Under the pieces are notes generated by a model. That model saw nothing but the letters and a program-made list of their open reading frames with translations, made no database searches and was not told where the DNA came from. Below are positions 1 through 64,000 of a stretch of 64,000 nt of DNA, in pieces (positions within the stretch are counted from its first letter, which is position 1; each line of letters begins with the position of its first letter). The DNA is taken from NCBI RefSeq assembly GCF_947259025.1, contig NZ_CAMYKO010000005.1, positions 496,001 to 560,000 of the forward strand, given 5' to 3'. The DNA comes from an uncultured Methylophaga sp. Its GTDB lineage: Bacteria > Pseudomonadota > Gammaproteobacteria > Nitrosococcales > Methylophagaceae. The translations under genes and the position numbers were made by a program.

Positions 1-261
1 ATGGGCATTTTCAATGCTGAGCTGGATGCAGTCAGGGATGATTGACTGCCGGTTGCTGTAGTCCTTGCAGCGGCAGGCATCAATATCCAGTAAAGAGCAG
101 GCGGCACGGGTGTAGTACATGCGGCCATCGTCTTCATCTTCGAGCTTGTGCAGGCAGCAGCGGGCACAACCATCGCACAGACTTTCCCACTCCTCGTGAG
201 TCATCTGGCTCAGGCGTTTGTGTTTCCAGAACTCAACAGATGTTTTATCCTGATTAATCAT
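1..261 (-). CDS. ycgN: YcgN family cysteine-cluster protein (partial)
   Basis: Reading the minus strand from an ATG at 261 gives an open frame that continues past the left edge, so only the N-terminal 87 codons are present. The protein starts [20 protein letters not shown] and contains CDGCARCC followed by LHKLEDED and CRCKDY. This is the cysteine cluster of the YcgN/UPF0260 family, which is predicted to bind metal or an Fe-S cluster; its role is unknown. The start codon overlaps the start codon of the divergent gene at 260 (CATG), so the two genes share their upstream region. Confidence 0.85.
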
Positions 262-739
262 GACTGATTCATATGCCTTATCCAGCCTGTTGGCGCCTTT
301 TGTCAAAGCGTTCAATCCCCACTCTGTTTTGACTGCCGGCGACACGGCCGAATTATGTCTGCAAACCGATAATGATACTAAATTTCAGCATCTGACGACA
401 CCTTTCAGTCAGCAGCAATTACAGCGAATCAGCCCCGTTGACCTGGCGCTGATTAGTCATCTGACCGAATCAATGAGCAAAGCCGAGGCGCAACAATGGC
501 TGGGCAAAATTAAAAATCAGTATGCGCCTCACGTGATTTTGATCAGCCACCCCGAGCTGGCTGCGGAGCATGGCTGGCAATTTACTGACTACCTGGCGAT
601 GGGGTTCAGGCATATTGCCGGTAGCGAGGACGGCCTGCAGGTATTCAGTTATGCGATTGAAAATTACCAACCCAAACGTGACTGGCTCAACAGCCGTTTC
701 TGGGCCAACCCGGAAATGTACGATAAATATCGCTGGTGA
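260..739 (+). CDS. conserved hypothetical protein, DUF6231-like
   Basis: A 159-residue soluble protein with no signal peptide or membrane segment. It ends in a tryptophan/tyrosine-rich tail ([20 protein letters not shown]). The repeated hydrophobic pattern ([31 protein letters not shown]) suggests an alpha/beta fold. I believe related proteins lie beside ycgN in other gammaproteobacteria (DUF6231), but that assignment is from memory. It is divergent from ycgN with overlapping start codons. It lies 66 bp upstream of ppk1, so the two could be co-transcribed. Confidence 0.7.
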
Positions 740-805
740 CATCAAGCTGTCACACAGACAGTTTAGAATGGAAGGATTACTGCGTTTAATACCGCCAAAG
801 GAATT

Positions 806-2893
806 ATGAAACAAGAACAGCCCACCGATCTGAACAATCCCGAGCTCTACATCAACCGTGAATTGAGCTTACTGGAATTTAACTGGCGCGTGTTGCAGCA
901 GGCGCTGGACACCAATGTGCCCTTGCTGGAACGGCTCAATTACCTGTGTATTTCCAGCACCAACCTGGACGAATTTTTCGAAGTACGGGTGGCGGGCCTG
1001 ATTCAGCAGATTGAAATTGGTGATCCCTACATCGAAGCCGATCAGGTTACCGCGCAGGAATGTCTCAAGCTTATCAGTCAGCGTGCTCACGAGCTGGTGG
1101 AAGAGCAGTACCGGGTGCTCAACGAGGTGTTACTGCCGGAAATGGAGCAGCAGGACATCCGCATTCTGCCGCGTTCACAGTGGAATGATGAACACACCCA
1201 ATGGCTGCAGAATTATTTCCAGGAAGAGATCCTGCCTATCCTGAGCCCGATGGGGCTGGATTCTGCGCATCCCTTCCCGCGTCTGCTCAACAAGAGTTTG
1301 AACTTTATCGTCTCGCTGGTGGGTAAGGATGCCTTCGGACGCGACCGGGGCTATGCCATTCTGCAGGCACCACGGGCTCTGCCCCGGGTGATTCAGTTCC
1401 CGGAAAATTTATGCCAGGAGGGAGAATATAAATTTGTCTTTCTGTCATCGATTATCCATGCTTTTGCCGAAGACCTGTTTTTCGGCATGAAGGTCAAAGG
1501 TTGTTACCAGTTCCGTGTCACCCGCAACAGTGATCTGGCGATCGACACCGAGGAAACCAGTGACCTGCTCGCCACCATTGCTGACGAGCTGACCCAGCGC
1601 AACTTCGGCGATGAAGTCAGGCTGGAGATCGCCCATAACTGTCCGGAAGATATGGTCGAATTCCTGCGCCAGGAATGCGGTATGGAAAGAGACAATGTTT
1701 ACCTGGTCAATGGCCCCGTCAACCTGAGCCGGATACAGGCCGTCTGTTCGCTGGTAGAACGGAGTGATCTCAAGTTCAAACCTTTCACTCAGGGACGACC
1801 AAGTGGTCTGACCCCCGATGTCGATATCTTCGGCGCGTTGCGTAAACAGGATATGCTGCTGCACCATCCTTACCAGTCTTTCACACCCATCATTGATTTG
1901 CTCAGACAGGCGGCGGCTGACAGCAGCGTGCTAGCAATCAAACAAACCCTGTATCGCACCGGCTCCAAATCCCCCATAGTCGATGCCCTGGTCACTGCAG
2001 CGCAGGCCGGTAAAGAGGTGACGGTGGTGATCGAGCTACGTGCCCGTTTTGATGAAGAGGCTAACGTGGCGCTGGCTTCAAGATTGCAGGAAGCTGGCGC
2101 GCATGTGGTGTATGGCATCGTTGGTTATAAAACCCATGCCAAGATGTTGCTGGTGCTGCGCCGTGAAAATGGCAAGCTGCGTCGCTATGTCCACCTGGGA
2201 ACCGGTAACTATCACCGGGGCACAGCCCGCGTTTACACCGATTATGGTCTGATGACGTCCGACAAACAGATTGGCGAAGACGTCAATAATCTGTTTATCC
2301 AGCTCACCAGCCTGGGCAAAATTCCGCAAATGCATAAACTGCTGCATGCGCCATTCACCCTCCATGAAGGTCTGCTCAACAGAGTGGCACGCGAGACCGA
2401 GAACGCTCAAGCCGGTAAACCGTCGCGGATCATTATCAAGGTTAATGCCGTTGTCGAGCAGGAAATGATTCAGGCGCTTTACCGGGCTTCCATGGCCGGT
2501 GTCAAAATTGACCTGATTGTTCGCGGTATCTGCTGCCTGCGGCCCGGGGTTGAGGGTCTGTCGGAAAATATCCATGTGCGTAGTATTATCGGCCGCTTTC
2601 TCGAACATACCCGGGTTTTCTATTTTGAAAATGCCGGCAAACCTGAGCTCTGGGCCGGCAGTGCCGATTTAATGAAACGCAATCTGCTGCGCCGGGTAGA
2701 AACTTGCTTCCCGGTAGAGTCGAAAAAACTGCGTGAGCGTGTGCTGGAGGATCTGGAAACCTATCTCAGCGATAACAGCCAAGCCTGGATCCTCAATGCC
2801 GATGGCCGTTATCAGCGTGTTGACAGGCCGGAGTCTGAGGCCGCCATTTCTGCCCAGCAAACTCTACTGGAGAGCATGGCTAAGACTTACTGA
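806..2893 (+). CDS. ppk1: polyphosphate kinase 1
   Basis: 695 residues, the usual PPK1 length. PPK1 polymerises the gamma-phosphate of ATP into inorganic polyphosphate, reversibly. The N-terminal domain begins with the typical LYINRELSLLEFNWRVLQQA. The two catalytic histidines of the HKD-like C-terminal domains are present: His444 (YKTHAKMLLV), the expected phospho-acceptor, and His601 (FLEHTRVFYF). The ADLMKRNLLRRVE segment near the end is also characteristic. The stop overlaps the start of the downstream parA-like gene by one base, implying translational coupling. Confidence 0.97.
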   Translation: MKQEQPTDLNNPELYINRELSLLEFNWRVLQQALDTNVPLLERLNYLCISSTNLDEFFEVRVAGLIQQIEIGDPYIEADQVTAQECLKLISQRAHELVEEQYRVLNEVLLPEMEQQDIRILPRSQWNDEHTQWLQNYFQEEILPILSPMGLDSAHPFPRLLNKSLNFIVSLVGKDAFGRDRGYAILQAPRALPRVIQFPENLCQEGEYKFVFLSSIIHAFAEDLFFGMKVKGCYQFRVTRNSDLAIDTEETSDLLATIADELTQRNFGDEVRLEIAHNCPEDMVEFLRQECGMERDNVYLVNGPVNLSRIQAVCSLVERSDLKFKPFTQGRPSGLTPDVDIFGALRKQDMLLHHPYQSFTPIIDLLRQAAADSSVLAIKQTLYRTGSKSPIVDALVTAAQAGKEVTVVIELRARFDEEANVALASRLQEAGAHVVYGIVGYKTHAKMLLVLRRENGKLRRYVHLGTGNYHRGTARVYTDYGLMTSDKQIGEDVNNLFIQLTSLGKIPQMHKLLHAPFTLHEGLLNRVARETENAQAGKPSRIIIKVNAVVEQEMIQALYRASMAGVKIDLIVRGICCLRPGVEGLSENIHVRSIIGRFLEHTRVFYFENAGKPELWAGSADLMKRNLLRRVETCFPVESKKLRERVLEDLETYLSDNSQAWILNADGRYQRVDRPESEAAISAQQTLLESMAKTY

Positions 2894-3648
2894 TGGAAAC
2901 CATTGCTTTTTTCAACCTCAAGGGCGGTGTGGGCAAGACCACCTCAGCCGTCAATATCGCCTGGCATGCCGCTAATGATGGCATCCCCACCCTGCTCTGG
3001 GATCTGGATCCGCAAGGCGCTGCCAGCTGGCTGTTGAATAAAAAAGCCAAAAACAAAACCGCGCCCAAAAAACTCTTGAAAGGCAAAACGCCGATTGGTG
3101 ATCTGGTGCGGGAAACCGATTACGACAACCTGGATATCATCCCGTCGGATTTCTCACTTCGGCACCTGGACAGACAACTGGCGCTGGAGAGCGAAAAAGA
3201 CAAACAGAACCTGATCAACAAGCTGGTGGAACCCTTTGGGGAGCGCTACGCCCTCGTCGTGCTGGACTGTCCGCCCAGTTTTTCAGTGCTGACCGAGCAG
3301 ATATTTGAAACCGCTGACTCGCTGTATATTCCGATTATCCCAACCCATCTGTCCTTGCGGACGTTTGAGCAGACCCGTGAATTTTTCAAGCAGAACAAGC
3401 TCAAACCCAAACGCCTGCATGCTTTTTTTACCATGGTCGACCGGCGTCGCAGCCTCCACCGGGTGATGCTTTCTCACCCGCCTAAGATGCTCAAAAACGG
3501 TCTGACAACGCCAATTCCGTACGCAGCAGTGGTTGAAAAAATGGGCGATCACCAGTCACCGCTCCCGGCTTTCGATCAGCGCTCGCCGGTCAGCCGTGCT
3601 TATGCGGATTTATGGGCAGAAATCAAACAGACCCTGTCTGAATTCTGA
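2893..3648 (+). CDS. ParA family ATPase
   Basis: 251 residues with a deviant Walker A motif near the N-terminus (NLKGGVGKTTSAVN, residues 8-21) and a Walker B-like VVLDCPPSFS, as in the ParA/Soj/MinD family. These ATPases position DNA or protein cargo on the nucleoid or membrane. No parB or parS is visible here, so chromosome partitioning is not supported. Coupling to ppk1 (one-base overlap) points to a role near polyphosphate metabolism or positioning. No membrane-targeting helix is evident at the C-terminus. Confidence 0.88.
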   Translation: METIAFFNLKGGVGKTTSAVNIAWHAANDGIPTLLWDLDPQGAASWLLNKKAKNKTAPKKLLKGKTPIGDLVRETDYDNLDIIPSDFSLRHLDRQLALESEKDKQNLINKLVEPFGERYALVVLDCPPSFSVLTEQIFETADSLYIPIIPTHLSLRTFEQTREFFKQNKLKPKRLHAFFTMVDRRRSLHRVMLSHPPKMLKNGLTTPIPYAAVVEKMGDHQSPLPAFDQRSPVSRAYADLWAEIKQTLSEF

Positions 3649-3655
3649 ACTCACT

Positions 3656-3670
3656 GGCTAATCATTAGCC
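3656..3670. terminator. palindrome after the parA-like gene
   Basis: A perfect inverted repeat GGCTAAT-C-ATTAGCC begins eight bases after the ParA stop codon. It could form a short hairpin but no T-tract follows, so intrinsic termination is uncertain. Confidence 0.4.
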
Positions 3671-3888
3671 GAGCATTCAAAGCCCTGTGGATTTTCGGTG
3701 AGCCACTGCTGATAGGTCTGGGTTGGCGTGGTGAATTTGGGGTAATATTCTCTACCCTGCTCGGGGCCGCCACGAGATCATTCATCCAGGTTGTTGGAGT
3801 GTGGCTGTGGTGCTGAAGCGTTAAATGACAGAAATCACCCTGCTGCAAATAGCCTTGTGCTGACGCCGAAAAGTGACAGTTTAATGCC
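3658..3888 (-). pseudogene. possible degenerate small gene with in-frame stops
   Basis: The 250-bp gap between the ParA gene and rlmKL has no intact gene. On the minus strand one frame reads like protein (SRGGPEQGREYYPKF, then YQQWLTENPQGFECSAND) and ends in TAG inside the palindrome at 3656-3670. It is interrupted by two TGA codons further upstream and lacks a start codon. Another frame is open for 79 codons but has poor composition. I read this as a decayed small gene of unknown family, or chance coding potential. Confidence 0.3.
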
Positions 3889-3898
3889 ATTTTCCCCT

Positions 3899-6091
3899 TT
3901 AGGTTTTATCAATTAACCAGCAGTAATGAATCTTCTGGTTGCGCTCAAAATCGCGTGGGATGGTTTTCTGGCTGATGTCTTCGAGCTTCAGCCCATCCAG
4001 TTCCTCTTCAGCCATTCTGAAATCACGGCGGTTGGTGGAAAAGATGATACGACCATTATCTCTGAGCAGATGACTGGCAATGTTAATCAAGCTGACATGA
4101 TCACGCTGAATATCAAACACCCCTTCCATACGACTGGAGTTGGAAAAAGTCGGCGGATCCAGAAAGATCAGATCATAGCGCTGTTTTTCCTGACTAGCCG
4201 CCTGCAGCCACTCCAGGCAGTTGGCGCGGACAAATCGATGTTGATCACCGGCCAGCCCGTTCAGCGTCATATTGTCCTCGGCCCAGCCCAAATAGGTGTT
4301 GGACATATCGACACTGGTGGTCGACTTGGCCCGTCCTGCCGCAGCATAGACCGTGGCTGAGCCGGTGTAAGAAAACAAATTGAGAAAGTCTTTGCCCGCC
4401 GCCTGCTGCATCAGCATCAGGCGAGTGTCACGGTGATCCAGAAACAGACCGGTATCCAGATAATCTTTCAGGTTGACCCAGAACCGGAGCCCGTTTTCCT
4501 CAACCTCAAAACGCTGATTCTGTGCTGCCTGACTCTCGTACTGACTCAGTCCACGTTGTTTCTGGCGGACTTTCAGTGCCACGTTGGCAGCGGGCAGTTC
4601 AAGCACATCGGGAATCAAATGCATCGCTTCCTTGAGGCGTTCCACGGCTTTTTGCGGATCGATCTGCTTGGGCGGTGCATATTCCTGGACATGGACCTGG
4701 TCGCCGTAGATATCGATAGCCATCGCATAATCAGGCAGGTCGGCATCATAAATCCGGTAACAGCTCAGATCATTTTTGCGGGCCCACTTGGCCAGATGCT
4801 TGATATTTTTCTTCAAACGGTTGGCAAACATTTGTCCCTGTTCAGTAATTTCGACCGTTTGCACGTCTGGTGCTGTCTCTGCGACTGGCTGAGCCAAAGC
4901 TTCTGCAGGATGAGCCTGTTGCGGTTTAGGTGCCCGGTAGAACAACACATCACAGGGGATTGGGCCATTATCAAAAGGTAGGGAGTCAAACAAAGTCAGG
5001 CCGGTGAATTTACCCAGTTGGGCATTATCGGTGATGACCGCCGTGCGCCATCCTGGTAGAGATTCGCGTACCACATTGCCCAGATTTTCATAGAGGCGAT
5101 CCAGATCAGCTACATCGCCCATACGCTCACCATAGGGCGGATTACAGACAATCAAACCTGCCGGCGGTAATGACTGGGCCACAGCCGGCCAGTCCAGTAA
5201 GCGCCGCTCATAGACCTGAATCCAGTCAGCAAGGCCCGCTTCAGCAATATTGGCCCGAGCGGCTTCTGCCGCACGCGGATCAGCATCACCACCACAAATC
5301 AGCGGCAACCGCGACAGTCCGGCCTGGCGGCGGCGCTCGGCATCGGCCTTGAGGCGTTTCCAGGCTTCCTTATCATGCTGCTTCCAGTAGCTGAAACCGA
5401 AGTAGTCGCGCAGCATACCGGGGGCGATATCGGCGGCGATCATGGCGGCTTCGATCAGAAACGTGCCGGAACCGCACATCGGATCAATCATCGACCAGCC
5501 CTGGCGAGATAATTTTTGCCATTCGGCGCTGAGTAGAATCGCTGCGGCCAGGTTTTCTTTTAGCGGCGCTTCGGTATTACGGGCCCGGTAACTGCGACGG
5601 TGTAGGCTTTCACCGGACAGATCGATACTGACTGTGGCCTGATTGTGGCGTAAATAAACATTGATACGGAGATCAGGCTGGTACAAATCCACCGAGGGCC
5701 TTAAGCCGGTCGCAGCACGAAAGCGATCGACAATGGCATCTTTCACTTTCTGAGCACCAAACTGACTGTGTTTGATTTTGGAACGGAAGCTGTTGAAATC
5801 GACCGCCAGCGTGCCATCCTCGGCTTCCATATGGTCTTCCCAGGGCATCGCGCTCACGCCTTCATAAAGCTGCTCAGGCGTTTCGGCAGCGATATGGGCG
5901 ATAGGCATTAACACCCGGATCGCAACGCGCGACCAGAGACACACTTTATAGGCGTCTTCCAGCGTGCCGCTAAAGCGGATATTACCCTGTTCCTGTTTGA
6001 ATTTTTTAAGACCGAGCTGTCTGAGTTCGTCGGCCAGTAAGTCCAGCATGCCGCGCGCCGCTGTGACCGTGAACTTGTGTTGTTTTGCCAT
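3899..6091 (-). CDS. rlmL: bifunctional 23S rRNA methyltransferase RlmKL
   Basis: 730 residues, matching the fused gammaproteobacterial enzyme. The N-terminal half has a THUMP RNA-binding region and an N2-guanine methyltransferase domain with MCGSGTFLIEAAMIA and the NPPYGER catalytic motif (RlmL, G2445). The C-terminal half has a second Rossmann methyltransferase with LNLFSYTGSATVYAA and FLDPPTFSNS (RlmK, m7G2069). Both active-site motifs are intact. The gene is divergent from yhbY, another ribosome-assembly factor, across about 48 bp. Confidence 0.97.
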   Translation of the reverse strand: MAKQHKFTVTAARGMLDLLADELRQLGLKKFKQEQGNIRFSGTLEDAYKVCLWSRVAIRVLMPIAHIAAETPEQLYEGVSAMPWEDHMEAEDGTLAVDFNSFRSKIKHSQFGAQKVKDAIVDRFRAATGLRPSVDLYQPDLRINVYLRHNQATVSIDLSGESLHRRSYRARNTEAPLKENLAAAILLSAEWQKLSRQGWSMIDPMCGSGTFLIEAAMIAADIAPGMLRDYFGFSYWKQHDKEAWKRLKADAERRRQAGLSRLPLICGGDADPRAAEAARANIAEAGLADWIQVYERRLLDWPAVAQSLPPAGLIVCNPPYGERMGDVADLDRLYENLGNVVRESLPGWRTAVITDNAQLGKFTGLTLFDSLPFDNGPIPCDVLFYRAPKPQQAHPAEALAQPVAETAPDVQTVEITEQGQMFANRLKKNIKHLAKWARKNDLSCYRIYDADLPDYAMAIDIYGDQVHVQEYAPPKQIDPQKAVERLKEAMHLIPDVLELPAANVALKVRQKQRGLSQYESQAAQNQRFEVEENGLRFWVNLKDYLDTGLFLDHRDTRLMLMQQAAGKDFLNLFSYTGSATVYAAAGRAKSTTSVDMSNTYLGWAEDNMTLNGLAGDQHRFVRANCLEWLQAASQEKQRYDLIFLDPPTFSNSSRMEGVFDIQRDHVSLINIASHLLRDNGRIIFSTNRRDFRMAEEELDGLKLEDISQKTIPRDFERNQKIHYCWLIDKT

Positions 6092-6139
6092 ATTGGGTTC
6101 CTGTTATACTCCATCTATTTTAAACAGGTAATGCAATTC

Positions 6140-6433
6140 ATGGCAGTGACGGATAAACAAAAGCGCTATCTCAAAGGGCTGGCGCATTCGCTAAAACCAG
6201 TGGTCATGGTCGGTAACAGCGGCCTTACCGATTCAGTGCTGGCTGAAATCGACAATGCGCTGGACCACCACGAGCTGATTAAAGTCCGAATCAGCGGCCA
6301 GGAACGCGCTGAACGCAAAGCCATGCTGGAAGATATTGCCGCCAGAACCCATTCCGATCTGGTGCAGGTCATCGGCAATATCGGCGGTTTCTATCGTCAG
6401 TCCAAAGACCCTTCGATTCAGTTACCAAGGTAA
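6140..6433 (+). CDS. yhbY: ribosome assembly RNA-binding protein YhbY
   Basis: 97 residues starting MAVTDKQKRYLKGLAHSLKP, the same length as E. coli YhbY. It is a CRM-domain protein with the conserved GNSGLTDSVLAEIDNALDHH and a C-terminal GNIGGFYR. It binds pre-50S particles. An in-frame ATG at 6131 and an open frame back to 6077 exist, but the latter would run into the divergent rlmKL start. I chose 6140 by homologue length. A nitroreductase gene follows after three bases. Confidence 0.95.
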   Translation: MAVTDKQKRYLKGLAHSLKPVVMVGNSGLTDSVLAEIDNALDHHELIKVRISGQERAERKAMLEDIAARTHSDLVQVIGNIGGFYRQSKDPSIQLPR

Positions 6434-6436
6434 AAC

Positions 6437-7036
6437 ATGATTCAAAAACCGGCAGATACCGAACAACCCATTCACGATCTTTTGGCAGAACGCTGGAGCG
6501 GCCGGGCTATCGATCCGGATATCGCCGTCAGTGAAGAGCAGATTATCTCGTTAACCGAAGCCGCACGCTGGGCACCCTCCTGCTCCGGTGAAGAACCCTG
6601 GCGCTATCTGCTGTGCAACAAATTCACCGACAAAGCGGCCTGGGATAAGGCGTTCGCTTCCCTAGCACCAGGCAACCAGACCTGGGCAAAAGATGCGCCT
6701 CTATTGATTCTTGCTGCCTCTGCCACCGGTTTCCGTGAAAAAGACAAAAGCAACCCCTGGGTCGGCCACGATACCGGTGCGGCTAATCTCAGCCTCTGCC
6801 TGCAGGCAACCGCCATGGGGCTAGTCAGTCACCAGATGGGTGGCTATGACCCGGACAAGATGCGTGAAGCCTTCGATATTCCCGACCATATCAAGCTGTG
6901 GTCGATGATTGCCATTGGCCACCCAGCGCCACTCGACAACCTCACTGAAGAGCAGATGGAGCGGGAACTAAAGCCTCGTGAGCGCCGTCCATTACAGCAA
7001 CAGTTTTTCCACGGGCAGTGGCCTACAGCGGAGTAG
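6437..7036 (+). CDS. nitroreductase family protein
   Basis: 199 residues. An FMN-dependent NAD(P)H oxidoreductase of the nitroreductase fold is indicated by RWSGRAIDPD near the N-terminus (the R-S/G-R FMN-phosphate motif), EAARWAPSCSGEEPWRY and TGAANLSLCLQATAMGL. The C-terminal SMIAIGHPAPLDNL is also typical. Substrate is not predictable. It starts three bases after yhbY and ends nine bases before the pentapeptide-repeat gene, so the three are probably one operon. Confidence 0.9.
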   Translation: MIQKPADTEQPIHDLLAERWSGRAIDPDIAVSEEQIISLTEAARWAPSCSGEEPWRYLLCNKFTDKAAWDKAFASLAPGNQTWAKDAPLLILAASATGFREKDKSNPWVGHDTGAANLSLCLQATAMGLVSHQMGGYDPDKMREAFDIPDHIKLWSMIAIGHPAPLDNLTEEQMERELKPRERRPLQQQFFHGQWPTAE

Positions 7037-7045
7037 CAGGAGCAA

Positions 7046-7510
7046 ATGATGAAAAAAGCCCTTTTAATTGCCGGTTTAATGACTGTTGGCAGCGCCGCAG
7101 CCTACGAAAAAGTCTATCTTGATCGTTTGCTTGAAACGCGACAATGTAATTTCTGCAATCTGAGCGAAGCCGAGCTCAGTGGCCAGGATTTAAGCGGTGC
7201 TGATATGAGTGAAGCCAATCTTAAAGGCATCGACTTAAGCAACGCCAAACTGGTTGGCGTCTGGTTCACCCACTCCCGTATGCAAGGTGCCAATCTCGAG
7301 GGTGCCAATATCTCTAATTCTCTGATGGACTACGCTGAGCTGAACGGCGCCAACCTCAAAAATGCCAACCTTACCGGAACGCAGTTAATTTTCGCCGACC
7401 TCACCGATGCCGATCTGAGCGGTGCAAACCTTGAAAATGCCCAGCTGCGTGGCATTTTATATTGCAACACCACCATGCCTGACGGCGAGGTCAACAACAG
7501 CGGTTGCTGA
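7046..7510 (+). CDS. exported pentapeptide-repeat protein
   Basis: 154 residues. A signal peptide (MMKKALLIAGLMTVGSAAA, cut before YEK) precedes a CNFC pair and about 15 A(D/N)LXX-type pentapeptide repeats (SGADMSEANLKGIDL, ANLEGANISNS and so on). These form a right-handed quadrilateral beta-helix. Two more cysteines lie in the C-terminal tail (YCNTTMPDGEVNNSGC). A terminator follows. Function unknown; probably a periplasmic structural or binding protein. ATG 7049 is an alternative start. Confidence 0.9.
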   Translation: MMKKALLIAGLMTVGSAAAYEKVYLDRLLETRQCNFCNLSEAELSGQDLSGADMSEANLKGIDLSNAKLVGVWFTHSRMQGANLEGANISNSLMDYAELNGANLKNANLTGTQLIFADLTDADLSGANLENAQLRGILYCNTTMPDGEVNNSGC

Positions 7511-7532
7511 TAAACAAACAGCTATCTCTCTT

Positions 7533-7567
7533 AACAACAGCCCCGGTTTTTCCGGGGCTGTGTTGTT
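7533..7567 (+). terminator. Rho-independent-type terminator
   Basis: The inverted repeat AACAACAGCCCCGG / CCGGGGCTGTGTTGTT has a TTTTT loop. It closes the yhbY-nitroreductase-pentapeptide operon. The trailing T-tract is short. Confidence 0.75.
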
Positions 7568-7660
7568 TCTGCCGGCGTGATCCATCTCCTCTCCCAGCAC
7601 GGTTTCCGCTGCGTGCCGGCTCCGAACAATGTAAAATACTGCTTTTTGCCTGATTCCCTC

Positions 7661-10600
7661 GTGAGTAATCCCAAGCCCGATCTGCAAAACTTGCTGCAAT
7701 CCACCATGCTGGCTGATCGTCATCGCCTCACCCGGCGCTGGCACAAGCTGAAAAAAGACCAGGGTGACAAAGCCCTGGCTAATTTGGCTCAGCAGGTCAT
7801 GGCGTCGGTTAATCGCGCTGAACAGCGCCGCCAAAACATTCCCAAGCCAAAATTTGATGCTGATCTGCCCGTCATTGAGCGGCGTCAGGAAGTCAAACAG
7901 GCGATTGCAGATAACCAGGTCATCATTCTCTGTGGTGAAACCGGTTCGGGTAAAACCACCCAGTTACCTAAAATCTGCCTGGAGCTGGGCCGTGGTGTAA
8001 CGGGGCTGATAGGCCACACCCAGCCTCGCAGAATTGCAGCCCGCACCGTCGCCACCCGTATCGCCGAGGAACTGGAGTCAGAAATCGGCCAGACGGTCGG
8101 TTACAAGGTGCGGTTTCATGATCAGGTCAACGCCGATCGCAGCTACGTCAAGCTGATGACCGATGGTATTTTGCTGGCAGAGACCCAGAACGACCGGTTC
8201 CTGAATCAATATGACACGTTGATTATTGACGAAGCCCATGAGCGCAGCCTCAACATCGACTTTTTGCTGGGTTATATCAAGCAGCTGTTACCCAAGCGTC
8301 CCGATCTGAAAGTCATCATCACCTCGGCGACCATTGATACCGAACGGTTCTCCAAACACTTTGATAAGGCTCCGGTCATCGAAGTCAGTGGTCGGACGTA
8401 CCCGGTGGATGTGCGCTACCGCCCGCTACAGACGCCGGATGAAGAATCACCCGACTACGATATGGTGTCGGGCATTGTGGCGGCAGTCGATGAACTGTGC
8501 CGGGAAGGGCCCGGTGATGTATTGATTTTCCTCGCCGGTGAACGAGATATCCGTGATGTGTCGGAAGCTTTGCGTAAACATCACCCACCGCAGACGGAAA
8601 TCCTGCCTTTGTTCGCCCGTCAGTCGGCTGCTGAGCAGAACCGCGTATTTAAAACTGGCGGTCAGCGCCGCATTGTACTGGCCACCAACGTCGCTGAAAC
8701 CTCGCTGACCGTGCCTGGTATCCGTTATGTCGTCGATCCGGGTAATGCCCGCATCAGCCGCTATAGTGTTCGTAATAAAGTGCAGCGGCTGCCAATAGAA
8801 AAGGTCTCGCAGTCCAGTGCCAATCAGCGCGCCGGTCGTTGCGGCCGGGTCGCGGCCGGTATCTGTATTCGTCTCTATGATGAAGAGGATTTTAATAACC
8901 GGCCGGCCTTCACCGACCCTGAAATCCTGCGGACCAACCTGGCGTCCGTGATTCTGCAGATGTCCGCGTTGAAACTGGGCGATCCGGCCAAGTTTCCGTT
9001 TATCAACCCACCGCCGCAGAAAATGATCAATGATGGTTACCGCCTGCTGGATGAGTTGGGTGCGGTTAACCGCCAGCGGCGTATTACTGAAACCGGGCGT
9101 CAGTTATCCAAATTGCCGATTGATCCGCGTATTGCGCGGATGTTGCTCAAAGCCGGGGAAATGGGCAGCCTGAGTGAAGTGCTGATTATTGCCAGTGCCC
9201 TGAGCATTCAGGATCCGCGAGAAAGGCCCATGGATAAACAGCAGGCCGCCGACGAAGCGCACAGTAAATACAAGGACGAACGCTCCGATTTTCTGGGCTT
9301 CATCAAGCTGTGGAATCTCTACCACGATAAGAAAAAACACCTGAGTCAGAACAAGCTGCGCAAATACTGCAAGGAACACTTCCTGTCATTCCTGCGTTTA
9401 CGTGAATGGCACGATATACACCGTCAGTTAAAGATCCAGTTATCTGAGCTTAAGCTTAAATTCAACAGTCAGGAAGCCGCGTATGACAGCATCCACCAGG
9501 CATTGTTGAGTGGTCTGCTCAGTCATACCGCGATGAAAACCGACCGCTTTGAATATACCGGCGCGCGTAACCTGAAACTGGGCATCTTTCCCGGTTCGGC
9601 ACTGCATAAAAAAGGCCCCAAATGGCTGATGGCGGCGGAACTGGTCGAAACCGGCAAGCTCTATGCCCGGGTCAATGCCAAGATTGAACCGGAATGGATT
9701 GAACCCATTGCCGGTGACTTGGTAAAACGCCAGTACAGCGACCCACACTGGGAAAAGAAGCCGGCCCAGGTGGTCGCTTTCGAGTCGGTATCGTTGTATG
9801 GCCTGCCTATTGTCAATCGCCGCCGGGTGCACTATGGCCCGCTGGATCGGGATCTGGCTAATCAAATTTTTATCCGTGAAGCCCTGGTCAATGGTGACTG
9901 GCACTGTCGCGCACCATTTTTCCGCCATAATCAGCAGTTGATCCGTGAAGTCGAACTGCTGGAGCAAAAATCCCGTCGCCGCGATGTACTGGTCGATGAA
10001 GAGATCCTGTTCGACTTTTACCGCGAGCGTGTCCCACACGACATCATCAACGGTGCCGGTTTTGAAAAATGGCGCAAAAAGGCGGAAAAGGACAATCCCA
10101 AACTGTTATTTCTGAGCAAAGAGCAACTGATGCAGCATCAGGCGGAACAGGTCACGGCGGATTATTATCCCGATCAAATGCTGGTCAACCGGGTACCACT
10201 CAAGCTCGAATACAATTTCGAGCCGGGCAAGCAGCATGACGGTATTACCCAGACTATTCCATTGTCTCTGCTCAACCAGACAAGCCAGGATCGTTATGAC
10301 TGGCTGGTGCCTGGGCTGCTTAGGGATAAGGTCATTTTCCTGCTCAAAGCCCTGCCTAAATCGCTGCGCCGCCATTTTATTCCGGTGCCTCAGTATGCTG
10401 ATGACTGCCTGCGGGACCTGTCACCCGAGGATGGTGCCCTGCTGCCCGCGCTGAGTGAGAGGCTGCGACGTCTGAACGGCATTGAGATCAGTGAAGATGA
10501 CTGGCGCACCGAAGATCTGCCCCTGTATCTGCAGATGAACTTCAAACTGGTGGATGATGACGGCAAGTTACTCGATGAGAGTCGTGATCTGGACAGGCTC

Positions 10601-11545
10601 AAAGAAGACTGGGCACGCGAGGCAGCTGCGAGTTTCCGCCAGATTCCGGACAGTGATTATGAAAAAACCGGACTCAGCAGTTGGTCATTTGACGAATTAC
10701 CAGAGCTGGTCACGCTGGAGCAGAATGGCTTGGAAATGACTGCCTACCCGGCACTGGTCGATAAGGGAGACTCGGTTGATTTAACGCTGATGGATACCCC
10801 GGCCCAGGCCAGGCAACTGACAGCGGATGGCTTGCGTCGCCTGTTTATGCTGGCCCAGTCTGATGCAGTCAAATATCTGCATAAAAACCTGCCCGGCATT
10901 AAGCAGATGTGTCTGCACTATGCCAATGTGCCGCCCTCGCCATACAAAGAGAATGCGGACAGCAAACTGACACCCTGCGAGCAACTTAAAACCGATCTCA
11001 TTGATGTCGCCTTCGACCGCTGTTTTATTCTGGATCAGCCGGAAATTCGCAGCCGCGAGCAATTCGAACAAAGGCTCAGCGAGCGTCGTGGTGAACTCAT
11101 CAAAATTGCTTCCGAGCTGGCACAGAGTATCGCCGCCCCGCTGGCTGAATATCATGCCATTGCCAAACGGCTGGGTGGCAATATGCCGCTGGCGGCACTC
11201 AATGCCGTTAACGATATCCGCGAACAGCTCCAGTTTCTTATCTATCAAGGCTTTGTGCATGACACCCCGGATAGCGCATTGAAACGGCTGCCGGTTTATT
11301 GTCAGGGCGCCGGGCTGCGACTGGATAAGCTGCTGACCGACCCCGCCAAGGACAAGCAGCGCATGTCAGAAATCCGACCACACTGGCTCAAATTTACCGA
11401 TAAGGTGAATAAAATCGAGACCGCGGCGTTTCACGAGTATCGCTGGATGCTGGAAGAATTTCGGATTTCGGTCTTTGCCCAGGAGTTGAAAGCCGCCTAC
11501 CCGGTCAGTGGTAAACGTCTGGAGAAACAGTGGCAGCAGTGCTGA
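7661..11545 (+). CDS. hrpA: ATP-dependent RNA helicase HrpA
   Basis: A DEAH-box helicase of about 1,294 residues from this GTG start. Walker A GETGSGKTT is near residue 92, the DEAH motif (IIDEAHERS) near 190, and motif VI is QRAGRCGRVAAG. The long C-terminal extension (OB fold and DUF3418 region) makes the length typical of HrpA. The frame is open from an ATG at 7577, but homologues align best from MSNPKPDLQNLL (GTG 7661); ATG 7706 is also possible. HrpA acts on mRNA and rescues collided ribosomes in E. coli. Confidence 0.96.
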   Translation: MSNPKPDLQNLLQSTMLADRHRLTRRWHKLKKDQGDKALANLAQQVMASVNRAEQRRQNIPKPKFDADLPVIERRQEVKQAIADNQVIILCGETGSGKTTQLPKICLELGRGVTGLIGHTQPRRIAARTVATRIAEELESEIGQTVGYKVRFHDQVNADRSYVKLMTDGILLAETQNDRFLNQYDTLIIDEAHERSLNIDFLLGYIKQLLPKRPDLKVIITSATIDTERFSKHFDKAPVIEVSGRTYPVDVRYRPLQTPDEESPDYDMVSGIVAAVDELCREGPGDVLIFLAGERDIRDVSEALRKHHPPQTEILPLFARQSAAEQNRVFKTGGQRRIVLATNVAETSLTVPGIRYVVDPGNARISRYSVRNKVQRLPIEKVSQSSANQRAGRCGRVAAGICIRLYDEEDFNNRPAFTDPEILRTNLASVILQMSALKLGDPAKFPFINPPPQKMINDGYRLLDELGAVNRQRRITETGRQLSKLPIDPRIARMLLKAGEMGSLSEVLIIASALSIQDPRERPMDKQQAADEAHSKYKDERSDFLGFIKLWNLYHDKKKHLSQNKLRKYCKEHFLSFLRLREWHDIHRQLKIQLSELKLKFNSQEAAYDSIHQALLSGLLSHTAMKTDRFEYTGARNLKLGIFPGSALHKKGPKWLMAAELVETGKLYARVNAKIEPEWIEPIAGDLVKRQYSDPHWEKKPAQVVAFESVSLYGLPIVNRRRVHYGPLDRDLANQIFIREALVNGDWHCRAPFFRHNQQLIREVELLEQKSRRRDVLVDEEILFDFYRERVPHDIINGAGFEKWRKKAEKDNPKLLFLSKEQLMQHQAEQVTADYYPDQMLVNRVPLKLEYNFEPGKQHDGITQTIPLSLLNQTSQDRYDWLVPGLLRDKVIFLLKALPKSLRRHFIPVPQYADDCLRDLSPEDGALLPALSERLRRLNGIEISEDDWRTEDLPLYLQMNFKLVDDDGKLLDESRDLDRLKEDWAREAAASFRQIPDSDYEKTGLSSWSFDELPELVTLEQNGLEMTAYPALVDKGDSVDLTLMDTPAQARQLTADGLRRLFMLAQSDAVKYLHKNLPGIKQMCLHYANVPPSPYKENADSKLTPCEQLKTDLIDVAFDRCFILDQPEIRSREQFEQRLSERRGELIKIASELAQSIAAPLAEYHAIAKRLGGNMPLAALNAVNDIREQLQFLIYQGFVHDTPDSALKRLPVYCQGAGLRLDKLLTDPAKDKQRMSEIRPHWLKFTDKVNKIETAAFHEYRWMLEEFRISVFAQELKAAYPVSGKRLEKQWQQC

Positions 11546-11546
11546 A

Positions 11547-13958
11547 TTAAATTTCCCAAGGCTGGGGCTTGCCAATTCGAAAGCCCTGAACAAAATCCAC
11601 GCCCAGATGTTTCATCGTGATCAGGGTTGACTCATCTTCAACAAACTCGGCGACGGTTTTCAGCCCCAGAACCTGGCCGATACCGTTGATGGAGTTAACG
11701 ATTTCCAGGTTGACCGAGTTGTGTACGCAGTCATTGACGAACATGCCGTCGATTTTAAGGTAATCAATTGGCATCTGCTTGAGATAAGCAAAGGAAGACA
11801 GACCGCTGCCGAAGTCGTCCAGAGCAATCAGGCAACCAATCTGGCGCAACTCGTTAATAAAATGCAGCGCTGAACGCATATTGGTGATAGCCGCGGTTTC
11901 GGTGACTTCAAAACAAAGCACCGCCCTGGAGTCTGTGAGCCCGGCAGCTTTGATCAGGCTGATAATGCGTTTATAAAAGCGCGCATCGCCCAGCGACTGC
12001 CCTGATAAATTGATACCGTAGATGCCGTGGATATCACGGCCCTGCTCGCGTGCCTGCTGGAGTTGTAACAGCACATGTTCAACCGTCCACATATCGATGG
12101 CTGCAACCAGGTTGTAGCGTTCGGCTGCCGGCAGGAACTCACCCGGTGAAATAATGCTGCCGTCATCGTCCAGCATACGGATTAATAACTCGACATGGGG
12201 CAGACTGGTTTTGTGGCTTAATGATGGCACGATGGGCTGACTGTAGAGCACCATTCTGTTGTCATTCAGTGCCTGCTGAATGCGGGTAACCCAGCGCATC
12301 TCACCATTGCGCTGAACCAGTTCGGTATCGGTCTCACTGAACAGATGAAACCGATCGCGTCCGGCTTCTTTAGCCGCATAGCAGGCGCTGTCAGCCTGTT
12401 TCAGTAATTCCACAATGGTACTGTGATGATCAAACATAACCAGGCCGACACAAGCGCTGACCTTAAAACTGTAGCCCTCATAAACAAAATCAAAATCACG
12501 GATCCGTGCCAGCAATTGTTCCAGCCGCTGGCAGGCCTGCTGCTGCGAACAACTGGCCAGTAAAATAGCGAATTCATCGCCGCTGAAGCGCGCGACAAAG
12601 TCATGCTCATGAAGATCGACCTGCAACAGCGCAGTCATCTGTTTCAACAACGCATCGCCGGCGATATGACCGCAAGTGTCATTAATCACCTTGAATTGAT
12701 CCAGATCCAGATAACAAAAAGCATGCGCTTGTTCAGTCGGCTGTGCCAGCATGTGTTGCAACTGTTTTTCCAGTGCTCGCCGGTTAGGCAGGCCGGTCAT
12801 AGCATCATGCAAAGACTGATAGTTGAGATCTTCACTGAGCAAATACTGTTCGGTGATGTCCTGCGCCTGAATCACTACATAATCGATCTCACCTTTATGA
12901 TTCCTGACTGCCGATATGGTGGCGTTAAGCCATAAAGTTTTACCCTGCTCTCCAAGACAACGTCGGGTAACTCGATATTGTTCAATATCGCCCTGCATTA
13001 ACTTGTCAAACTGTGGGCTGATATCAGAGGCATCGTCAGGGTGAAGTAAGTCGACAATGCGCTGTTGTTGCAAAGCTGCCTTGTCATAACCGAAAAGCAC
13101 ACAGCCTGATTTATTGACATCAAGGATTTGCAGCTCCTTATCTATCAACAGCATGGGCACACCGGCATCTTCAAAGGTGTGGAGTAAGAAAGTTTCCTTT
13201 GCCTGCAGCTCCTGCAACAACGCTGACTGAGCCTGGTTAATCTCTGAAAGATGATTAACCAGTGCCTGATTCTCATTTCTCAGTAACAGGCTTTCCAGCA
13301 TTTTCTTGTTCAGATTTCGGCTGAGAATGGTGATGGCCACTAAATAAACCACAGTAGTGAGGGCGACAATCTCAAGACCGGCTAAAAACAGACTGACACT
13401 GACCGGCAAAATCATGGGCCAGACAAAAGCACAGAAACTACGCAGGCTGCTCAGATGAGAAAACACCGCACCGGCAGACATGCCTGCAAGAATCAACGGT
13501 ATGGCGATTTGTTGCGTCATTGGCAGCTGATTGCTAAAAACCAGCGCCAGGGCGCCCCAGGTGGCGCCGCTGACAAATAAAGCGGCAGCATAACTATTTT
13601 CATACTGGCGCAGCGCTGTCATAGATGGTATTTCAGTGAGTTGGCGTCGCAATGACCGCCACAGAAAAAGCCGACTGCCGTTCACCATCATGGCAACAAA
13701 AAACCAGCTCAACACAAATGTCTGGCTCACCTGCGGGTAGAGAACAGCTGCCGTCAGCGCAGTGATAACAAGGTTAGTCAGGATAGCTGTCAGGCCTTGT
13801 TGTATCAGGATTTGCAAACACATGGCCTTTACCGAGTCGGTATCGGCCCGCATCTCATCCCTGTATATGTTGTTTGCTGTGTTCAATCTTGCTCCTGGTA
13901 ACACTGTGCTCATGGACACTGCCTCACAGTGCAGCAAAGTAAAACATATGTGATCCAA
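11547..13958 (-). CDS. membrane PAS-GGDEF-EAL cyclic-di-GMP protein
   Basis: 803 residues. Residues about 45-235 contain roughly six hydrophobic segments, followed by a coiled-coil stretch and a PAS domain (about 255-365, LHTFEDAGVPMLLIDKEL). A GGDEF domain follows whose active loop reads SGDEF rather than GGDEF. The C-terminal EAL domain has ELLIRM in place of EALLR but keeps FEVTET, DDFGSG, LKIDGMFV and AEFVE, so phosphodiesterase activity is likely; cyclase activity is uncertain. It is convergent with hrpA. MSTVLPG at 13913 is an alternative start. Confidence 0.93.
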   Translation of the reverse strand: MDHICFTLLHCEAVSMSTVLPGARLNTANNIYRDEMRADTDSVKAMCLQILIQQGLTAILTNLVITALTAAVLYPQVSQTFVLSWFFVAMMVNGSRLFLWRSLRRQLTEIPSMTALRQYENSYAAALFVSGATWGALALVFSNQLPMTQQIAIPLILAGMSAGAVFSHLSSLRSFCAFVWPMILPVSVSLFLAGLEIVALTTVVYLVAITILSRNLNKKMLESLLLRNENQALVNHLSEINQAQSALLQELQAKETFLLHTFEDAGVPMLLIDKELQILDVNKSGCVLFGYDKAALQQQRIVDLLHPDDASDISPQFDKLMQGDIEQYRVTRRCLGEQGKTLWLNATISAVRNHKGEIDYVVIQAQDITEQYLLSEDLNYQSLHDAMTGLPNRRALEKQLQHMLAQPTEQAHAFCYLDLDQFKVINDTCGHIAGDALLKQMTALLQVDLHEHDFVARFSGDEFAILLASCSQQQACQRLEQLLARIRDFDFVYEGYSFKVSACVGLVMFDHHSTIVELLKQADSACYAAKEAGRDRFHLFSETDTELVQRNGEMRWVTRIQQALNDNRMVLYSQPIVPSLSHKTSLPHVELLIRMLDDDGSIISPGEFLPAAERYNLVAAIDMWTVEHVLLQLQQAREQGRDIHGIYGINLSGQSLGDARFYKRIISLIKAAGLTDSRAVLCFEVTETAAITNMRSALHFINELRQIGCLIALDDFGSGLSSFAYLKQMPIDYLKIDGMFVNDCVHNSVNLEIVNSINGIGQVLGLKTVAEFVEDESTLITMKHLGVDFVQGFRIGKPQPWEI

Positions 13959-14017
13959 TTCTCCATGTGAAATCCATCACGCTTTGATCAAAAAACGCCA
14001 TCGCGCACTTTGTTCGA

Positions 14018-14050
14018 TTCAGTTTTGGTTCAGTTTTGCTTTGCTAATCT
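14018..14050 (+). promoter_or_regulatory. direct-repeat operator and extended -10 promoter
   Basis: Two tandem copies of TTCAGTTTTG(G/C) at 14018-14028 and 14029-14039 are spaced by exactly 11 bp. They are followed by an extended -10 element TGCTAATCT (14042-14050), with a GAGGAG ribosome binding site before the ATG at 14084. An 11-bp direct repeat abutting a -10 without a good -35 is the usual layout for an OmpR/PhoP-family activator. A gene for such a regulator lies 1.5 kb downstream. Confidence 0.6.
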
Positions 14051-14083
14051 GCCTGCAACAGCCTACAAAAGAGGAGTGCTGTC

Positions 14084-14641
14084 ATGAAAAGCGTTATTAA
14101 AACTTTAAGCATTTTTAGCGCACTGACCCTGGCATCTGCCAGCGTGATGGCCGACCACGATCGTCGATATAGTTACAGCGGTCAACATTATGAGCGTGGC
14201 GACCAGGCAAAAGTGACGCACGTGGCACCGATATACCGCAGTGTCACCGTCACCAGTCCCCAGCGCGAATGCTGGGATGAACCACGCCGCTATCAAAATG
14301 ACCATAAATCCTACACCAGTACCATTGCCGGAGGCCTGATCGGTGGCGTCATCGGTAACCAGTTTGGCGGCGGCAGTGGCAAGACAGCGATGACCATTGC
14401 CGGCACCCTGCTCGGCGGTTCAGTAGGACGCGATGTCGGTGCTCGTCACCGTGACAGTGATTATGGTTATCAGCAACAATGCCGTGTGGTGGAACGAAGC
14501 TACCAGGAACAACGCATTGATGGCTATGAAGTCGCTTATCGTTATCATGGTAAACACTACACCACCGTGATGGACCATCACCCGGGCAAGTTTATTCCGG
14601 TCGATGTCCATGTTCAGCCGCGTCAGCGTCGATATTATTGA
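14084..14641 (+). CDS. glycine-zipper 2TM domain envelope protein
   Basis: 185 residues with a signal peptide (MKSVIKTLSIFSALTLASAS, cut after VMA). A central glycine-zipper segment (IAGGLIGGVIGNQFGGGSGK, then GTLLGGSVGRDVGARH) matches the Rickettsia 17-kDa antigen-like 2TM family. Two flanking cysteines (ECWDEP, QQCRVVE) could form a disulfide. The C-terminal YEVAYRYHGKHYTTVMDHHPG motif is typical. There is no lipobox, so the mature protein is probably periplasmic or outer-membrane associated. It is the first gene behind the repeat-containing promoter. Confidence 0.88.
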   Translation: MKSVIKTLSIFSALTLASASVMADHDRRYSYSGQHYERGDQAKVTHVAPIYRSVTVTSPQRECWDEPRRYQNDHKSYTSTIAGGLIGGVIGNQFGGGSGKTAMTIAGTLLGGSVGRDVGARHRDSDYGYQQQCRVVERSYQEQRIDGYEVAYRYHGKHYTTVMDHHPGKFIPVDVHVQPRQRRYY

Positions 14642-14651
14642 GGGTTTTGTC

Positions 14652-15050
14652 ATGAAAAAACTGATGATTATCATGACCTTGGCTTTGACTTTCTCATACT
14701 GGGCGGCGATACCCGCTCAGGCTGATCCACAGCCCTACACTGTGACAAATGGCAATCAGCTCGACAGTCAGACCTATAAAGGCTTCAAACTCTACCGTAA
14801 CTGGTGCGCCCGTTGTCATGGCACCTATGGTCAGGGACTGGCAGGGCCCAACCTGGCTCAGAGCCTTAACACCATTACCTATGAAGAGTTCATGACCACC
14901 GTTGCCGAGGGTAAAACCGGCCAGATTGGCATGATGCCGGCTTGGAAAGCTAACCAGACAGTAATGGATGGCCGCGATAACATCTATAGTTATCTCAAGG
15001 CCCGGGCCGATGGCGCAATCGACGCGGTTAAGCCTGACAAAGCCAAATAA
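14652..15050 (+). CDS. small c-type cytochrome
   Basis: 132 residues with a signal peptide (MKKLMIIMTLALTFSYWAAI, cut after AQA). A single haem c site CARCHGTYGQGLAGPNL is followed by a distal methionine in GMMPAW. This is a class I monohaem periplasmic cytochrome. The frame is open from 14604 but the ATG at 14652, 10 bases after the upstream stop, gives the signal peptide. It is co-oriented with the glycine-zipper gene and followed by a hairpin. Redox partner unknown. Confidence 0.92.
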   Translation: MKKLMIIMTLALTFSYWAAIPAQADPQPYTVTNGNQLDSQTYKGFKLYRNWCARCHGTYGQGLAGPNLAQSLNTITYEEFMTTVAEGKTGQIGMMPAWKANQTVMDGRDNIYSYLKARADGAIDAVKPDKAK

Positions 15051-15057
15051 GCTTCAA

Positions 15058-15088
15058 AAGCCCTGATGCCCAAGCGGTATCAGGGCTT
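15058..15088 (+). terminator. hairpin after the cytochrome c gene
   Basis: The inverted repeat AAGCCCTGAT / ATCAGGGCTT has an 11-base loop and is followed by TGCTTTAA. It may end or attenuate transcription before the PepSY-phoPQ-like genes. Confidence 0.6.
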
Positions 15089-15210
15089 GCTTTAACACCA
15101 TAACTTGTTAAAACTACTATTGCGATCATGTAGGATGACATCAATAAATCAACACCGCCCGGGACGACTTGCGGTGAATGCTGAGACAACAAGCGCCCAA
15201 GGTTGGACAC

Positions 15211-15504
15211 ATGTTTAAATTTCATTATCTGTTGCTGAGTTTGTTACTGCTGGGCCTGCCGGTGATGGCTGACGAGGAAATTCCTTATGAACAACAGCCC
15301 GGCAACAGTATCAATGAAATTGCCCTGCCGTTGACCAAGCACACGGCAGCCGAACTCGCCAAAATTGAAACAGGCGGAAAAATCCTGTCGGTGGATGAAC
15401 AACAACATGACAACAACATTATCTTCCGGGTAAAAGTACTGCACAATAACGGCAAGGTGAAAGTGCACAAATTCAACCGTGACACCGGTCACGCGGCGCC
15501 CTGA
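15211..15504 (+). CDS. PepSY domain periplasmic protein
   Basis: 97 residues. A signal peptide (MFKFHYLLLSLLLLGLPVMA) is followed by a short PepSY-like domain (EIALPLTKHTAAELAKIETGGKI, then IFRVKVLHNNGKVKVHKFNRDTG). Such proteins often sit beside PhoPQ/QseBC-type two-component genes and may modulate the sensor. AAGG lies eight bases upstream of the chosen ATG; an in-frame ATG at 15178 lacks a signal-like start. The response regulator begins six bases after its stop. Confidence 0.82.
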   Translation: MFKFHYLLLSLLLLGLPVMADEEIPYEQQPGNSINEIALPLTKHTAAELAKIETGGKILSVDEQQHDNNIIFRVKVLHNNGKVKVHKFNRDTGHAAP

Positions 15505-15510
15505 TCAATC

Positions 15511-16194
15511 ATGCGGGTATTATTGATTGAAGATGAAGTCCACCTGCGCGAGCAGATTTCTGCCCAACTCAAGACCCATCATTTTACAGTCGACCCGGTC
15601 GCCGATGGCGAAGAAGGCCTGTATATGGGCTCGGAATATCCCTATGATGTTGCCATTATTGACCTGGGGCTGCCCAAATTGTCCGGCATCGAGGTCATTC
15701 AGCAACTACGCCAGCAAGGCTTTGACTACCCTATTCTGATCCTGACCGCCCGTGGCCGCTGGCAGGACAAAGTTGAAGGACTGGAGTCCGGTGCCGATGA
15801 TTACCTGGTCAAACCGTTTCACATCGAAGAATTACTGGCTAGACTCAATGCCCTGTCACGGCGCGCATCCGGCTGGGCTAATCCTACCCTGAGCTGCGGC
15901 CCTATCAGCCTGAACCCCAGTACCCAGCAGGTGACCCGTCATGATCAGAAAATTGAACTGACCGCCTATGAATACCGCCTGCTGCACTACTTGCTGCTAC
16001 ACGCTGGTGAAGTCATTTCCAAAACCGAGCTGACCGATCATATCTATGAGCAGGACCAGGATCGCGACAGCAATGTGATAGAGGTCTTTGTCAAACGCCT
16101 GCGCAGCAAACTCGACCCGGATAAACAGATTAACCCGATTGAAACCCTGCGCGGCCGCGGTTACCGACTCAACCTGCCTCGTGAAAGTCGTTAA
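15511..16194 (+). CDS. OmpR/PhoP-family response regulator
   Basis: 227 residues. The receiver domain has the acidic pair E7-D8-E9, phospho-acceptor Asp51 (AIIDLGLPKLSG), Thr (ILTAR) and Lys in LVKPFH. It is followed by a winged-helix output domain (ELTAYEYRLLHYLLLHAGEV, VFVKRLRSKLD, LRGRGYRL). It is most like PhoP/QseB. The downstream kinase gene starts inside its last codons. The direct repeat at 14018-14039 is a candidate binding site. Confidence 0.95.
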   Translation: MRVLLIEDEVHLREQISAQLKTHHFTVDPVADGEEGLYMGSEYPYDVAIIDLGLPKLSGIEVIQQLRQQGFDYPILILTARGRWQDKVEGLESGADDYLVKPFHIEELLARLNALSRRASGWANPTLSCGPISLNPSTQQVTRHDQKIELTAYEYRLLHYLLLHAGEVISKTELTDHIYEQDQDRDSNVIEVFVKRLRSKLDPDKQINPIETLRGRGYRLNLPRESR

Positions 16195-17533
16195 GCTCTC
16201 TTTATCCAACCGTCTGCTGATCGCTGTCAGTCTGGTGCTGACTGCTTTTCTGGGGCTGTCGGCACTGAGCCTCAACAGCGCTTTTGAAAGCAGCGCTGAA
16301 TCCGAGCAGCGCAAGCGCCTGAAAAACTATGTTTATACTTTGCTGACCGCAGCAGAGCTCAGAGATGATGGCAATCTGGTGATGTCCAGCGATCTGGCAG
16401 AGCCCAAGTTTTCCATTCCCAACTCCGGTCTTTATGCGCAGATCACCAGCGAGGGGCAACTGGTCTGGCAATCGCCGTCAGCCATCGGCCATTTCCTCGC
16501 GCTGCCTTTTGATCCCGGCCCTTCCAATGAGGAATACCACGAAGTGGAAATGGAAACCGGCCTGACCCTGCAGAACCTGGCTTTCGGCATTGTCTGGGAG
16601 GCCGACAACGGCGAGGAAATTCATTACACCATCAATGTCGCCGAAGATATGCAGACCCTGCGTGAACAAACTGCCGGTTTTCAGCGCAGTCTCTGGTATT
16701 GGCTGGGTGGCACCGGTCTGATGTTGCTGATTGCCCAGTGGCTGATTCTGCGCTGGAGCCTGCGTCCGCTGCATGATGCCGCCGTTGATCTGCATGCCAT
16801 TGAAACCGGTGAACACCGGCGTCTCAACGATCAGTATCCACTGGAATTACAGCAACTGACTCACCGCATTAATGCCCTGCTCGATCACGAGGAATCGCGC
16901 CGCCAGCGCTATAAAAACTCGCTGGCCGATCTGGCGCATAGTCTGAAAACACCCTTGTCGGTATTTCGTGGCGAGCTGGAAAACAGCCGTGATGTCACAA
17001 CCCTGCGTGATACCGGCTATGAACAGCTGGATCGGATCAGCACGCTAGTTGATTACCAGTTACAACGGGCCTCCACCGAGGGCAAAAGCAGCCTGCTGGC
17101 ACCGGTATCGCTGGGTGAAATCATTCATAAAATCATCGGCAGCCTGGACAAGGTGTATCAGAACAAGGCGATCCGCTGCCAGTGTGAAATTGAGCGTGAT
17201 GCGTTTATTCATGCTGATGAAGGTGATATGTACGAACTGCTGGGCAATCTGCTGGAAAACGCCTACAAATACTGTCACCAACAAGTGCACGTCATTGTCA
17301 CCAGCCGCAACGATACCGTGAAAATCCGGGTGGATGATGATGGCAGCGGCATTCCGGCTAGGGCGGAAAGCTTTGTGATTAAACGCGGCCACCGTATTGA
17401 TACCCAGGCCGAAGGTCAGGGCCTGGGGCTGGCCATTGTCAGCGATATCATTGTGGCCTACGAGGGTAATATCCAGCTTGAGCGTGGCCACCTGGGCGGC
17501 GCCAGTTTTGTGATTGAATTACCGCGTCACTGA
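16181..17533 (+). CDS. PhoQ-like sensor histidine kinase
   Basis: 450 residues from a GTG that overlaps the regulator's end by 14 bases; homology-like sequence begins at KVVKLSLSNRLLIAVSLVL. It has TM1 near residues 7-28, a periplasmic sensor of about 125 residues with an acidic stretch (SNEEYHEVEMETG), TM2 near 165-185 and a HAMP-like linker. The H-box is LADLAHSLKTPLSVF, as in PhoQ, and the ATPase domain has NLLENAYKYC, DDDGSGIP and GQGLGLAI. Divalent cation or envelope stress is a plausible but unproven signal. Convergent with darP, overlapping by 7 bp. Confidence 0.93.
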   Translation: MKVVKLSLSNRLLIAVSLVLTAFLGLSALSLNSAFESSAESEQRKRLKNYVYTLLTAAELRDDGNLVMSSDLAEPKFSIPNSGLYAQITSEGQLVWQSPSAIGHFLALPFDPGPSNEEYHEVEMETGLTLQNLAFGIVWEADNGEEIHYTINVAEDMQTLREQTAGFQRSLWYWLGGTGLMLLIAQWLILRWSLRPLHDAAVDLHAIETGEHRRLNDQYPLELQQLTHRINALLDHEESRRQRYKNSLADLAHSLKTPLSVFRGELENSRDVTTLRDTGYEQLDRISTLVDYQLQRASTEGKSSLLAPVSLGEIIHKIIGSLDKVYQNKAIRCQCEIERDAFIHADEGDMYELLGNLLENAYKYCHQQVHVIVTSRNDTVKIRVDDDGSGIPARAESFVIKRGHRIDTQAEGQGLGLAIVSDIIVAYEGNIQLERGHLGGASFVIELPRH

Positions 17534-18054
17534 TTTTGCTGTAATTGCTGCAGATACTGGAATACCAGCCGCGCTGATTTGGGTGGTTTGTTCTGTTGTG
17601 CTTCACGTGCGGCATTGCGCAGCAGTTGGCGCACATGCTGGACATCAAATTCTTCAAACTCGGCAATCAATTCGCCATAGACGGCATCATCACCTGAGAG
17701 CAGGCGATCGCGCCAGTTTTCCAATTGATGGAACGCTTTAACCTGCCCCTGATGTGGCTGTCCCAGTTGTGTCAGCCTGCGTTCAATCGCCTCATGATCT
17801 GCCTCGGCCAGCAGGCCTCCGATAAAACCGGTCTGACGCTTGAGCGCGCCTTTACTCATCGACTGGCCTTCAGTGACGGCCTCGTAAATGTCCTCCGGCA
17901 AGTCCAGTTTGAGTAAATCCCGCTGTGGCAAATCCATCAGTTTGCGTCCAAGGTCGCGAAGCGCCTGTAACTCCTTTTTGATCTGGGTTTTGCTTTTCTG
18001 CAGATCAAAATCTTCGGCTGCCTGATCCTGCTGCTCGTGGTCGAATTCGCTCAT
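17527..18054 (-). CDS. darP: ribosome-associated protein DarP/YjgA
   Basis: 175 residues from ATG 18054 (MSEFDHEQQDQAAEDFDLQK); the frame is open further upstream but overlaps yjbQ. It is a DUF615 family member with SKTQIKKELQALRDLG, LPQRDLLKLDLPE and GGLLAEADHEAIERRL. In E. coli YjgA/DarP associates with late 50S assembly intermediates. It starts one base after the yjbQ stop, so the two genes are probably coupled. Confidence 0.93.
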   Translation of the reverse strand: MSEFDHEQQDQAAEDFDLQKSKTQIKKELQALRDLGRKLMDLPQRDLLKLDLPEDIYEAVTEGQSMSKGALKRQTGFIGGLLAEADHEAIERRLTQLGQPHQGQVKAFHQLENWRDRLLSGDDAVYGELIAEFEEFDVQHVRQLLRNAAREAQQNKPPKSARLVFQYLQQLQQNQ

Positions 18055-18055
18055 C

Positions 18056-18472
18056 TTATTCGCCCTGCACAGTGACAATAACCCGGCGTCGCTGCGGATG
18101 CGTCCGGTGCTCCCACAGGTAGACGCCCTGCCAGACGCCAAGGTCACATTGTCCCTGGCTCACCGGCATAGTCAGATCAGGGTTGGTCAGCACGGTACGA
18201 ACGTGAGCACTCATATCATCCGGCCCCTCGTCCTGATGACGAAACATCGGGTCACCGTCGGGTACGATGTGCTGCATAAAGGTTTCCAGATCATGGCGAA
18301 CATCAGGATCGGCATTCTCACACAGCATCAATGAAGCACTGGTGTGCTGGACAAAAACATGACAGGTGCCGGTCTGAATACCCGACTCTGCCACCAGTTG
18401 CTGCACATCACGGGTGATATTGCTGGTGCTGCGACCATTATTGCTGTAAGTCAGGGTGTGTTGATAAATCAT
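18056..18472 (-). CDS. yjbQ: YjbQ family protein (UPF0047)
   Basis: 138 residues. It shows the family pattern SGIQTGTCHVFVQHTSASLMLCENADPDVRHDLETF and HRTHPQRRRVIVTVQGE. Members have weak thiamine-phosphate synthase activity, but the physiological role is uncertain. The conserved histidines near HTSAS and HPQRR form a putative metal site. Its start overlaps the stop of ybiB by four bases. Confidence 0.93.
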   Translation of the reverse strand: MIYQHTLTYSNNGRSTSNITRDVQQLVAESGIQTGTCHVFVQHTSASLMLCENADPDVRHDLETFMQHIVPDGDPMFRHQDEGPDDMSAHVRTVLTNPDLTMPVSQGQCDLGVWQGVYLWEHRTHPQRRRVIVTVQGE

Positions 18473-19515
18473 GATTGAATTGCTGCCTCAAAATGTGCTT
18501 TGGCTTTACCGCTGTTGATCGTCTCACGGACATGATCGGCGGCCTGTTGCTGTGATGGCTGCAGGCCGGTGTGCCACAGTGCAATCGCCGCACCGAATAC
18601 CAGGCTGTCATAAGCCGGGCCGCGCTGGCCTGACAAAGCCTGCATGCCTTCTTCCAGGGTGCGTTCTGCAGTCACGCCGTCGTCAATTTTAACACCGCGG
18701 GTATCCTGCTCAATGCCAAAATCAGTGGGATCCAGTGGGCAGGACTGCATTTCGCCATGCAACATCCGGTGATTATTGGAGCTGTCACGCAAGGTAGGCA
18801 CGATGCCCCCTTCCAGTCCACGGGCAATAAAAGCACTGTGATAGCCAAACTCGGCCGCCAGCCAGGAAAGGATAGCCGGGTACTCTTTATGCACAAAGCC
18901 GATAGCCAGATGGGTTCTGGCCGTGGCTTTAATGGGCATCAGCATTTTTTCCAGTGTGGCCAGGCTGGGGCGTTTAATCATTTGCGTGCGTAGTTCCTGC
19001 AGCGCATACACATCGGGACTGGCCTGTGACTGATCCAGATAGGCCCAGCCGATGGTTTTGTCTTCTATGGCGACTCGCCCCTGTTCGACTGATTGCTGGT
19101 AAGGATAGCCTGCCAACTTCAAAACCTGGGCATGGGTGACGCCGAATTTGGGCCCCATTTCAAACACACCCTGAGATACGCTGGGCAATCCAGCGGCGGC
19201 CAGCACGGCGGGCAGAAATACAGTCAGCGGGCAATGGCGGTTAAAGCCATTGTAGGGATCGGCAAAGATCAGCAAATCATCGACATCAGCCTGTTGTTGC
19301 TGCGTCACGGCCTGCAGGGCCTGCAGAATCCCCAGGTTTTCGTCATTGGTTTCACGCTTCATGCGCATGGCAATAAAGAAAATCGCCGCCCGCACCGGCT
19401 CGGCCTCACCGGACAAAATTTCCATGGTCGCGGCATAGGCCTCTTCACGACTCAGATCTTTACTCAGATGGGGGCCGGTCGCGACTTTCTTGATAGCTTC
19501 AGCAATTGCTGTCAT
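18469..19515 (-). CDS. ybiB: TrpD2/YbiB glycosyltransferase-family-3-like protein
   Basis: 348 residues with the fold of anthranilate phosphoribosyltransferase. An N-terminal helical GT3 domain (DLSREEAYAATMEILSGEAEPVRAAIFFIAMRMKRET) precedes the larger domain (PYNGFNRHCPLTVFLPAVLAAAG, GVFEMGPKFGVTHAQVLK). YbiB/TrpD2 proteins bind nucleic acid and lack TrpD activity. A role near DNA repair is suggested because ligA is adjacent (3 bp), but this is inference. Confidence 0.85.
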   Translation of the reverse strand: MTAIAEAIKKVATGPHLSKDLSREEAYAATMEILSGEAEPVRAAIFFIAMRMKRETNDENLGILQALQAVTQQQQADVDDLLIFADPYNGFNRHCPLTVFLPAVLAAAGLPSVSQGVFEMGPKFGVTHAQVLKLAGYPYQQSVEQGRVAIEDKTIGWAYLDQSQASPDVYALQELRTQMIKRPSLATLEKMLMPIKATARTHLAIGFVHKEYPAILSWLAAEFGYHSAFIARGLEGGIVPTLRDSSNNHRMLHGEMQSCPLDPTDFGIEQDTRGVKIDDGVTAERTLEEGMQALSGQRGPAYDSLVFGAAIALWHTGLQPSQQQAADHVRETINSGKAKAHFEAAIQS

Positions 19516-19518
19516 ACA

Positions 19519-22294
<2,776 letters not shown>

Positions 22295-22364
22295 TTAAAT
22301 TAATCTTTGAGTTAAGAGATAATAGCTGCTGTTTAACCGTTTACTTTCAAACCTGAGAGCGTTC

Positions 22365-22754
22365 ATGTCAACTCAACCAAGCAAACAACTGGAAACCTTT
22401 CCGAATGCAACACCGGAGCGTGATTATAGCATTCACATTGAATCACCTGAATTCACTTGCCTGTGTCCCAAGACCGGTCAGCCCGATTTTGCCACGATCA
22501 AGCTCGATTATGTCCCCGATGAAAAGTGCGTGGAGCTGAAATCATTCAAGCTTTACCTCTGGTCTTACCGCGATGAAGGGGCTTTTCATGAGAAAGTCAC
22601 CAACACCATGCTCAATGATCTGGTAGCGGCAACCGATCCGCGCTTTATGCGCGTCACCGGCATTTTCAACGTGCGTGGCGGTGTTTACACCACGGTCGTG
22701 GCCGAGTACCGCAAAGAAGGCTGGGAGCCGCCCACACTTGTGACCCTGCCCTGA
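22365..22754 (+). CDS. queF: preQ0 reductase QueF (short type)
   Basis: 129 residues, the YkvM-like single-domain form of NADPH-dependent 7-cyano-7-deazaguanine reductase, which makes preQ1 for queuosine in tRNA. The catalytic cysteine lies in [17 protein letters not shown], and the substrate motif [16 protein letters not shown] is intact. The 70-bp gap to the divergent zipA holds the promoter. I see no preQ1 riboswitch signature there. Confidence 0.95.
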
Positions 22755-22764
22755 ATAAGGTTCT

Positions 22765-22791
22765 CACCAGTCGGCACACTGCCGGCTGGTG
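22765..22791 (+). terminator. hairpin after queF
   Basis: The inverted repeat CACCAGTCGGC / GCCGGCTGGTG has a four-base loop and one G-T pair. AAAGTCTTT follows; the T-tract is weak. Confidence 0.55.
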
Positions 22792-22843
22792 AAAGTCTTT
22801 ATCACCCCAGCCAGCAATAAGTCATAAGGGATCAGAGGCTAAA

Positions 22844-23578
22844 ATGCAGAATATCATCAAAGGAGCGCGTTACCTGCTACAGGGTTTCAGCCTCATCAAT
22901 CAACCCGGCGTCCGCCGCTTTGCTTATCTGCCGATGCTGATCAATACGTTGCTGTTCAGCGGCGCGATATGGTTCGGTATCAGTGGATTTGATCAATGGA
23001 TGAATGCGCTGATGCCTACATGGCTGCCAGAATGGCTGGCCAACGCTTTGATGTGGATATTGTGGCCCATTTTCTTTTTATTGATAGCGCTGATTATCTT
23101 TTTTACCTTCTCAATTATTGCCAATATCCTGGCTGCCCCGTTTAATGGTCCGCTGGCAGAAGCCGTTGAAGTCAGGCACTCCGGTCAGGCCCCGCCTTCA
23201 ATGGCCTGGGGGCAGATCATCAAAGACACGCCCAGGATGATTTTCAATGAAATCAGAAAGCTGGGTTATATGCTGATCTGGATGATCCCACTGCTGATCC
23301 TGTCATTGATTCCGGTGATCAACATCGTTTCACCGGTGTTATGGGTACTGTTCTCAAGCTGGATTCTGGCTTTGGATTACCATGATTATCCGATGGGTAA
23401 CCACAATCTGTTATTCGATGCCCAGCGCAAAACGCTGAAGCAGCAACGTGGTCTGGCTTTGGGTTTTGGTATGGCAACAATGGCGGCCACCATGATTCCA
23501 ATCATTAACTTTCTGGTGATTCCGGCGGCGGTGGCGGGCGCCACTGTGCTCTATCTGGAGAACCTCAAGCAGGATTAA
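22844..23578 (+). CDS. cysZ: sulfate transporter CysZ-family membrane protein
   Basis: 244 residues with the EI24/CysZ pattern: N-terminal GARYLLQGFSLINQPGVRRF, membrane segments near 25-45, 70-100, 140-175 and 205-235, and the conserved FNGPLAEAVE and LDYHDYPMGNHNLLFDAQRK. CysZ mediates high-affinity sulfate or sulfite uptake for cysteine synthesis in E. coli. The gene converges on the 2Fe-2S protein gene with a four-base overlap. Confidence 0.92.
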   Translation: MQNIIKGARYLLQGFSLINQPGVRRFAYLPMLINTLLFSGAIWFGISGFDQWMNALMPTWLPEWLANALMWILWPIFFLLIALIIFFTFSIIANILAAPFNGPLAEAVEVRHSGQAPPSMAWGQIIKDTPRMIFNEIRKLGYMLIWMIPLLILSLIPVINIVSPVLWVLFSSWILALDYHDYPMGNHNLLFDAQRKTLKQQRGLALGFGMATMAATMIPIINFLVIPAAVAGATVLYLENLKQD

Positions 23579-23769
23579 AGGTTTTCGATTGCCTCATCCA
23601 GGATGGCTTCAATATCCCACTCACAGGAACCACAGCCGGACAAAGCCCCGGTTTTACGGGAAATGCTATCGGGGTCAATCACGCCCTGCTCAATCAGGCT
23701 GAGGATTTTGCCACGGGTGGTGCCGCTGCAGTCACAAATGATTTCGTCGGGATTATCGGTGTTACTCAT
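23575..23769 (-). CDS. BFD-like [2Fe-2S]-binding protein
   Basis: 64 residues with four cysteines in the bacterioferritin-associated ferredoxin pattern: CDC near residue 12 and CGSC about 33 residues later (ALSGCGSCEWDIEAIL). Bfd reduces and mobilises bacterioferritin iron. No bfr gene is nearby, and similar domains also serve NasB/NifU-type proteins, so the partner is uncertain. Confidence 0.85.
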   Translation of the reverse strand: MSNTDNPDEIICDCSGTTRGKILSLIEQGVIDPDSISRKTGALSGCGSCEWDIEAILDEAIENL

Positions 23770-23816
23770 GAGACAAAATAAAGAGTCATAAACTACTTTA
23801 TTATCCCAGAAAACAG

Positions 23817-23845
23817 CAACGGGCAGATCATCGATCTGCCCGTTG
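23817..23845 (-). terminator. strong hairpin, possibly bidirectional
   Basis: A perfect 13-bp stem CAACGGGCAGATC / GATCTGCCCGTTG with a three-base loop lies downstream of the DUF3096 gene on the minus strand. Confidence 0.65.
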
Positions 23846-23870
23846 GTTTAAATCAGTCAGAAGCGCTGCT

Positions 23871-24020
23871 TCAGGGCGTGATATTGAGATTGGCGCCAAA
23901 CAGTCCAACTAAACCGATAATGATGAGATAGAGCGCGACGATATAGTTCAGCAGGCGGGGCACCATCAGCACCAGAATACCGGCAATCAGGGATAACAGC
24001 GGGGTTAATGAAATAGTCAT
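23871..24020 (-). CDS. DUF3096 small membrane protein
   Basis: 49 residues starting MTISLTPLLSLIAGILVLMV and containing two hydrophobic helices (LNYIVALYLIIIGLVGLFG). This is the DUF3096 pattern. A good GGAGAAGCC ribosome binding site precedes the ATG. It lies 66 bp after the DUF202 gene on the same strand and is followed by a hairpin. Function unknown. Confidence 0.85.
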   Translation of the reverse strand: MTISLTPLLSLIAGILVLMVPRLLNYIVALYLIIIGLVGLFGANLNITP

Positions 24021-24086
24021 GGCTTCTCCTTGTTGTGGGTGTCAGCAAGTATGCCGCGCAGAAGCTGACACCTGCAAGCCATAGTC

Positions 24087-24452
24087 TTAAAAGCGCATCA
24101 GGAACACACTTACAGCCAGCAACAGCCCGGCCAAAGCTACGCCCAGATTCAATATCAGACTTAGGCCTGTACGGTAGCCAGGTGGCAATTCTGTCGGCTG
24201 CAAGCTTGTGAGGATGCGCCGAAACTGGTGCACGGCGATAACGATGCTGGCTATGCCCAAAGCAATAAACACAAGACCCAGCCACAAGCCTAGATTTTGC
24301 GGCCAGACTGATGACTGCCCTAATGCTTTCATCATTAAATCAGCGCGCTCGATCATAAAACCGAAAGCCATCAATACCAGCCCCGTACGCTGCCAGGCCA
24401 ATAGTGTCCGTTCAGCAGCAAAAAACACGCGCGGATCATTCAGGTTAGACAT
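24087..24452 (-). CDS. DUF202 (YidH-like) membrane protein
   Basis: 121 residues. The signature FFAAERTLLAWQRTGLVLMAFGF is followed by two more hydrophobic helices (LGLVFIALGIASIVIAV, NLGVALAGLLLAVSVFL), the DUF202 arrangement. Function unknown. Probably co-transcribed with the downstream DUF3096 gene. Confidence 0.88.
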   Translation of the reverse strand: MSNLNDPRVFFAAERTLLAWQRTGLVLMAFGFMIERADLMMKALGQSSVWPQNLGLWLGLVFIALGIASIVIAVHQFRRILTSLQPTELPPGYRTGLSLILNLGVALAGLLLAVSVFLMRF

Positions 24453-24484
24453 ACGTTAATTATGCGTCATTGATAAATTGCAGA

Positions 24485-24517
24485 CAAAAAAATGGGCCCC
24501 GCAGGACCCATTTTCTT
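24485..24517 (-). terminator. Rho-independent terminator of the cytochrome b561 operon
   Basis: On the minus strand AATGGGTCC / GGGCCCATT (one G-T pair) is followed by seven T residues, just after the cytochrome b561 stop. Confidence 0.9.
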
Positions 24518-24535
24518 CTTTCTTGCTGACTTTTA

Positions 24536-25078
24536 TTACCAGCGCAGCATACGACGCACAATGCCATCACTGCGGAAGGCATGGTAAATCGCACCGCTCA
24601 CGTGAACGGCAATAATACCCAGCAATGCCCAGGCTGCATAAGTATGCAGTTCACCCCAGAACTCGTTCATTTCCTCGTCAGGGGCAGCAATGCGTGGGAA
24701 CTCGATGCTCCACCAGAAAACGGTATCCCAGCGAGTGTGGGCTGATGACAGATAACCGGTCACACACACTGCGAGAACCAGACCATAGATTGCCACGTGT
24801 GCCGCAATCGCCATCCAGTGCATCCAGCCGGTCATATGCTGGGAATCAACCGGTGCCGGTCGATGCCGTAGTCGGACATAGAGCAGCATCAGGATGATAA
24901 TCACCAGCGTCAGACCGATGTTTTTATGGAGTTGGAATGGAAACGCGCGGAACTGCAATTCCGGCGATGGCAGGGGTAATGCCATCATCCACCAACTTGA
25001 GATAAACAAAAAGAAAATTGATACAGCCAGCAACCAGTGCAGGATTACCGCCGTTCTACTAAAACCTTGTCTTTGCAT
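24536..25078 (-). CDS. cytochrome b561 (DUF4405/b561 family)
   Basis: 180 residues with four membrane helices. Haem-ligand histidines are in VILHWLLAVSIFF (helix 1), FQLHKNIGLTLV (helix 2), WMAIAAHVAIYGLVL (helix 3) and GIIAVHVSGAIYHAF (helix 4). E. coli CybB-type proteins oxidise quinol and can pass electrons to superoxide or periplasmic partners. It follows an uncharacterised 4-TM gene by 35 bp and has its own terminator. Confidence 0.93.
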   Translation of the reverse strand: MQRQGFSRTAVILHWLLAVSIFFLFISSWWMMALPLPSPELQFRAFPFQLHKNIGLTLVIIILMLLYVRLRHRPAPVDSQHMTGWMHWMAIAAHVAIYGLVLAVCVTGYLSSAHTRWDTVFWWSIEFPRIAAPDEEMNEFWGELHTYAAWALLGIIAVHVSGAIYHAFRSDGIVRRMLRW

Positions 25079-25113
25079 AACAGCTTCCGTTTATATTCGT
25101 TGTAGTAAGGGGA

Positions 25114-25665
25114 TTAGGCTTCTGCTTCGGTATGTCTACCGGCCAGAGCGCCAACCACTAACATCAGGTGCAGAATAAACCAGAGCAGAATGCCGCCCAG
25201 GTAAACCTCACGTAATGTCGGTCCGGTATTGACTACCGCTGCAAACTGCAGCAAGTCGACAGCTGCCAGACCACTGAATACGGTGACTGCGGCTTTGGAA
25301 GCCCACGGTGTGTAATTCACCAGCGCACCACCAATGATGATGGAAATAAATGCCAGTACGGTACCGATAATCGACAATGTCATCTGAGCATTGGGGAACC
25401 AATCTGGTGCCGCCAGCGCGACGCCCTGTACTCGATCGATAAGATACTCGCATTCAGCAACGCTGATGCCCTCTTCTTCCAGCTCTTCCTCGGGGCAATC
25501 CGCCGGCGGCATCACACCGTCAGCAGGCATATGCTGGGTGACCACGGCCTGTTTCATCGCTTCATTGCCATGCACGGCGGTCAAAAAGACCCCCAGCATG
25601 ATGGCGATAACACCGAGGATACTTGCCCAGTGCGGCAAGGAAGTCTTGTTGTTTTGGTTAGACAT
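25114..25665 (-). CDS. uncharacterised four-helix membrane protein
   Basis: 183 residues. Hydrophobic segments lie near 13-30, 95-115, 122-145 and 150-172. A loop of about 60 residues between helices 1 and 2 holds two cysteines in an acidic stretch (PPADCPEEELEEEGISVAEC). The C-terminal half resembles a small haem-copper or b-type subunit in shape but has few conserved histidines. I do not recognise the family. It is directly upstream of cytochrome b561, so a shared redox role is likely. Confidence 0.75.
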   Translation of the reverse strand: MSNQNNKTSLPHWASILGVIAIMLGVFLTAVHGNEAMKQAVVTQHMPADGVMPPADCPEEELEEEGISVAECEYLIDRVQGVALAAPDWFPNAQMTLSIIGTVLAFISIIIGGALVNYTPWASKAAVTVFSGLAAVDLLQFAAVVNTGPTLREVYLGGILLWFILHLMLVVGALAGRHTEAEA

Positions 25666-25768
25666 GCAACACCTGTCCTCTCTCGTTATATTGGTTAAGT
25701 TTCTCTCTCTTGGCTGAAAGCTGCTTGTCTAGGCCCCTCACCTCTTGCAGCGTTGACTTCAACACAGC

Positions 25769-25800
25769 TGATAAAGCTAACACAGCGCTAGGCTTTATCA
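25769..25800. repeat. inverted repeat in the 25.7-26.0 kb gap
   Basis: TGATAAAGC and GCTTTATCA form a 9-bp perfect inverted repeat with a 14-base spacer, about 105 bp upstream of the 4-TM/b561 operon. It could be an operator or a hairpin. The rest of the 25666-26059 gap holds only the terminator at 25905-25936. Confidence 0.45.
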
Positions 25801-25904
25801 AAGCATCTGACAGGGCTTAAATTGAATGGTTCAGTGACGTTAAATCGCTTATTCACCCCCTGAAATCGCGGGCAAGCCTCCCAAACACAGGCAGGAACAG
25901 GCAT

Positions 25905-25936
25905 AAAAAAACCCCGGGCGTGGTTCACGCCCGGGG
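25905..25936 (-). terminator. Rho-independent terminator of the receptor locus
   Basis: On the minus strand an 11-bp stem CCCCGGGCGTG / CACGCCCGGGG with a three-base loop is followed by seven T residues. It lies about 125 bp after the receptor stop codon. Confidence 0.9.
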
Positions 25937-26059
25937 CCAAATGCGCCGATTTTTTTGCCGCGTAAAAGCGTCAATTCAATAGGCGTCGCTATGACATCAG
26001 CTAATGCCATGGCCTGCCTTCTCGTGCATGGTTTAAAGATTTCTAGCTTTTAATAAGGC

Positions 26060-28252
26060 TCAAAACGGCAGTGTCATCTGAACCGTGACATTACGCCCCG
26101 GGCTCAGTGCATAGCCTTTGTAAGTGTCGAGAAAATCTCGGTACTCCTCATCAAACAGGTTATTGACCCGAAGATTGACCTGGCCATGCTCGCCACTCGC
26201 CTCATAGGGCAGATCAAACCCGGCATAAATGTTGACCAGGGTGTAATCATCGGTTGAGGCGGTGCCAAAAGGCCTGTCATCAAACTGACTGAAAGGTTCC
26301 AGTCGACCGGCAGCATCCTTGTCCATCTTATGAATGACTTCCAGTGTGAGATACGGGTCTTTCAACAGCGCTGCCGATTCAGGTGTCAGGGTGAAGCCCC
26401 CTCTTACCTCATCTGCGGCAAGCAAAGGCAGATCGTTGCCACCCCGATCAAAATCACCGCGCACCATCTCGTAGCTACCATGCAAGGCCAGCAGTTTATT
26501 CACCTGGTAATGCGCCGACAAATCCGTGCCGTAAAGGGTGGCATCGGCCTGATCAGCCTGCAGAATCGGTAAGCCACCCGCATTGGTGGTACCGGTGTCA
26601 CCGAAGAATATGTAGTCGCTGATCTTGTTGCGATACACCGTGACTTTGGCCTGCAATCGCTCTGATTTCCAGCGCAGCGATAAATCAGTGTTCAGCGAGG
26701 TTTCCTCGTCCAGTGTGGGGTCACCGACCTGCACTGCAGCGACACCGCCATGAACACCATTCACGAATAACTCGAACATGTCAGGCGCTCGAAAGCCTCG
26801 GCCGATATTCGCAGCGGCCACCAGGTTATCAGTCACCTGATAACTGGCACCAATAGAACCCGTGATAACGCTGTAGCTCTGCTCTCTCAGAGAGGCATCA
26901 GTGGGTATGACACTCTGATCGAAAGTTTCCCCGGCATCCGCTTTCTGCTCACGACGGTCGAAACGCAGTCCGGCATTGACAACCCAATCACCAAAATCAA
27001 GCTCTTCAAAGCCAAACAGGGAATAGTTGTCGATCTCTCCCCCCGGTGAGAGCGCCACCGCCCCTCGGGATACCTGCTCTTCGCGAACCACTTCCACACC
27101 CCAGCGGCCACTTAACCAGTTGTTAATGTTTTCATGAACCAGTTCCAGCCGCCCGGTATAACTGTCGCGTTCCAGGTCGATAACGATATCCTCTGGCAAA
27201 AACTCGCGGGTGCTGCCATTAGGTCGATTCGCCGCTGGTGGCGGGCCGGGATTGGATTGACGCTTGTTATTCGACCAGGTAAAGCTGGGCTCCAGATGCC
27301 AGCCGGCTTTCAGATCGATCATGGCTTCCATCTGAAACAAATCGTTTTCCAGCTTCTGGCCGATACCAATGCCGTTGGGCAAGTTGATGGGTGGGGGCAA
27401 TAAATAGTTATGGTCATCTTCCCAATGCTGATAACGCGCCGTCACCTTACCAAACGGGGCTAACCAGCCGAATGCCAATTCACCGTTTCGCTGTTCATAA
27501 TCGGTGTGATCCAGTTCGCCGGAAAAATTGGGGGCCCCTTCTCTGCCACTCTCTGGAAAGGTCGAAACATTGGGCGTGGTGATATTGCCACCATCACGGC
27601 CCAGAAAAGCCCCGGTGAAGCCGAACTGATCATTGGCCGCATTCAGCCGCAGACCACCCATCCGTTCATTATTATTAGTGCTGTAGCCGCCTGTCAGTGC
27701 ACCGCCCAGCTCTGTCTCACCGGGTGATGCAAACGGTACAGGCTTGGCAATCACATTCACTGCCCCGCCAATCGCGTCGGAGCCGTAAAGAATACTCGAT
27801 GCTCCTCTGACGACCTCAACCCGCTCTGCCAGAAAGGGCTCAATATTGGGGGCGTGACGGACACCGTATTGCTGATGGTAGACACCAATACCATTTTGCA
27901 TTACCCGCACCCGGTTACCACTGAGGCCGCGAATCACTGGCTTGCCGGTCTGGCTGCCGGTAGCAATATTGCTGATACCGGGCAAAGCATCAAGCGTCTG
28001 GCCTAATGAAGCGGTCTGGTGTTTTGTTTTTTCTCTGCCCTCCACCACATCAACATCCGCGGGGGCATTGAATGGTCGGGCTTTTCTCGCCGTTCCGGTC
28101 ACGGTGATGGTATCAAGTGCAGCAGCAGCAACTGCTGTGGCATTATCCGGCTGGGTGTTTTGATCGGCACTGTTAGTGTCCTCCGCAGCAACGTGCATAG
28201 GAAACAATGCCAGCGTGCCTAACATCACGCTGGTTCTGAATGAAACAAACAT
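26060..28252 (-). CDS. TonB-dependent outer-membrane receptor
   Basis: 730 residues from ATG 28252, which has AGGGAG seven bases upstream; the open frame runs to 28306. A signal peptide (MFVSFRTSVMLGTLALFPMH, cut after VAA) precedes a TonB-box-like segment (LDTITVTGTAR) and a plug domain (QTLDALPGISN, VIRGLSGNRVRV, EVVRGASSILYGSDAIGGAV). A 22-strand-type barrel follows, ending in VTVQMTLPF with the expected terminal Phe. Substrate is unknown; ZnuD-like metal or haem receptors are the nearest guess. It is preceded by a small exported protein and a Fur/Zur-like box. Confidence 0.92.
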   Translation of the reverse strand: MFVSFRTSVMLGTLALFPMHVAAEDTNSADQNTQPDNATAVAAAALDTITVTGTARKARPFNAPADVDVVEGREKTKHQTASLGQTLDALPGISNIATGSQTGKPVIRGLSGNRVRVMQNGIGVYHQQYGVRHAPNIEPFLAERVEVVRGASSILYGSDAIGGAVNVIAKPVPFASPGETELGGALTGGYSTNNNERMGGLRLNAANDQFGFTGAFLGRDGGNITTPNVSTFPESGREGAPNFSGELDHTDYEQRNGELAFGWLAPFGKVTARYQHWEDDHNYLLPPPINLPNGIGIGQKLENDLFQMEAMIDLKAGWHLEPSFTWSNNKRQSNPGPPPAANRPNGSTREFLPEDIVIDLERDSYTGRLELVHENINNWLSGRWGVEVVREEQVSRGAVALSPGGEIDNYSLFGFEELDFGDWVVNAGLRFDRREQKADAGETFDQSVIPTDASLREQSYSVITGSIGASYQVTDNLVAAANIGRGFRAPDMFELFVNGVHGGVAAVQVGDPTLDEETSLNTDLSLRWKSERLQAKVTVYRNKISDYIFFGDTGTTNAGGLPILQADQADATLYGTDLSAHYQVNKLLALHGSYEMVRGDFDRGGNDLPLLAADEVRGGFTLTPESAALLKDPYLTLEVIHKMDKDAAGRLEPFSQFDDRPFGTASTDDYTLVNIYAGFDLPYEASGEHGQVNLRVNNLFDEEYRDFLDTYKGYALSPGRNVTVQMTLPF

Positions 28253-28313
28253 AGGGTTCTCCCTGTAACTGACACGTGCCTGTCCGGCACGCTGAATGAC
28301 TATCAAAGTGTTA

Positions 28314-28625
28314 TCAGTTCAAAGAGAAATGAGGCGGGCCACGCACCTGGTGATTGAGGAAACCGTCTTCAAGGCTGATATCGGCAGCAACCGGTGTTGC
28401 CAATAAAAGTTGGAAGACAATAAAGCTGCCGTCTGTGTTGTTAGCGAGGGCAGATGAGAATAAATGCTTAAAAGTAGCCAGTTCACACTCGCAACTCTCT
28501 GTGATCAGTGGCGCATCAAACAGGTGTGCTTCTACATCGTGCGCCAGACTGATTGATTGCAGCACAACCAGCACCAGCAACAAGGCATAAACCTGCCTTT
28601 GATATTTGTGAGCGACTGGGGTCAT
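28314..28625 (-). CDS. small exported protein upstream of the receptor
   Basis: 103 residues. A hydrophobic N-terminus (QVYALLLVLVVLQSISLAHD) looks like a signal peptide or anchor. A short histidine- and cysteine-bearing region follows (HDVEAHLF, ESCECELATFKHLF), then LATPVAADISLEDGF. I cannot name the family; small His/Cys proteins of this kind occur next to metal-uptake receptors. It ends about 60 bp before the receptor start. No clear Shine-Dalgarno precedes the ATG. Confidence 0.65.
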   Translation of the reverse strand: MTPVAHKYQRQVYALLLVLVVLQSISLAHDVEAHLFDAPLITESCECELATFKHLFSSALANNTDGSFIVFQLLLATPVAADISLEDGFLNHQVRGPPHFSLN

Positions 28626-28659
28626 GGACGAAAGTGTTTGAACTAGCTAAAAAATACAA

Positions 28660-28674
28660 TGATATATCGTATCA
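28660..28674. promoter_or_regulatory. Fur/Zur-like operator
   Basis: TGATATATCGTATCA is a 15-bp imperfect palindrome whose outer five bases on each side match the 7-1-7 Fur consensus (TGATAATNATTATCA; 11 of 14 positions). It sits 35 bp upstream of the small exported protein that heads the receptor locus. Fur and Zur cannot be distinguished by eye. Confidence 0.5.
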
Positions 28675-28822
28675 CTTTATGCGACTGACTTAAAATTTGC
28701 CTCCTGCTTCGCGGCATTATTAGATCTGGGTTCAGTCATAAATTTGTTCTGACAATGTTTTAAGCGCAATGAGAGAGAAACGCTACATTGCTGGCACAGT
28801 GACTCGGGCTCGCAAATGTGAA

Positions 28823-29713
28823 TTATTTGCCAAAGTCCCTGGCTGGCTTGGGGCGTGAATAAATACTTAAAGCAGTGACGGTCAATAATATCAGCCCCAT
28901 TCCAACAATCTGTGAGGGTGCCAGCGCCTCATTGAATACCATTATCCCGAATAACGCCGCTGTCACCGGTTCGATCATGGCAATGATTGAAGCCACAGCC
29001 GGTGCCGTATGTCTAAGCCCTTTGATATAAAGCACAAATGATAAACCGGCCCCCAGAACACCGAGCATCACAAAGAGTAACAAGTCGGCTGAACTGATAA
29101 CGGCGCTCAGTTGATCAGGTTGAACAGGCGCTACCAGCGCCAGCACAAAGGTCAGAAAAGTAATGGAGAGTATCGCCTGTGGACTGCCATGAGGCGCAGC
29201 GAACTTAAAGCCAAAGATAAAAATGGCATAGGACAGACCGGCCAGCAACCCTGCACCGATGGCTAAGGGCGTAATATTGCTGGTTTGGCTATCAAAAACC
29301 TGTGTCAGTAATACAATTCCCAGCATCACAACCACAATCGCCGCCCATTTCATCCGGGTCGACTTTTCCAGCTTAAGGGCAAATGACAGCAGAAACACAA
29401 AGATCGGCGCGCAATACATCAACGTCGCGGCAACCGCAATGCTGCCCTCATTAATGCTGATGAAATAAAAAGAGAAGTTACCGGCAACGCCAAGACCCGC
29501 GATGATCGACCAGAACCACAAGCGAGGGTTGGCCAACTCCGTGGTTCGCTGGCTGACTACCAGCCAGAACAGGACGATCAGCAAGCCAATCGCACCCCGG
29601 CAGAAAGACACCAATAACGCATCCCAGCCATTAGCCATCAGCATCCCGGCAATACCACCTGTGAGGCCCCAGAAAAACGCAGCTAAAATCACGTATATCG
29701 TGCTGATGTTCAT
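28823..29713 (-). CDS. EamA/DMT family transporter
   Basis: 296 residues with about ten hydrophobic helices in two EamA repeats (IYVILAAFFWGLTGGIAGML ... ; IGAGLLAGLSYAIFIFGFKF ...). The second repeat carries the typical AAVASIIAMIEPVTAALFG-like sequence (PAVASIIAMIEPVTAALFGI). Substrates of such DMT exporters include amino acids and metabolites. It begins 43 bp after the stop of the broken gdx gene on the same strand, so it may fall under the same riboswitch. Confidence 0.9.
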   Translation of the reverse strand: MNISTIYVILAAFFWGLTGGIAGMLMANGWDALLVSFCRGAIGLLIVLFWLVVSQRTTELANPRLWFWSIIAGLGVAGNFSFYFISINEGSIAVAATLMYCAPIFVFLLSFALKLEKSTRMKWAAIVVVMLGIVLLTQVFDSQTSNITPLAIGAGLLAGLSYAIFIFGFKFAAPHGSPQAILSITFLTFVLALVAPVQPDQLSAVISSADLLLFVMLGVLGAGLSFVLYIKGLRHTAPAVASIIAMIEPVTAALFGIMVFNEALAPSQIVGMGLILLTVTALSIYSRPKPARDFGK

Positions 29714-29756
29714 AGACGCCCAGTAAAATTGGAAAGCGCTGAAAATAATTCAGTCA

Positions 29757-30077
29757 TTATGAAGCTGATGACAACTTTAAGCCTAAAATACCCGTGATGA
29801 TAAGTAATAAGCTGATAACTTTGACCGTATTCAAAGGCTCTTTGAGAAAGACCACGGCAAAAACGACAGCGCCCACCATACCGATACCGACCCACACAGC
29901 ATAAGCAATACTCAAAGGTAGAGAGCGCATTGCGATACTAAGGCAATAAAAGCTTGCAGCCATCGCAGCAATGGTAATGAATGAGAGAAGCGGCTTAGTA
30001 AATCCGTGAGTTTATTTGAGGCCGACGGCCCAAACGACTTCGAGTAAGCCAGCAAAGATAAGAATTAACCAGTCCAT
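29757..30077 (-). pseudogene. gdx: guanidinium exporter Gdx/SugE with a nonsense codon
   Basis: Read through from ATG 30077 (AAGGTG ribosome binding site) the frame encodes 106 residues matching SugE/Gdx of the SMR family. It starts MDWLILIFAGLLEVVWAVGLK, with the essential Glu13, and continues THGFTKPLLSFITIAAM, then IAYAVWVGIG and LLLIITGILGLKLS. Codon 22 (30014-30012) is TAA where homologues have Tyr (GLKYTHGF). The remaining 68-residue restart frame from 29963 lacks helix 1 and Glu13. A single-base change would restore it. An intact guanidine-II riboswitch lies upstream. Confidence 0.88.
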
Positions 30078-30093
30078 AACGACACCTTTTAAT

Positions 30094-30133
30094 GGGGTCG
30101 TCCCCACCAGTTAATAAATCTTCGGGTCGTCCC
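30094..30133 (-). promoter_or_regulatory. guanidine-II (mini-ykkC) riboswitch
   Basis: Read on the minus strand, two hairpins carry the diagnostic ACGA loops: GGG-ACGA-CCC (30133-30124) and GGGG-ACGA-CCCC (30105-30094), separated by 18 bases. The second ends four bases before the Shine-Dalgarno region of gdx. Tandem ACGR-loop hairpins just upstream of a gdx/sugE gene define the guanidine-II class, in which guanidinium binding permits expression of the exporter. Confidence 0.92.
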
Positions 30134-30226
30134 TAAGAAGTTAGCCGGATACTAGCACCACGAAATTTGCCTGGCAACGGGTTCGTCGCATGAGGTTTTA
30201 CACAAAGGCCGAAGCGTTAGCGTCAG

Positions 30227-30281
30227 ACCCAACGGAAGCGCGCTTTTTGCAGCTGGAGTGAATTTGATGTTTTCGTTAGGA
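30227..30281 (-). repeat. attC site 13 (terminal, degenerate)
   Basis: The right core GTTAGGA (30275-30281) overlaps the stop of the last cassette gene, and the right half resembles that of attC 6. No convincing partner core is found: ACCCAAC at 30227 is the best. The site may be truncated, leaving the left boundary uncertain. Confidence 0.5.
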
Positions 30282-30728
30282 GCTTTCATAACAAAGCTCT
30301 CTGAAAGGATGGTTTTGGGGAGAGAAAGAATTTACAAATTTTTTAGTTTCAGCATAAGAAAATACGATTTTGGGCACTTTGTAGGTTTTGTTGGTATTTA
30401 AGTCAGTGATTGAATAAATGTTTGTGTTACCTTTTACATTTTTATCTACACTTAAATTAGTGTCCCAGCCGCAAAAAATATCCCGGCCTCGCCAATTTTT
30501 GAATCTAATACCGTCTCTGCTTAATGTCATACATGTTAAGGCTGAGACAAATAGCAGCACAAATAGTACGCATCCAACCATAGGTGGTAAAACAAGCAAT
30601 AAATTATCGAAACGAATATGTCCCTGATAAAAAGCTATACCTAACCCTAAAGCAAACCCGAGCCATGAATTTTTTATCAGGAACACTGATATATCTTTAA
30701 ATTTCACTTTAAGGTTCAAGGTTTCCAT
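30276..30728 (-). CDS. cassette 13: two-helix protein with PH-like C-terminus
   Basis: 150 residues. Two membrane helices (about 22-37 and 43-68) are followed by a soluble beta-rich part (LSRDGIRFKNWRGRDIFCGWDTN, YSITDLNTNKTYKVPK). This resembles bacterial PH-like/YcxB-type domains but no family is recognised firmly. The ribosome binding site AGGAGC lies in the core of the neighbouring attC (GTTAGGAGC). It is the oldest-position (integrase-distal) cassette. Confidence 0.75.
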   Translation of the reverse strand: METLNLKVKFKDISVFLIKNSWLGFALGLGIAFYQGHIRFDNLLLVLPPMVGCVLFVLLFVSALTCMTLSRDGIRFKNWRGRDIFCGWDTNLSVDKNVKGNTNIYSITDLNTNKTYKVPKIVFSYAETKKFVNSFSPQNHPFRELCYESS

Positions 30729-30734
30729 TTTTGC

Positions 30735-30813
30735 TCCTAACGCTTAAATAAGGGGCAGCGCGGTAGCGCAGCCCCGCGAACGATAGTGAGCAAGCTTACT
30801 TTCCTTGTTAGAT
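30735..30813 (-). repeat. attC site 12
   Basis: Cores TCCTAAC (30735) and GTTAGAT (30807). Internal arms GGGGCAGCGCGG and GCGCAGCCCCGCG can pair. The stop codon of cassette 12 lies inside the right core. Confidence 0.8.
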
Positions 30814-31167
30814 GCTTTCATCTTCAGCGTTGCTTTTGTTTATATTTTTCGGGATGAACTTACTAACTTGCAAGCCAATAGCTGCTAATGAGAAAAAAAT
30901 CCCAAAAAGTGAACAACCAAATGCTGTTTTATAAAAAGTAAAGTCTGCAGTTAATGAAGCGTTAGATTTGCCAAACATAATAATGGTTAGAAGAGGAGCA
31001 ATGACAAGCATTACATTTGAATATACAACCCAAAACCCCGCTCTTTCAGCGTTGCCACAAATATCTATCAATATTTTTCTAAGTGGTTTCAATAAAGCAA
31101 TAATGACAACGCCACTTACAAATATGCCGATAAAAGTTTCTATAAAAAACAAGCTTAACTGATTCAT
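30808..31167 (-). CDS. cassette 12: three-helix membrane protein
   Basis: 119 residues. Hydrophobic helices lie near 5-26, 47-64 and 80-100, with a lysine-rich C-terminus (KFIPKNINKSNAEDESI). The stop codon lies in the attC core. AAGGAAG precedes the ATG. No family recognised; an inner-membrane protein of unknown role. Confidence 0.72.
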   Translation of the reverse strand: MNQLSLFFIETFIGIFVSGVVIIALLKPLRKILIDICGNAERAGFWVVYSNVMLVIAPLLTIIMFGKSNASLTADFTFYKTAFGCSLFGIFFSLAAIGLQVSKFIPKNINKSNAEDESI

Positions 31168-31190
31168 TTAACTTCCTTATTCTCTATTGC

Positions 31191-31252
31191 CTCTAACGCC
31201 TAATTAAGGGTCTGACGCGAGACGGCAGTCCTTTTTGAATTTATGGTTAGGT
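31191..31252 (-). repeat. attC site 11
   Basis: Cores CTCTAAC (31191) and GTTAGGT (31246). A short 62-bp site with complementary arms GGGTCTGACGCG and GACGGCAGTCC. The preceding gene ends inside it. Confidence 0.8.
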
Positions 31253-31655
31253 TTTTACTATAGCCAAGATACAAAATGTAGCAGCCAAACCCAAGAATGA
31301 AAGTGGCAGTATAAAATTTACCTAAGTATTCACAAAGTAGCCCAATTATTGAATCAAACATGGCTATTTTGTATGAAGGATAAATAACAGCAAAAGAGCT
31401 CACAGGACATGTCTCACCAAGCAAAACTTCAATAGCAAGTAAGAACATCCCCATTCCTAATACAATGAAAAGCCTTACATATGCTTGTTTTGAGTATGGT
31501 GTGCCTATTGGCCATACCAGATAGACAAGAGAAAAATAGATAATGGCAATAAATGCCAAAGGGATCAATGATGTTGAAGAAGAGTAAGTGGCAAGTGCTA
31601 TAACAATAGCAAAAAGTGTCATGACGAAAATTAAGAGTCCTTTCACAAATTTCAT
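31200..31655 (-). CDS. cassette 11: four-helix membrane protein
   Basis: 151 residues, strongly hydrophobic, with helices near 5-22, 28-48, 60-78 and 108-130 and two cysteines in a loop (GETCPVSSFAV). The last dozen codons (KRTAVSRQTLN) are encoded by the attC site itself, common in integron cassettes. Very AT-rich. No recognisable family. Confidence 0.72.
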   Translation of the reverse strand: MKFVKGLLIFVMTLFAIVIALATYSSSTSLIPLAFIAIIYFSLVYLVWPIGTPYSKQAYVRLFIVLGMGMFLLAIEVLLGETCPVSSFAVIYPSYKIAMFDSIIGLLCEYLGKFYTATFILGFGCYILYLGYSKNLTINSKRTAVSRQTLN

Positions 31656-31661
31656 TTTGAA

Positions 31662-31763
31662 ACCTAACGCCTGAGCTCAGAGGCGTTTGACGCGATGGTA
31701 TTTATTGGCAATGACCAATAAATCGGCAACGGGTTAAACGTCCTTTGCAGCATATTGTTAGGA
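31662..31763 (-). repeat. attC site 10
   Basis: Cores ACCTAAC (31662) and GTTAGGA (31757). 102 bp, with an internal inverted repeat TTTATTGG / CCAATAAA at about 31699-31724. Confidence 0.82.
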
Positions 31764-32305
31764 ACCTGAACCATATTTGCTAAAGCTGTTTTCTACAAGT
31801 TCTAGTAACTTTGAATAGCTGATTTTTAGTGAATTCGATGATATAGCAATTGGACTGCCAACCATTTTCATGTTTGCTTTGTTTAAGGCACGCTTCATTA
31901 CGCCGCCCCGATTTACATATTTTTCGGGATCTTGGACATAGATTATTAGCATTTTTTGTCTTTGAATCTGATATTCGCTAAACCCGATATTTCCGCCCAT
32001 GGGATAAGCCCGGCAGATACACCGCTTGAATTATCCGTGATGCCCTTATGATTGAAGATTAGCCCCGGCTTTGAATCGAAGAGTTTAGTGATGCCATAAG
32101 CGGCACATAAACCGAAAAACGCCATGCAGATGTAGCCAACTGCATGGGCTATTTGAGGGTTGCTGTATTTGCGTGAAGATTCGATTTGTTCGGAATCTAA
32201 TGTGGTGAGCCAAAGAGCTCCAACCACAAATGCCAGTGACCCAGCAATAATCAGAATGATTTTAAATTTGCTGAGCGCTATTACTATTTCGTCTTCGTTT
32301 TGCAA
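31758..32305 (-). pseudogene. cassette 10: STM3941-like membrane protein, frameshifted
   Basis: The TTG at 32305, preceded by AAGGAGAG, begins MQNEDEIVIALSKFKIIL with two membrane helices. The frame runs to LIPWAEISG and then derails. The next frame resumes FSEYQIQRQKMLIIYVQDPE and KANMKMVGSPIAISSNSLKI to the stop at 31758. Together they match the STM3941 family across about 180 residues. One missing T in the TTT at 31982-31980 accounts for the break. It could be a true mutation or a sequencing error. Confidence 0.75.
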
Positions 32306-32320
32306 CGTACTCTCCTTGGT

Positions 32321-32398
32321 GCCTAACGCCGCGCACACCGGCGCGAGCTTGCGAGCGTCCGGCAGCCGGAGGCTGCGTGGTGCTGCGCTTGGTTATGT
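32321..32398 (-). repeat. attC site 9
   Basis: Cores GCCTAAC (32321) and GTTATGT (32392). GC-rich arms GCCGCGCACACCGGCGCG and GTGGTGCTGCGCTTGG flank the central GCCGGAGGC. Confidence 0.85.
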
Positions 32399-32416
32399 GT
32401 TGATTCGGCTGCCATA

Positions 32417-32824
32417 TTAGTTCGACAGGTTAAGCTGCCACGACACGCCATACCTATCCTTTAACCACCCAAATTTCTGGCTAAAGCCATAGTTATCCAA
32501 AGGCATTAGCTCTGAACCACCTTCGGCGAGGGCCCGAAATGCCTTCTCTATTTCGCTCATTGATTCACACTCAACGTACAGTGACATGGAAGGTGTAAAG
32601 GTAAATTGGTGGTCAAGATGGCTGTCCAGCGCCATAAACTCGGTACCGCTTATCGTAAACCTAGCCATCTTCGCAGAACCTTCTGGTTCATGCTCGCCAG
32701 CTTCGTAGCGCTGAAGGTCAATGATCTCTGAATCAGGGAATAGAGAGGTATAAAACTTGATTGCCTCCTCGGCTTTCCCGGCCTGTTCCCCGACAAACAT
32801 GAGCGAGGTCTTAATGGATTTCAT
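32417..32824 (-). CDS. cassette 9: VOC/PhnB-like protein
   Basis: 135 residues from ATG 32824, which has the strong ribosome binding site GGAGGAACAG. It is a glyoxalase-fold member of the PhnB/3-demethylubiquinone-methyltransferase-like family: MKSIKTSLMFVGEQAGKAEE, IKFYTSLFPDSEI, MALDSHLDHQFTFTPSMSLY and YGFSQKFGWLKDRYGVSWQL. The family often includes metal-dependent dioxygenases or resistance proteins, but the substrate here is unknown. It is less AT-rich than neighbouring cassettes. Confidence 0.88.
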   Translation of the reverse strand: MKSIKTSLMFVGEQAGKAEEAIKFYTSLFPDSEIIDLQRYEAGEHEPEGSAKMARFTISGTEFMALDSHLDHQFTFTPSMSLYVECESMSEIEKAFRALAEGGSELMPLDNYGFSQKFGWLKDRYGVSWQLNLSN

Positions 32825-32848
32825 CTGTTCCTCCGTTCTAGTTCGCAC

Positions 32849-32959
32849 ACATAACGCCGCTATAAGCAGCCATAATGGAGGTGATTGTTTTGCGCTAGCG
32901 TAGCGGCCAGCGCGAAATCTAGCACCGAAATGGAGGTCTGCTTGATGGCTTGGTTATGT
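32849..32959 (-). repeat. attC site 8
   Basis: Cores ACATAAC (32849) and GTTATGT (32953). The longest site of the array, 111 bp, with outer arms that pair (GCCGCTATAAGCAGCC / GGCTTGGTTATG) and an inner TTTTGCGCTAGCGTAGCG hairpin. Confidence 0.82.
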
Positions 32960-32970
32960 TTTGTAGCATG

Positions 32971-33366
32971 CTAATTGAACCACTTTCCGTCACGTAAATT
33001 TTGATAGTCTGCCTTGGCAGTAATGCGAACCATATTCGAAATAGCTCCATTTGCCCGACCATGATCTAATTCCGTAAGGAAAGCCTCAACCTCAGACTCC
33101 TGTGCGTGGAGTATAATATCCAGATACTTCTTTTGTTCACTTTTGCTAAGAGCTGTCTCTTTAAGCTGAAATGGATGGTGCATAGCGGCCTGAAGCAACG
33201 TAGCTCGCCACTCATCAGTAGCTATGATTTCAAAATCACGATTTTCCAAGGGCACAGTAACACCAAAATCGACAAACCCGCTAGCAATTGAAATTTTCAA
33301 TGAGTAATCCCCATCTTTTGCTATTGCGATCATACGTAGATTTTGAAATTTAATTTTCTTTTCCAT
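32971..33366 (-). CDS. cassette 8: unknown soluble protein
   Basis: 131 residues from ATG 33366 (MEKKIKFQNLRMIAIAKDGD). A TTG at 33390 would add eight residues. It is beta-rich at first (YSLKISIASGFVDFGVTVPL) and then helical (SKSEQKKYLDIILHAQESEV). No signal peptide or membrane helix. Family not recognised; the size and fold pattern resemble small cytosolic immunity or regulatory proteins, but nothing supports that further. Confidence 0.7.
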   Translation of the reverse strand: MEKKIKFQNLRMIAIAKDGDYSLKISIASGFVDFGVTVPLENRDFEIIATDEWRATLLQAAMHHPFQLKETALSKSEQKKYLDIILHAQESEVEAFLTELDHGRANGAISNMVRITAKADYQNLRDGKWFN

Positions 33367-33396
33367 TTTCCTGAATCGGCTCTCGATCAAGTGGAA

Positions 33397-33452
33397 ACAT
33401 AACGTTTTAATCAGCTGACGCGTTAGCGGTCAGCTGGATTTTTTTGTTATAC
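33397..33452 (-). repeat. attC site 7
   Basis: Cores ACATAAC (33397) and GTTATAC (33446). A short 56-bp site with the near-perfect inner inverted repeat AATCAGCTGACGCG / CGGTCAGCTGGATT. Confidence 0.82.
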
Positions 33453-34010
33453 GGCAACGTTTGTTTCAATGCCTTTACTTTTAATAAATACTAAAAAATC
33501 ATATAGAGATTCACCATCAAATGCTTTAGTAGCAAAATCGAGTTTGAATTTTTGCCCATCCTCATGAGTAAATGTCAGTCTTGAAGCTGCTTGATCTTTT
33601 ACTTGAAGGCTTCCTAGATTTGGAATCGTGATTGCAGCTTTCTCTATGATGTGTGCCTCACCTAAAGAAACTTTTTTTATTTTACTTAATGGATGCTGGT
33701 AGTCTATTGATTTCCAGCCACTTTTCCCTTTTACAAATAGATTATTATCAATAATGGAAAGGTTATAAGAGGCCAATGACTTGGTTATGCCATTGATATA
33801 AAAATATGCTCCTATTAGCACTAACAAACCACTTATAAGAAAACTTAATTGGGTTGCTAGCTGCTCATTCATTCCAAATGATTCTTTTAAAAAGATCATT
33901 ACGATAAAAAATAAAACCGCACCATAGAAAAAAGCAGAGAAAATGATTAGAGGAAGCCAGCCGACAAAAGATTTTAATATGGCTTCTTTCGTTTTAACTT
34001 TTGTTTTCAT
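33447..34010 (-). CDS. cassette 7: two-helix protein with PH-like domain
   Basis: 187 residues. Two membrane helices (about 17-42 and 55-73) are followed by a cytosolic domain with the pattern LSIIDNNLFVKGKSGWKSID, RLTFTHEDGQKFKLDFATKA and ESLYDFLVFIKSKG. This resembles PH-like/YcxB domains and echoes the layout of the cassette 13 and cassette 10 proteins. Very AT-rich. Function unknown. Confidence 0.75.
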   Translation of the reverse strand: MKTKVKTKEAILKSFVGWLPLIIFSAFFYGAVLFFIVMIFLKESFGMNEQLATQLSFLISGLLVLIGAYFYINGITKSLASYNLSIIDNNLFVKGKSGWKSIDYQHPLSKIKKVSLGEAHIIEKAAITIPNLGSLQVKDQAASRLTFTHEDGQKFKLDFATKAFDGESLYDFLVFIKSKGIETNVAV

Positions 34011-34024
34011 AATTATCCTTATTC

Positions 34025-34123
34025 GTATAACGCTTTGCTAAGGGGCAACCGAAACGCAGTGTAGGTTGTCCCGCGGAGGCCGCGCCTTTTGCGGCCGGAG
34101 TGCACTTGAGCAACTTGTTATGC
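34025..34123 (-). repeat. attC site 6
   Basis: Cores GTATAAC (34025) and GTTATGC (34117). Inner arms GGGGCAACC / GGTTGTCCC are perfectly complementary apart from one pair, and a second hairpin GGCCGCG-CCTTTT-GCGGCC is present. Confidence 0.88.
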
Positions 34124-34510
34124 ATATGACTCCATAATTCGCTTAGCATCATTAGTTACTGACTCAAGAGAGATATCTTTACTTGCCCTAAGATCAGTTT
34201 CCCAAGTATCTGGATTGCGCCAAAATTTGCTCTTAGCTGATAAACGAACGGATAAATCTTTGTTTACTCGTGAAATTAGGAAGGAAGCGTGTGACCAACG
34301 CTCGGCTAAATCCCACTCCTTTTCTCTTTCTCGCTCTCCACCTTCTGCTCTATGAAGAAGATAGGTTTGGGTTTTCTCAGAAGCTTCAACTACTACTTGT
34401 AAAGCATTGATAGCTTCACCGGTTTTATTCGCTTTCTTAGCCTCTAAATAGGCCACAAAAGATGTAACCAATGCAGTTAACGCAATCCAATCTGAAACTT
34501 CCGGGTTCAT
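34118..34510 (-). CDS. cassette 6: small membrane-anchored helical protein
   Basis: 130 residues. An N-terminal helix (VSDWIALTALVTSFVAYLEA) is followed by a charged, mostly helical region (KTGEAINALQVVVEASEKTQ, EREREKEWDLAERW). A very strong ribosome binding site, AGGAGGAATC, precedes the ATG at 34510. No family recognised. Confidence 0.75.
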   Translation of the reverse strand: MNPEVSDWIALTALVTSFVAYLEAKKANKTGEAINALQVVVEASEKTQTYLLHRAEGGEREREKEWDLAERWSHASFLISRVNKDLSVRLSAKSKFWRNPDTWETDLRASKDISLESVTNDAKRIMESYA

Positions 34511-34523
34511 GATTCCTCCTTAT

Positions 34524-34616
34524 GCATAACGCCCGGCTTTAGGGCGGACTTGTAGCCGCGCAGCGGCGGAAAGGCCGTCCCAGCCCCGAAGGGGCGATAA
34601 CAGCCGTTTGTTAGTT
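34524..34616 (-). repeat. attC site 5
   Basis: Cores GCATAAC (34524) and GTTAGTT (34610). GC-rich arms including GGGCGGACTTG / AAGGCCGTCCC, and a CCCCGAAGGGG hairpin. Confidence 0.86.
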
Positions 34617-35108
34617 GTGCTGCTTAAATTCGCTGTAGGTTAATCCAAGGGCCTTAACAGGCTTTCCGGTTCCAGAGAACTCAACAAGCACCCATGCTTC
34701 ACATACAGTTTTGCAATTGCCGCCGCCCCAGAGTGAGAATGCGACCGAGTGCGGTCCCACGCATGCTACAGGCTTAGCCAAATACTTTCTTTCATCGTCT
34801 ATCCGTTCATAGGCAGGGAGTATGGCATCAACCTCGAACGCGTCGTTCTCAACCGTATCAGACACGTATGAAATACTTTGCTCTAATACGTGCGGCTTTC
34901 CATAGTGGCCCATAGTTATTTCATAAGGGATTTCGGATTCTCTCAAACTAAACGGCAAAGATTGGACTTTGGAAATAATTTTGAATGATCTACATTCCAG
35001 ACTAACTTCGTCCGTTCTAACTTCATATGTGATGCCCTTGTGGGACAATTGGCCTGCATTGGCTACCGCCAACAATAGGTAAGCAACCAGAAAGACTAAC
35101 GCTTTCAC
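34611..35108 (-). CDS. cassette 5: secreted protein of unknown function
   Basis: 165 residues from a GTG (AGGAGAATTAG upstream). A clear signal peptide (MKALVFLVAYLLLAVANAG) is followed by about 145 residues with four cysteines (LECRSFK, VACVGPHS, GNCKTVCEAW). A conserved-looking core reads HSVAFSLWGGGNCKTVCEAW. It is likely periplasmic and disulfide-bonded. The family is not recognised. Confidence 0.75.
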   Translation of the reverse strand: MKALVFLVAYLLLAVANAGQLSHKGITYEVRTDEVSLECRSFKIISKVQSLPFSLRESEIPYEITMGHYGKPHVLEQSISYVSDTVENDAFEVDAILPAYERIDDERKYLAKPVACVGPHSVAFSLWGGGNCKTVCEAWVLVEFSGTGKPVKALGLTYSEFKQHN

Positions 35109-35123
35109 CTAATTCTCCTGTCC

Positions 35124-35210
35124 AACTAACGCCTGAGCTGAGGGGCTTTTGTGGAGTGGAGCGCGAAGCGCGTAACGGAACAAAAGTCCCGCTCCAGCGA
35201 TTTGTTAGCC
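35124..35210 (-). repeat. attC site 4
   Basis: Cores AACTAAC (35124) and GTTAGCC (35204). Arms GGGGCTTTTGTGGAGTGG and ACAAAAGTCCCGCTCC pair around a GCGCGAAGCGCG hairpin. Confidence 0.88.
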
Positions 35211-35723
35211 GTCTGATTGGTTGATGAGATCGACATAGGCATCTTTAACTAATTGTGATGGTTTTATACCTAAATATTCCATGAGTTCGTATGCTTCTGA
35301 TTGCCCGGACTTCGCTGATTCCTCTTCGGTGAGTACGACTTCAAGCTCCACGAAATACCCTAATTCCTTTACTTTATCCAAATGTATACGAGCCCTCCCG
35401 ACGATATAAACGACTCGCCTCTTTTGAACGCGACCTACTTGACCATATGCCAAAGACAGTGATTCGCGCAGTGTGGTCGGCGCCGTAGTAGGCGAACACA
35501 AATAGAAAGATTCTTTTGGCCCATTTTCGTCGGCCCTGCGATAGAAAATAAGCTCACCTTCCGTATCCGAGAAAGACCGCAACTTTAACCGGCCCGAATC
35601 GCAACGGAAAAAAGTATCGTCTTGGGTGAGGGTGATAGGGCCTTCGGCTGCGATTAAGGCTACCTTGTTCTCGATTCCGTCGAGGTGCTCGACGCTAGCT
35701 TTAATTTCGATATTACGCGGCAT
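35205..35723 (-). CDS. cassette 4: CYTH domain protein (class IV cyclase-like)
   Basis: 172 residues. The N-terminal NIEIKASV supplies the E-x-E-x-K-like tunnel motif of CYTH enzymes. Other tunnel strands are RLKLRSF, ELIFYRRAD, KRRVVYIVGRARIHLDKVKE and YFVELEVVLTEEE. CYTH proteins hydrolyse triphosphates or act as class IV adenylate cyclases. Whether this one is a cyclase or a thiamine-triphosphatase-like hydrolase cannot be told. The motif here is E-I-K rather than the full E-x-E-x-K. Confidence 0.88.
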   Translation of the reverse strand: MPRNIEIKASVEHLDGIENKVALIAAEGPITLTQDDTFFRCDSGRLKLRSFSDTEGELIFYRRADENGPKESFYLCSPTTAPTTLRESLSLAYGQVGRVQKRRVVYIVGRARIHLDKVKELGYFVELEVVLTEEESAKSGQSEAYELMEYLGIKPSQLVKDAYVDLINQSDG

Positions 35724-35732
35724 GAATCTGAC

Positions 35733-35810
35733 GGCTAACGCCGGGCTTTGCGGCGGTTTTGAAGGAGCGAAGCGACGAAAAAACCGTCCGACAACAGCCC
35801 TTGGTTATGC
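35733..35810 (-). repeat. attC site 3
   Basis: Cores GGCTAAC (35733) and GTTATGC (35804). Arms GCCGGGCTTTGCGGCGG and CCGTCCGACAACAGCCC pair, with a GAGCGAAGCGAC loop. Confidence 0.86.
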
Positions 35811-35813
35811 AAC

Positions 35814-36194
35814 TTAGTATCCACCCTGTCGAAGATGGACAACGTCACCAATGAGTATTCGTACTTTCTGCCCATCGCTCAGCTCCCCAGTGCCAGAGCC
35901 ATTCTTCAGATTTGTTCCACTCCTGGTTATTATTGCCTGCCCGGTCCGGCCATCGTTGCAAGTAAACTCCACTCTCAAACTTCGGCTTTGCGATAGCGAA
36001 TTGTAAGTCCCCTCACAAGACAGTCCTTGCAAACTGCTAGCTTCAAATGATCCGTTTCCGACTGGGCCACCCACGGCCTCACCGTAGAGCGATTCTTCTT
36101 CATTCCCAGGCAATTCCATCAGTACCGGAGTACGGACACAGCCGCCAAGTACTGCAACAGCTGCTCCTATTAGAAGGACTTTTTTCAAATTCAT
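35814..36194 (-). CDS. cassette 3: putative lipoprotein
   Basis: 126 residues with a lipoprotein signal peptide ending VAVLGGC, so Cys19 is probably lipidated. The mature part contains SLQGLSCEGTYNSLSQSRSL, RVEFTCNDGRTGQAIIT and DGQKVRILIGD, a beta-rich pattern seen in small uncharacterised lipoproteins. AAGGAATGAACT precedes the ATG. Function unknown. Confidence 0.8.
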   Translation of the reverse strand: MNLKKVLLIGAAVAVLGGCVRTPVLMELPGNEEESLYGEAVGGPVGNGSFEASSLQGLSCEGTYNSLSQSRSLRVEFTCNDGRTGQAIITRSGTNLKNGSGTGELSDGQKVRILIGDVVHLRQGGY

Positions 36195-36209
36195 AGTTCA
36201 TTCCTTACG

Positions 36210-36299
36210 GCATAACGCTCAGGTAACCGGCACCGGAGCGCCAGCGGAGGGAACCAAAAGCGGTACGCTTTTGGTGTCCGGTTGACCGTCTGGTTATAG
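36210..36299 (-). repeat. attC site 2
   Basis: Cores GCATAAC (36210) and GTTATAG (36293). Arms GGTAACCGGCACCGGAGCG and TTGGTGTCCGGTTGACC pair, with an inner AAAAGCGGTACGCTTTT palindrome. Confidence 0.88.
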
Positions 36300-36305
36300 G
36301 GCCGG

Positions 36306-36686
36306 TTACTCACTGATTAATTTACCGTTTTCCCAGAACTCGTTTACTCTGTCCCACCATATTTTTGATTCTGGCAGTAGATAGAGTTCAATTGACTTGG
36401 CATTGCTCTCGCCTTGAAGTCCCTCAAGCAAACCGATTGTTGCTGCTTCTTTAACATAAGGGCTGCCCTCGGTGTGCCAGCGCTCTATTACAGCAAACAA
36501 CGCGTTAAGCTCAGAGTCTTGCTTCGTTTCTATCAGTGAAGAAATATGTCTAGAAAGGTCGCCGAGAGCCAAATACAACGGCAGATCCTTTTCATCATCC
36601 CATTCAGCGATAAATTTTTCCCACACAGGCTTAAAGCTAGGGCAAGCTGCGAGAGCCAATTCAAACATTTCGTGCTTATCAATCAT
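36306..36686 (-). CDS. cassette 2: DUF7674-like protein
   Basis: 126 residues from ATG 36686 (MIDKHEMFELALAACPSFKP). It is helical and acidic, with EWDDEKDLPLYLALGDLSRH, ERWHTEGSPYVKEAATIGLL and a C-terminal SKIWWDRVNEFWENGK. This resembles small proteins annotated DUF7674, which often occur among toxin-immunity genes; that link is from memory and weak. No toxin partner is visible in the array. Confidence 0.72.
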   Translation of the reverse strand: MIDKHEMFELALAACPSFKPVWEKFIAEWDDEKDLPLYLALGDLSRHISSLIETKQDSELNALFAVIERWHTEGSPYVKEAATIGLLEGLQGESNAKSIELYLLPESKIWWDRVNEFWENGKLISE

Positions 36687-36700
36687 GATTCGCCAAGGCC

Positions 36701-36790
36701 CTATAACGCCCCGCACAGGGGCAGACAAATAAGCGCAGCGTTTTGGCTGTCCCAGCGACCAACGGGAGCGATTGCTGCGGATTGTTATAT
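36701..36790 (-). repeat. attC site 1
   Basis: Cores CTATAAC (36701) and GTTATAT (36784). Arms CCCCGCACAGGGGCAGAC and GGCTGTCCCAGCGACC pair around an AAGCGCAGCGTTTT element. Confidence 0.85.
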
Positions 36791-36791
36791 T

Positions 36792-37220
36792 TCATTGCAC
36801 CGACTTAATTTCTTTCAGGATTTCTTCCTGATAAGGCTGGGTGGCACAACCGTTCATAGAATTGTAGGCCGCCTTTTCGCCACTATTTGTGGCGAAGACA
36901 ATATACCTTTGACCGCTCTCTAAATAGGGATCGACGCAATAGCACCCATCACCAGCAAAGACAGTAGTGATGTTTGCCTCATCGCCTTTTACAACCTCGT
37001 CAATCTCGAAGGTGGCCACCTTTGACCCGCACTGCTTGCCCTGTTCGACAGTCCAGCAAATACCTGCCTTTTCTTTGATGGGCTTCCGGTCAATCACGGA
37101 GCCAACGAATACTATGTCTGCATGCTTGAGATAGAACTTCGTGTCGTTGCACGAAACCTCCATAGCTTGAGTGTTAATTGAAAAGAGAAGAACAAACACT
37201 GGAAAAAGATACTTCACCAT
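36792..37220 (-). CDS. cassette 1: secreted TIMP/NTR-like protein
   Basis: 142 residues from ATG 37220. A signal peptide (MVKYLFPVFVLLFSINTQAM) is followed by a cysteine-rich domain: CNDTKFYLKHADIVFVGSVI, ATFEIDEVVKGDEANITTVF, CYCVDPYLESGQRYIVFATN and NGCATQPY. The order ADIVFVGSV ... F-E-I ... VVKG ... ESGQRYIVFA ... C matches bacterial proteins related to metalloproteinase inhibitors (TIMP/netrin-like domain). Target unknown. It is the first cassette, nearest the integrase, where expression from the integron promoter would be strongest. Confidence 0.8.
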   Translation of the reverse strand: MVKYLFPVFVLLFSINTQAMEVSCNDTKFYLKHADIVFVGSVIDRKPIKEKAGICWTVEQGKQCGSKVATFEIDEVVKGDEANITTVFAGDGCYCVDPYLESGQRYIVFATNSGEKAAYNSMNGCATQPYQEEILKEIKSVQ

Positions 37221-37230
37221 AACTCTCCGA

Positions 37231-37280
37231 AAATATAACAGCATGTTAATGAGGCCGTTGGCCTCATAATAATTATTATC
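37231..37280 (-). other. candidate attI recombination site
   Basis: The minus-strand junction GTTATAT (core near 37239-37233) marks the entry of cassette 1. Upstream of it lies an 8-bp inverted repeat ATGAGGCC-GTT-GGCCTCAT (37249-37267), followed by an AT palindrome. A possible cassette promoter on the minus strand is TTGTCA with GATAAT 19 bases downstream, within about 37270-37325. The extent of attI cannot be set by eye. Confidence 0.6.
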
Positions 37281-37445
37281 GGGCGGCCTTTTAATTTTCT
37301 GACAAGAAAAGCCAGGTGCTCGATAAGTCTATGTAAATATGGTAGAAATGGAAAAAAAGTTCTTTTCAGGGAGAAAAGAATCGGGCCGATAATACGGATT
37401 ATTGTCGGGTTAGTTATGTGGTTATTCAGGGATGAGGTCGCTTCC

Positions 37446-38417
37446 ATGCAAAACAAATCTCCATTTCTTCAATCCATTGCGTCGATGATGCGGGTTGAGC
37501 GTTACAGTAGACGCACCATCACCAGTTATCTCTACTGGATTAAATATTTCATACTCTTCCATCACAAGCAACACCCGTCAGAATTAGGGGATGACGCTAT
37601 CGTTGCTTTTCTCACGCATCTGGCCAATGAACGTAATGTGTCGGCAGCAACCCAATCTATAGCACTGAATGCTCTGGTCTTTCTAAAACGTAAAGTGCTA
37701 CAGCAAGAAGTTGGCGATCTGGCGGCGTACAGCAAAGCAAACAGACAGCGAAAACTGCCAGTAGTGCTGACGCCCGATGAAGTCAACGGCCTGCTGGCTC
37801 AACTATCAGGCGTACCGAAGTTGGCGGTGTCGATGTTGTATGGTTCTGGTTTACGTCGAATCGAACTGGTTCGTTTACGAGTAAAGGATATCGATTTCGA
37901 CTACAGTCAGGTGCAAGTGTGGCAAGGCAAGGGCAATAAACATCGGCTTGTAACATTGGCGCAGGAATTACACGCCCCATTACGGGCACAGATTCAGAGG
38001 GTCGAACAACTGTTAGCTCAGGATGTTTCTGATAAATCGTACGCAGGTGCTCGCCTGCCCAATGCCTTGTCCAGAAAATACCCCAAAGCCGGTTTTGAAC
38101 TTGGCTGGCAGTTTCTGTTCCCTTCTACTCGACTGTCTCTAGACCCTGAGTCGCATGTTATCCGCCGACATCATGTGGATGAAAGCGCAGTGAATAAATG
38201 GATTCGCCAGGCGAGAACCAAGGCCGGCATAACCAAGGCTGTGACCAGCCACACCCTCAGGCATTCGTTTGCGACACATCTATTGCAGTCAGGCGCGGAT
38301 ATTCGCACTGTGCAGCAACAGCTCGGTCACAGTGATGTTAAAACCACCGAAATTTATACACATGTCCTCAAGCAAGGTGCACACGGGGTTCGTAGTCCCT
38401 TGAGTAACCTCAGCTAA
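37446..38417 (+). CDS. intI: integron integrase IntI
   Basis: 323 residues from ATG 37446 (GAGG eight bases upstream; an in-frame ATG lies at 37416). It is a tyrosine recombinase with catalytic Arg in MLYGSGLRRIELVRLRVKDI, HTLRHSFATHLLQSG, LGHSDVKTTEIYTHV (His and nucleophile Tyr). The integron-specific insertion is present (ALSRKYPKAGFELGWQFLFP, then LSLDPESHVIRRHHVDESAV). The N-terminal SAM-like domain is intact. I found no clear LexA box upstream. Its stop overlaps the convergent aminotransferase gene by four bases. Confidence 0.96.
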   Translation: MQNKSPFLQSIASMMRVERYSRRTITSYLYWIKYFILFHHKQHPSELGDDAIVAFLTHLANERNVSAATQSIALNALVFLKRKVLQQEVGDLAAYSKANRQRKLPVVLTPDEVNGLLAQLSGVPKLAVSMLYGSGLRRIELVRLRVKDIDFDYSQVQVWQGKGNKHRLVTLAQELHAPLRAQIQRVEQLLAQDVSDKSYAGARLPNALSRKYPKAGFELGWQFLFPSTRLSLDPESHVIRRHHVDESAVNKWIRQARTKAGITKAVTSHTLRHSFATHLLQSGADIRTVQQQLGHSDVKTTEIYTHVLKQGAHGVRSPLSNLS

Positions 38418-39595
38418 AGCGTTTTAAGTACTTGCCCTATCTTCTCGGCCGCTTCCAACAAACGTTGTTCGCTGGTGGTATAGGCAAAACGGCAATGTTG
38501 TTCTGCCTTAAAATCACCAAAATCCAAACCCGGCGTGATGGCCACACCGGCGTTTTTAAGCAGGTGTTTGGAGAGTGCCATGCTTTCTGGGAGCTTTTCG
38601 TTCAATAAGGTCGAGCAGTTGGCATAGAGGTAAAACGCACCCTGAGGCTTGACGGGTATATCAAAGCCGATTTCCCTCAGGGCCGGTAGCAATGCATCAC
38701 GGCGCTGCTGAAGGATCTGGCGTCTTTGTTCCAGGATATCCAGGGTATTTTGTTCAAATGCCGCCAGCGCCGCATATTGAGACATGGTTGGGGCGGCCAG
38801 GTAGAGGTTCTGTGCCAATCGGTCCATGACTTCGGTGTAGCCTTCAGGTACAATCAGCCAGCCCAGACGCCAGCCGGTCATGCCGAAGAACTTGGAGAAG
38901 CTGTTAATAACAAAGGCATCGTTATCTAAGGCAAGCGCGGTCGGTGCCTGAAAGTCGCCATAGGTCAGGCCATGATAGATTTCATCCACTATCAGCGTGC
39001 CCTGCTTGTGTTTAATGGCAGTGGATAATGCAGTGAGTTCATCTCTGGTCAACACAGTGCCTGTTGGATTGGAGGGGGAAGCGACCAGGGCCAGCCGGGT
39101 CTTGTCATCCCAGTTTTGCTGAATATTCGCTGCCGTCAGTTGATAACGGCTGTCGGCGGTGACCGGCACGGCGTTGGTCTCGGCTTCAACAAACCGTGCA
39201 AAGTGTCGATTACAGGGATAGCCCGGATCGGCCAGCATGACTTTCTCTCCGGCTTCCAGTAAAGCGCCAAAGACCAGTAGCAAGGCACCGGAAGCCCCCG
39301 GCGTTACGACGATACGTTCAGGTGACACATTTACACCGTAGTACTGCTGATACCAGCCTGCGATCTTTTCTCTGAGTTCAGGCAGGCCCAGGGCCGGTGT
39401 GTAATGCGTTTTAGCGTCTTTCAGCGCCGAAATACCGGCATCAATAATCGGCTGAGGCGTATCAAAGTCAGGTTCGCCCACTTCCATATGAATAATGTCA
39501 TGGCCCTGCGCCTGTAGCGCTTTCGCCTGGGCTAGGATATCCATGACATGAAACGGCGATATCGCTTTTGACCTTTTACTGATGTGCTTTGCCAT
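38414..39595 (-). CDS. class I/II pyridoxal-phosphate aminotransferase
   Basis: 393 residues. The PLP lysine is in NSFSKFFGMTGWRLGWLIVP. Other motifs are IHMEVGEPDFDTPQPII, THYTPALGLPELREKIAGWY, LVASPSNPTGTVLT and TLIVDEIYHGLTYG. It is an aspartate-aminotransferase-like fold (AlaA/AspC/PatA group). The exact amino donor is not predictable. It starts 54 bp before the small ATPase gene's end and may share its promoter. Confidence 0.92.
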   Translation of the reverse strand: MAKHISKRSKAISPFHVMDILAQAKALQAQGHDIIHMEVGEPDFDTPQPIIDAGISALKDAKTHYTPALGLPELREKIAGWYQQYYGVNVSPERIVVTPGASGALLLVFGALLEAGEKVMLADPGYPCNRHFARFVEAETNAVPVTADSRYQLTAANIQQNWDDKTRLALVASPSNPTGTVLTRDELTALSTAIKHKQGTLIVDEIYHGLTYGDFQAPTALALDNDAFVINSFSKFFGMTGWRLGWLIVPEGYTEVMDRLAQNLYLAAPTMSQYAALAAFEQNTLDILEQRRQILQQRRDALLPALREIGFDIPVKPQGAFYLYANCSTLLNEKLPESMALSKHLLKNAGVAITPGLDFGDFKAEQHCRFAYTTSEQRLLEAAEKIGQVLKTL

Positions 39596-39645
39596 TGCCT
39601 TCTCTGGTTGTACTCAATTTATTTAAGCTCCGGTAAAAATACGCG

Positions 39646-40215
39646 CTATTGACCCGGATGGTGACCTTGACCGTGATTGGCTTGTAACTCAGCTATTACC
39701 TTCAGGATAAATGTAACCCTGGTTTCTATACAGGCCTTGGGAAGTTCCAGTGGCTGATATCCGCACAATTGGTACCAGCGCTTCATGCCTTCGAAAACCT
39801 CAACCGCCTGCTCAAAGCTTTGATCTCGTTCTGAGTCGTTGGCGTAGATCTGCTCCCAGGGTGGCAGCAGAAAAACGACTTCATTGTACGGAAACGCATG
39901 GAGAAATTCTGCTGTTTCCTCATCGCCTATTTTGTTCTCAGAGGAGAGCATATACAGCGCGTCCACAATGCTGCGATCAAAGAAGCTGGGTGAGTCACCA
40001 TGACCGCTGCAATGATACTTTTCAATATCAGCGTCTAAAATTTGTTTTGCAAATGAGACCGGGTCCGGGCGCGGCGACATGCCGGCGGCTAAACGATGCT
40101 TGATTATTGCCCTGGCAGACTCTGGTAGGCAGTGGTATCCGCGATCAGCCAGGCAATTCAACAGCGTGGTTTTACCGGCACCGGGTCCACCGGTGACTAC
40201 GAATCGATTATTCAT
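39646..40215 (-). CDS. AAA_28-type small ATPase
   Basis: 189 residues from ATG 40215, preceded by GGAGAC; the frame is open to 40299. Walker A is VTGGPGAGKTTLLNCLADRG near the N-terminus, then GYHCLPESARAIIKHRLAAG and SFFDRSIVDALYML (Walker B-like). It ends in EVFEGMKRWYQLCGYQPLEL. Such NTPases resemble nucleotide or nicotinamide-riboside kinases. Substrate unknown. Confidence 0.82.
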   Translation of the reverse strand: MNNRFVVTGGPGAGKTTLLNCLADRGYHCLPESARAIIKHRLAAGMSPRPDPVSFAKQILDADIEKYHCSGHGDSPSFFDRSIVDALYMLSSENKIGDEETAEFLHAFPYNEVVFLLPPWEQIYANDSERDQSFEQAVEVFEGMKRWYQLCGYQPLELPKACIETRVTFILKVIAELQANHGQGHHPGQ

Positions 40216-40744
40216 TTGTCTCCTACTCTGCTGATTATTAAAAAAAGGTATTGATCGGAAGCGAGGTATTAGAACTGATGCATTCATGCCCAAGCTCACC
40301 GTGATAACGCGTGACCTCTACAGCCAAAGGCAGAAATCAGCTTTAACTTACTCAGTCAGACGGCAGTATTTATCGCGCTTTCACTGAAAAGGTGATTGTC
40401 CTGTTCAATAACAGACATTGACCTTGATCCCAGGCTTGTTATCAGGCGTATCATGGCCGATGTGCAATAGAAAAAAGTAGTAAATGACCGCTGCAAAAAA
40501 GCTGACAATACGAATGGTCAGACAGCGTCTGAATCGAGCCTGAAAGTCTGCGCGTTTAACAGCGCTGTAATGCCCGCCATGCTCGGTTTTGACGGTGTCG
40601 ATTCAATATCGGATATTGGCGTTTTTTATTGTTCTGTTAACGGTTTTTCTGATCGGAATCGGCTACAATGGAATTTTAGTTTTGCACATACAGGAGCGTT
40701 CTGGTATAGATTCGCCCTTGGTTTAAGAAGTATGAGGTTTGAAT
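40216..40744 (+). promoter_or_regulatory. dksA leader and gap
   Basis: This 529-bp gap has no credible gene. A possible sigma-70 -10 element TACAAT lies at about 40665, and a GAGG ribosome binding site precedes the dksA ATG. No strong hairpin or riboswitch is recognised. Confidence 0.4.
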
Positions 40745-41179
40745 ATGGAAAATACTATGGAAAACACTCAAGTCGACGCAAAGTTCACCCCTTACCAACC
40801 TGAGGAAGGTGAAGAATATATGAACGATGCTCAGGTCGAGCATTTTCACCATATCCTGATGACCTGGAGAGCGCAGTTACGCGAAGAAGTTGATCGCACC
40901 GTTCACCATATGCAGGATGAAGCGGCTAACTTCCCTGATCCCAATGACCGGGCCACTCAGGAAGAAGAGTTCACGCTGGAACTGCGTACCCGTGACCGTG
41001 AGCGCAAGCTGATCAAGAAAATCGACGAGTCACTGGTTGATCTGGAAAAGGGCGAATACGGTTTCTGCGAATCATGCGGTACTGAAATTGGTATCCGTCG
41101 TCTGGAAGCCCGTCCTACTGCAACACTCTGCATTGACTGCAAAACGCTGGACGAAATCCGCGAAAAGAACCGCGTTTAA
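40745..41179 (+). CDS. dksA: RNA polymerase-binding transcription factor DksA
   Basis: 144 residues. A coiled coil ([20 protein letters not shown] ... [20 protein letters not shown]) carries the conserved [12 protein letters not shown] tip. The C4 zinc finger is [25 protein letters not shown] in two parts: CESC and CIDC 17 residues apart. DksA acts in the secondary channel of RNA polymerase with ppGpp. ATG 40745 is used; a TTG two codons upstream is less likely. Confidence 0.97.
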
Positions 41180-41241
41180 AGTAAACGCAGCGCAATTTTT
41201 TTTAAAAAGCAACGTGTTGCTTTAAAACCTCATACGCTTTT

Positions 41242-41274
41242 AAAGCCCTGCCAGGATGCAGGGCTTTTTTTTGG
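41242..41274 (+). terminator. Rho-independent terminator of dksA
   Basis: AAAGCCCTGC / GCAGGGCTTT with a six-base loop, followed by a run of T residues. Confidence 0.93.
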
Positions 41275-41277
41275 CTG

Positions 41278-44200
41278 CTATTCAGGCCCGCCCCGTTCAT
41301 AGGTGTAGAGCAAATCCACGCCGCTCTCGGTGCCCGACTCGGCCTTGAGCGACCAGATTTTGCTGAGCTGATAACGAAGCTCTACCGTGCTGACCGACTC
41401 AAACACGCCGATGCCATAGCTCAGATAGAGTTTGGGCGAGAGATATTTACCCACCTGTACACCGGCACTCTCTGCGCTGTCGCCGGTGATGGAAAATTCA
41501 TCCAGGCCAAAGGTGCTTGCAATCTGATCGCCAATCATTGCGCCATTTTGCAGCCCCATTCCGGTTGCTGCAGAAGCCAGCAAGGCCGCATCGGTGGCAC
41601 TGGCCTGATCCACGGGCTTGCCCAGAATCAGGTAAGCAAGAATATTGTCCTGACTCATTTCCGGGTCGGAGAATAATTCTGCCTGCGGTGCCGAGGCATA
41701 GCCCTGGATATGCAGACCGGCTTTGACTTCTTTGCCTTTGCGCACCGCTTTGATATCCAGTTCCGGGTTATCGATCGCGCCACCGGCAAAGCGGATACTG
41801 CCATCATCGACATGCAACAACTGGCGATAGGCCAGATAAGTGCCATCCTTGATATTAATTTCGCCATTACCCAGCAAAATGTCGTTGGTGTTGCCAAACA
41901 CCCGCAACTCACCCGCCAGGCGACCCTGAAAGCCCATAGCCTGAAGCTGCACGCTATCGCCCAGACTCACCGTCACATCAACCTCTGTGACTGCCCCGCT
42001 CTCTGCGTTTTCTTCCTGCTGCGTCACTACGACCACATCGCGGCTGGGACTGACGCTGGAATTAAATTGCTTGGGTTCCAGTTGCGCCTTGGGAATGTGC
42101 ACTTTGCCTTTAACCAGCGTCTTTTTCGGCGTCACATCAATCGCCAGATCCGGCTCGGCGATAACCAGTGCTTCCGGCGTGTTCATCACTTCCAGTTGCT
42201 GGCCTTTAATTTGTGTCGTCAGTTGCCAGCTTTGATCGGTCAGTGTGAACTGACCTTCGCCATTGAGACTGCCCTGCCCCGACTGGGCCTGCAGATTGAA
42301 ATCAACCTGATCCAGATCACCATCGATATTGGCCTCGATTTGTTTGAGCACAATGCCGGCATCCACAACCGCGACCTGGCCTTGCTGCAGGCTGACTTTG
42401 CCGTTGATTTGCGGCTGTGTGACCGTGCCTGCCAGTTGAATATCAATATCAAGCTGACCTTTTAAATCGCCAAAGGCGGGATGATCCAGTTGCAGTTGCG
42501 ACAAATCCTTAACCGCTGACGTCACAGAGCCACGCAAAGTCGCATTGTCAGGTTGTTCTGTGAGGGTTTTCAGGCTGGCAGTTTCAATTTCTGCATCAAT
42601 CGCCGACACACCGTCCAATTGTGGCTCCAGGTGAAAGCTGGCCGTGGTCTGGCTGGCATCAAGCTGATAACGTAAAGACACATTATTGAGTGGCAGCGGC
42701 TTTTGCTGGTTCAGCGCGCTCTGATTGAGCTGCAGGCTGGCATCATCGAGGAAGATTTCACCAGCGCCAGTGATTTCAGAACTGGCATCTGACGCCAGGT
42801 TGAACTCACCTCGCAAACTCCCCTCAAGCTGTTCTAGTTGCGCTGCGAAACCTTCGAACAGCGCCAGCGGCACATCATCAAAGTCACCTGATACCTGCCA
42901 TTGCGTACCATCATGACTCGCTTCGATGCAGAAGCGGCCATTATCAGAACCCCAGCAATGTTGAGGCACGGTCTGACTTTCAGCGGATAAGGTCATCACG
43001 CCCTGTTCAACTAATTGCCATTGTCCTGCCTGTTCATTGCTGAAGGCTAACTGTGCCAGTTCACCCTGCCAGACCATCGCCTCATTGAGGCTGCCGTCGG
43101 CTTCAAGTTCTAACGACAGGGCCGTCGCATCCAGCGTGACCGCCAGCTTATGCTGCTGTTGCTGGCCGCTTAGCTTGAGCTGCAGGCTGTCGGCAGCGAA
43201 CTGTGGCAGATTCAGGCCGGTTATAGCGATATCTGCACCCAGATCGGCATTATCACTGAGGGCCAGTTGCAGATCGCCGTCGATTTGCTCAATACCGACC
43301 GCCTGATAAGCAATCTGCTTACCTTCCAGCTTGGCCTGAATTTCAGGTTTTTCCAGTGTGCCACCTAGCTGCCCCTCAGCGTTCAAGCTGCCTTTCAGAG
43401 CAGGGTAGAAATCTTCTAAATCAGGTGATTGCAACGCCCAGTTAAAGTCGAGCAATGATTCTCGCAACTGACCACTTACCGACAGCGTTGAACGGCCAGA
43501 ATTAAGTGTCAGCCCACTGACATCAATCAGCGTGTCCTGGTATTGAATGTTACCGGCCAGTTGCAGCGGTCTGTTGCGTAACTGACCTTCTACTGCGATT
43601 TTGTTCACGGCGAGCTGTATTGTTTCTGCCTCGCGTCTCACATCCAGGCCCATCTGCCCTGAGAGCTGACCGGGCCAGCCCGTTGCCAGCACGCCGGGAT
43701 TAGTGTCTGTTAACTTCAACTGGCCGTTAAGCAGGCTTTCACCCGCCCAGCGAATGGGGCCTTCATAGTTAATCGAACCCTCCGCCAGTTTGATATTGAG
43801 TTTGCTCTGCTCAAAGCCGCTGGCGGTATCGCCCTGGCCTTCAATCTGGATGGCGGCGGCGATTTCATCGACGCTTAACTCACTACTGGCACTGAGACTG
43901 AGTTGTTCCGGGTTGCCGGTTAATGCCACTTGGCCCTGTTCAAGTGATACCAGGCGGCCGGCAATCTCCGGCGGTAAAGTCATCCCCTGCCAGTCGGCAT
44001 CCAGCTGGTATTGCAGCGGTGAAGATGCCCAGTTGATCATGCCGTTTGCGTTCGCCGTGCCGTCGAAAGCAGCTACTTTTAATGACTCAATAGTCAGTTG
44101 CTGTAGTGAGCCGCTGGTATCGGCCAACAGCTCAATTTGTTGTTGCTGCCAGTCGATAATGGTATCAAGCGATGCCTGATAATCATCGGGGCTGCCCTTA

Positions 44201-45327
44201 AAGCTGAGACTGCCGTTAGCGCTGCTGACCATTGTCTGCTCACCGGTCAGTGGCCAGGACAGGTTCTGCCAGCGTGCTTGTAAATCAGCTTGAGGCTGAG
44301 ACTCAGCGATATCTACTGTGCCGGAGAGATTAAGGGTTTTATCTTCGCTTATCGCAGTCTCAACCCCCAACTGCCAGAGTTGCAGATTATCGCTCTCAAC
44401 ATCGGCTGAAACCGATACAACAGGCAAGTCAGGCTGCAACACCCGGGACTGAAGCTGGGCCTTAACCTGCTCAAGGTTGCCACTGGCTTGAAGATTGAGC
44501 TGTTCAAAGCGGGTTTGCTGGCCCTCGACAATGGCTGCCAGATCAATGGCTTCCGCGTTGGCATTAAAGGACCAGCGCAGGTCATTGAGCACATTTTCAA
44601 CCACCATTTCCTGGCTTGCATTCAGTGGGCCGGAAACAGTTTGCTGCAGGGTCAGTCTTTCCAGGTTGCCATTAATCTGACCGGCAAGCTGTACTGCTTC
44701 CGGCAGCACCTGTTTGAGCGTGACCTGATAATTGAGTGAGGCCGGATAAGGGTTTTGCAACTGGATAGTGCCGTTCAAATCTGCACTGATATCCTCGCGC
44801 ACGAATTCAAACTGCTTGATATTCAGCCCTTCATAGCCGGCTGTTAACTGGCTGTTCACTGTGTTTAAAACGGGCGTTTTATCGCCGTTTTCATCAATCA
44901 GCGTAACGCGGCCAACAGCAAGTTCATCCACTTGAATCTGCACGGGCAATTGAATATCCGGCAGCGAGATGGCAGTGCTTTCAGGCTCAGACTCAGGCTC
45001 TGTGGCAGCGACAGTGAAAACATCCACCCCGCTGACTTGCAGAGACTGGACATGGACTGTGGCTTTCAGCAAAGCCATGGGCTGCCAGCGCAGGCTGATT
45101 GAGTCGATTTCAGCGCCACTGGCCTGTTCCGGCCGATAATCAACCTCGGACAGGGTGACCGAATCGATTAGCCTGCCCCGCGCCTCCCCCACCTGCAGGG
45201 CAGGCAGTGCTTTTTGTGCCAGCGAGATCGCGGTATTGAGCCCCGACTGGGTGGCCAGCAACCAGCCGGCAGCCAGTACCAGTAGTAAAATCAGTGCAGC
45301 GAAAGTCAGCAGCAGTTTCTTGAGCAT
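41278..45327 (-). CDS. tamB: translocation and assembly module protein TamB
   Basis: 1,349 residues. An N-terminal membrane helix (LLLTFAALILLLVLAAGWLL) is followed by a very long beta-strand-repetitive periplasmic region. The C-terminal DUF490 part includes VEVRVFGNTNDILLGNGEIN-like sequence (AGELRVFGNTNDILLGNGEI) and ILAYLILGKPVDQASATDAA, ending in YLSYGIGVFESVSTVELRYQ-type barrel-interacting sequence. TamB works with TamA in outer-membrane protein and lipid transport. Its ATG overlaps the tamA stop (TAATG). Confidence 0.96.
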   Translation of the reverse strand: MLKKLLLTFAALILLLVLAAGWLLATQSGLNTAISLAQKALPALQVGEARGRLIDSVTLSEVDYRPEQASGAEIDSISLRWQPMALLKATVHVQSLQVSGVDVFTVAATEPESEPESTAISLPDIQLPVQIQVDELAVGRVTLIDENGDKTPVLNTVNSQLTAGYEGLNIKQFEFVREDISADLNGTIQLQNPYPASLNYQVTLKQVLPEAVQLAGQINGNLERLTLQQTVSGPLNASQEMVVENVLNDLRWSFNANAEAIDLAAIVEGQQTRFEQLNLQASGNLEQVKAQLQSRVLQPDLPVVSVSADVESDNLQLWQLGVETAISEDKTLNLSGTVDIAESQPQADLQARWQNLSWPLTGEQTMVSSANGSLSFKGSPDDYQASLDTIIDWQQQQIELLADTSGSLQQLTIESLKVAAFDGTANANGMINWASSPLQYQLDADWQGMTLPPEIAGRLVSLEQGQVALTGNPEQLSLSASSELSVDEIAAAIQIEGQGDTASGFEQSKLNIKLAEGSINYEGPIRWAGESLLNGQLKLTDTNPGVLATGWPGQLSGQMGLDVRREAETIQLAVNKIAVEGQLRNRPLQLAGNIQYQDTLIDVSGLTLNSGRSTLSVSGQLRESLLDFNWALQSPDLEDFYPALKGSLNAEGQLGGTLEKPEIQAKLEGKQIAYQAVGIEQIDGDLQLALSDNADLGADIAITGLNLPQFAADSLQLKLSGQQQQHKLAVTLDATALSLELEADGSLNEAMVWQGELAQLAFSNEQAGQWQLVEQGVMTLSAESQTVPQHCWGSDNGRFCIEASHDGTQWQVSGDFDDVPLALFEGFAAQLEQLEGSLRGEFNLASDASSEITGAGEIFLDDASLQLNQSALNQQKPLPLNNVSLRYQLDASQTTASFHLEPQLDGVSAIDAEIETASLKTLTEQPDNATLRGSVTSAVKDLSQLQLDHPAFGDLKGQLDIDIQLAGTVTQPQINGKVSLQQGQVAVVDAGIVLKQIEANIDGDLDQVDFNLQAQSGQGSLNGEGQFTLTDQSWQLTTQIKGQQLEVMNTPEALVIAEPDLAIDVTPKKTLVKGKVHIPKAQLEPKQFNSSVSPSRDVVVVTQQEENAESGAVTEVDVTVSLGDSVQLQAMGFQGRLAGELRVFGNTNDILLGNGEINIKDGTYLAYRQLLHVDDGSIRFAGGAIDNPELDIKAVRKGKEVKAGLHIQGYASAPQAELFSDPEMSQDNILAYLILGKPVDQASATDAALLASAATGMGLQNGAMIGDQIASTFGLDEFSITGDSAESAGVQVGKYLSPKLYLSYGIGVFESVSTVELRYQLSKIWSLKAESGTESGVDLLYTYERGGPE

Positions 45328-47060
45328 TACAGATCGGGTCCTATCACGATATGCAGGGCAATGGGTTCATCGGTTTCAGACAGGGCTTTAGCGAGATCAA
45401 CACGGATTAAGCCCACCGGCGAACGCCAGCGAACGCCAATACCGACACTGTATTCAATGGGGTCGCTGAAACTGTTGTAGGCATTACCAAAGTCACTGAA
45501 TATCGCCCCGCCCCATTTTTCCAGAAACATATGCTCGTATTCCAGGCTGCCCACCGCCAGGTAGCGACCGCCCTCGACTTCACCGTCATCGCCTTCAGGG
45601 CCCAGTGCCTGGTAGTCAAAACCGCGGATGCTGTTATCGCCACCGGCAAAGAAGCGCAGTGAAGTCGGTAATTGTTCAAAGTCACTGACTTCGGTCGCAC
45701 CCACAGCGGCGCGGGTAATGATGCGTCCGTTTTCGCCCAGGCTGCGGATATACTTACCACGCACCACCACCTGACCGAAGGTCACATCAGAAAGCAGGGA
45801 CTCCGATGCACCGGACAAAGATAATGACAGGCGGCCGCCATGACGGGTGTAAAGCGTATTATCCGCCCAGGTTCGGCTCCAGGCGATGCCGGGGATTAAC
45901 AGCAAGGAAGACTCGCTGTCATCGGAGACATCAAAGTCTTCCTGCAACAGTTTGAGTGAGCCGGTCTCATCCCAGCCGAAGCGCTGACGTTTGTAATAGC
46001 TGCCAATCGCATAGGACTGGCTCTCACTGGTATCGGTGTCCTGTTGCTTGAACTCGGTATTAAAGCCAACCGTATTGATAGTCTCACTCCAGAATGGCAT
46101 CACATAATCTGCAGAGAGGCTGTTGGCCACCTGCGACAGTCGCGCCTCGGTACTGAGGCGATGCCCACGCTGATTGATGTAGCGATTCTCCCAGCCCAAA
46201 GCCAGGCGGGCGCCGGTATCGGTGCCATAACCCAGCCCCGCGGTGTACAGGTGTTTGGGCTTTTCACGCAGTTTAATATCCAGCGGCACCCTGCCGTCCT
46301 CGCGTTCATCACGGCGGGTCTGTACTGAGACGCTGTCAAAATAGCCACTGTTGCTGAGGTTACTGCGCAGCGACAGTACCTGTTTATCATCATAGGGTTC
46401 ACCGGCCTCGATCGGTTGCAGTTTAGACAGCAGGCGATCGCCGATAACTGTATCCGGATAGTTAATGGACTGAAATAGGTAACGAACACCAGATTGGTAG
46501 GTTAAATAAATAGTTGCTGAATATTTCTCAGGCCTGACCTTAACTTCAGATCGGGTCATTTCACCGTCAAAATAACCGCGGCTGGCGGCCAGTCTGAGGA
46601 TGGATTTCTTGGCTGATTCATAAGCCTGATGATCCAACGGCTCACCGGCCTTGAGTGGGAAATCCTTGACCAGTTTTTCAAACTCGCTGTCGCTGGCGGC
46701 TTCACCGTCGATCTTGAGTTCAACGTTATCGATTAATACCGGCTCACCGGTATTAATCTGATAGCTTGCCTGCCAGCCGTCCTCGGCTGTCTGCAAATCA
46801 CCGCTGATTTCCGGCGAATAAAAGCCAAAGACGGTCAGCATCGTTTTTAACTCATCGACACTGCTCTGATGCAGCTTTTCTACATAACGCTGACTCAGTC
46901 TCTCGCTGTCTTTATGGCGTTGTATGGTGAGACCGTTACGAAGCGTGTCTGCCATTTTTTCATCAACACCTTCAATACTGACAGCAATACGGGCCTCTTC
47001 GGCGTGCAGCGGCAAACAGAATAACAGCAGAAATAAAAAGACAAAGGCAACGCGCGTCAT
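45327..47060 (-). CDS. tamA: outer-membrane assembly protein TamA
   Basis: 577 residues from ATG 47060, where a signal peptide begins (MTRVAFVFLFLLLFCLPLHA). Three POTRA-like domains (about 23-265) precede an Omp85 barrel with GLGYGTDTGARLALGWENRY and RFFAGGDNSIRGFDYQALGP (the VRGF/IRGF loop motif), and the terminal strand IALHIVIGPDL. The upstream open frame to 47201 overlaps the AraC gene and is not used. Coupled to tamB by a one-base overlap. Confidence 0.96.
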   Translation of the reverse strand: MTRVAFVFLFLLLFCLPLHAEEARIAVSIEGVDEKMADTLRNGLTIQRHKDSERLSQRYVEKLHQSSVDELKTMLTVFGFYSPEISGDLQTAEDGWQASYQINTGEPVLIDNVELKIDGEAASDSEFEKLVKDFPLKAGEPLDHQAYESAKKSILRLAASRGYFDGEMTRSEVKVRPEKYSATIYLTYQSGVRYLFQSINYPDTVIGDRLLSKLQPIEAGEPYDDKQVLSLRSNLSNSGYFDSVSVQTRRDEREDGRVPLDIKLREKPKHLYTAGLGYGTDTGARLALGWENRYINQRGHRLSTEARLSQVANSLSADYVMPFWSETINTVGFNTEFKQQDTDTSESQSYAIGSYYKRQRFGWDETGSLKLLQEDFDVSDDSESSLLLIPGIAWSRTWADNTLYTRHGGRLSLSLSGASESLLSDVTFGQVVVRGKYIRSLGENGRIITRAAVGATEVSDFEQLPTSLRFFAGGDNSIRGFDYQALGPEGDDGEVEGGRYLAVGSLEYEHMFLEKWGGAIFSDFGNAYNSFSDPIEYSVGIGVRWRSPVGLIRVDLAKALSETDEPIALHIVIGPDL

Positions 47061-47154
47061 CAACTGGAAATGGTCCGTGATTTTAGTCACAAAAAAATGC
47101 TTATTATGACAGCCCTGAACGGGCTTGCCGATGCTTCTGAGACAACGGGGAGGT

Positions 47155-48072
47155 CTAGTTGTTGCTGGATTGACGGCGATAGTGGCTGGGCGAGCAGCCA
47201 AAGAAACGGGTAAAGCGACGGCTGAAATGACTTAAATCATTGAATCCAAAGCTGTAACAGGCATCGGTCACACTTTTACCTGCCTGGATGGCTTCGGCAG
47301 CGGACTTGAGACGCAGTTGCTGTTGAAATTCTCCGGGCGTGCAGCCCAGTTGTTTTTTGAACTCGACATAGAGCCGGCTGCGGCTCATACAAGCCTTACG
47401 GCAAAGCTGATCAATATCCAGCGGTAATGCGAGGTTTTGCTCCAGATGGTGAATGGCAACGGTAATGCCAGTCGCATCGGGTACTTTTTGACAATAACTG
47501 AGCAATACATCGCGCCCCTGCTCGCGCAGCAGTCTGATCACCAGTTCCGTCACACTCAGATCCAGCATCAGCTCCTTATCCGGATTATCCTGCGTGTAGA
47601 GCATGACCATTTTTTCCAGCAGTTGCTGGGTGTCGCCGGTGTGATGCTTGTGAATGATTTGCGGCTGATATTCCCAGTTATGCTCGACCCCATCCAGCCG
47701 AATCAGGTCCTGCATGCGTTCCGACAAGCGGTCGATGCGATCTTTTGCAATTTCTATTGTCAAACAGGTGGTAGGCGCCTCTTCCTTGGCATCGGGAAAG
47801 TCAATTTCCACGTAGTCACCGGGAGGCATCACGTAGGATTCGTGAGGCAGGAACAGTTCGCCATCCTGATGATGCAGATCGTGCATGACTTTACGACCAC
47901 TGACCATGCCGCAATACAGCAATTGCTCGGCCTCCAGGCCAACGCCTTTAGCTGCACGGTAGGTATCGTAAATACTGAGCTCGGATTCCGGGCCGGCAAA
48001 TTTGAGCTTATTTTCGATCAGTAATTGTCGTTTTTCACGCCGTTTTGATGGCGAGAGTTTCTCAATCTGCAT
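47155..48072 (-). CDS. AraC-family transcriptional regulator
   Basis: 305 residues. An N-terminal sensor domain (SIYDTYRAAKGVGLEAEQLL, YVMPPGDYVEIDFPDA) precedes a C-terminal double helix-turn-helix (DIDQLCRKACMSRSRLYVEF and VTDACYSFGFNDLSHFSRRF, ending FFGCSPSHYRR). It is divergent from the aldehyde dehydrogenase gene. Direct repeats in the gap (48122-48153) are candidate sites. The likely inducer is an alcohol or aldehyde, by context only. Confidence 0.92.
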   Translation of the reverse strand: MQIEKLSPSKRREKRQLLIENKLKFAGPESELSIYDTYRAAKGVGLEAEQLLYCGMVSGRKVMHDLHHQDGELFLPHESYVMPPGDYVEIDFPDAKEEAPTTCLTIEIAKDRIDRLSERMQDLIRLDGVEHNWEYQPQIIHKHHTGDTQQLLEKMVMLYTQDNPDKELMLDLSVTELVIRLLREQGRDVLLSYCQKVPDATGITVAIHHLEQNLALPLDIDQLCRKACMSRSRLYVEFKKQLGCTPGEFQQQLRLKSAAEAIQAGKSVTDACYSFGFNDLSHFSRRFTRFFGCSPSHYRRQSSNN

Positions 48073-48121
48073 CGTAGGATCTTTAATAAAGTTGTAACAG
48101 GATTTTGAAACTGTTCTGGAC

Positions 48122-48153
48122 TGTAAGTCAAGTAATTGGGAATTACAGTCAAG
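48122..48153 (+). promoter_or_regulatory. candidate AraC-type operator
   Basis: Two copies of AGTCAAG (48126-48132 and 48147-48153) start 21 bp apart, two helical turns, typical for AraC-family sites. The inverted pair GACTGTAA (48119) and TTACAGTC (48143) overlaps them. It lies 90 bp upstream of the aldehyde dehydrogenase start, with the regulator gene on the other side. Confidence 0.5.
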
Positions 48154-48242
48154 CGCATTGATATCAGGCGGATTTATCCTGCATCATCATATCGATACTC
48201 ATACTATTATTATTAATCGACAAGCACAGAGAGAGAATAACC

Positions 48243-49763
48243 ATGATTTACGCAAAACCAGGAACTGAAGGTTCCGTCGTCAGCTTTAAAAAACGTTATG
48301 ACAACTTTATCGGCGGCAAATGGGTGGCACCGGTTAAAGGTCAGTATTTCGATAATGTCACCCCCGTCACCGGTGAAGTTTTCTGTGACGTGGCTGAGTC
48401 CACTGAAGAAGATATCAACCTGGCTTTGGACGCGGCCCATGCCGTCAAAGATGCCTGGGGTAAAACCTCAGTCACCGAACGTTCCAACATCCTGCTGAAA
48501 ATCGCCGATCGCATTGAAGAAAACCTGGAAATGCTGGCCGTGGCAGAAACCTGGGACAACGGTAAAGCCGTTCGTGAAACCCTGAATGCCGACGTACCAC
48601 TGGCCGCTGACCACTTCCGCTACTTTGCCGGTTGTATCCGTGCCCAGGAAGGCACCATGGGTGAAATCGACGAAAATACCGTCGCTTATCACTTCCACGA
48701 GCCGCTCGGCGTCGTTGGTCAGATCATCCCCTGGAACTTCCCGCTGCTGATGGCGGCGTGGAAACTGGCACCAGCCCTGGCAGCCGGTAACTGCATCGTG
48801 ATGAAACCGGCCGAATCTACACCGGTTTCTATCCTGAAACTGATGGAAGTCATCGGCGATCTGCTGCCAGCCGGTGTGTTGAACATCGTTAACGGTATGG
48901 GCCGTGTCGCCGGTGAAGCGCTGGCATCCAGCACCCGTATTGCCAAGATTGCCTTTACCGGTTCTACCCCTGTGGGTTCGCACATCATGTCACGCGCTGC
49001 CGAGAACATCATTCCTTCCACCACTGAGCTGGGTGGTAAATCACCCAACGTCTTTTTTGAAGACATCATGGACCAGGAAGAAGAGTTCATTAACAAAGCC
49101 GCAGAAGGCATGGTGCTGGCGTTCTTCAACCAGGGCGAAGTCTGCACCTGTCCATCACGCGCGCTGATCCAGGAAAGCATCTATGACAAGTTCATTGAGA
49201 AGGTCATGGAACGCGCCAGAGCCATCAAACGTGGCAACCCGCTGGATACTGACGTTCAAGTCGGTGCTCAGGCTTCACAAATGCAGTTCGACAAGATTAT
49301 GGAATATGTCGATATCGGCAAGAAAGAAGGCGCTGAAGTGCTGATGGGCGGTGAAGTAGAACAACTGGGCGCCGAGTTTGATAGCGGCTACTACATTCAG
49401 CCGACCCTGATGAAAGGTCACAACAAGATGCGCATCTTCCAGGAAGAAATCTTTGGCCCGGTCGTTTCTGTGACCACGTTTAAAGATGAAGCCGAAGCGC
49501 TGGAAATTGCCAACGATACCGAGTTTGGTCTGGGTGCCGGTCTCTGGACCCGCGATATGAACCTGGCTTACCGCATGGGGCGTGGCATTCAGGCGGGCCG
49601 TGTATGGACCAACTGCTACCACGCTTACCCGGCTCACGCTGCCTTTGGTGGTTACAAGAAATCCGGTGTTGGCCGTGAGACCCACAAAATGGTGCTGGAA
49701 CACTACCAGCAAACCAAAAACCTGCTGGTCAGCTACAGCACCAGCCCACTGGGTTTCTTCTAG
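48243..49763 (+). CDS. NAD-dependent aldehyde dehydrogenase
   Basis: 506 residues of the ExaC/AldB type. The catalytic cysteine is in [16 protein letters not shown]; the catalytic glutamate in [14 protein letters not shown]; the NAD-binding motif is [16 protein letters not shown]; the oxyanion Asn is in [20 protein letters not shown]. It converts acetaldehyde (or a related aldehyde) to the acid. Acetyl-CoA synthetase follows. Together they would carry ethanol or acetaldehyde into acetyl-CoA. A terminator separates the two genes. Confidence 0.95.
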
Positions 49764-49775
49764 AATCCATCCCGC

Positions 49776-49815
49776 AAAAACTCTCCCTCAAGCCTGGCTT
49801 TTGGGAGAGTTTTTT
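49776..49815 (+). terminator. Rho-independent terminator
   Basis: AACTCTCCC / GGGAGAGTT with a 15-base loop, followed by TTTTTG, between aldehyde dehydrogenase and acs. Confidence 0.88.
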
Positions 49816-49893
49816 GTGTCTGCTTAACAGGCCTCAATTACAGGGGTAAAGTAGACACGCAGCCCTGCAAAATAATCATAAAGGTGTCGCTAT

Positions 49894-51854
<1,961 letters not shown>

Positions 51855-51858
<4 letters not shown>

Positions 51859-52253
51859 CAAAGGATGCAAAATCCGACTCTCAACGTTTAGATAAATGGT
51901 TGTGGGCTGCGCGGTTTTACAAAACCCGCGGCCTCGCCGTTGAAGCGATCAGCGGCGGTAAAGTGCATCTTAATAGCCAGCGTATCAAGCCCAGCCGCAC
52001 CGTGCGGGTGGATGATACGCTGACTATCTCCAAACCACCCTACGAATTCACTATCGTTATACAGGGTCTCAATCTGCAGCGTCGCCCAGCCACCGAAGCG
52101 CAGATGCTGTATCAGGAAACCGAAGAAAGCATCAAAAAGCGCGAAATCCTGCGTGAACAAATCAAGAATGAACCGCTGGGCTCGCGGATGCATAAGGGCC
52201 GACCCAGTAAGCGTGATCGGCGCAATATTATTCGCTTCACCCGCCAGGGCTGA
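51855..52253 (+). CDS. hslR: heat-shock protein 15 (HslR), S4 RNA-binding
   Basis: 132 residues with an N-terminal S4 domain ([40 protein letters not shown]) and a basic tail ([20 protein letters not shown]). HslR rescues stalled 50S subunits carrying peptidyl-tRNA. Start ATG overlaps the acs stop (ATGA). Confidence 0.95.
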
Positions 52254-52255
52254 TC

Positions 52256-52693
52256 ATGTCTGACAGCGACTTTCTGCTTAATCAGCTAAGCCATGAGGAC
52301 GATGCACTCTCCTACGCCGTCGCCATGCAACACAAAGCTTCCAGCGTGGGTTTTGACTGGCCTGATATCAAAGGCGTGATTGGCAAGATTCATGAAGAGC
52401 TGGATGAGCTGGGCGATGAAATTGACGCTGACGCTGACAAACAGCGGCTGGCTGATGAACTGGGCGATGTATTGTTCGCCTGCTGCAATCTGGCCCGTCA
52501 TCTGGGCATTGACCCGGTAGAGGCCCTGTCAGGCACCAACCAGAAGTTTTACCGCCGGTTTAACTTCGTTGAAACCTCGGTCAGCGCAGCCGGAAAAACT
52601 TTTTCAGACTTTACCCTGGATGAACTGGACCAGTTCTGGGATCAGGCCAAACAACTGGAAAGACTGGAAGACAACGACATCGAGGCTGACTGA
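52256..52693 (+). CDS. MazG-like protein, C-terminal domain only
   Basis: 145 residues. It aligns with only the second half of typical MazG: VGFDWPDIKGVIGKIHEELDEL (the E-x2-E metal motif), RLADELGDVLFACCNLARHL (E-x2-D) and KFYRRFNFVE. Full MazG is about 260 residues with two such domains; the N-terminal one is absent here. It begins two bases after hslR. Still plausibly an NTP pyrophosphohydrolase, since the catalytic domain in E. coli MazG is the C-terminal one. Confidence 0.88.
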   Translation: MSDSDFLLNQLSHEDDALSYAVAMQHKASSVGFDWPDIKGVIGKIHEELDELGDEIDADADKQRLADELGDVLFACCNLARHLGIDPVEALSGTNQKFYRRFNFVETSVSAAGKTFSDFTLDELDQFWDQAKQLERLEDNDIEAD

Positions 52694-52840
52694 ATAACGA
52701 CCTGGGCCTGGATGCCTCCATTACAGTCGGCATGACGGCCGTTTTTGCAGGCAGGGACAACTTTTCAGTCTACGGGACAGGATTAAATTGTGAGTCCGAG
52801 GAACAAGCAAAGTTAACCAGTCAGTTAGCAAGAGTAATTC

Positions 52841-53056
52841 ATCACCCTGAGCGAGACTAGATCGCCCTCATGAGCAAAAATAACTTATCATTCTGAGTGA
52901 GAGTAAATCGTCACCCTGAGCGTCAAATAACAGGTCATCCTGAGCGACCGTAAATCGTCACGCTGAGCAATATTTTCCTTTCGCCCTCAGCAAAATTACC
53001 CTTATAAACCTGAGGAAAATTACCCTTGTCACCCTGAGCGATAGCCGAAGGGTCTC
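52841..53056. repeat. degenerate tandem repeat, unit about 23 bp
   Basis: The gap between MazG and fdhD holds about nine diverged copies of a unit like GTCACCCTGAGCG-N10. Copies start near 52841, 52861, 52887, 52910, 52934, 52957, 52982, 53004 and 53028; spacing is 20-26 bp. The last reads GTCACCCTGAGCG-ATAGCCGAAGGGTCTC, whose end can pair back (ACCCT / AGGGT). It resembles dispersed CCCTGAGCGAAG-type elements of many bacteria. No protein is encoded. Confidence 0.7.
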
Positions 53057-53071
53057 TGAACTAAACCAAAC

Positions 53072-53893
53072 CTAATTGGCAGCCTCAGTCTGCTGAAAGC
53101 GTTCAATACCGTTATATACCAGAAAATGCCGACCCTTGGCGCGAGCCACCATCCCAATCCCGATTTGCTGGGCCAGCTTAAGCCCCATTTCAGTGACGCC
53201 GGAACGGGACAGCAACAATGGCACTTGCATCTGCGCCACTTTAATCACCATTTCCGAGGTCAGTCGGCCAGTGGTGTAAAACACCTTGTCATGGCCCTCT
53301 ACCGCATTGAGCCACATCCAGCCGGATATCGCATCAACGGCGTTATGACGGCCGACATCCTCGACAAACATCAGAATATCGGTGCCCTCGCACAAGGCGC
53401 AGCCATGCACGGCCCCGGCCTGTTTGTACATCTCGTTGTATTCAGTGAGCGCCTTTAATGCCGCATAAATGGATTCGGCACTGAATGTGGGGCATTGCAG
53501 CTTGAGCTGTGACAATGAGTCCATCACATGGCCAAACATCGTGCCCTGCCCGCAGCCACTGGTGACAGTGCGACGCGAAGTCAGCTCGTCCAGGTTTTCC
53601 TTGGACTTACGGGTGGTGACGGCCACCGCTTCCACATCCCAGTCAACCTGGATTGATTCAATATCTTCCAGTTCATCCACCAGGCCCTGGTTTCGCAGGT
53701 AACCCAGAGTAAGGAGTTCAGGCTGACCGCCCAATGTCATCAGGGTGACAATTTCAATGGTATTGAGATAAATAGTCAGGGGACGCTCGCCGGTAAGCGA
53801 GACTTCCCGACTATCACCGTGTTCATCAATAACGGTCGTGGTATGAAGCCGGTTAATACCGGCATGGGTCATTTGCGGACGGTAGCTAGCCAC
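53072..53893 (-). CDS. fdhD: formate dehydrogenase sulfurtransferase FdhD
   Basis: 273 residues from a GTG at 53893. Motifs: ERPLTIYLNTIEIVTLMTLG, RRTVTSGCGQGTMFGHVMDS, GCALCEGTDILMFVEDVGRH and LLSRSGVTEMGLKLAQQIGI. FdhD passes sulfur from IscS to the molybdenum cofactor of formate dehydrogenase. The CxxC loop of E. coli FdhD appears here as GCGQGT with one cysteine. The start overlaps the moaA stop by eight bases. No formate dehydrogenase is in this window. Confidence 0.93.
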   Translation of the reverse strand: MASYRPQMTHAGINRLHTTTVIDEHGDSREVSLTGERPLTIYLNTIEIVTLMTLGGQPELLTLGYLRNQGLVDELEDIESIQVDWDVEAVAVTTRKSKENLDELTSRRTVTSGCGQGTMFGHVMDSLSQLKLQCPTFSAESIYAALKALTEYNEMYKQAGAVHGCALCEGTDILMFVEDVGRHNAVDAISGWMWLNAVEGHDKVFYTTGRLTSEMVIKVAQMQVPLLLSRSGVTEMGLKLAQQIGIGMVARAKGRHFLVYNGIERFQQTEAAN

Positions 53894-54893
53894 CAGTGAC
53901 GCTCATATGACGGAAAATCACCGGCTTGGCCTCGATATTAAAGTCGTGACCTTCGGGCTTGATATCCATCGATTTGACGATAGCCTGTTTGAGCTTGTCC
54001 ATATCTCCCGGATGACGGCGAATAATATCGCGCAGATCCATGGAATGTTCCTGCCCCAGACACAAGAGCAGACGGCCTTCGGTGGTCACCCGAACCCGGT
54101 TGCAGCTACTGCAGAAATTGTGGCTGTGCGGGGAGATAAAACCAATACGGCTGTCAGACCCGGCTACCTGGTAATACCGTGACGGGCCCCCGGTACTGGC
54201 AATGCTGGGCTGCAGATCAAAACGGGCTTTGAGCACGTCCATGACTTCATCGCTTGAGCAGTAGCTTTCACCACGATCATGATCCACCTGCCCCAGCGGC
54301 ATTTCCTCGATGTAGGAAATATCCATGCCGTTGTCGATGGCAAACTGGGCCAGATCAATGATTTCATCTTCATTGCGGCCTTTCATAATGACCGCATTGA
54401 GCTTGATACGTTTGAAACCGGCCTGTTTGGCCGCCTCAATGCCTGCCATGACCTGATCCAGGTCACCCGTGCGGGTCAGGGCTTTAAAACGCTCAGGACG
54501 CAGTGAATCAAGACTGATATTGATACGATCTACACCGGCGTTGGACAGCGCCTCAGCGTGTTTCGGCAGTTGCGAGCCGTTGGTGGTGATGGTCAGCTCT
54601 TTCAGTGAGGTGTCCTGCTTGAGGCCACCAATCTGATCAAACAGCCAGTCAACATTACGCCGCACCAGCGGCTCACCGCCGGTTACCCGGACTTTTTCCA
54701 CACCCAGTTCGCAGAATGCACGCAATAGAAATACGATCTCTTCCAGCGTCAGTAACTGTTCGCGTGGCATGAACGTCATTTCCTCGTCCATGCAGTAGAC
54801 ACAACGAAAGTCACAACGGTCGGTAATCGACATGCGCACATACGTCACCTGCCGTCCGAAGCGATCCACTAATTGTGTCGGTAATGCAGTCAT
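53886..54893 (-). CDS. moaA: GTP 3',8-cyclase MoaA
   Basis: 335 residues from ATG 54893 (MTALPTQLVDRFGRQVTYVR). The radical SAM motif is CDFRCVYC. The second Fe-S site is at the C-terminus (CSSCNRVRVTTEGRLLLCLG). The canonical C-terminal GG is present (MSVTGG). MoaA starts molybdenum cofactor synthesis. Overlap with fdhD suggests joint use for formate dehydrogenase. The open frame extends to 54992 inside the DUF2892 gene. Confidence 0.96.
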   Translation of the reverse strand: MTALPTQLVDRFGRQVTYVRMSITDRCDFRCVYCMDEEMTFMPREQLLTLEEIVFLLRAFCELGVEKVRVTGGEPLVRRNVDWLFDQIGGLKQDTSLKELTITTNGSQLPKHAEALSNAGVDRINISLDSLRPERFKALTRTGDLDQVMAGIEAAKQAGFKRIKLNAVIMKGRNEDEIIDLAQFAIDNGMDISYIEEMPLGQVDHDRGESYCSSDEVMDVLKARFDLQPSIASTGGPSRYYQVAGSDSRIGFISPHSHNFCSSCNRVRVTTEGRLLLCLGQEHSMDLRDIIRRHPGDMDKLKQAIVKSMDIKPEGHDFNIEAKPVIFRHMSVTGG

Positions 54894-54903
54894 TTCAGAT
54901 CCG

Positions 54904-55122
54904 TTATTTCGTGTTGTCTCGGGCTGTATCAGTCTCACAGACCGGTTTGGCGGTGGAAATACCCAGTAAGGCGTAGCCACCACAACGACCACTGAGGCCG
55001 TTAACCAGCAGGGCCAAGCCCAGCAAAGCCCACCAACTTTGATAATAAAGTGATACCACCATTATAACGGTGCCGGCGATAATCCGTAAAAGGCGGTCCC
55101 ATTTACCCAGATTTTTCTTCAT
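54904..55122 (-). CDS. DUF2892 (YgaP-like) membrane protein
   Basis: 72 residues from ATG 55122 (55125 also possible). It starts KKNLGKWDRLLRIIAGTVIM, followed by two short helices and SGRCGGYALLGISTAKPVCE, with two cysteines. It matches the DUF2892 family of small inner-membrane proteins of unknown function. It ends 10 bp upstream of moaA. Confidence 0.85.
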   Translation of the reverse strand: MKKNLGKWDRLLRIIAGTVIMVVSLYYQSWWALLGLALLVNGLSGRCGGYALLGISTAKPVCETDTARDNTK

Positions 55123-55137
55123 CATTGCTCCATAAAA

Positions 55138-55162
55138 ATAAACCCCGCAGGGCGGGGTTTAT
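55138..55162 (-). terminator. Rho-independent terminator after the Bax-1 gene
   Basis: ATAAACCCCGC / GCGGGGTTTAT with a three-base loop. It is symmetric enough to act in both directions, between the Bax-inhibitor gene and DUF2892. Confidence 0.85.
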
Positions 55163-55189
55163 TAGAAAGCAAATTAAGCGATGAGTTCT

Positions 55190-55861
55190 TCAGTCATCAC
55201 CGGCAAAAGCACCCAGCAAGTGAAGCAGGCTCATAAACAGGTTATAAATACTGACATACAGGGTAACAGTGGCCATGATGTAGTTAGTTTCGCCACCATT
55301 CACAATCTGGCTGGTTTCATACAGAATCAGACCCGCCATCAGCAGCACAAACATCGCAGATACCGCCAGCGACAGACCCGGCATTTCGAAGAATACCGCG
55401 GCCAGACCCGCCAGGAAAGCTACCAGGATACCCACAAACAGGAAGCCACCCATGAAGCTGAAGTCTTTCTGACTTTTCACGGCATAAGCGGACAGCGCAA
55501 AGAAGATGATGCCTGTGCCACCCAGGGCCTGCATCACGATTTGACCGCCGTTAGGCAGCCCCAGGTACATATTGACGATAGGTCCCAAGGTCAGGCCCAT
55601 AAAACCAGTCAGGGCAAAAACCGAGGCAATGCCCCAGACACTGTTTTGCAGTTTGTGAGTCAAAAACAGCAGACCGAAGTAACCAACAAGGGTAATCAGC
55701 AAACCGGGATGTGGCAGATTGAACGCCATGGACAGACCGGCAGTCATGGCACTGAATACCAATGTCATGGCCAGCAAGCTGTAGGTGTTGCGCAGCAGCT
55801 TGTTGGTCTGAATCACTGACTGTTGCGAACGAGCAACGGTCGATTGAGCGTTATAGTCCAT
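55190..55861 (-). CDS. Bax inhibitor-1/YccA family membrane protein
   Basis: 223 residues with seven hydrophobic helices and the UPF0005 signature (GLTLGPIVNMYLGLPNGGQI, GTGIIFFALSAYAV). It begins MDYNAQSTVARSQQSVIQTN. The C-terminal NLFMSLLHLLGAFAGDD contains the conserved YNLFMSLL motif. Family members modulate FtsH in E. coli (YccA) or conduct Ca2+ (BsYetJ). It has its own terminator. Confidence 0.94.
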   Translation of the reverse strand: MDYNAQSTVARSQQSVIQTNKLLRNTYSLLAMTLVFSAMTAGLSMAFNLPHPGLLITLVGYFGLLFLTHKLQNSVWGIASVFALTGFMGLTLGPIVNMYLGLPNGGQIVMQALGGTGIIFFALSAYAVKSQKDFSFMGGFLFVGILVAFLAGLAAVFFEMPGLSLAVSAMFVLLMAGLILYETSQIVNGGETNYIMATVTLYVSIYNLFMSLLHLLGAFAGDD

Positions 55862-55978
55862 CAGTTGTCTCCGTTAAATGGTAATGATGAAATTGTCTGT
55901 AGGAATGACAACATCCTACCCTATAAGTTCTAAATGGCAATAGCCTTAGCATCGCTACAATAAATTTTGCCCTGGCGG

Positions 55979-56007
55979 TTGTCATAGCAAGGCATTATCT
56001 GTATTAT
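55979..56007 (+). promoter_or_regulatory. sigma-70 promoter of tRNA-Ser
   Basis: TTGTCA (55979-55984), a 17-bp spacer and TATTAT (56002-56007), ending 11 bp before the tRNA. A near-consensus promoter with the right distance. Confidence 0.8.
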
Positions 56008-56018
56008 TTCGCATCTTC

Positions 56019-56108
56019 GGAGGGATGGCAGAGCGGTTGAATGCACTGGTCTTGAAAACCAGCAAGGGTTAACGCCCTTCCAGGGTTCGAATCCCTGTCC
56101 CTCCGCCA
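56019..56108 (+). tRNA. tRNA-Ser(UGA)
   Basis: A 90-nt class II tRNA. Acceptor GGAGGGA pairs with TCCCTCC. Anticodon stem CTGGT/ACCAG encloses TGA at 56053-56055. A long variable arm (AAGGGTTAACGCCCTT) is followed by the T-arm GGGTTCGAATCC and CCA is encoded. The gene lies between the Bax-1 gene and a lipoprotein gene. Confidence 0.97.
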
Positions 56109-56113
56109 GATAC

Positions 56114-56146
56114 AAGCCCTGAGCACTCGTTGCTTGGGGCTTTTTT
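56114..56146 (+). terminator. terminator after tRNA-Ser
   Basis: AGCCCTGAGCA / TGCTTGGGGCT (two G-T pairs) with a short loop, followed by TTTTTTG. Confidence 0.88.
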
Positions 56147-56265
56147 GTATCAGCTGCTTACGCGTTTGGTGCGAACCCGATCTTGCCACGCAACTAACGA
56201 TCTTTATTCATGAGCTACGCAGTAACTCATTGAAGGACTTTTTAATGACAACACAGGGATGTTCG

Positions 56266-56721
56266 ATGAAACTCAAATACTTTAGTCTTCTTTTTCTGCT
56301 TCTCACCATTTCCGCCTGTTCAATCAAACAGACTGTCGATTCCAGCGAGATATCTAAACAGACCGAACTCTGCATTATAGAGAACCATGATGTTCGTGAA
56401 GGCTTTTTGCAGACACTTCAGTCCTCACTGCGCAAGAGGGACATTAACCACCGCGTCATATCCAACCGTTCCATACCGAATGAGTGTGAATGGATCATGC
56501 GCTATGTGGGTCGCTGGAACTGGGACTTAGCACTGTATATGTCGTATGCTGAAATCCAGGTTTTCCATAACGGAAAACTGGATGGTGAGGCTATCTATGA
56601 CTCTACCCGTGGTGGTGCCAATATGGCTAAATTCATTGATGCAGAGCCCAAAATTGAAGAGTTGGTCAATGAACTGCTCAAATTCAACACGAGTAGTCTG
56701 TTTTATCTATCGTTGAGTTAG
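56266..56721 (+). CDS. Sbal_3080-like lipoprotein
   Basis: 151 residues from ATG 56266 (AGGGAT upstream). A lipoprotein signal (MKLKYFSLLFLLLTISAC) places Cys18 as the lipidated residue. The mature part has ELCIIENHDVREGFLQTLQS, ECEWIMRYVGRWNWDLALYM and FHNGKLDGEAIYDSTRGGANM, which matches Sbal_3080-type lipoproteins. Function unknown. The open frame back to 56134 is not used. Confidence 0.85.
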   Translation: MKLKYFSLLFLLLTISACSIKQTVDSSEISKQTELCIIENHDVREGFLQTLQSSLRKRDINHRVISNRSIPNECEWIMRYVGRWNWDLALYMSYAEIQVFHNGKLDGEAIYDSTRGGANMAKFIDAEPKIEELVNELLKFNTSSLFYLSLS

Positions 56722-56727
56722 TCAAAA

Positions 56728-56752
56728 AAAAGCCCGTTCTAAACGGGCTTTT
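56728..56752. terminator. bidirectional terminator
   Basis: AAAAGCCCGTT / AACGGGCTTTT with a three-base loop and A/T tails on both sides. It ends both the lipoprotein gene and the minus-strand pigment operon. Confidence 0.9.
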
Positions 56753-56755
56753 TTA

Positions 56756-57487
56756 TTACTTAGCATATCGCCTTATTTTCCGGTGGGGTGTATTTTCAGC
56801 CACATTATCAAGAAGCTCTTCATAGGCTGAGTGTTGCTTTAATACCTTGCACATCCAGGCGGCGGTGTCCTGCGCCAGACTATCCAGGTCCTCATTCATA
56901 TACATGCCTTGAAGCTTTTCCGCAGTTAAGTCCAACAGGGCCTGCTCACCTCGCTTTTCATGGTAGATGGCCCGGGCAGCCAGGCGCTGAGTGTAGGGAT
57001 CAGCTGTTTCCAGCATTTTGCTGTAGGTGAACACTTCAAAGGAACGATCGCCCTTTGAAAGCTGAACCTGCTGCAATGCATCCTGAACCTGGATGAAGGT
57101 TTGCAGATCACGTTTGCCATTTTTTGCATGTCTTCTGAGCGAAGAGTTCTTCGCCTCTTCAGCCAACAAAGACAGCGTTTGCTGGTATTTTTCATTTCCG
57201 CTGTAGCCCAGCGCCCTGGCTTGATACGCCAACAGGTCTGCTAAATCATCAGCCGGGTACTTGTCCTGGTAATGCTGCAATAAATTGTCTTCGAACACAT
57301 CAAAAAGCCGTGGATCGGACAGGCCAGACCACTGCAAACGTTCCAGGATCTGTTCTTTTTGTTCCTGGGGTGCAGACTCTACCTGCGTCAGGATGTAATC
57401 AATCTGCGCATCTTTGCTCTCAAAGGCAGCGACCTGCCCCCACGAAGATGCACAGGCCAAAGCCAAAATAATTTTCCCTAATTTCAT
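56756..57487 (-). CDS. exported helical-repeat protein of unknown function
   Basis: 243 residues. A signal peptide (MKLGKIILALACASSWGQVA) precedes a mostly helical mature part with repeating EQKEQILERLQWSGLSDPRL, YQDKYPADDLADLLAYQARA and DLDSLAQDTAAWMCKVLKQH segments, suggesting HEAT-like repeats. It is the last gene of the minus-strand operon, 12 bp after the ketosynthase. A link to pigment synthesis is by position only. Confidence 0.78.
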   Translation of the reverse strand: MKLGKIILALACASSWGQVAAFESKDAQIDYILTQVESAPQEQKEQILERLQWSGLSDPRLFDVFEDNLLQHYQDKYPADDLADLLAYQARALGYSGNEKYQQTLSLLAEEAKNSSLRRHAKNGKRDLQTFIQVQDALQQVQLSKGDRSFEVFTYSKMLETADPYTQRLAARAIYHEKRGEQALLDLTAEKLQGMYMNEDLDSLAQDTAAWMCKVLKQHSAYEELLDNVAENTPHRKIRRYAK

Positions 57488-57498
57488 TACTTTCCTTG

Positions 57499-58725
57499 TT
57501 ATTGCCAGCGTTTAAAAATCAATGAGGTATTAATGCCCCCAAAAGCGAAATTGTTACTCATGACATAGTCTGTCAGAAGCAGCCTGGGTTCGCGCATAAT
57601 GTAATCGAGTTGACCACACGATGGCTCGACATCAGTCAGATTGGCGGTGGCATGAAACCAGCCCTCATTCATCATTTCAATGGCCACCCAGGACTCCAGC
57701 GCGCCACAGGCACCCAGTGTGTGACCGGTAAAGCTTTTAAGCGAACTGATGGGCGTGGTGTTACCAAATACCGATGCTGTAGCTGTGGTTTCAGCAATGT
57801 CACCCCGTTCTGTCGCTGTGCCATGGGCACTGATGTAGCCAATTGTTTCCGGTTCCAGATCAGCGCCTGATAAAGCCAGGCGAATGGCTTTCTCCATGGT
57901 GTCTGCAGAAGGTTGCGTCACATGGCTGCCATCAGAGTTGGTACCAAAACCGACCAGTTCGGCATGGATGCTGGCGCCACGGGCCTGGGCATGGTCGAGC
58001 GACTCCAGTATCAGGGTGCAGCCGCCCTCGCCTATCACCAGACCATCCCGATCTTTATCAAAAGGTCTGGGCGATAGATGTGGCGTGTCATTTTTGATGC
58101 TGGTGGCATAAAGGGTATCGAATACCGCCGCCTCGGTGGCACACAGCGCCTCACAACCGCCCGCAACCATCACGGTCTGCTGGCCGGACTTTATTGCCTC
58201 ATAAGCGTAGCCAATGGCTTGACTGCCGGAGGTACAGGCACTGGATGTGGTCAGCACACGGCCTTTCAGGCCAAAATAGATGCCGATATTAACGGGCGAA
58301 GTATGTGCCATCATCTTGATGTATGAATTGGCATTGAGTCCATCGCATGAGTGGTTCAGCAACATATTGCCAAAATCAGCGACAGCGCCGGTATCCCCGG
58401 CTGATGAACCATAAGCCACACCCGTTTCACCGCTGGTCAGGACCGGATCGTTCAATAAACCGGCCTGCTCCAATGCCAGTTCGGTACTGCGTACAGCGAG
58501 TTGTGCCACCCGGCCCATACTACGCAAATCCTTGCGCTTGTAATGGGGTGGCATCTCAAAATCGACGACTGGGGCTCCCAGACGGGTATTCAGTTCTTCA
58601 TACTTGTCCCACTCGTCAATTCGCTTAATGCCGGTCTTCATCTCCTTTAAATGCTGACTGATAGTGGGCCAGTCATTCCCAATGGGAGAAAACCCGGCAA
58701 TACCGGTTACAACCACACGACACAT
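57499..58725 (-). CDS. beta-ketoacyl-ACP synthase (ApeR-like)
   Basis: 408 residues with the KAS II fold. The catalytic triad is intact: Cys in LTTSSACTSGSQAIGYAYEA, His in YISAHGTATERGD and His in SLKSFTGHTLGACGALE. In aryl polyene clusters a second ketosynthase pair elongates the polyene chain. Its ATG overlaps the stop of the ketoreductase (TGATG), so they are translated together. Confidence 0.9.
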   Translation of the reverse strand: MCRVVVTGIAGFSPIGNDWPTISQHLKEMKTGIKRIDEWDKYEELNTRLGAPVVDFEMPPHYKRKDLRSMGRVAQLAVRSTELALEQAGLLNDPVLTSGETGVAYGSSAGDTGAVADFGNMLLNHSCDGLNANSYIKMMAHTSPVNIGIYFGLKGRVLTTSSACTSGSQAIGYAYEAIKSGQQTVMVAGGCEALCATEAAVFDTLYATSIKNDTPHLSPRPFDKDRDGLVIGEGGCTLILESLDHAQARGASIHAELVGFGTNSDGSHVTQPSADTMEKAIRLALSGADLEPETIGYISAHGTATERGDIAETTATASVFGNTTPISSLKSFTGHTLGACGALESWVAIEMMNEGWFHATANLTDVEPSCGQLDYIMREPRLLLTDYVMSNNFAFGGINTSLIFKRWQ

Positions 58726-59450
58726 CAGACCATTCCACCATTCACTGAAATAACCTGACGGGTGATGTAAGCCGCCCCTTCTGACATCAAAAAACTCACC
58801 GTGGCGGCGACTTCATCAACTTTACCTACCCGCTGCATGGGGATCATCTTCATTGCTTCATCCATGTAGACATCTTCCGTCATTTCCGTATCGATTAAAC
58901 CTGGTGCGACGCAGTTCACCGTGATTTTTCTTTTTGCCAGCTCAATGGCCAGCGCTTTAGTGGCACCAATAATCCCGGCTTTAGAGGCACTGTAATTGAC
59001 CTGTCCGCGATTGCCAGCAACACCTGAGACTGACGACATGGTGATAATGCGCCCTGCTTTACGACGTCTGACCATCGGCATAATCAACGGCTGTAATACG
59101 TTATAAAAACCATCAAGGTTGGTTCTCAACACGATATTCCAGTCCTCTGCTGGCATTGCCGGAAAGGCATTATCCCTGGTCAGACCGGCGTTACAGACCA
59201 CACCATAATAGGCGCCATGATCCTCAACATCTTTTTCGAGCACAGACTGAGATTGCGCTGTATCAGCAATATCGAACTGCAACACTCTGGCTTGCTGTCC
59301 CATCGCCTCGATTTCTGTGGCCACTGCCTGCGCTTCATCACGTCTGCTGCGACAATGCAGAACAATGTCATACCCCTCACTGGCCAGCCTCAGGGCAATC
59401 GCCTTGCCAATGCCGCGGCTCGACCCGGTTACGAGAACCGTATCACTCAT
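58725..59450 (-). CDS. 3-ketoacyl-ACP reductase (ApeQ-like, FabG family)
   Basis: 241 residues from ATG 59450 (MSDTVLVTGSSRGIGKAIAL). It is a short-chain dehydrogenase with TGSSRGIG for NADPH and the catalytic Ser-Tyr-Lys set (MSSVSGVAGNRGQVNYSASK). It reduces 3-ketoacyl-ACP during polyene assembly. The frame is open to 59540 within the dehydratase gene; the chosen start gives a four-base overlap. Confidence 0.93.
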   Translation of the reverse strand: MSDTVLVTGSSRGIGKAIALRLASEGYDIVLHCRSRRDEAQAVATEIEAMGQQARVLQFDIADTAQSQSVLEKDVEDHGAYYGVVCNAGLTRDNAFPAMPAEDWNIVLRTNLDGFYNVLQPLIMPMVRRRKAGRIITMSSVSGVAGNRGQVNYSASKAGIIGATKALAIELAKRKITVNCVAPGLIDTEMTEDVYMDEAMKMIPMQRVGKVDEVAATVSFLMSEGAAYITRQVISVNGGMV

Positions 59451-59899
59451 AATTTTGCTTCCTTCATAAACGCCGTAGCGTCTTCCGGTTGAAATACATT
59501 CAAATTGGCGGTGGCTTCCACCTGATGCCCGGTCAGGCATCCTTGAAACACATGTAGCCCATTGTCAGCGACCATCTCGCGTCGCACGCGAATGATCAGT
59601 GTCAGGCCTGAGGCAAAAAAAGGCTGGCTGACTTCATAGCGACGTGTGCCCAACAAAAAGCCAATCTTGGGAGTGGCGTGTTTTTTTCTTTCCTGCAAGC
59701 CGGCATAAGCAGCGATGGTCTGTGCCAGGTATTCAAGACCGACCCAGGCTGGCACACCATCCGCCTCGGCAAACAGGCTGGATTCATGGATATCGACCTC
59801 AGCCTCCAGCCAGTCTTCACCATAAGCCGTGATCCGGCTGAGTAATGACATGGTGCCTGAATGCGGCACCAAGTCCGCTACATCAAATTCCACGCTCAT
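59447..59899 (-). CDS. 3-hydroxyacyl-ACP dehydratase (ApeP-like hotdog)
   Basis: 150 residues, hotdog fold. The putative catalytic His is in DLVPHSGTMSLLSRI, and the acidic partner in WVGLEYLAQTIAAYAGLQE. It dehydrates 3-hydroxyacyl-ACP to the enoyl form, leaving the conjugated double bonds of an aryl polyene. Overlaps neighbours on both sides by four bases. Confidence 0.88.
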   Translation of the reverse strand: MSVEFDVADLVPHSGTMSLLSRITAYGEDWLEAEVDIHESSLFAEADGVPAWVGLEYLAQTIAAYAGLQERKKHATPKIGFLLGTRRYEVSQPFFASGLTLIIRVRREMVADNGLHVFQGCLTGHQVEATANLNVFQPEDATAFMKEAKL

Positions 59900-61077
59900 C
59901 GCACGCTTTCCATTACCAGGGCCACATTGTTACCACCGAATGCGAATGAATTACTGATGGCCCGATTGATGGTTGTGTTGCGGGCTTGTGCTGCGACAAA
60001 ATTCAATGCCGGTAATGCGGGATCTGCCTGTCCATCCCAGCAATGCGGTGGAACAAAGCCTGCTTCAGTCAGGGCCAGCCAGCAAATGGCCGCCTCTATG
60101 GCCCCTGCAGCACCCAGCGTGTGACCGGTAAAAGGTTTGGTAGAACTGCACATAATCGTTGCCGGAAAGACGCGACTGACTGCCAGCGACTCCATTTGAT
60201 CGTTCAGGGATGTCGCCGTGCCATGCAGGTTGATGTAGTCAATCTCCGACGGATTCAGCCCCGCATCCTGCAATGCCTGTTGCATGGCCTGCTCCGCGCC
60301 CTTTCCCTCGGGTTCTGGCGCAGAGATATGATGGGCATCACTGCTTTCTCCCATCCCTGCAAGCCGAACCCCCTCTCGTTGTTTTGAGACGACAAACAGT
60401 GCACCGCCTTCACCGATATTAATGCCCCTGCGATTAACACTGAATGGCAGGCAGACCTCATCACTGACAGCTTCCAGCGCAGAGAAGCCTTGCAGAGTCA
60501 GTTTGCACAGGGAGTCGACGCCACCTGCTATAACGACATCACACAAACCTGATGAAATTAATCGCTTGGCAGAGATCAGGGCTTTGGCACCGGATGAGCA
60601 GGCCGTGGAAATCGCATAGACGGGTCCTGTTACACCCGCCAGCTCCGCCACAAATTCTGCCGTGTTAGCCATTTCCTGAACACTGTAGTGATATTCTTTC
60701 GGTAATGCGCCAGTCTCGACGTAATGTTTGATAGCCGGTTCGGCATCGCCGATGCCTGAGGTACTGGTTCCGATGACCACCCCGACCCGATTCGCCCCAT
60801 ACTGCTGAACAGCCTCTGCTACCTGCTCGCAGATCTGCTCATAGACAGCCAGCGCGATTTGATTATTTCTGCTCTGCCACTGAGGCCCTTCCAGAGGAAT
60901 AGCAGTTAACTCACCCTGACATTTACCCACCGGGAGCGCTGTTGTGCCGAACTCCTCAGTCCAGGTCATCACATCAGCTTGTCGGTCAAGCAGACAACGC
61001 TTGAGCTGCGCCAGGCTGTTCCCGCCAGCGCAGACCACCGCTGCATGATTGAGAAAAACGTTATCTTGAATGCTCAC
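59896..61077 (-). CDS. beta-ketoacyl-ACP synthase (ApeO-like)
   Basis: 393 residues. Cys in YAISTACSSGAKALISAKRL, His in YINLHGTATSLNDQ and His in KPFTGHTLGAAGAIE show an active ketosynthase and not a chain-length factor that has lost its Cys. It is the partner of the downstream ketosynthase. It overlaps the DUF3261 lipoprotein by four bases. Confidence 0.9.
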   Translation of the reverse strand: MSIQDNVFLNHAAVVCAGGNSLAQLKRCLLDRQADVMTWTEEFGTTALPVGKCQGELTAIPLEGPQWQSRNNQIALAVYEQICEQVAEAVQQYGANRVGVVIGTSTSGIGDAEPAIKHYVETGALPKEYHYSVQEMANTAEFVAELAGVTGPVYAISTACSSGAKALISAKRLISSGLCDVVIAGGVDSLCKLTLQGFSALEAVSDEVCLPFSVNRRGINIGEGGALFVVSKQREGVRLAGMGESSDAHHISAPEPEGKGAEQAMQQALQDAGLNPSEIDYINLHGTATSLNDQMESLAVSRVFPATIMCSSTKPFTGHTLGAAGAIEAAICWLALTEAGFVPPHCWDGQADPALPALNFVAAQARNTTINRAISNSFAFGGNNVALVMESVR

Positions 61078-61628
61078 TGATGATTCTCTAATGGCTCAAT
61101 TATCACCTGGTATTGATGTCGTAGATGATGCACGTCGGTCTGGTTTGGCTTAAACAACACTTTTAATATCGGCTGCTGTTGTTTAAATAGCTGTCTCTGG
61201 TCTGATGACAGCACCATCCGCCAACCATCATGCGAATTGTAAACATCCTTGAGCGCGCTTTCCGGCCAGACCGCGAACTGCATCATGGCAAAGATGTCTT
61301 TGTCCGGTAGGGGCATGCCGGTATAGTTTGTCGATTCAAATTCCCGGCCATCATACTTCATTGACAGCACGCGCTGCCCTGCTGGGGTCAAAACCGCCAC
61401 CTGGGTTATGTCAGTGGTATTTTCCGTAATCACAACAAAACGCTGCGACTCAGCTTTTCTGACCAGGGTGACTTTGCGTTGTGACACCCCCTGTTCCATC
61501 GCCGGGTCAGGCGACATCAAAAGCAGCACATTATCAGGCATCAGGCTTTTCGATAACAAGCTACACCCAGCCAGCCAGGGCAGAATCAGCAATCCAATGA
61601 CGAAAAAACGCATCACATTTGGCGACAT
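61074..61628 (-). CDS. DUF3261 lipoprotein of an aryl polyene cluster
   Basis: 184 residues. A lipobox (LPWLAGC) makes Cys22 the lipidated residue; ATG 61613 (MRFFVIGLLI) is an alternative start. The mature region (KVTLVRKAESQRFVVITENT, RVLSMKYDGREFESTNYTGM) matches DUF3261. Such lipoproteins accompany aryl polyene ketosynthases and may help attach or export the pigment to the outer membrane. Confidence 0.82.
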   Translation of the reverse strand: MSPNVMRFFVIGLLILPWLAGCSLLSKSLMPDNVLLLMSPDPAMEQGVSQRKVTLVRKAESQRFVVITENTTDITQVAVLTPAGQRVLSMKYDGREFESTNYTGMPLPDKDIFAMMQFAVWPESALKDVYNSHDGWRMVLSSDQRQLFKQQQPILKVLFKPNQTDVHHLRHQYQVIIEPLENHQ

Positions 61629-62848
61629 AATTCGGCCAGGGAGTTGAGACGCTTAACATCTTTGACATAGGGGTTGCGCGTATCCCACGCATAGCCGGCC
61701 AGAATCGAACTAATCATACGTTTAACCGGGTCATTTTTGTTGCTGGTGAAAATGACATCCTGCAAGCGACCGTCATACCAGGCCTCGACAAACTCTTTGA
61801 AAGTATTGACCCCTTGTTGCAACTCCGAGGCAAATTCCTGCTGCCAGTCGGGCGCCTGTCCCTGCAGCTCTCTATCCAGCACTTCAACCGCCAAGCTTGC
61901 TGATTTGAAAGCGATCGTCACACCAGATGAAAACACCGGGTCCAGGAACTCTCCCGCATTGCCCAGTAACGCATAGCCCTCCCCGCTCAGCTGCTGCACA
62001 TCGCAGGCATAGCCCGTCAATTCACCCACTCGAGTATCAAACTCGGCATTGGCCAGTAGCGAGGCCATCCAGCCGGACTCGTCAATCAACTGACGTAGGC
62101 GCTGTTCTGCATCACCGGCCATATTGTCGATAAAAGCCTGCTCGGCCACCACGCCGACCGAAGCGCGCCCTTCGTTGAAGGGAATCAGCCAGTACCAGAC
62201 ATCGCGGTGCTCCGGGTGAACAGTAATCAGGATTTTATTACGGTCATAACGCTCATCCACGATATTATCCTGGATGTGGGTAAACAAGGAGGTTCTTGGC
62301 GGGAATGTGGTCGGTTTTTCCAGATCGAGTAAACGTGGCAGTACACGGCCATAACCACTGGCATCGAGCACAAATCGTGCGCTAAGTTCTTCGATAGCGC
62401 CGTTTTCATTTTCAACAACAACACGGGCGCAGTCTGCTTCATACTGGAAGTCAGTCACTGTCTGACCATAGCGAAAACTGACGCCTTGTGCTTCAGCAGT
62501 ATCTGCCAGAATTTTATCGAAACGGTCTCGCTGCACCTGATATGTGGTGCCCCAGCCCTCAGTAAACTTTTCATTAAAATCAAAAAATTCGTAGCGTTCG
62601 CCACAACTGAAAGCAGCCCCGTCTTTAAACTGGAAACCCGCGGCCTCCACAGCCTCAAGCATATTGGCCTGCTCCAGAAAACGCATGCTCTGTGGCAGAA
62701 GGCTCTCGCCGATAGAAAATCGCGGAAAGTGCGTACGCTCCAGCACCAGAACCCGGTAATTTCGCTGGTTCAGCAAGGCTGCGGCCAGTGATCCTGATGG
62801 CCCGGCACCAATAACGATCACATCATAGTCTGCTTGAAACTGCTTCAA
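61613..62848 (-). CDS. FAD-dependent oxidoreductase of the pigment cluster
   Basis: 411 residues from a TTG at 62848 preceded by AGGGAG. FAD-binding GxGxxG-type motif is VIVIGAGPSGSLAAALLNQR; further motifs are FPRFSIGESLLPQSMRFLEQ and LLGNAGEFLDPVFSSGVTIA, as in tryptophan-halogenase-like/geranylgeranyl-reductase-like flavoproteins. The halogenase signature W-x-W-x-I-P appears only as VWYWLIPFNEG. It may tailor the aryl head group. Overlaps the MMPL gene by 26 bp. Confidence 0.85.
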   Translation of the reverse strand: MKQFQADYDVIVIGAGPSGSLAAALLNQRNYRVLVLERTHFPRFSIGESLLPQSMRFLEQANMLEAVEAAGFQFKDGAAFSCGERYEFFDFNEKFTEGWGTTYQVQRDRFDKILADTAEAQGVSFRYGQTVTDFQYEADCARVVVENENGAIEELSARFVLDASGYGRVLPRLLDLEKPTTFPPRTSLFTHIQDNIVDERYDRNKILITVHPEHRDVWYWLIPFNEGRASVGVVAEQAFIDNMAGDAEQRLRQLIDESGWMASLLANAEFDTRVGELTGYACDVQQLSGEGYALLGNAGEFLDPVFSSGVTIAFKSASLAVEVLDRELQGQAPDWQQEFASELQQGVNTFKEFVEAWYDGRLQDVIFTSNKNDPVKRMISSILAGYAWDTRNPYVKDVKRLNSLAELCRQM

Positions 62849-64000
62849 GACTCTCTCCCTGAGTGTGTGTCTGGCGCAATAAAGTCGCCAGAATCCAAAC
62901 AAATGTCAGCCCCAGTAATACCGTGAGTCCAAAATGAACCAGCACCGGTGTCTGGCTTAAAGCCAGTAAACCAAAGGCCATTAAACTGGTCACCACCGAC
63001 ATGGTGACGGCAAGCCATGTCTGTCGGGCTTGCCGGGTTTCTGTCAGAAATATGCCCATATCCATGCCAATCCCCAGCACCAGAAAAAGGGCAATGGTGT
63101 GAAACAGGTTGATGCCCGGGAGCAATACCATCAGCACTGCCAGGGTATAAATTGAGGCCAGCATTGGGGGCAGCACAATTCGACAGGCGGCTATTCTATA
63201 TCGACAGGCCAGAATCAAAAAGACCGCTAAATAAGAAAAAGAGACCCAGACAGAAATATGTTGCCGGTATTTGTGCATAAGGCTTGAAATAGCATCGACC
63301 TGATCTACCAATATGACTTCGGGGACTTGCTGTTTCAACGGCGCCAAATCAGCGTCGCTCAATGTCTGCGATGAGGCAAAACTGATGACCGTCGCTTTCT
63401 GCTCTGGAAGGCTGGAAATGATTTGAGCGTCAGTGGTACTGAACATTTCGCCCTCATTCGACGCTGGCAACATGATCCGGTCAGAAGCTGAATCAAATGT
63501 TTCCCTGGCGCTTTGCAGCACTGAGTTTGAAAGTCCCAGTGCCTCAAACAAGGCTGCCAGCTCTTTTTGATAAAGCTTGGCGGTTCTGTCCAGGTTCTGC
63601 TGTTGCTGTTTGATGCTTGGTAATGCATCAGATACCAGACGGTAGCGTTCGATAAGCCCTGCTGATTGCATCGCCTCCAGTCCGGGCTTTACTGCTCGCT
63701 CCTTATCCAGGCAGGACTGCAGTTGCTGGCAGGGTAATAACAAAAACTGTGTGCTGCTGTTATAGCCCAACAGATTCTGCACGCGCTTTTCCTGTTCCAG
63801 CAAAGCCGGTGGCGAGGTCTGTAACAGGCGAATATCGTCCTCGGCCTGACCGTTGTAGATCAGCCCCAGCGACACAAGAGTGAGTATCGTCAATATCACG
63901 CCGATTGATTTAGGATGGTCATTAAAACTGGGTAGCTGACTTTGCCAGTTGGTCAGCCATTTCGCCGCTTTAAAGCTGGAAGAGGCATCATCGCGAGCCA
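62823..64000 (-). CDS. MMPL/RND exporter (ApeM-like, partial)
   Basis: The frame is open from the right edge, so the N-terminal part is missing. The visible 392 codons include a periplasmic domain (DIRLLQTSPPALLEQEKRVQ) and five C-terminal membrane helices with the RND/MMPL signature ALFLVLGIGMDMGIFLTETR. In aryl polyene clusters this exporter moves the pigment precursor across the inner membrane. Confidence 0.85.
   Translation of the reverse strand, partial: ARDDASSSFKAAKWLTNWQSQLPSFNDHPKSIGVILTILTLVSLGLIYNGQAEDDIRLLQTSPPALLEQEKRVQNLLGYNSSTQFLLLPCQQLQSCLDKERAVKPGLEAMQSAGLIERYRLVSDALPSIKQQQQNLDRTAKLYQKELAALFEALGLSNSVLQSARETFDSASDRIMLPASNEGEMFSTTDAQIISSLPEQKATVISFASSQTLSDADLAPLKQQVPEVILVDQVDAISSLMHKYRQHISVWVSFSYLAVFLILACRYRIAACRIVLPPMLASIYTLAVLMVLLPGINLFHTIALFLVLGIGMDMGIFLTETRQARQTWLAVTMSVVTSLMAFGLLALSQTPVLVHFGLTVLLGLTFVWILATLLRQTHTQGESLEAVSSRL

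Follow-up and report, generated by a model that had tools for sequence, protein, structure and literature searches.

A gdx gene with a premature stop codon behind a guanidine-II riboswitch

The window, that is, the whole stretch of 64,000 nucleotides of Methylophaga DNA analysed here, carries a complete regulatory unit in front of a gdx gene which, in our estimation, has very likely become a pseudogene through a nonsense change in codon 22 and is redundant with a second copy in the same genome. The features of the locus, with the basis of each assignment, are as follows.

30149-30177, minus strand: sigma-70-type gdx promoter, TTGCCA and TAGTAT spaced by 17 nt, with a TG ahead of the -10 box (promoter scan and alignment)
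30094-30138, minus strand: guanidine-II riboswitch aptamer, with helix P1 at 30138-30119 and P2 at 30105-30094 (RF01068, over the gathering score)
30083-30090, minus strand: gdx ribosome-binding site, AAAAGGTG (sequence and ribosome-binding-site check)
30064-30115, minus strand: alternative hairpin, proposed OFF state (lowest-energy fold and pairing in 8 aligned sequences)
30015-30077, minus strand: gdx codons 1-21, comprising helix 1 with Glu13 and Trp16 (translation and PDB alignment)
30012-30014, minus strand: premature TAA, codon 22 (sequence and translation)
29757-30011, minus strand: remainder of the gdx frame, codon 23 to codon 106 plus the terminal TAA, open, with Ser42, Tyr59, Trp62 and GxG (translation and family matches)
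28823-29713, minus strand: EamA-family exporter gene, 296 aa, probably an unrelated neighbour (PF00892, 109 bits)

The gdx gene extends from 30077 to 29757 on the minus strand, with the ATG at 30077-30075 and its own TAA stop at 29759-29757. A reading of the letters that preceded this analysis (the sequence-only reading) had claimed that codon 22 is TAA and that the ribosome-binding site and nearly all of gdx are intact, and sequence and translation agree with it: apart from codon 22, the frame is open and conserved, and no second disabling change was found. Codons 39-106 match the family model PF00893 with 63.5 bits. When the stop is replaced with X, the best PDB match is Gdx-Clo (6wk5; E 7.3e-31 over 104 residues), and the NCBIfam SugE equivalog, the best among the 21 models listed, scores 119.5 bits, under its cut-off of 126, which the second gdx of the genome exceeds with 134.4 bits. 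Glu13, Trp16, Ser42, Tyr59 and Trp62, the roles of which in Gdx-Clo are described in the accessible part of PMC9574504, are aligned at the same positions in the window gdx and in Gdx-Clo. The TAA at codon 22 splits Glu13 from the remainder, such that the window gdx has no single four-helix frame that includes this residue; as the sequence-only reading had it, Glu13, aligned to the Gdx-Clo glutamate, is confined to the 21-residue piece.

The open and conserved frame beyond the stop would be compatible with readthrough of the TAA or with a split protein produced by restart at codon 39, which we consider barely credible. The terminal codon of gdx is likewise TAA, and no other premature stop was found among 73 matches to proteins of the SMR family (within the aligned stretches; see below). 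The earlier suggestion of readthrough found no positive evidence, and informal inspection brought no readthrough element to notice. As for restart, the internal ATG at codon 39 is not preceded by a ribosome-binding site and, going by the usual SMR layout, presumably lies inside helix 2.

Given that gdx contains no second lesion, its inactivation is probably recent. Pairwise dN/dS of the window gdx is 0.06 against the copy of Salinimonas and 0.08 against that of Methylophaga sp. OBS3, with synonymous sites near saturation. A codon model for 9 copies assigns the window branch, a short one, an omega of 0.66, compared to 0.09 for the rest of the tree; the difference from the other branches is not significant (p = 0.27), nor is that from neutrality (p = 0.94). 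The preservation of the rest of gdx, the aptamer and the promoter, with no second lesion seen, also fits an error of sequencing or assembly, or a mutation acquired by the culture that was sequenced, in which case gdx would be intact in the species. We regard this explanation as rather unlikely: by completeness, the assembly (2.70 Mb in 8 contigs, 99.88% complete and 0.08% contaminated) ranks as high-quality, and Leu31 and Ala74, which are unlike the residues in all 11 other aligned copies (Gly at position 74 in each), fit slight decay. A substitution error that creates a stop codon is a priori unlikely compared with a true nonsense pseudogene.

Aptamer and expression platform

The sequence-only reading had placed a guanidine-II riboswitch upstream of gdx, and the Rfam model bears this out, with a match of RF01068 at 30138-30094 on the minus strand that scores 35.0 bits, above the gathering score of 32; its E-value is 0.0028 for a search of all 64 kb and 3e-05 for one of a 701-base stretch. 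Chance is already covered by the Rfam E-value; in the 64 kb, only two Rfam matches reach the gathering threshold, the riboswitch and one tRNA. The aptamer was thus assigned to the right place at the outset, except that it reaches 5 nt beyond the end coordinate then given. As was also noted from the letters, both hairpin loops read ACGA, and the two G+C-rich ACGR-loop hairpins of the guanidine-II class are present, with one A.G mismatch within P1; the window switch can probably still fold. The riboswitch ends 16 nt upstream of the gdx start, beside the ribosome-binding site, where a mutually exclusive hairpin is possible.

In this alternative hairpin, the ribosome-binding site is paired with the P2 loop and the 3' stem strand, and the first gdx codons lie in the outer stem together with upstream sequence. 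At lowest energy, the copies of the window, Salinimonas and OBS3 fold without P2, and the second copy of the genome, folded alone, retains it; the lowest-energy fold of the window is equalled or bettered by 11 of 200 shuffles. Across 8 aligned copies, the proposed pairs are standard in 91% of the cells, compared to 21-49% with slid partners, and 19 of 500 shuffles attain the percentage paired and the covariation score. Changes on both sides occur in two pairs, a number reached by 59 of 500 shuffles, and the number of pair types in these 8 copies is no higher than in shuffles. These values come from an alignment that shows little variation, has an outer stem partly under coding constraint and a Microbulbifer row that is poorly aligned there, and the tested structure was derived from one of the 8 sequences, a bias in its favour.

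The -35 box of the gdx promoter starts at 30177. The promoter has 9 of 12 matches with the TG present, and the scan taken alone is at chance level, with 2 sites compared to 2.0 in shuffles. The same layout, TTG(C/T)nn and TAnnnT spaced by 17 or 18 nt, with a TG ahead of the -10 box, begins 100-103 nt upstream of the gdx start codon in 7 of 10 copies and is absent from the other three copies examined, namely, those of Microbulbifer and G016 and the second gdx of the genome. The pattern was written after the alignment had been seen, and it hits 0.1-0.8% of mononucleotide shuffles per upstream stretch; the test left out G002, G003 and L065, though these were included in the upstream alignment. 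Judging from the aligned upstream regions, most intact relatives of the window copy share its promoter and the hairpin that would mask the ribosome-binding site.

In the model presented in the accessible part of PMC5486947, the riboswitch and the hairpin at the ribosome-binding site are mutually exclusive, making up an ON switch that frees the site. The hairpin predicted for the window copy and its clade fits this model. Intact copies would accordingly be ON switches, a mechanism that we infer from family, fold and alignment: without guanidinium, the P2 region would pair with the ribosome-binding site and the gdx start, and guanidinium would stabilise the two hairpins such that the ribosome-binding site is freed and the Gdx exporter is made. 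Induction at the window locus would yield a 21-residue peptide with helix 1 only.

A second gdx, and the rarity of broken copies

About 107 kb from the window copy, the same genome carries a second guanidine-II riboswitch, which scores 32.7 bits, and right behind it an intact gdx of 107 residues (G000:C5:633197-633568, reading 633568->633197; L003 11192-11569). This second aptamer starts near the end of a ribB-like gene, named from its translation by eye with no database match, and the two Gdx proteins are 50% identical. The presence of an intact second gdx with its own guanidine-II riboswitch means that guanidine export is not necessarily lost; loss of export as such, a candidate reading of the locus, is ruled out by this copy. 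Of the three options that the sequence-only reading had offered for the stop codon, loss of the exporter remains the likeliest as far as the copy is concerned but need not extend to the export function itself. With the other intact, riboswitch-preceded gdx kept, loss of the window copy could be nearly neutral.

Two surveys show how rarely such copies are broken. Among 95 genomes (the genome itself and relatives; E <= 0.001), 44 yielded a total of 73 SMR matches, which at the weaker end are to other SMR proteins. Five matches were flagged for a stop inside the aligned stretch, of which four (G002, G007, G085 and G015) proved to be terminal stops, so that the comparison of gdx in relatives, proposed with the sequence-only reading, leaves the window copy with the sole premature stop within the aligned stretches of the 73 matches. 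From 369 genomes sampled evenly across the class (E <= 1e-15), we obtained 75 matches in 66 genomes with four flagged: the window copy, two terminal stops (G085 and G312) and G250, that is, premature stops in 2 of 75. The gdx remnant of G250, another gammaproteobacterium (L142 1010-1315; G250:C12:7409-7714), has two real TAA codons within helix 1 and lacks both an ATG where gdx normally starts and an Rfam riboswitch match. Given this lack of an Rfam match, it was rejected as a second case of a broken riboswitch-gdx unit and serves as a baseline for broken gdx. Judging from these genome sequences, broken gdx copies occur elsewhere at a low rate.

The closest copies to the window gdx by protein identity are those of Salinimonas profundi (79%), Methylophaga sp. 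OBS3 (77%), a metagenome-assembled genome (MAG; 72%), Planctobacterium marinum (70%) and another MAG (66%). In the gdx tree, the Salinimonas copy is the sister of the window copy (bootstrap 84). According to a taxonomy look-up, Salinimonas belongs to the Alteromonadales and Methylophaga to the Thiotrichales; a sister copy from another order points to transfer between genera, with which the tree is consistent. The promoter-riboswitch-gdx unit is found in other surroundings in other genomes (330 nt upstream and 260 nt downstream were compared). On the best reading, the window gdx is a redundant, horizontally spread copy of a type found at differing genomic places in several genera. A plasmid search with the riboswitch, gdx and EamA returned 3 records with 60-80% identity, the best of which covers 24% of the query. 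In one MAG locus (L062 5785-11505), gdx lies among same-strand genes for small enzymes (acetyltransferases, VOC and methyltransferase, by eye), a cassette-like content.

The downstream EamA gene

The EamA gene starts (29713) 43 bp past the gdx stop on the same strand, at the distance given in the sequence-only reading. That reading had gone on to propose that EamA may be the sole product of the riboswitch transcript. In this scheme, the short gdx frame would be a leader and EamA the guanidinium-responsive product, which we judge to be very improbable. On its side are the shared strand, the short distance and the failure to find a terminator-like site between gdx and EamA, as well as the listing of EamA transporters with ykkC subtype 2d, ligand unknown, in the accessible part of PMC7266159. 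Comparative support is lacking. The flanks of EamA homologues at 17 loci (four other Methylophaga and 13 sites elsewhere in the class-wide sample; up to 1.5 kb each, with one side under 300 nt in L131) contain neither an Rfam guanidine-II match nor gdx (0/17), and wider regions (8-17 kb) that include the Methylophaga EamA genes contain no guanidine-II match (0/4). Conversely, no EamA match was found in any of the 26 gdx-holding loci (20 named, five from relatives and the second copy of the genome). The gene that follows guanidine-II at 26 loci (own genome, genus and relatives) is gdx in 12, including the window fragment, and biotin-carboxylase-type in 9, with no ORF found in the remaining 5. 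The carboxylase-type proteins were recognised by eye; the loci in which our script found no downstream ORF are L051, L053, L055, L056 and L057, and in L050, the aptamer pattern of the script was off the Rfam match.

The layout of the window itself also speaks against this role of EamA. With translation halted at codon 22, some 300 nt ahead of EamA would go untranslated, which should rather lower EamA expression; a translational switch would be expected to act on the gdx start and not directly on EamA; and EamA has a weak ribosome-binding site and possibly its own promoter at 29774-29745, the scan for which is at chance level. We dropped EamA as a conserved partner of guanidine-II and gdx, given its absence from both sets of loci and the other genes found downstream; sequence comparison indicates that it is most likely a chance neighbour of gdx. 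We put two 12-nt matches that link the EamA flanks to sequence beyond gdx in L062 (E 1.1 each) down to chance. Rewiring of the riboswitch, in which guanidinium-dependent translation of the 21-residue leader would set the fate of the transcript and hence the expression of EamA, strikes us as quite improbable; if true, it would represent an early stage of a switch changing its client gene.

An adjacent chromosomal integron

The broken riboswitch-gdx unit lies next to a chromosomal integron, immediately beyond its distal end; the integron has the following features.

37464-38411, plus strand: integron integrase gene intI (TIGR02249, 441-442 bits, cut-off 265)
30734-37250, minus strand, upper end approximate and no attI located: integron cassette array with 12 attC sites, from 30813-30734 up to 36790-36700 (R''/R' boxes by eye, then folded)
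30276-30728, minus strand: last cassette ORF, 150 aa, no Pfam match at E 0.001 (ORF list and Pfam)
30178-30281, minus strand: presumed decayed 13th attC, with R'' box TCCTAAC at 30281-30275, adjoining the gdx promoter (by eye)

The integron, with both intI and attC sites present, comprises about 13 cassettes, mostly with small ORFs, within window positions 30276-38411; one cassette ORF (32848-32417) weakly matches a VOC-family model (27 bits compared to a cut-off of 122). A strict attC scan of the window that required a perfect complement found nothing, and a looser motif scan proved insensitive, with 28 pairs, of which 12 were listed, and 2 of the 12 by-eye sites among those listed. The distal end of the array, which abuts the gdx promoter, has probably decayed because the 13th site has no R' box (GTTRRRY) that could be seen by eye ahead of the promoter and because its fold energy is weak, -0.07 to -0.09 kcal/mol per nt, compared to -0.126 to -0.262 for the 12 by-eye sites. 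After gdx or EamA, no attC was seen by eye in 28600-29760 or was present among the 12 listed pairs (of 28) of the insensitive scan. That gdx itself might be an integron cassette is a candidate reading that found no support, given that no attC was seen after gdx by eye and that the unit is found elsewhere in other surroundings.

Integron integrases (E <= 1e-60) are encoded in 7 of 24 genomes of the genus, our own included, and 6 of these score over the cut-off. In another Methylophaga (G021:C97:92028-92594; L115), the integron integrase is partial and has an internal TAA. On the other side of EamA, the window encodes a TonB-dependent receptor (26060-28306), for which the best NCBIfam score, under the cut-off, is of the heme/hemoglobin type and the 23 other Methylophaga genomes offer, by E-value, no better match than one of 30% identity; it was perhaps acquired.

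Discussion

Most likely, the window locus is nothing more unusual than a spare copy that has broken, with both gene and riboswitch of familiar kinds, and it leaves knowledge of guanidine sensing and export unchanged. The riboswitch seems to have outlived its gene: the aptamer, promoter and expression platform are kept, the protein is cut off, and an intact paralogue is present. The locus further suggests that a guanidine-II-gdx unit is self-contained and settles at various sites, in this case at the end of an integron. In the literature accessible to us, which was partial and hence does not prove absence in print, we recognised neither a riboswitch-controlled gdx broken by a nonsense codon nor an EamA gene behind guanidine-II.

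Compared with the guanidine-II (mini-ykkC) riboswitch and gdx/sugE of Escherichia coli, as described in the accessible sources, the window unit shares the two ACGR hairpins near the ribosome-binding site and the gdx gene directly downstream but differs in the stop at codon 22 and the A.G mismatch in P1. With Gdx-Clo (PDB 6wk5) and other SMR guanidinium exporters, it shares the key residues, whereas normal translation of the window gene yields residues 1-21. The intact copies of the clade (Salinimonas profundi, Methylophaga sp. OBS3, Planctobacterium marinum and the two MAGs) resemble the window copy in their 66-79% protein identity, a guanidine-II match over the cut-off and the same promoter layout, and differ from it in having neither a premature stop nor an EamA match in the fetched loci. 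Finally, riboswitch-associated Gdx is known from plasmids (Slipski et al. 2020, as cited in the accessible parts of PMC10829512 and PMC12186494). The likeness to these plasmid-borne units lies in a guanidine-II-gdx unit that moves between genomes; the unit in the window, in contrast, is chromosomal, located at the end of an integron, and broken.
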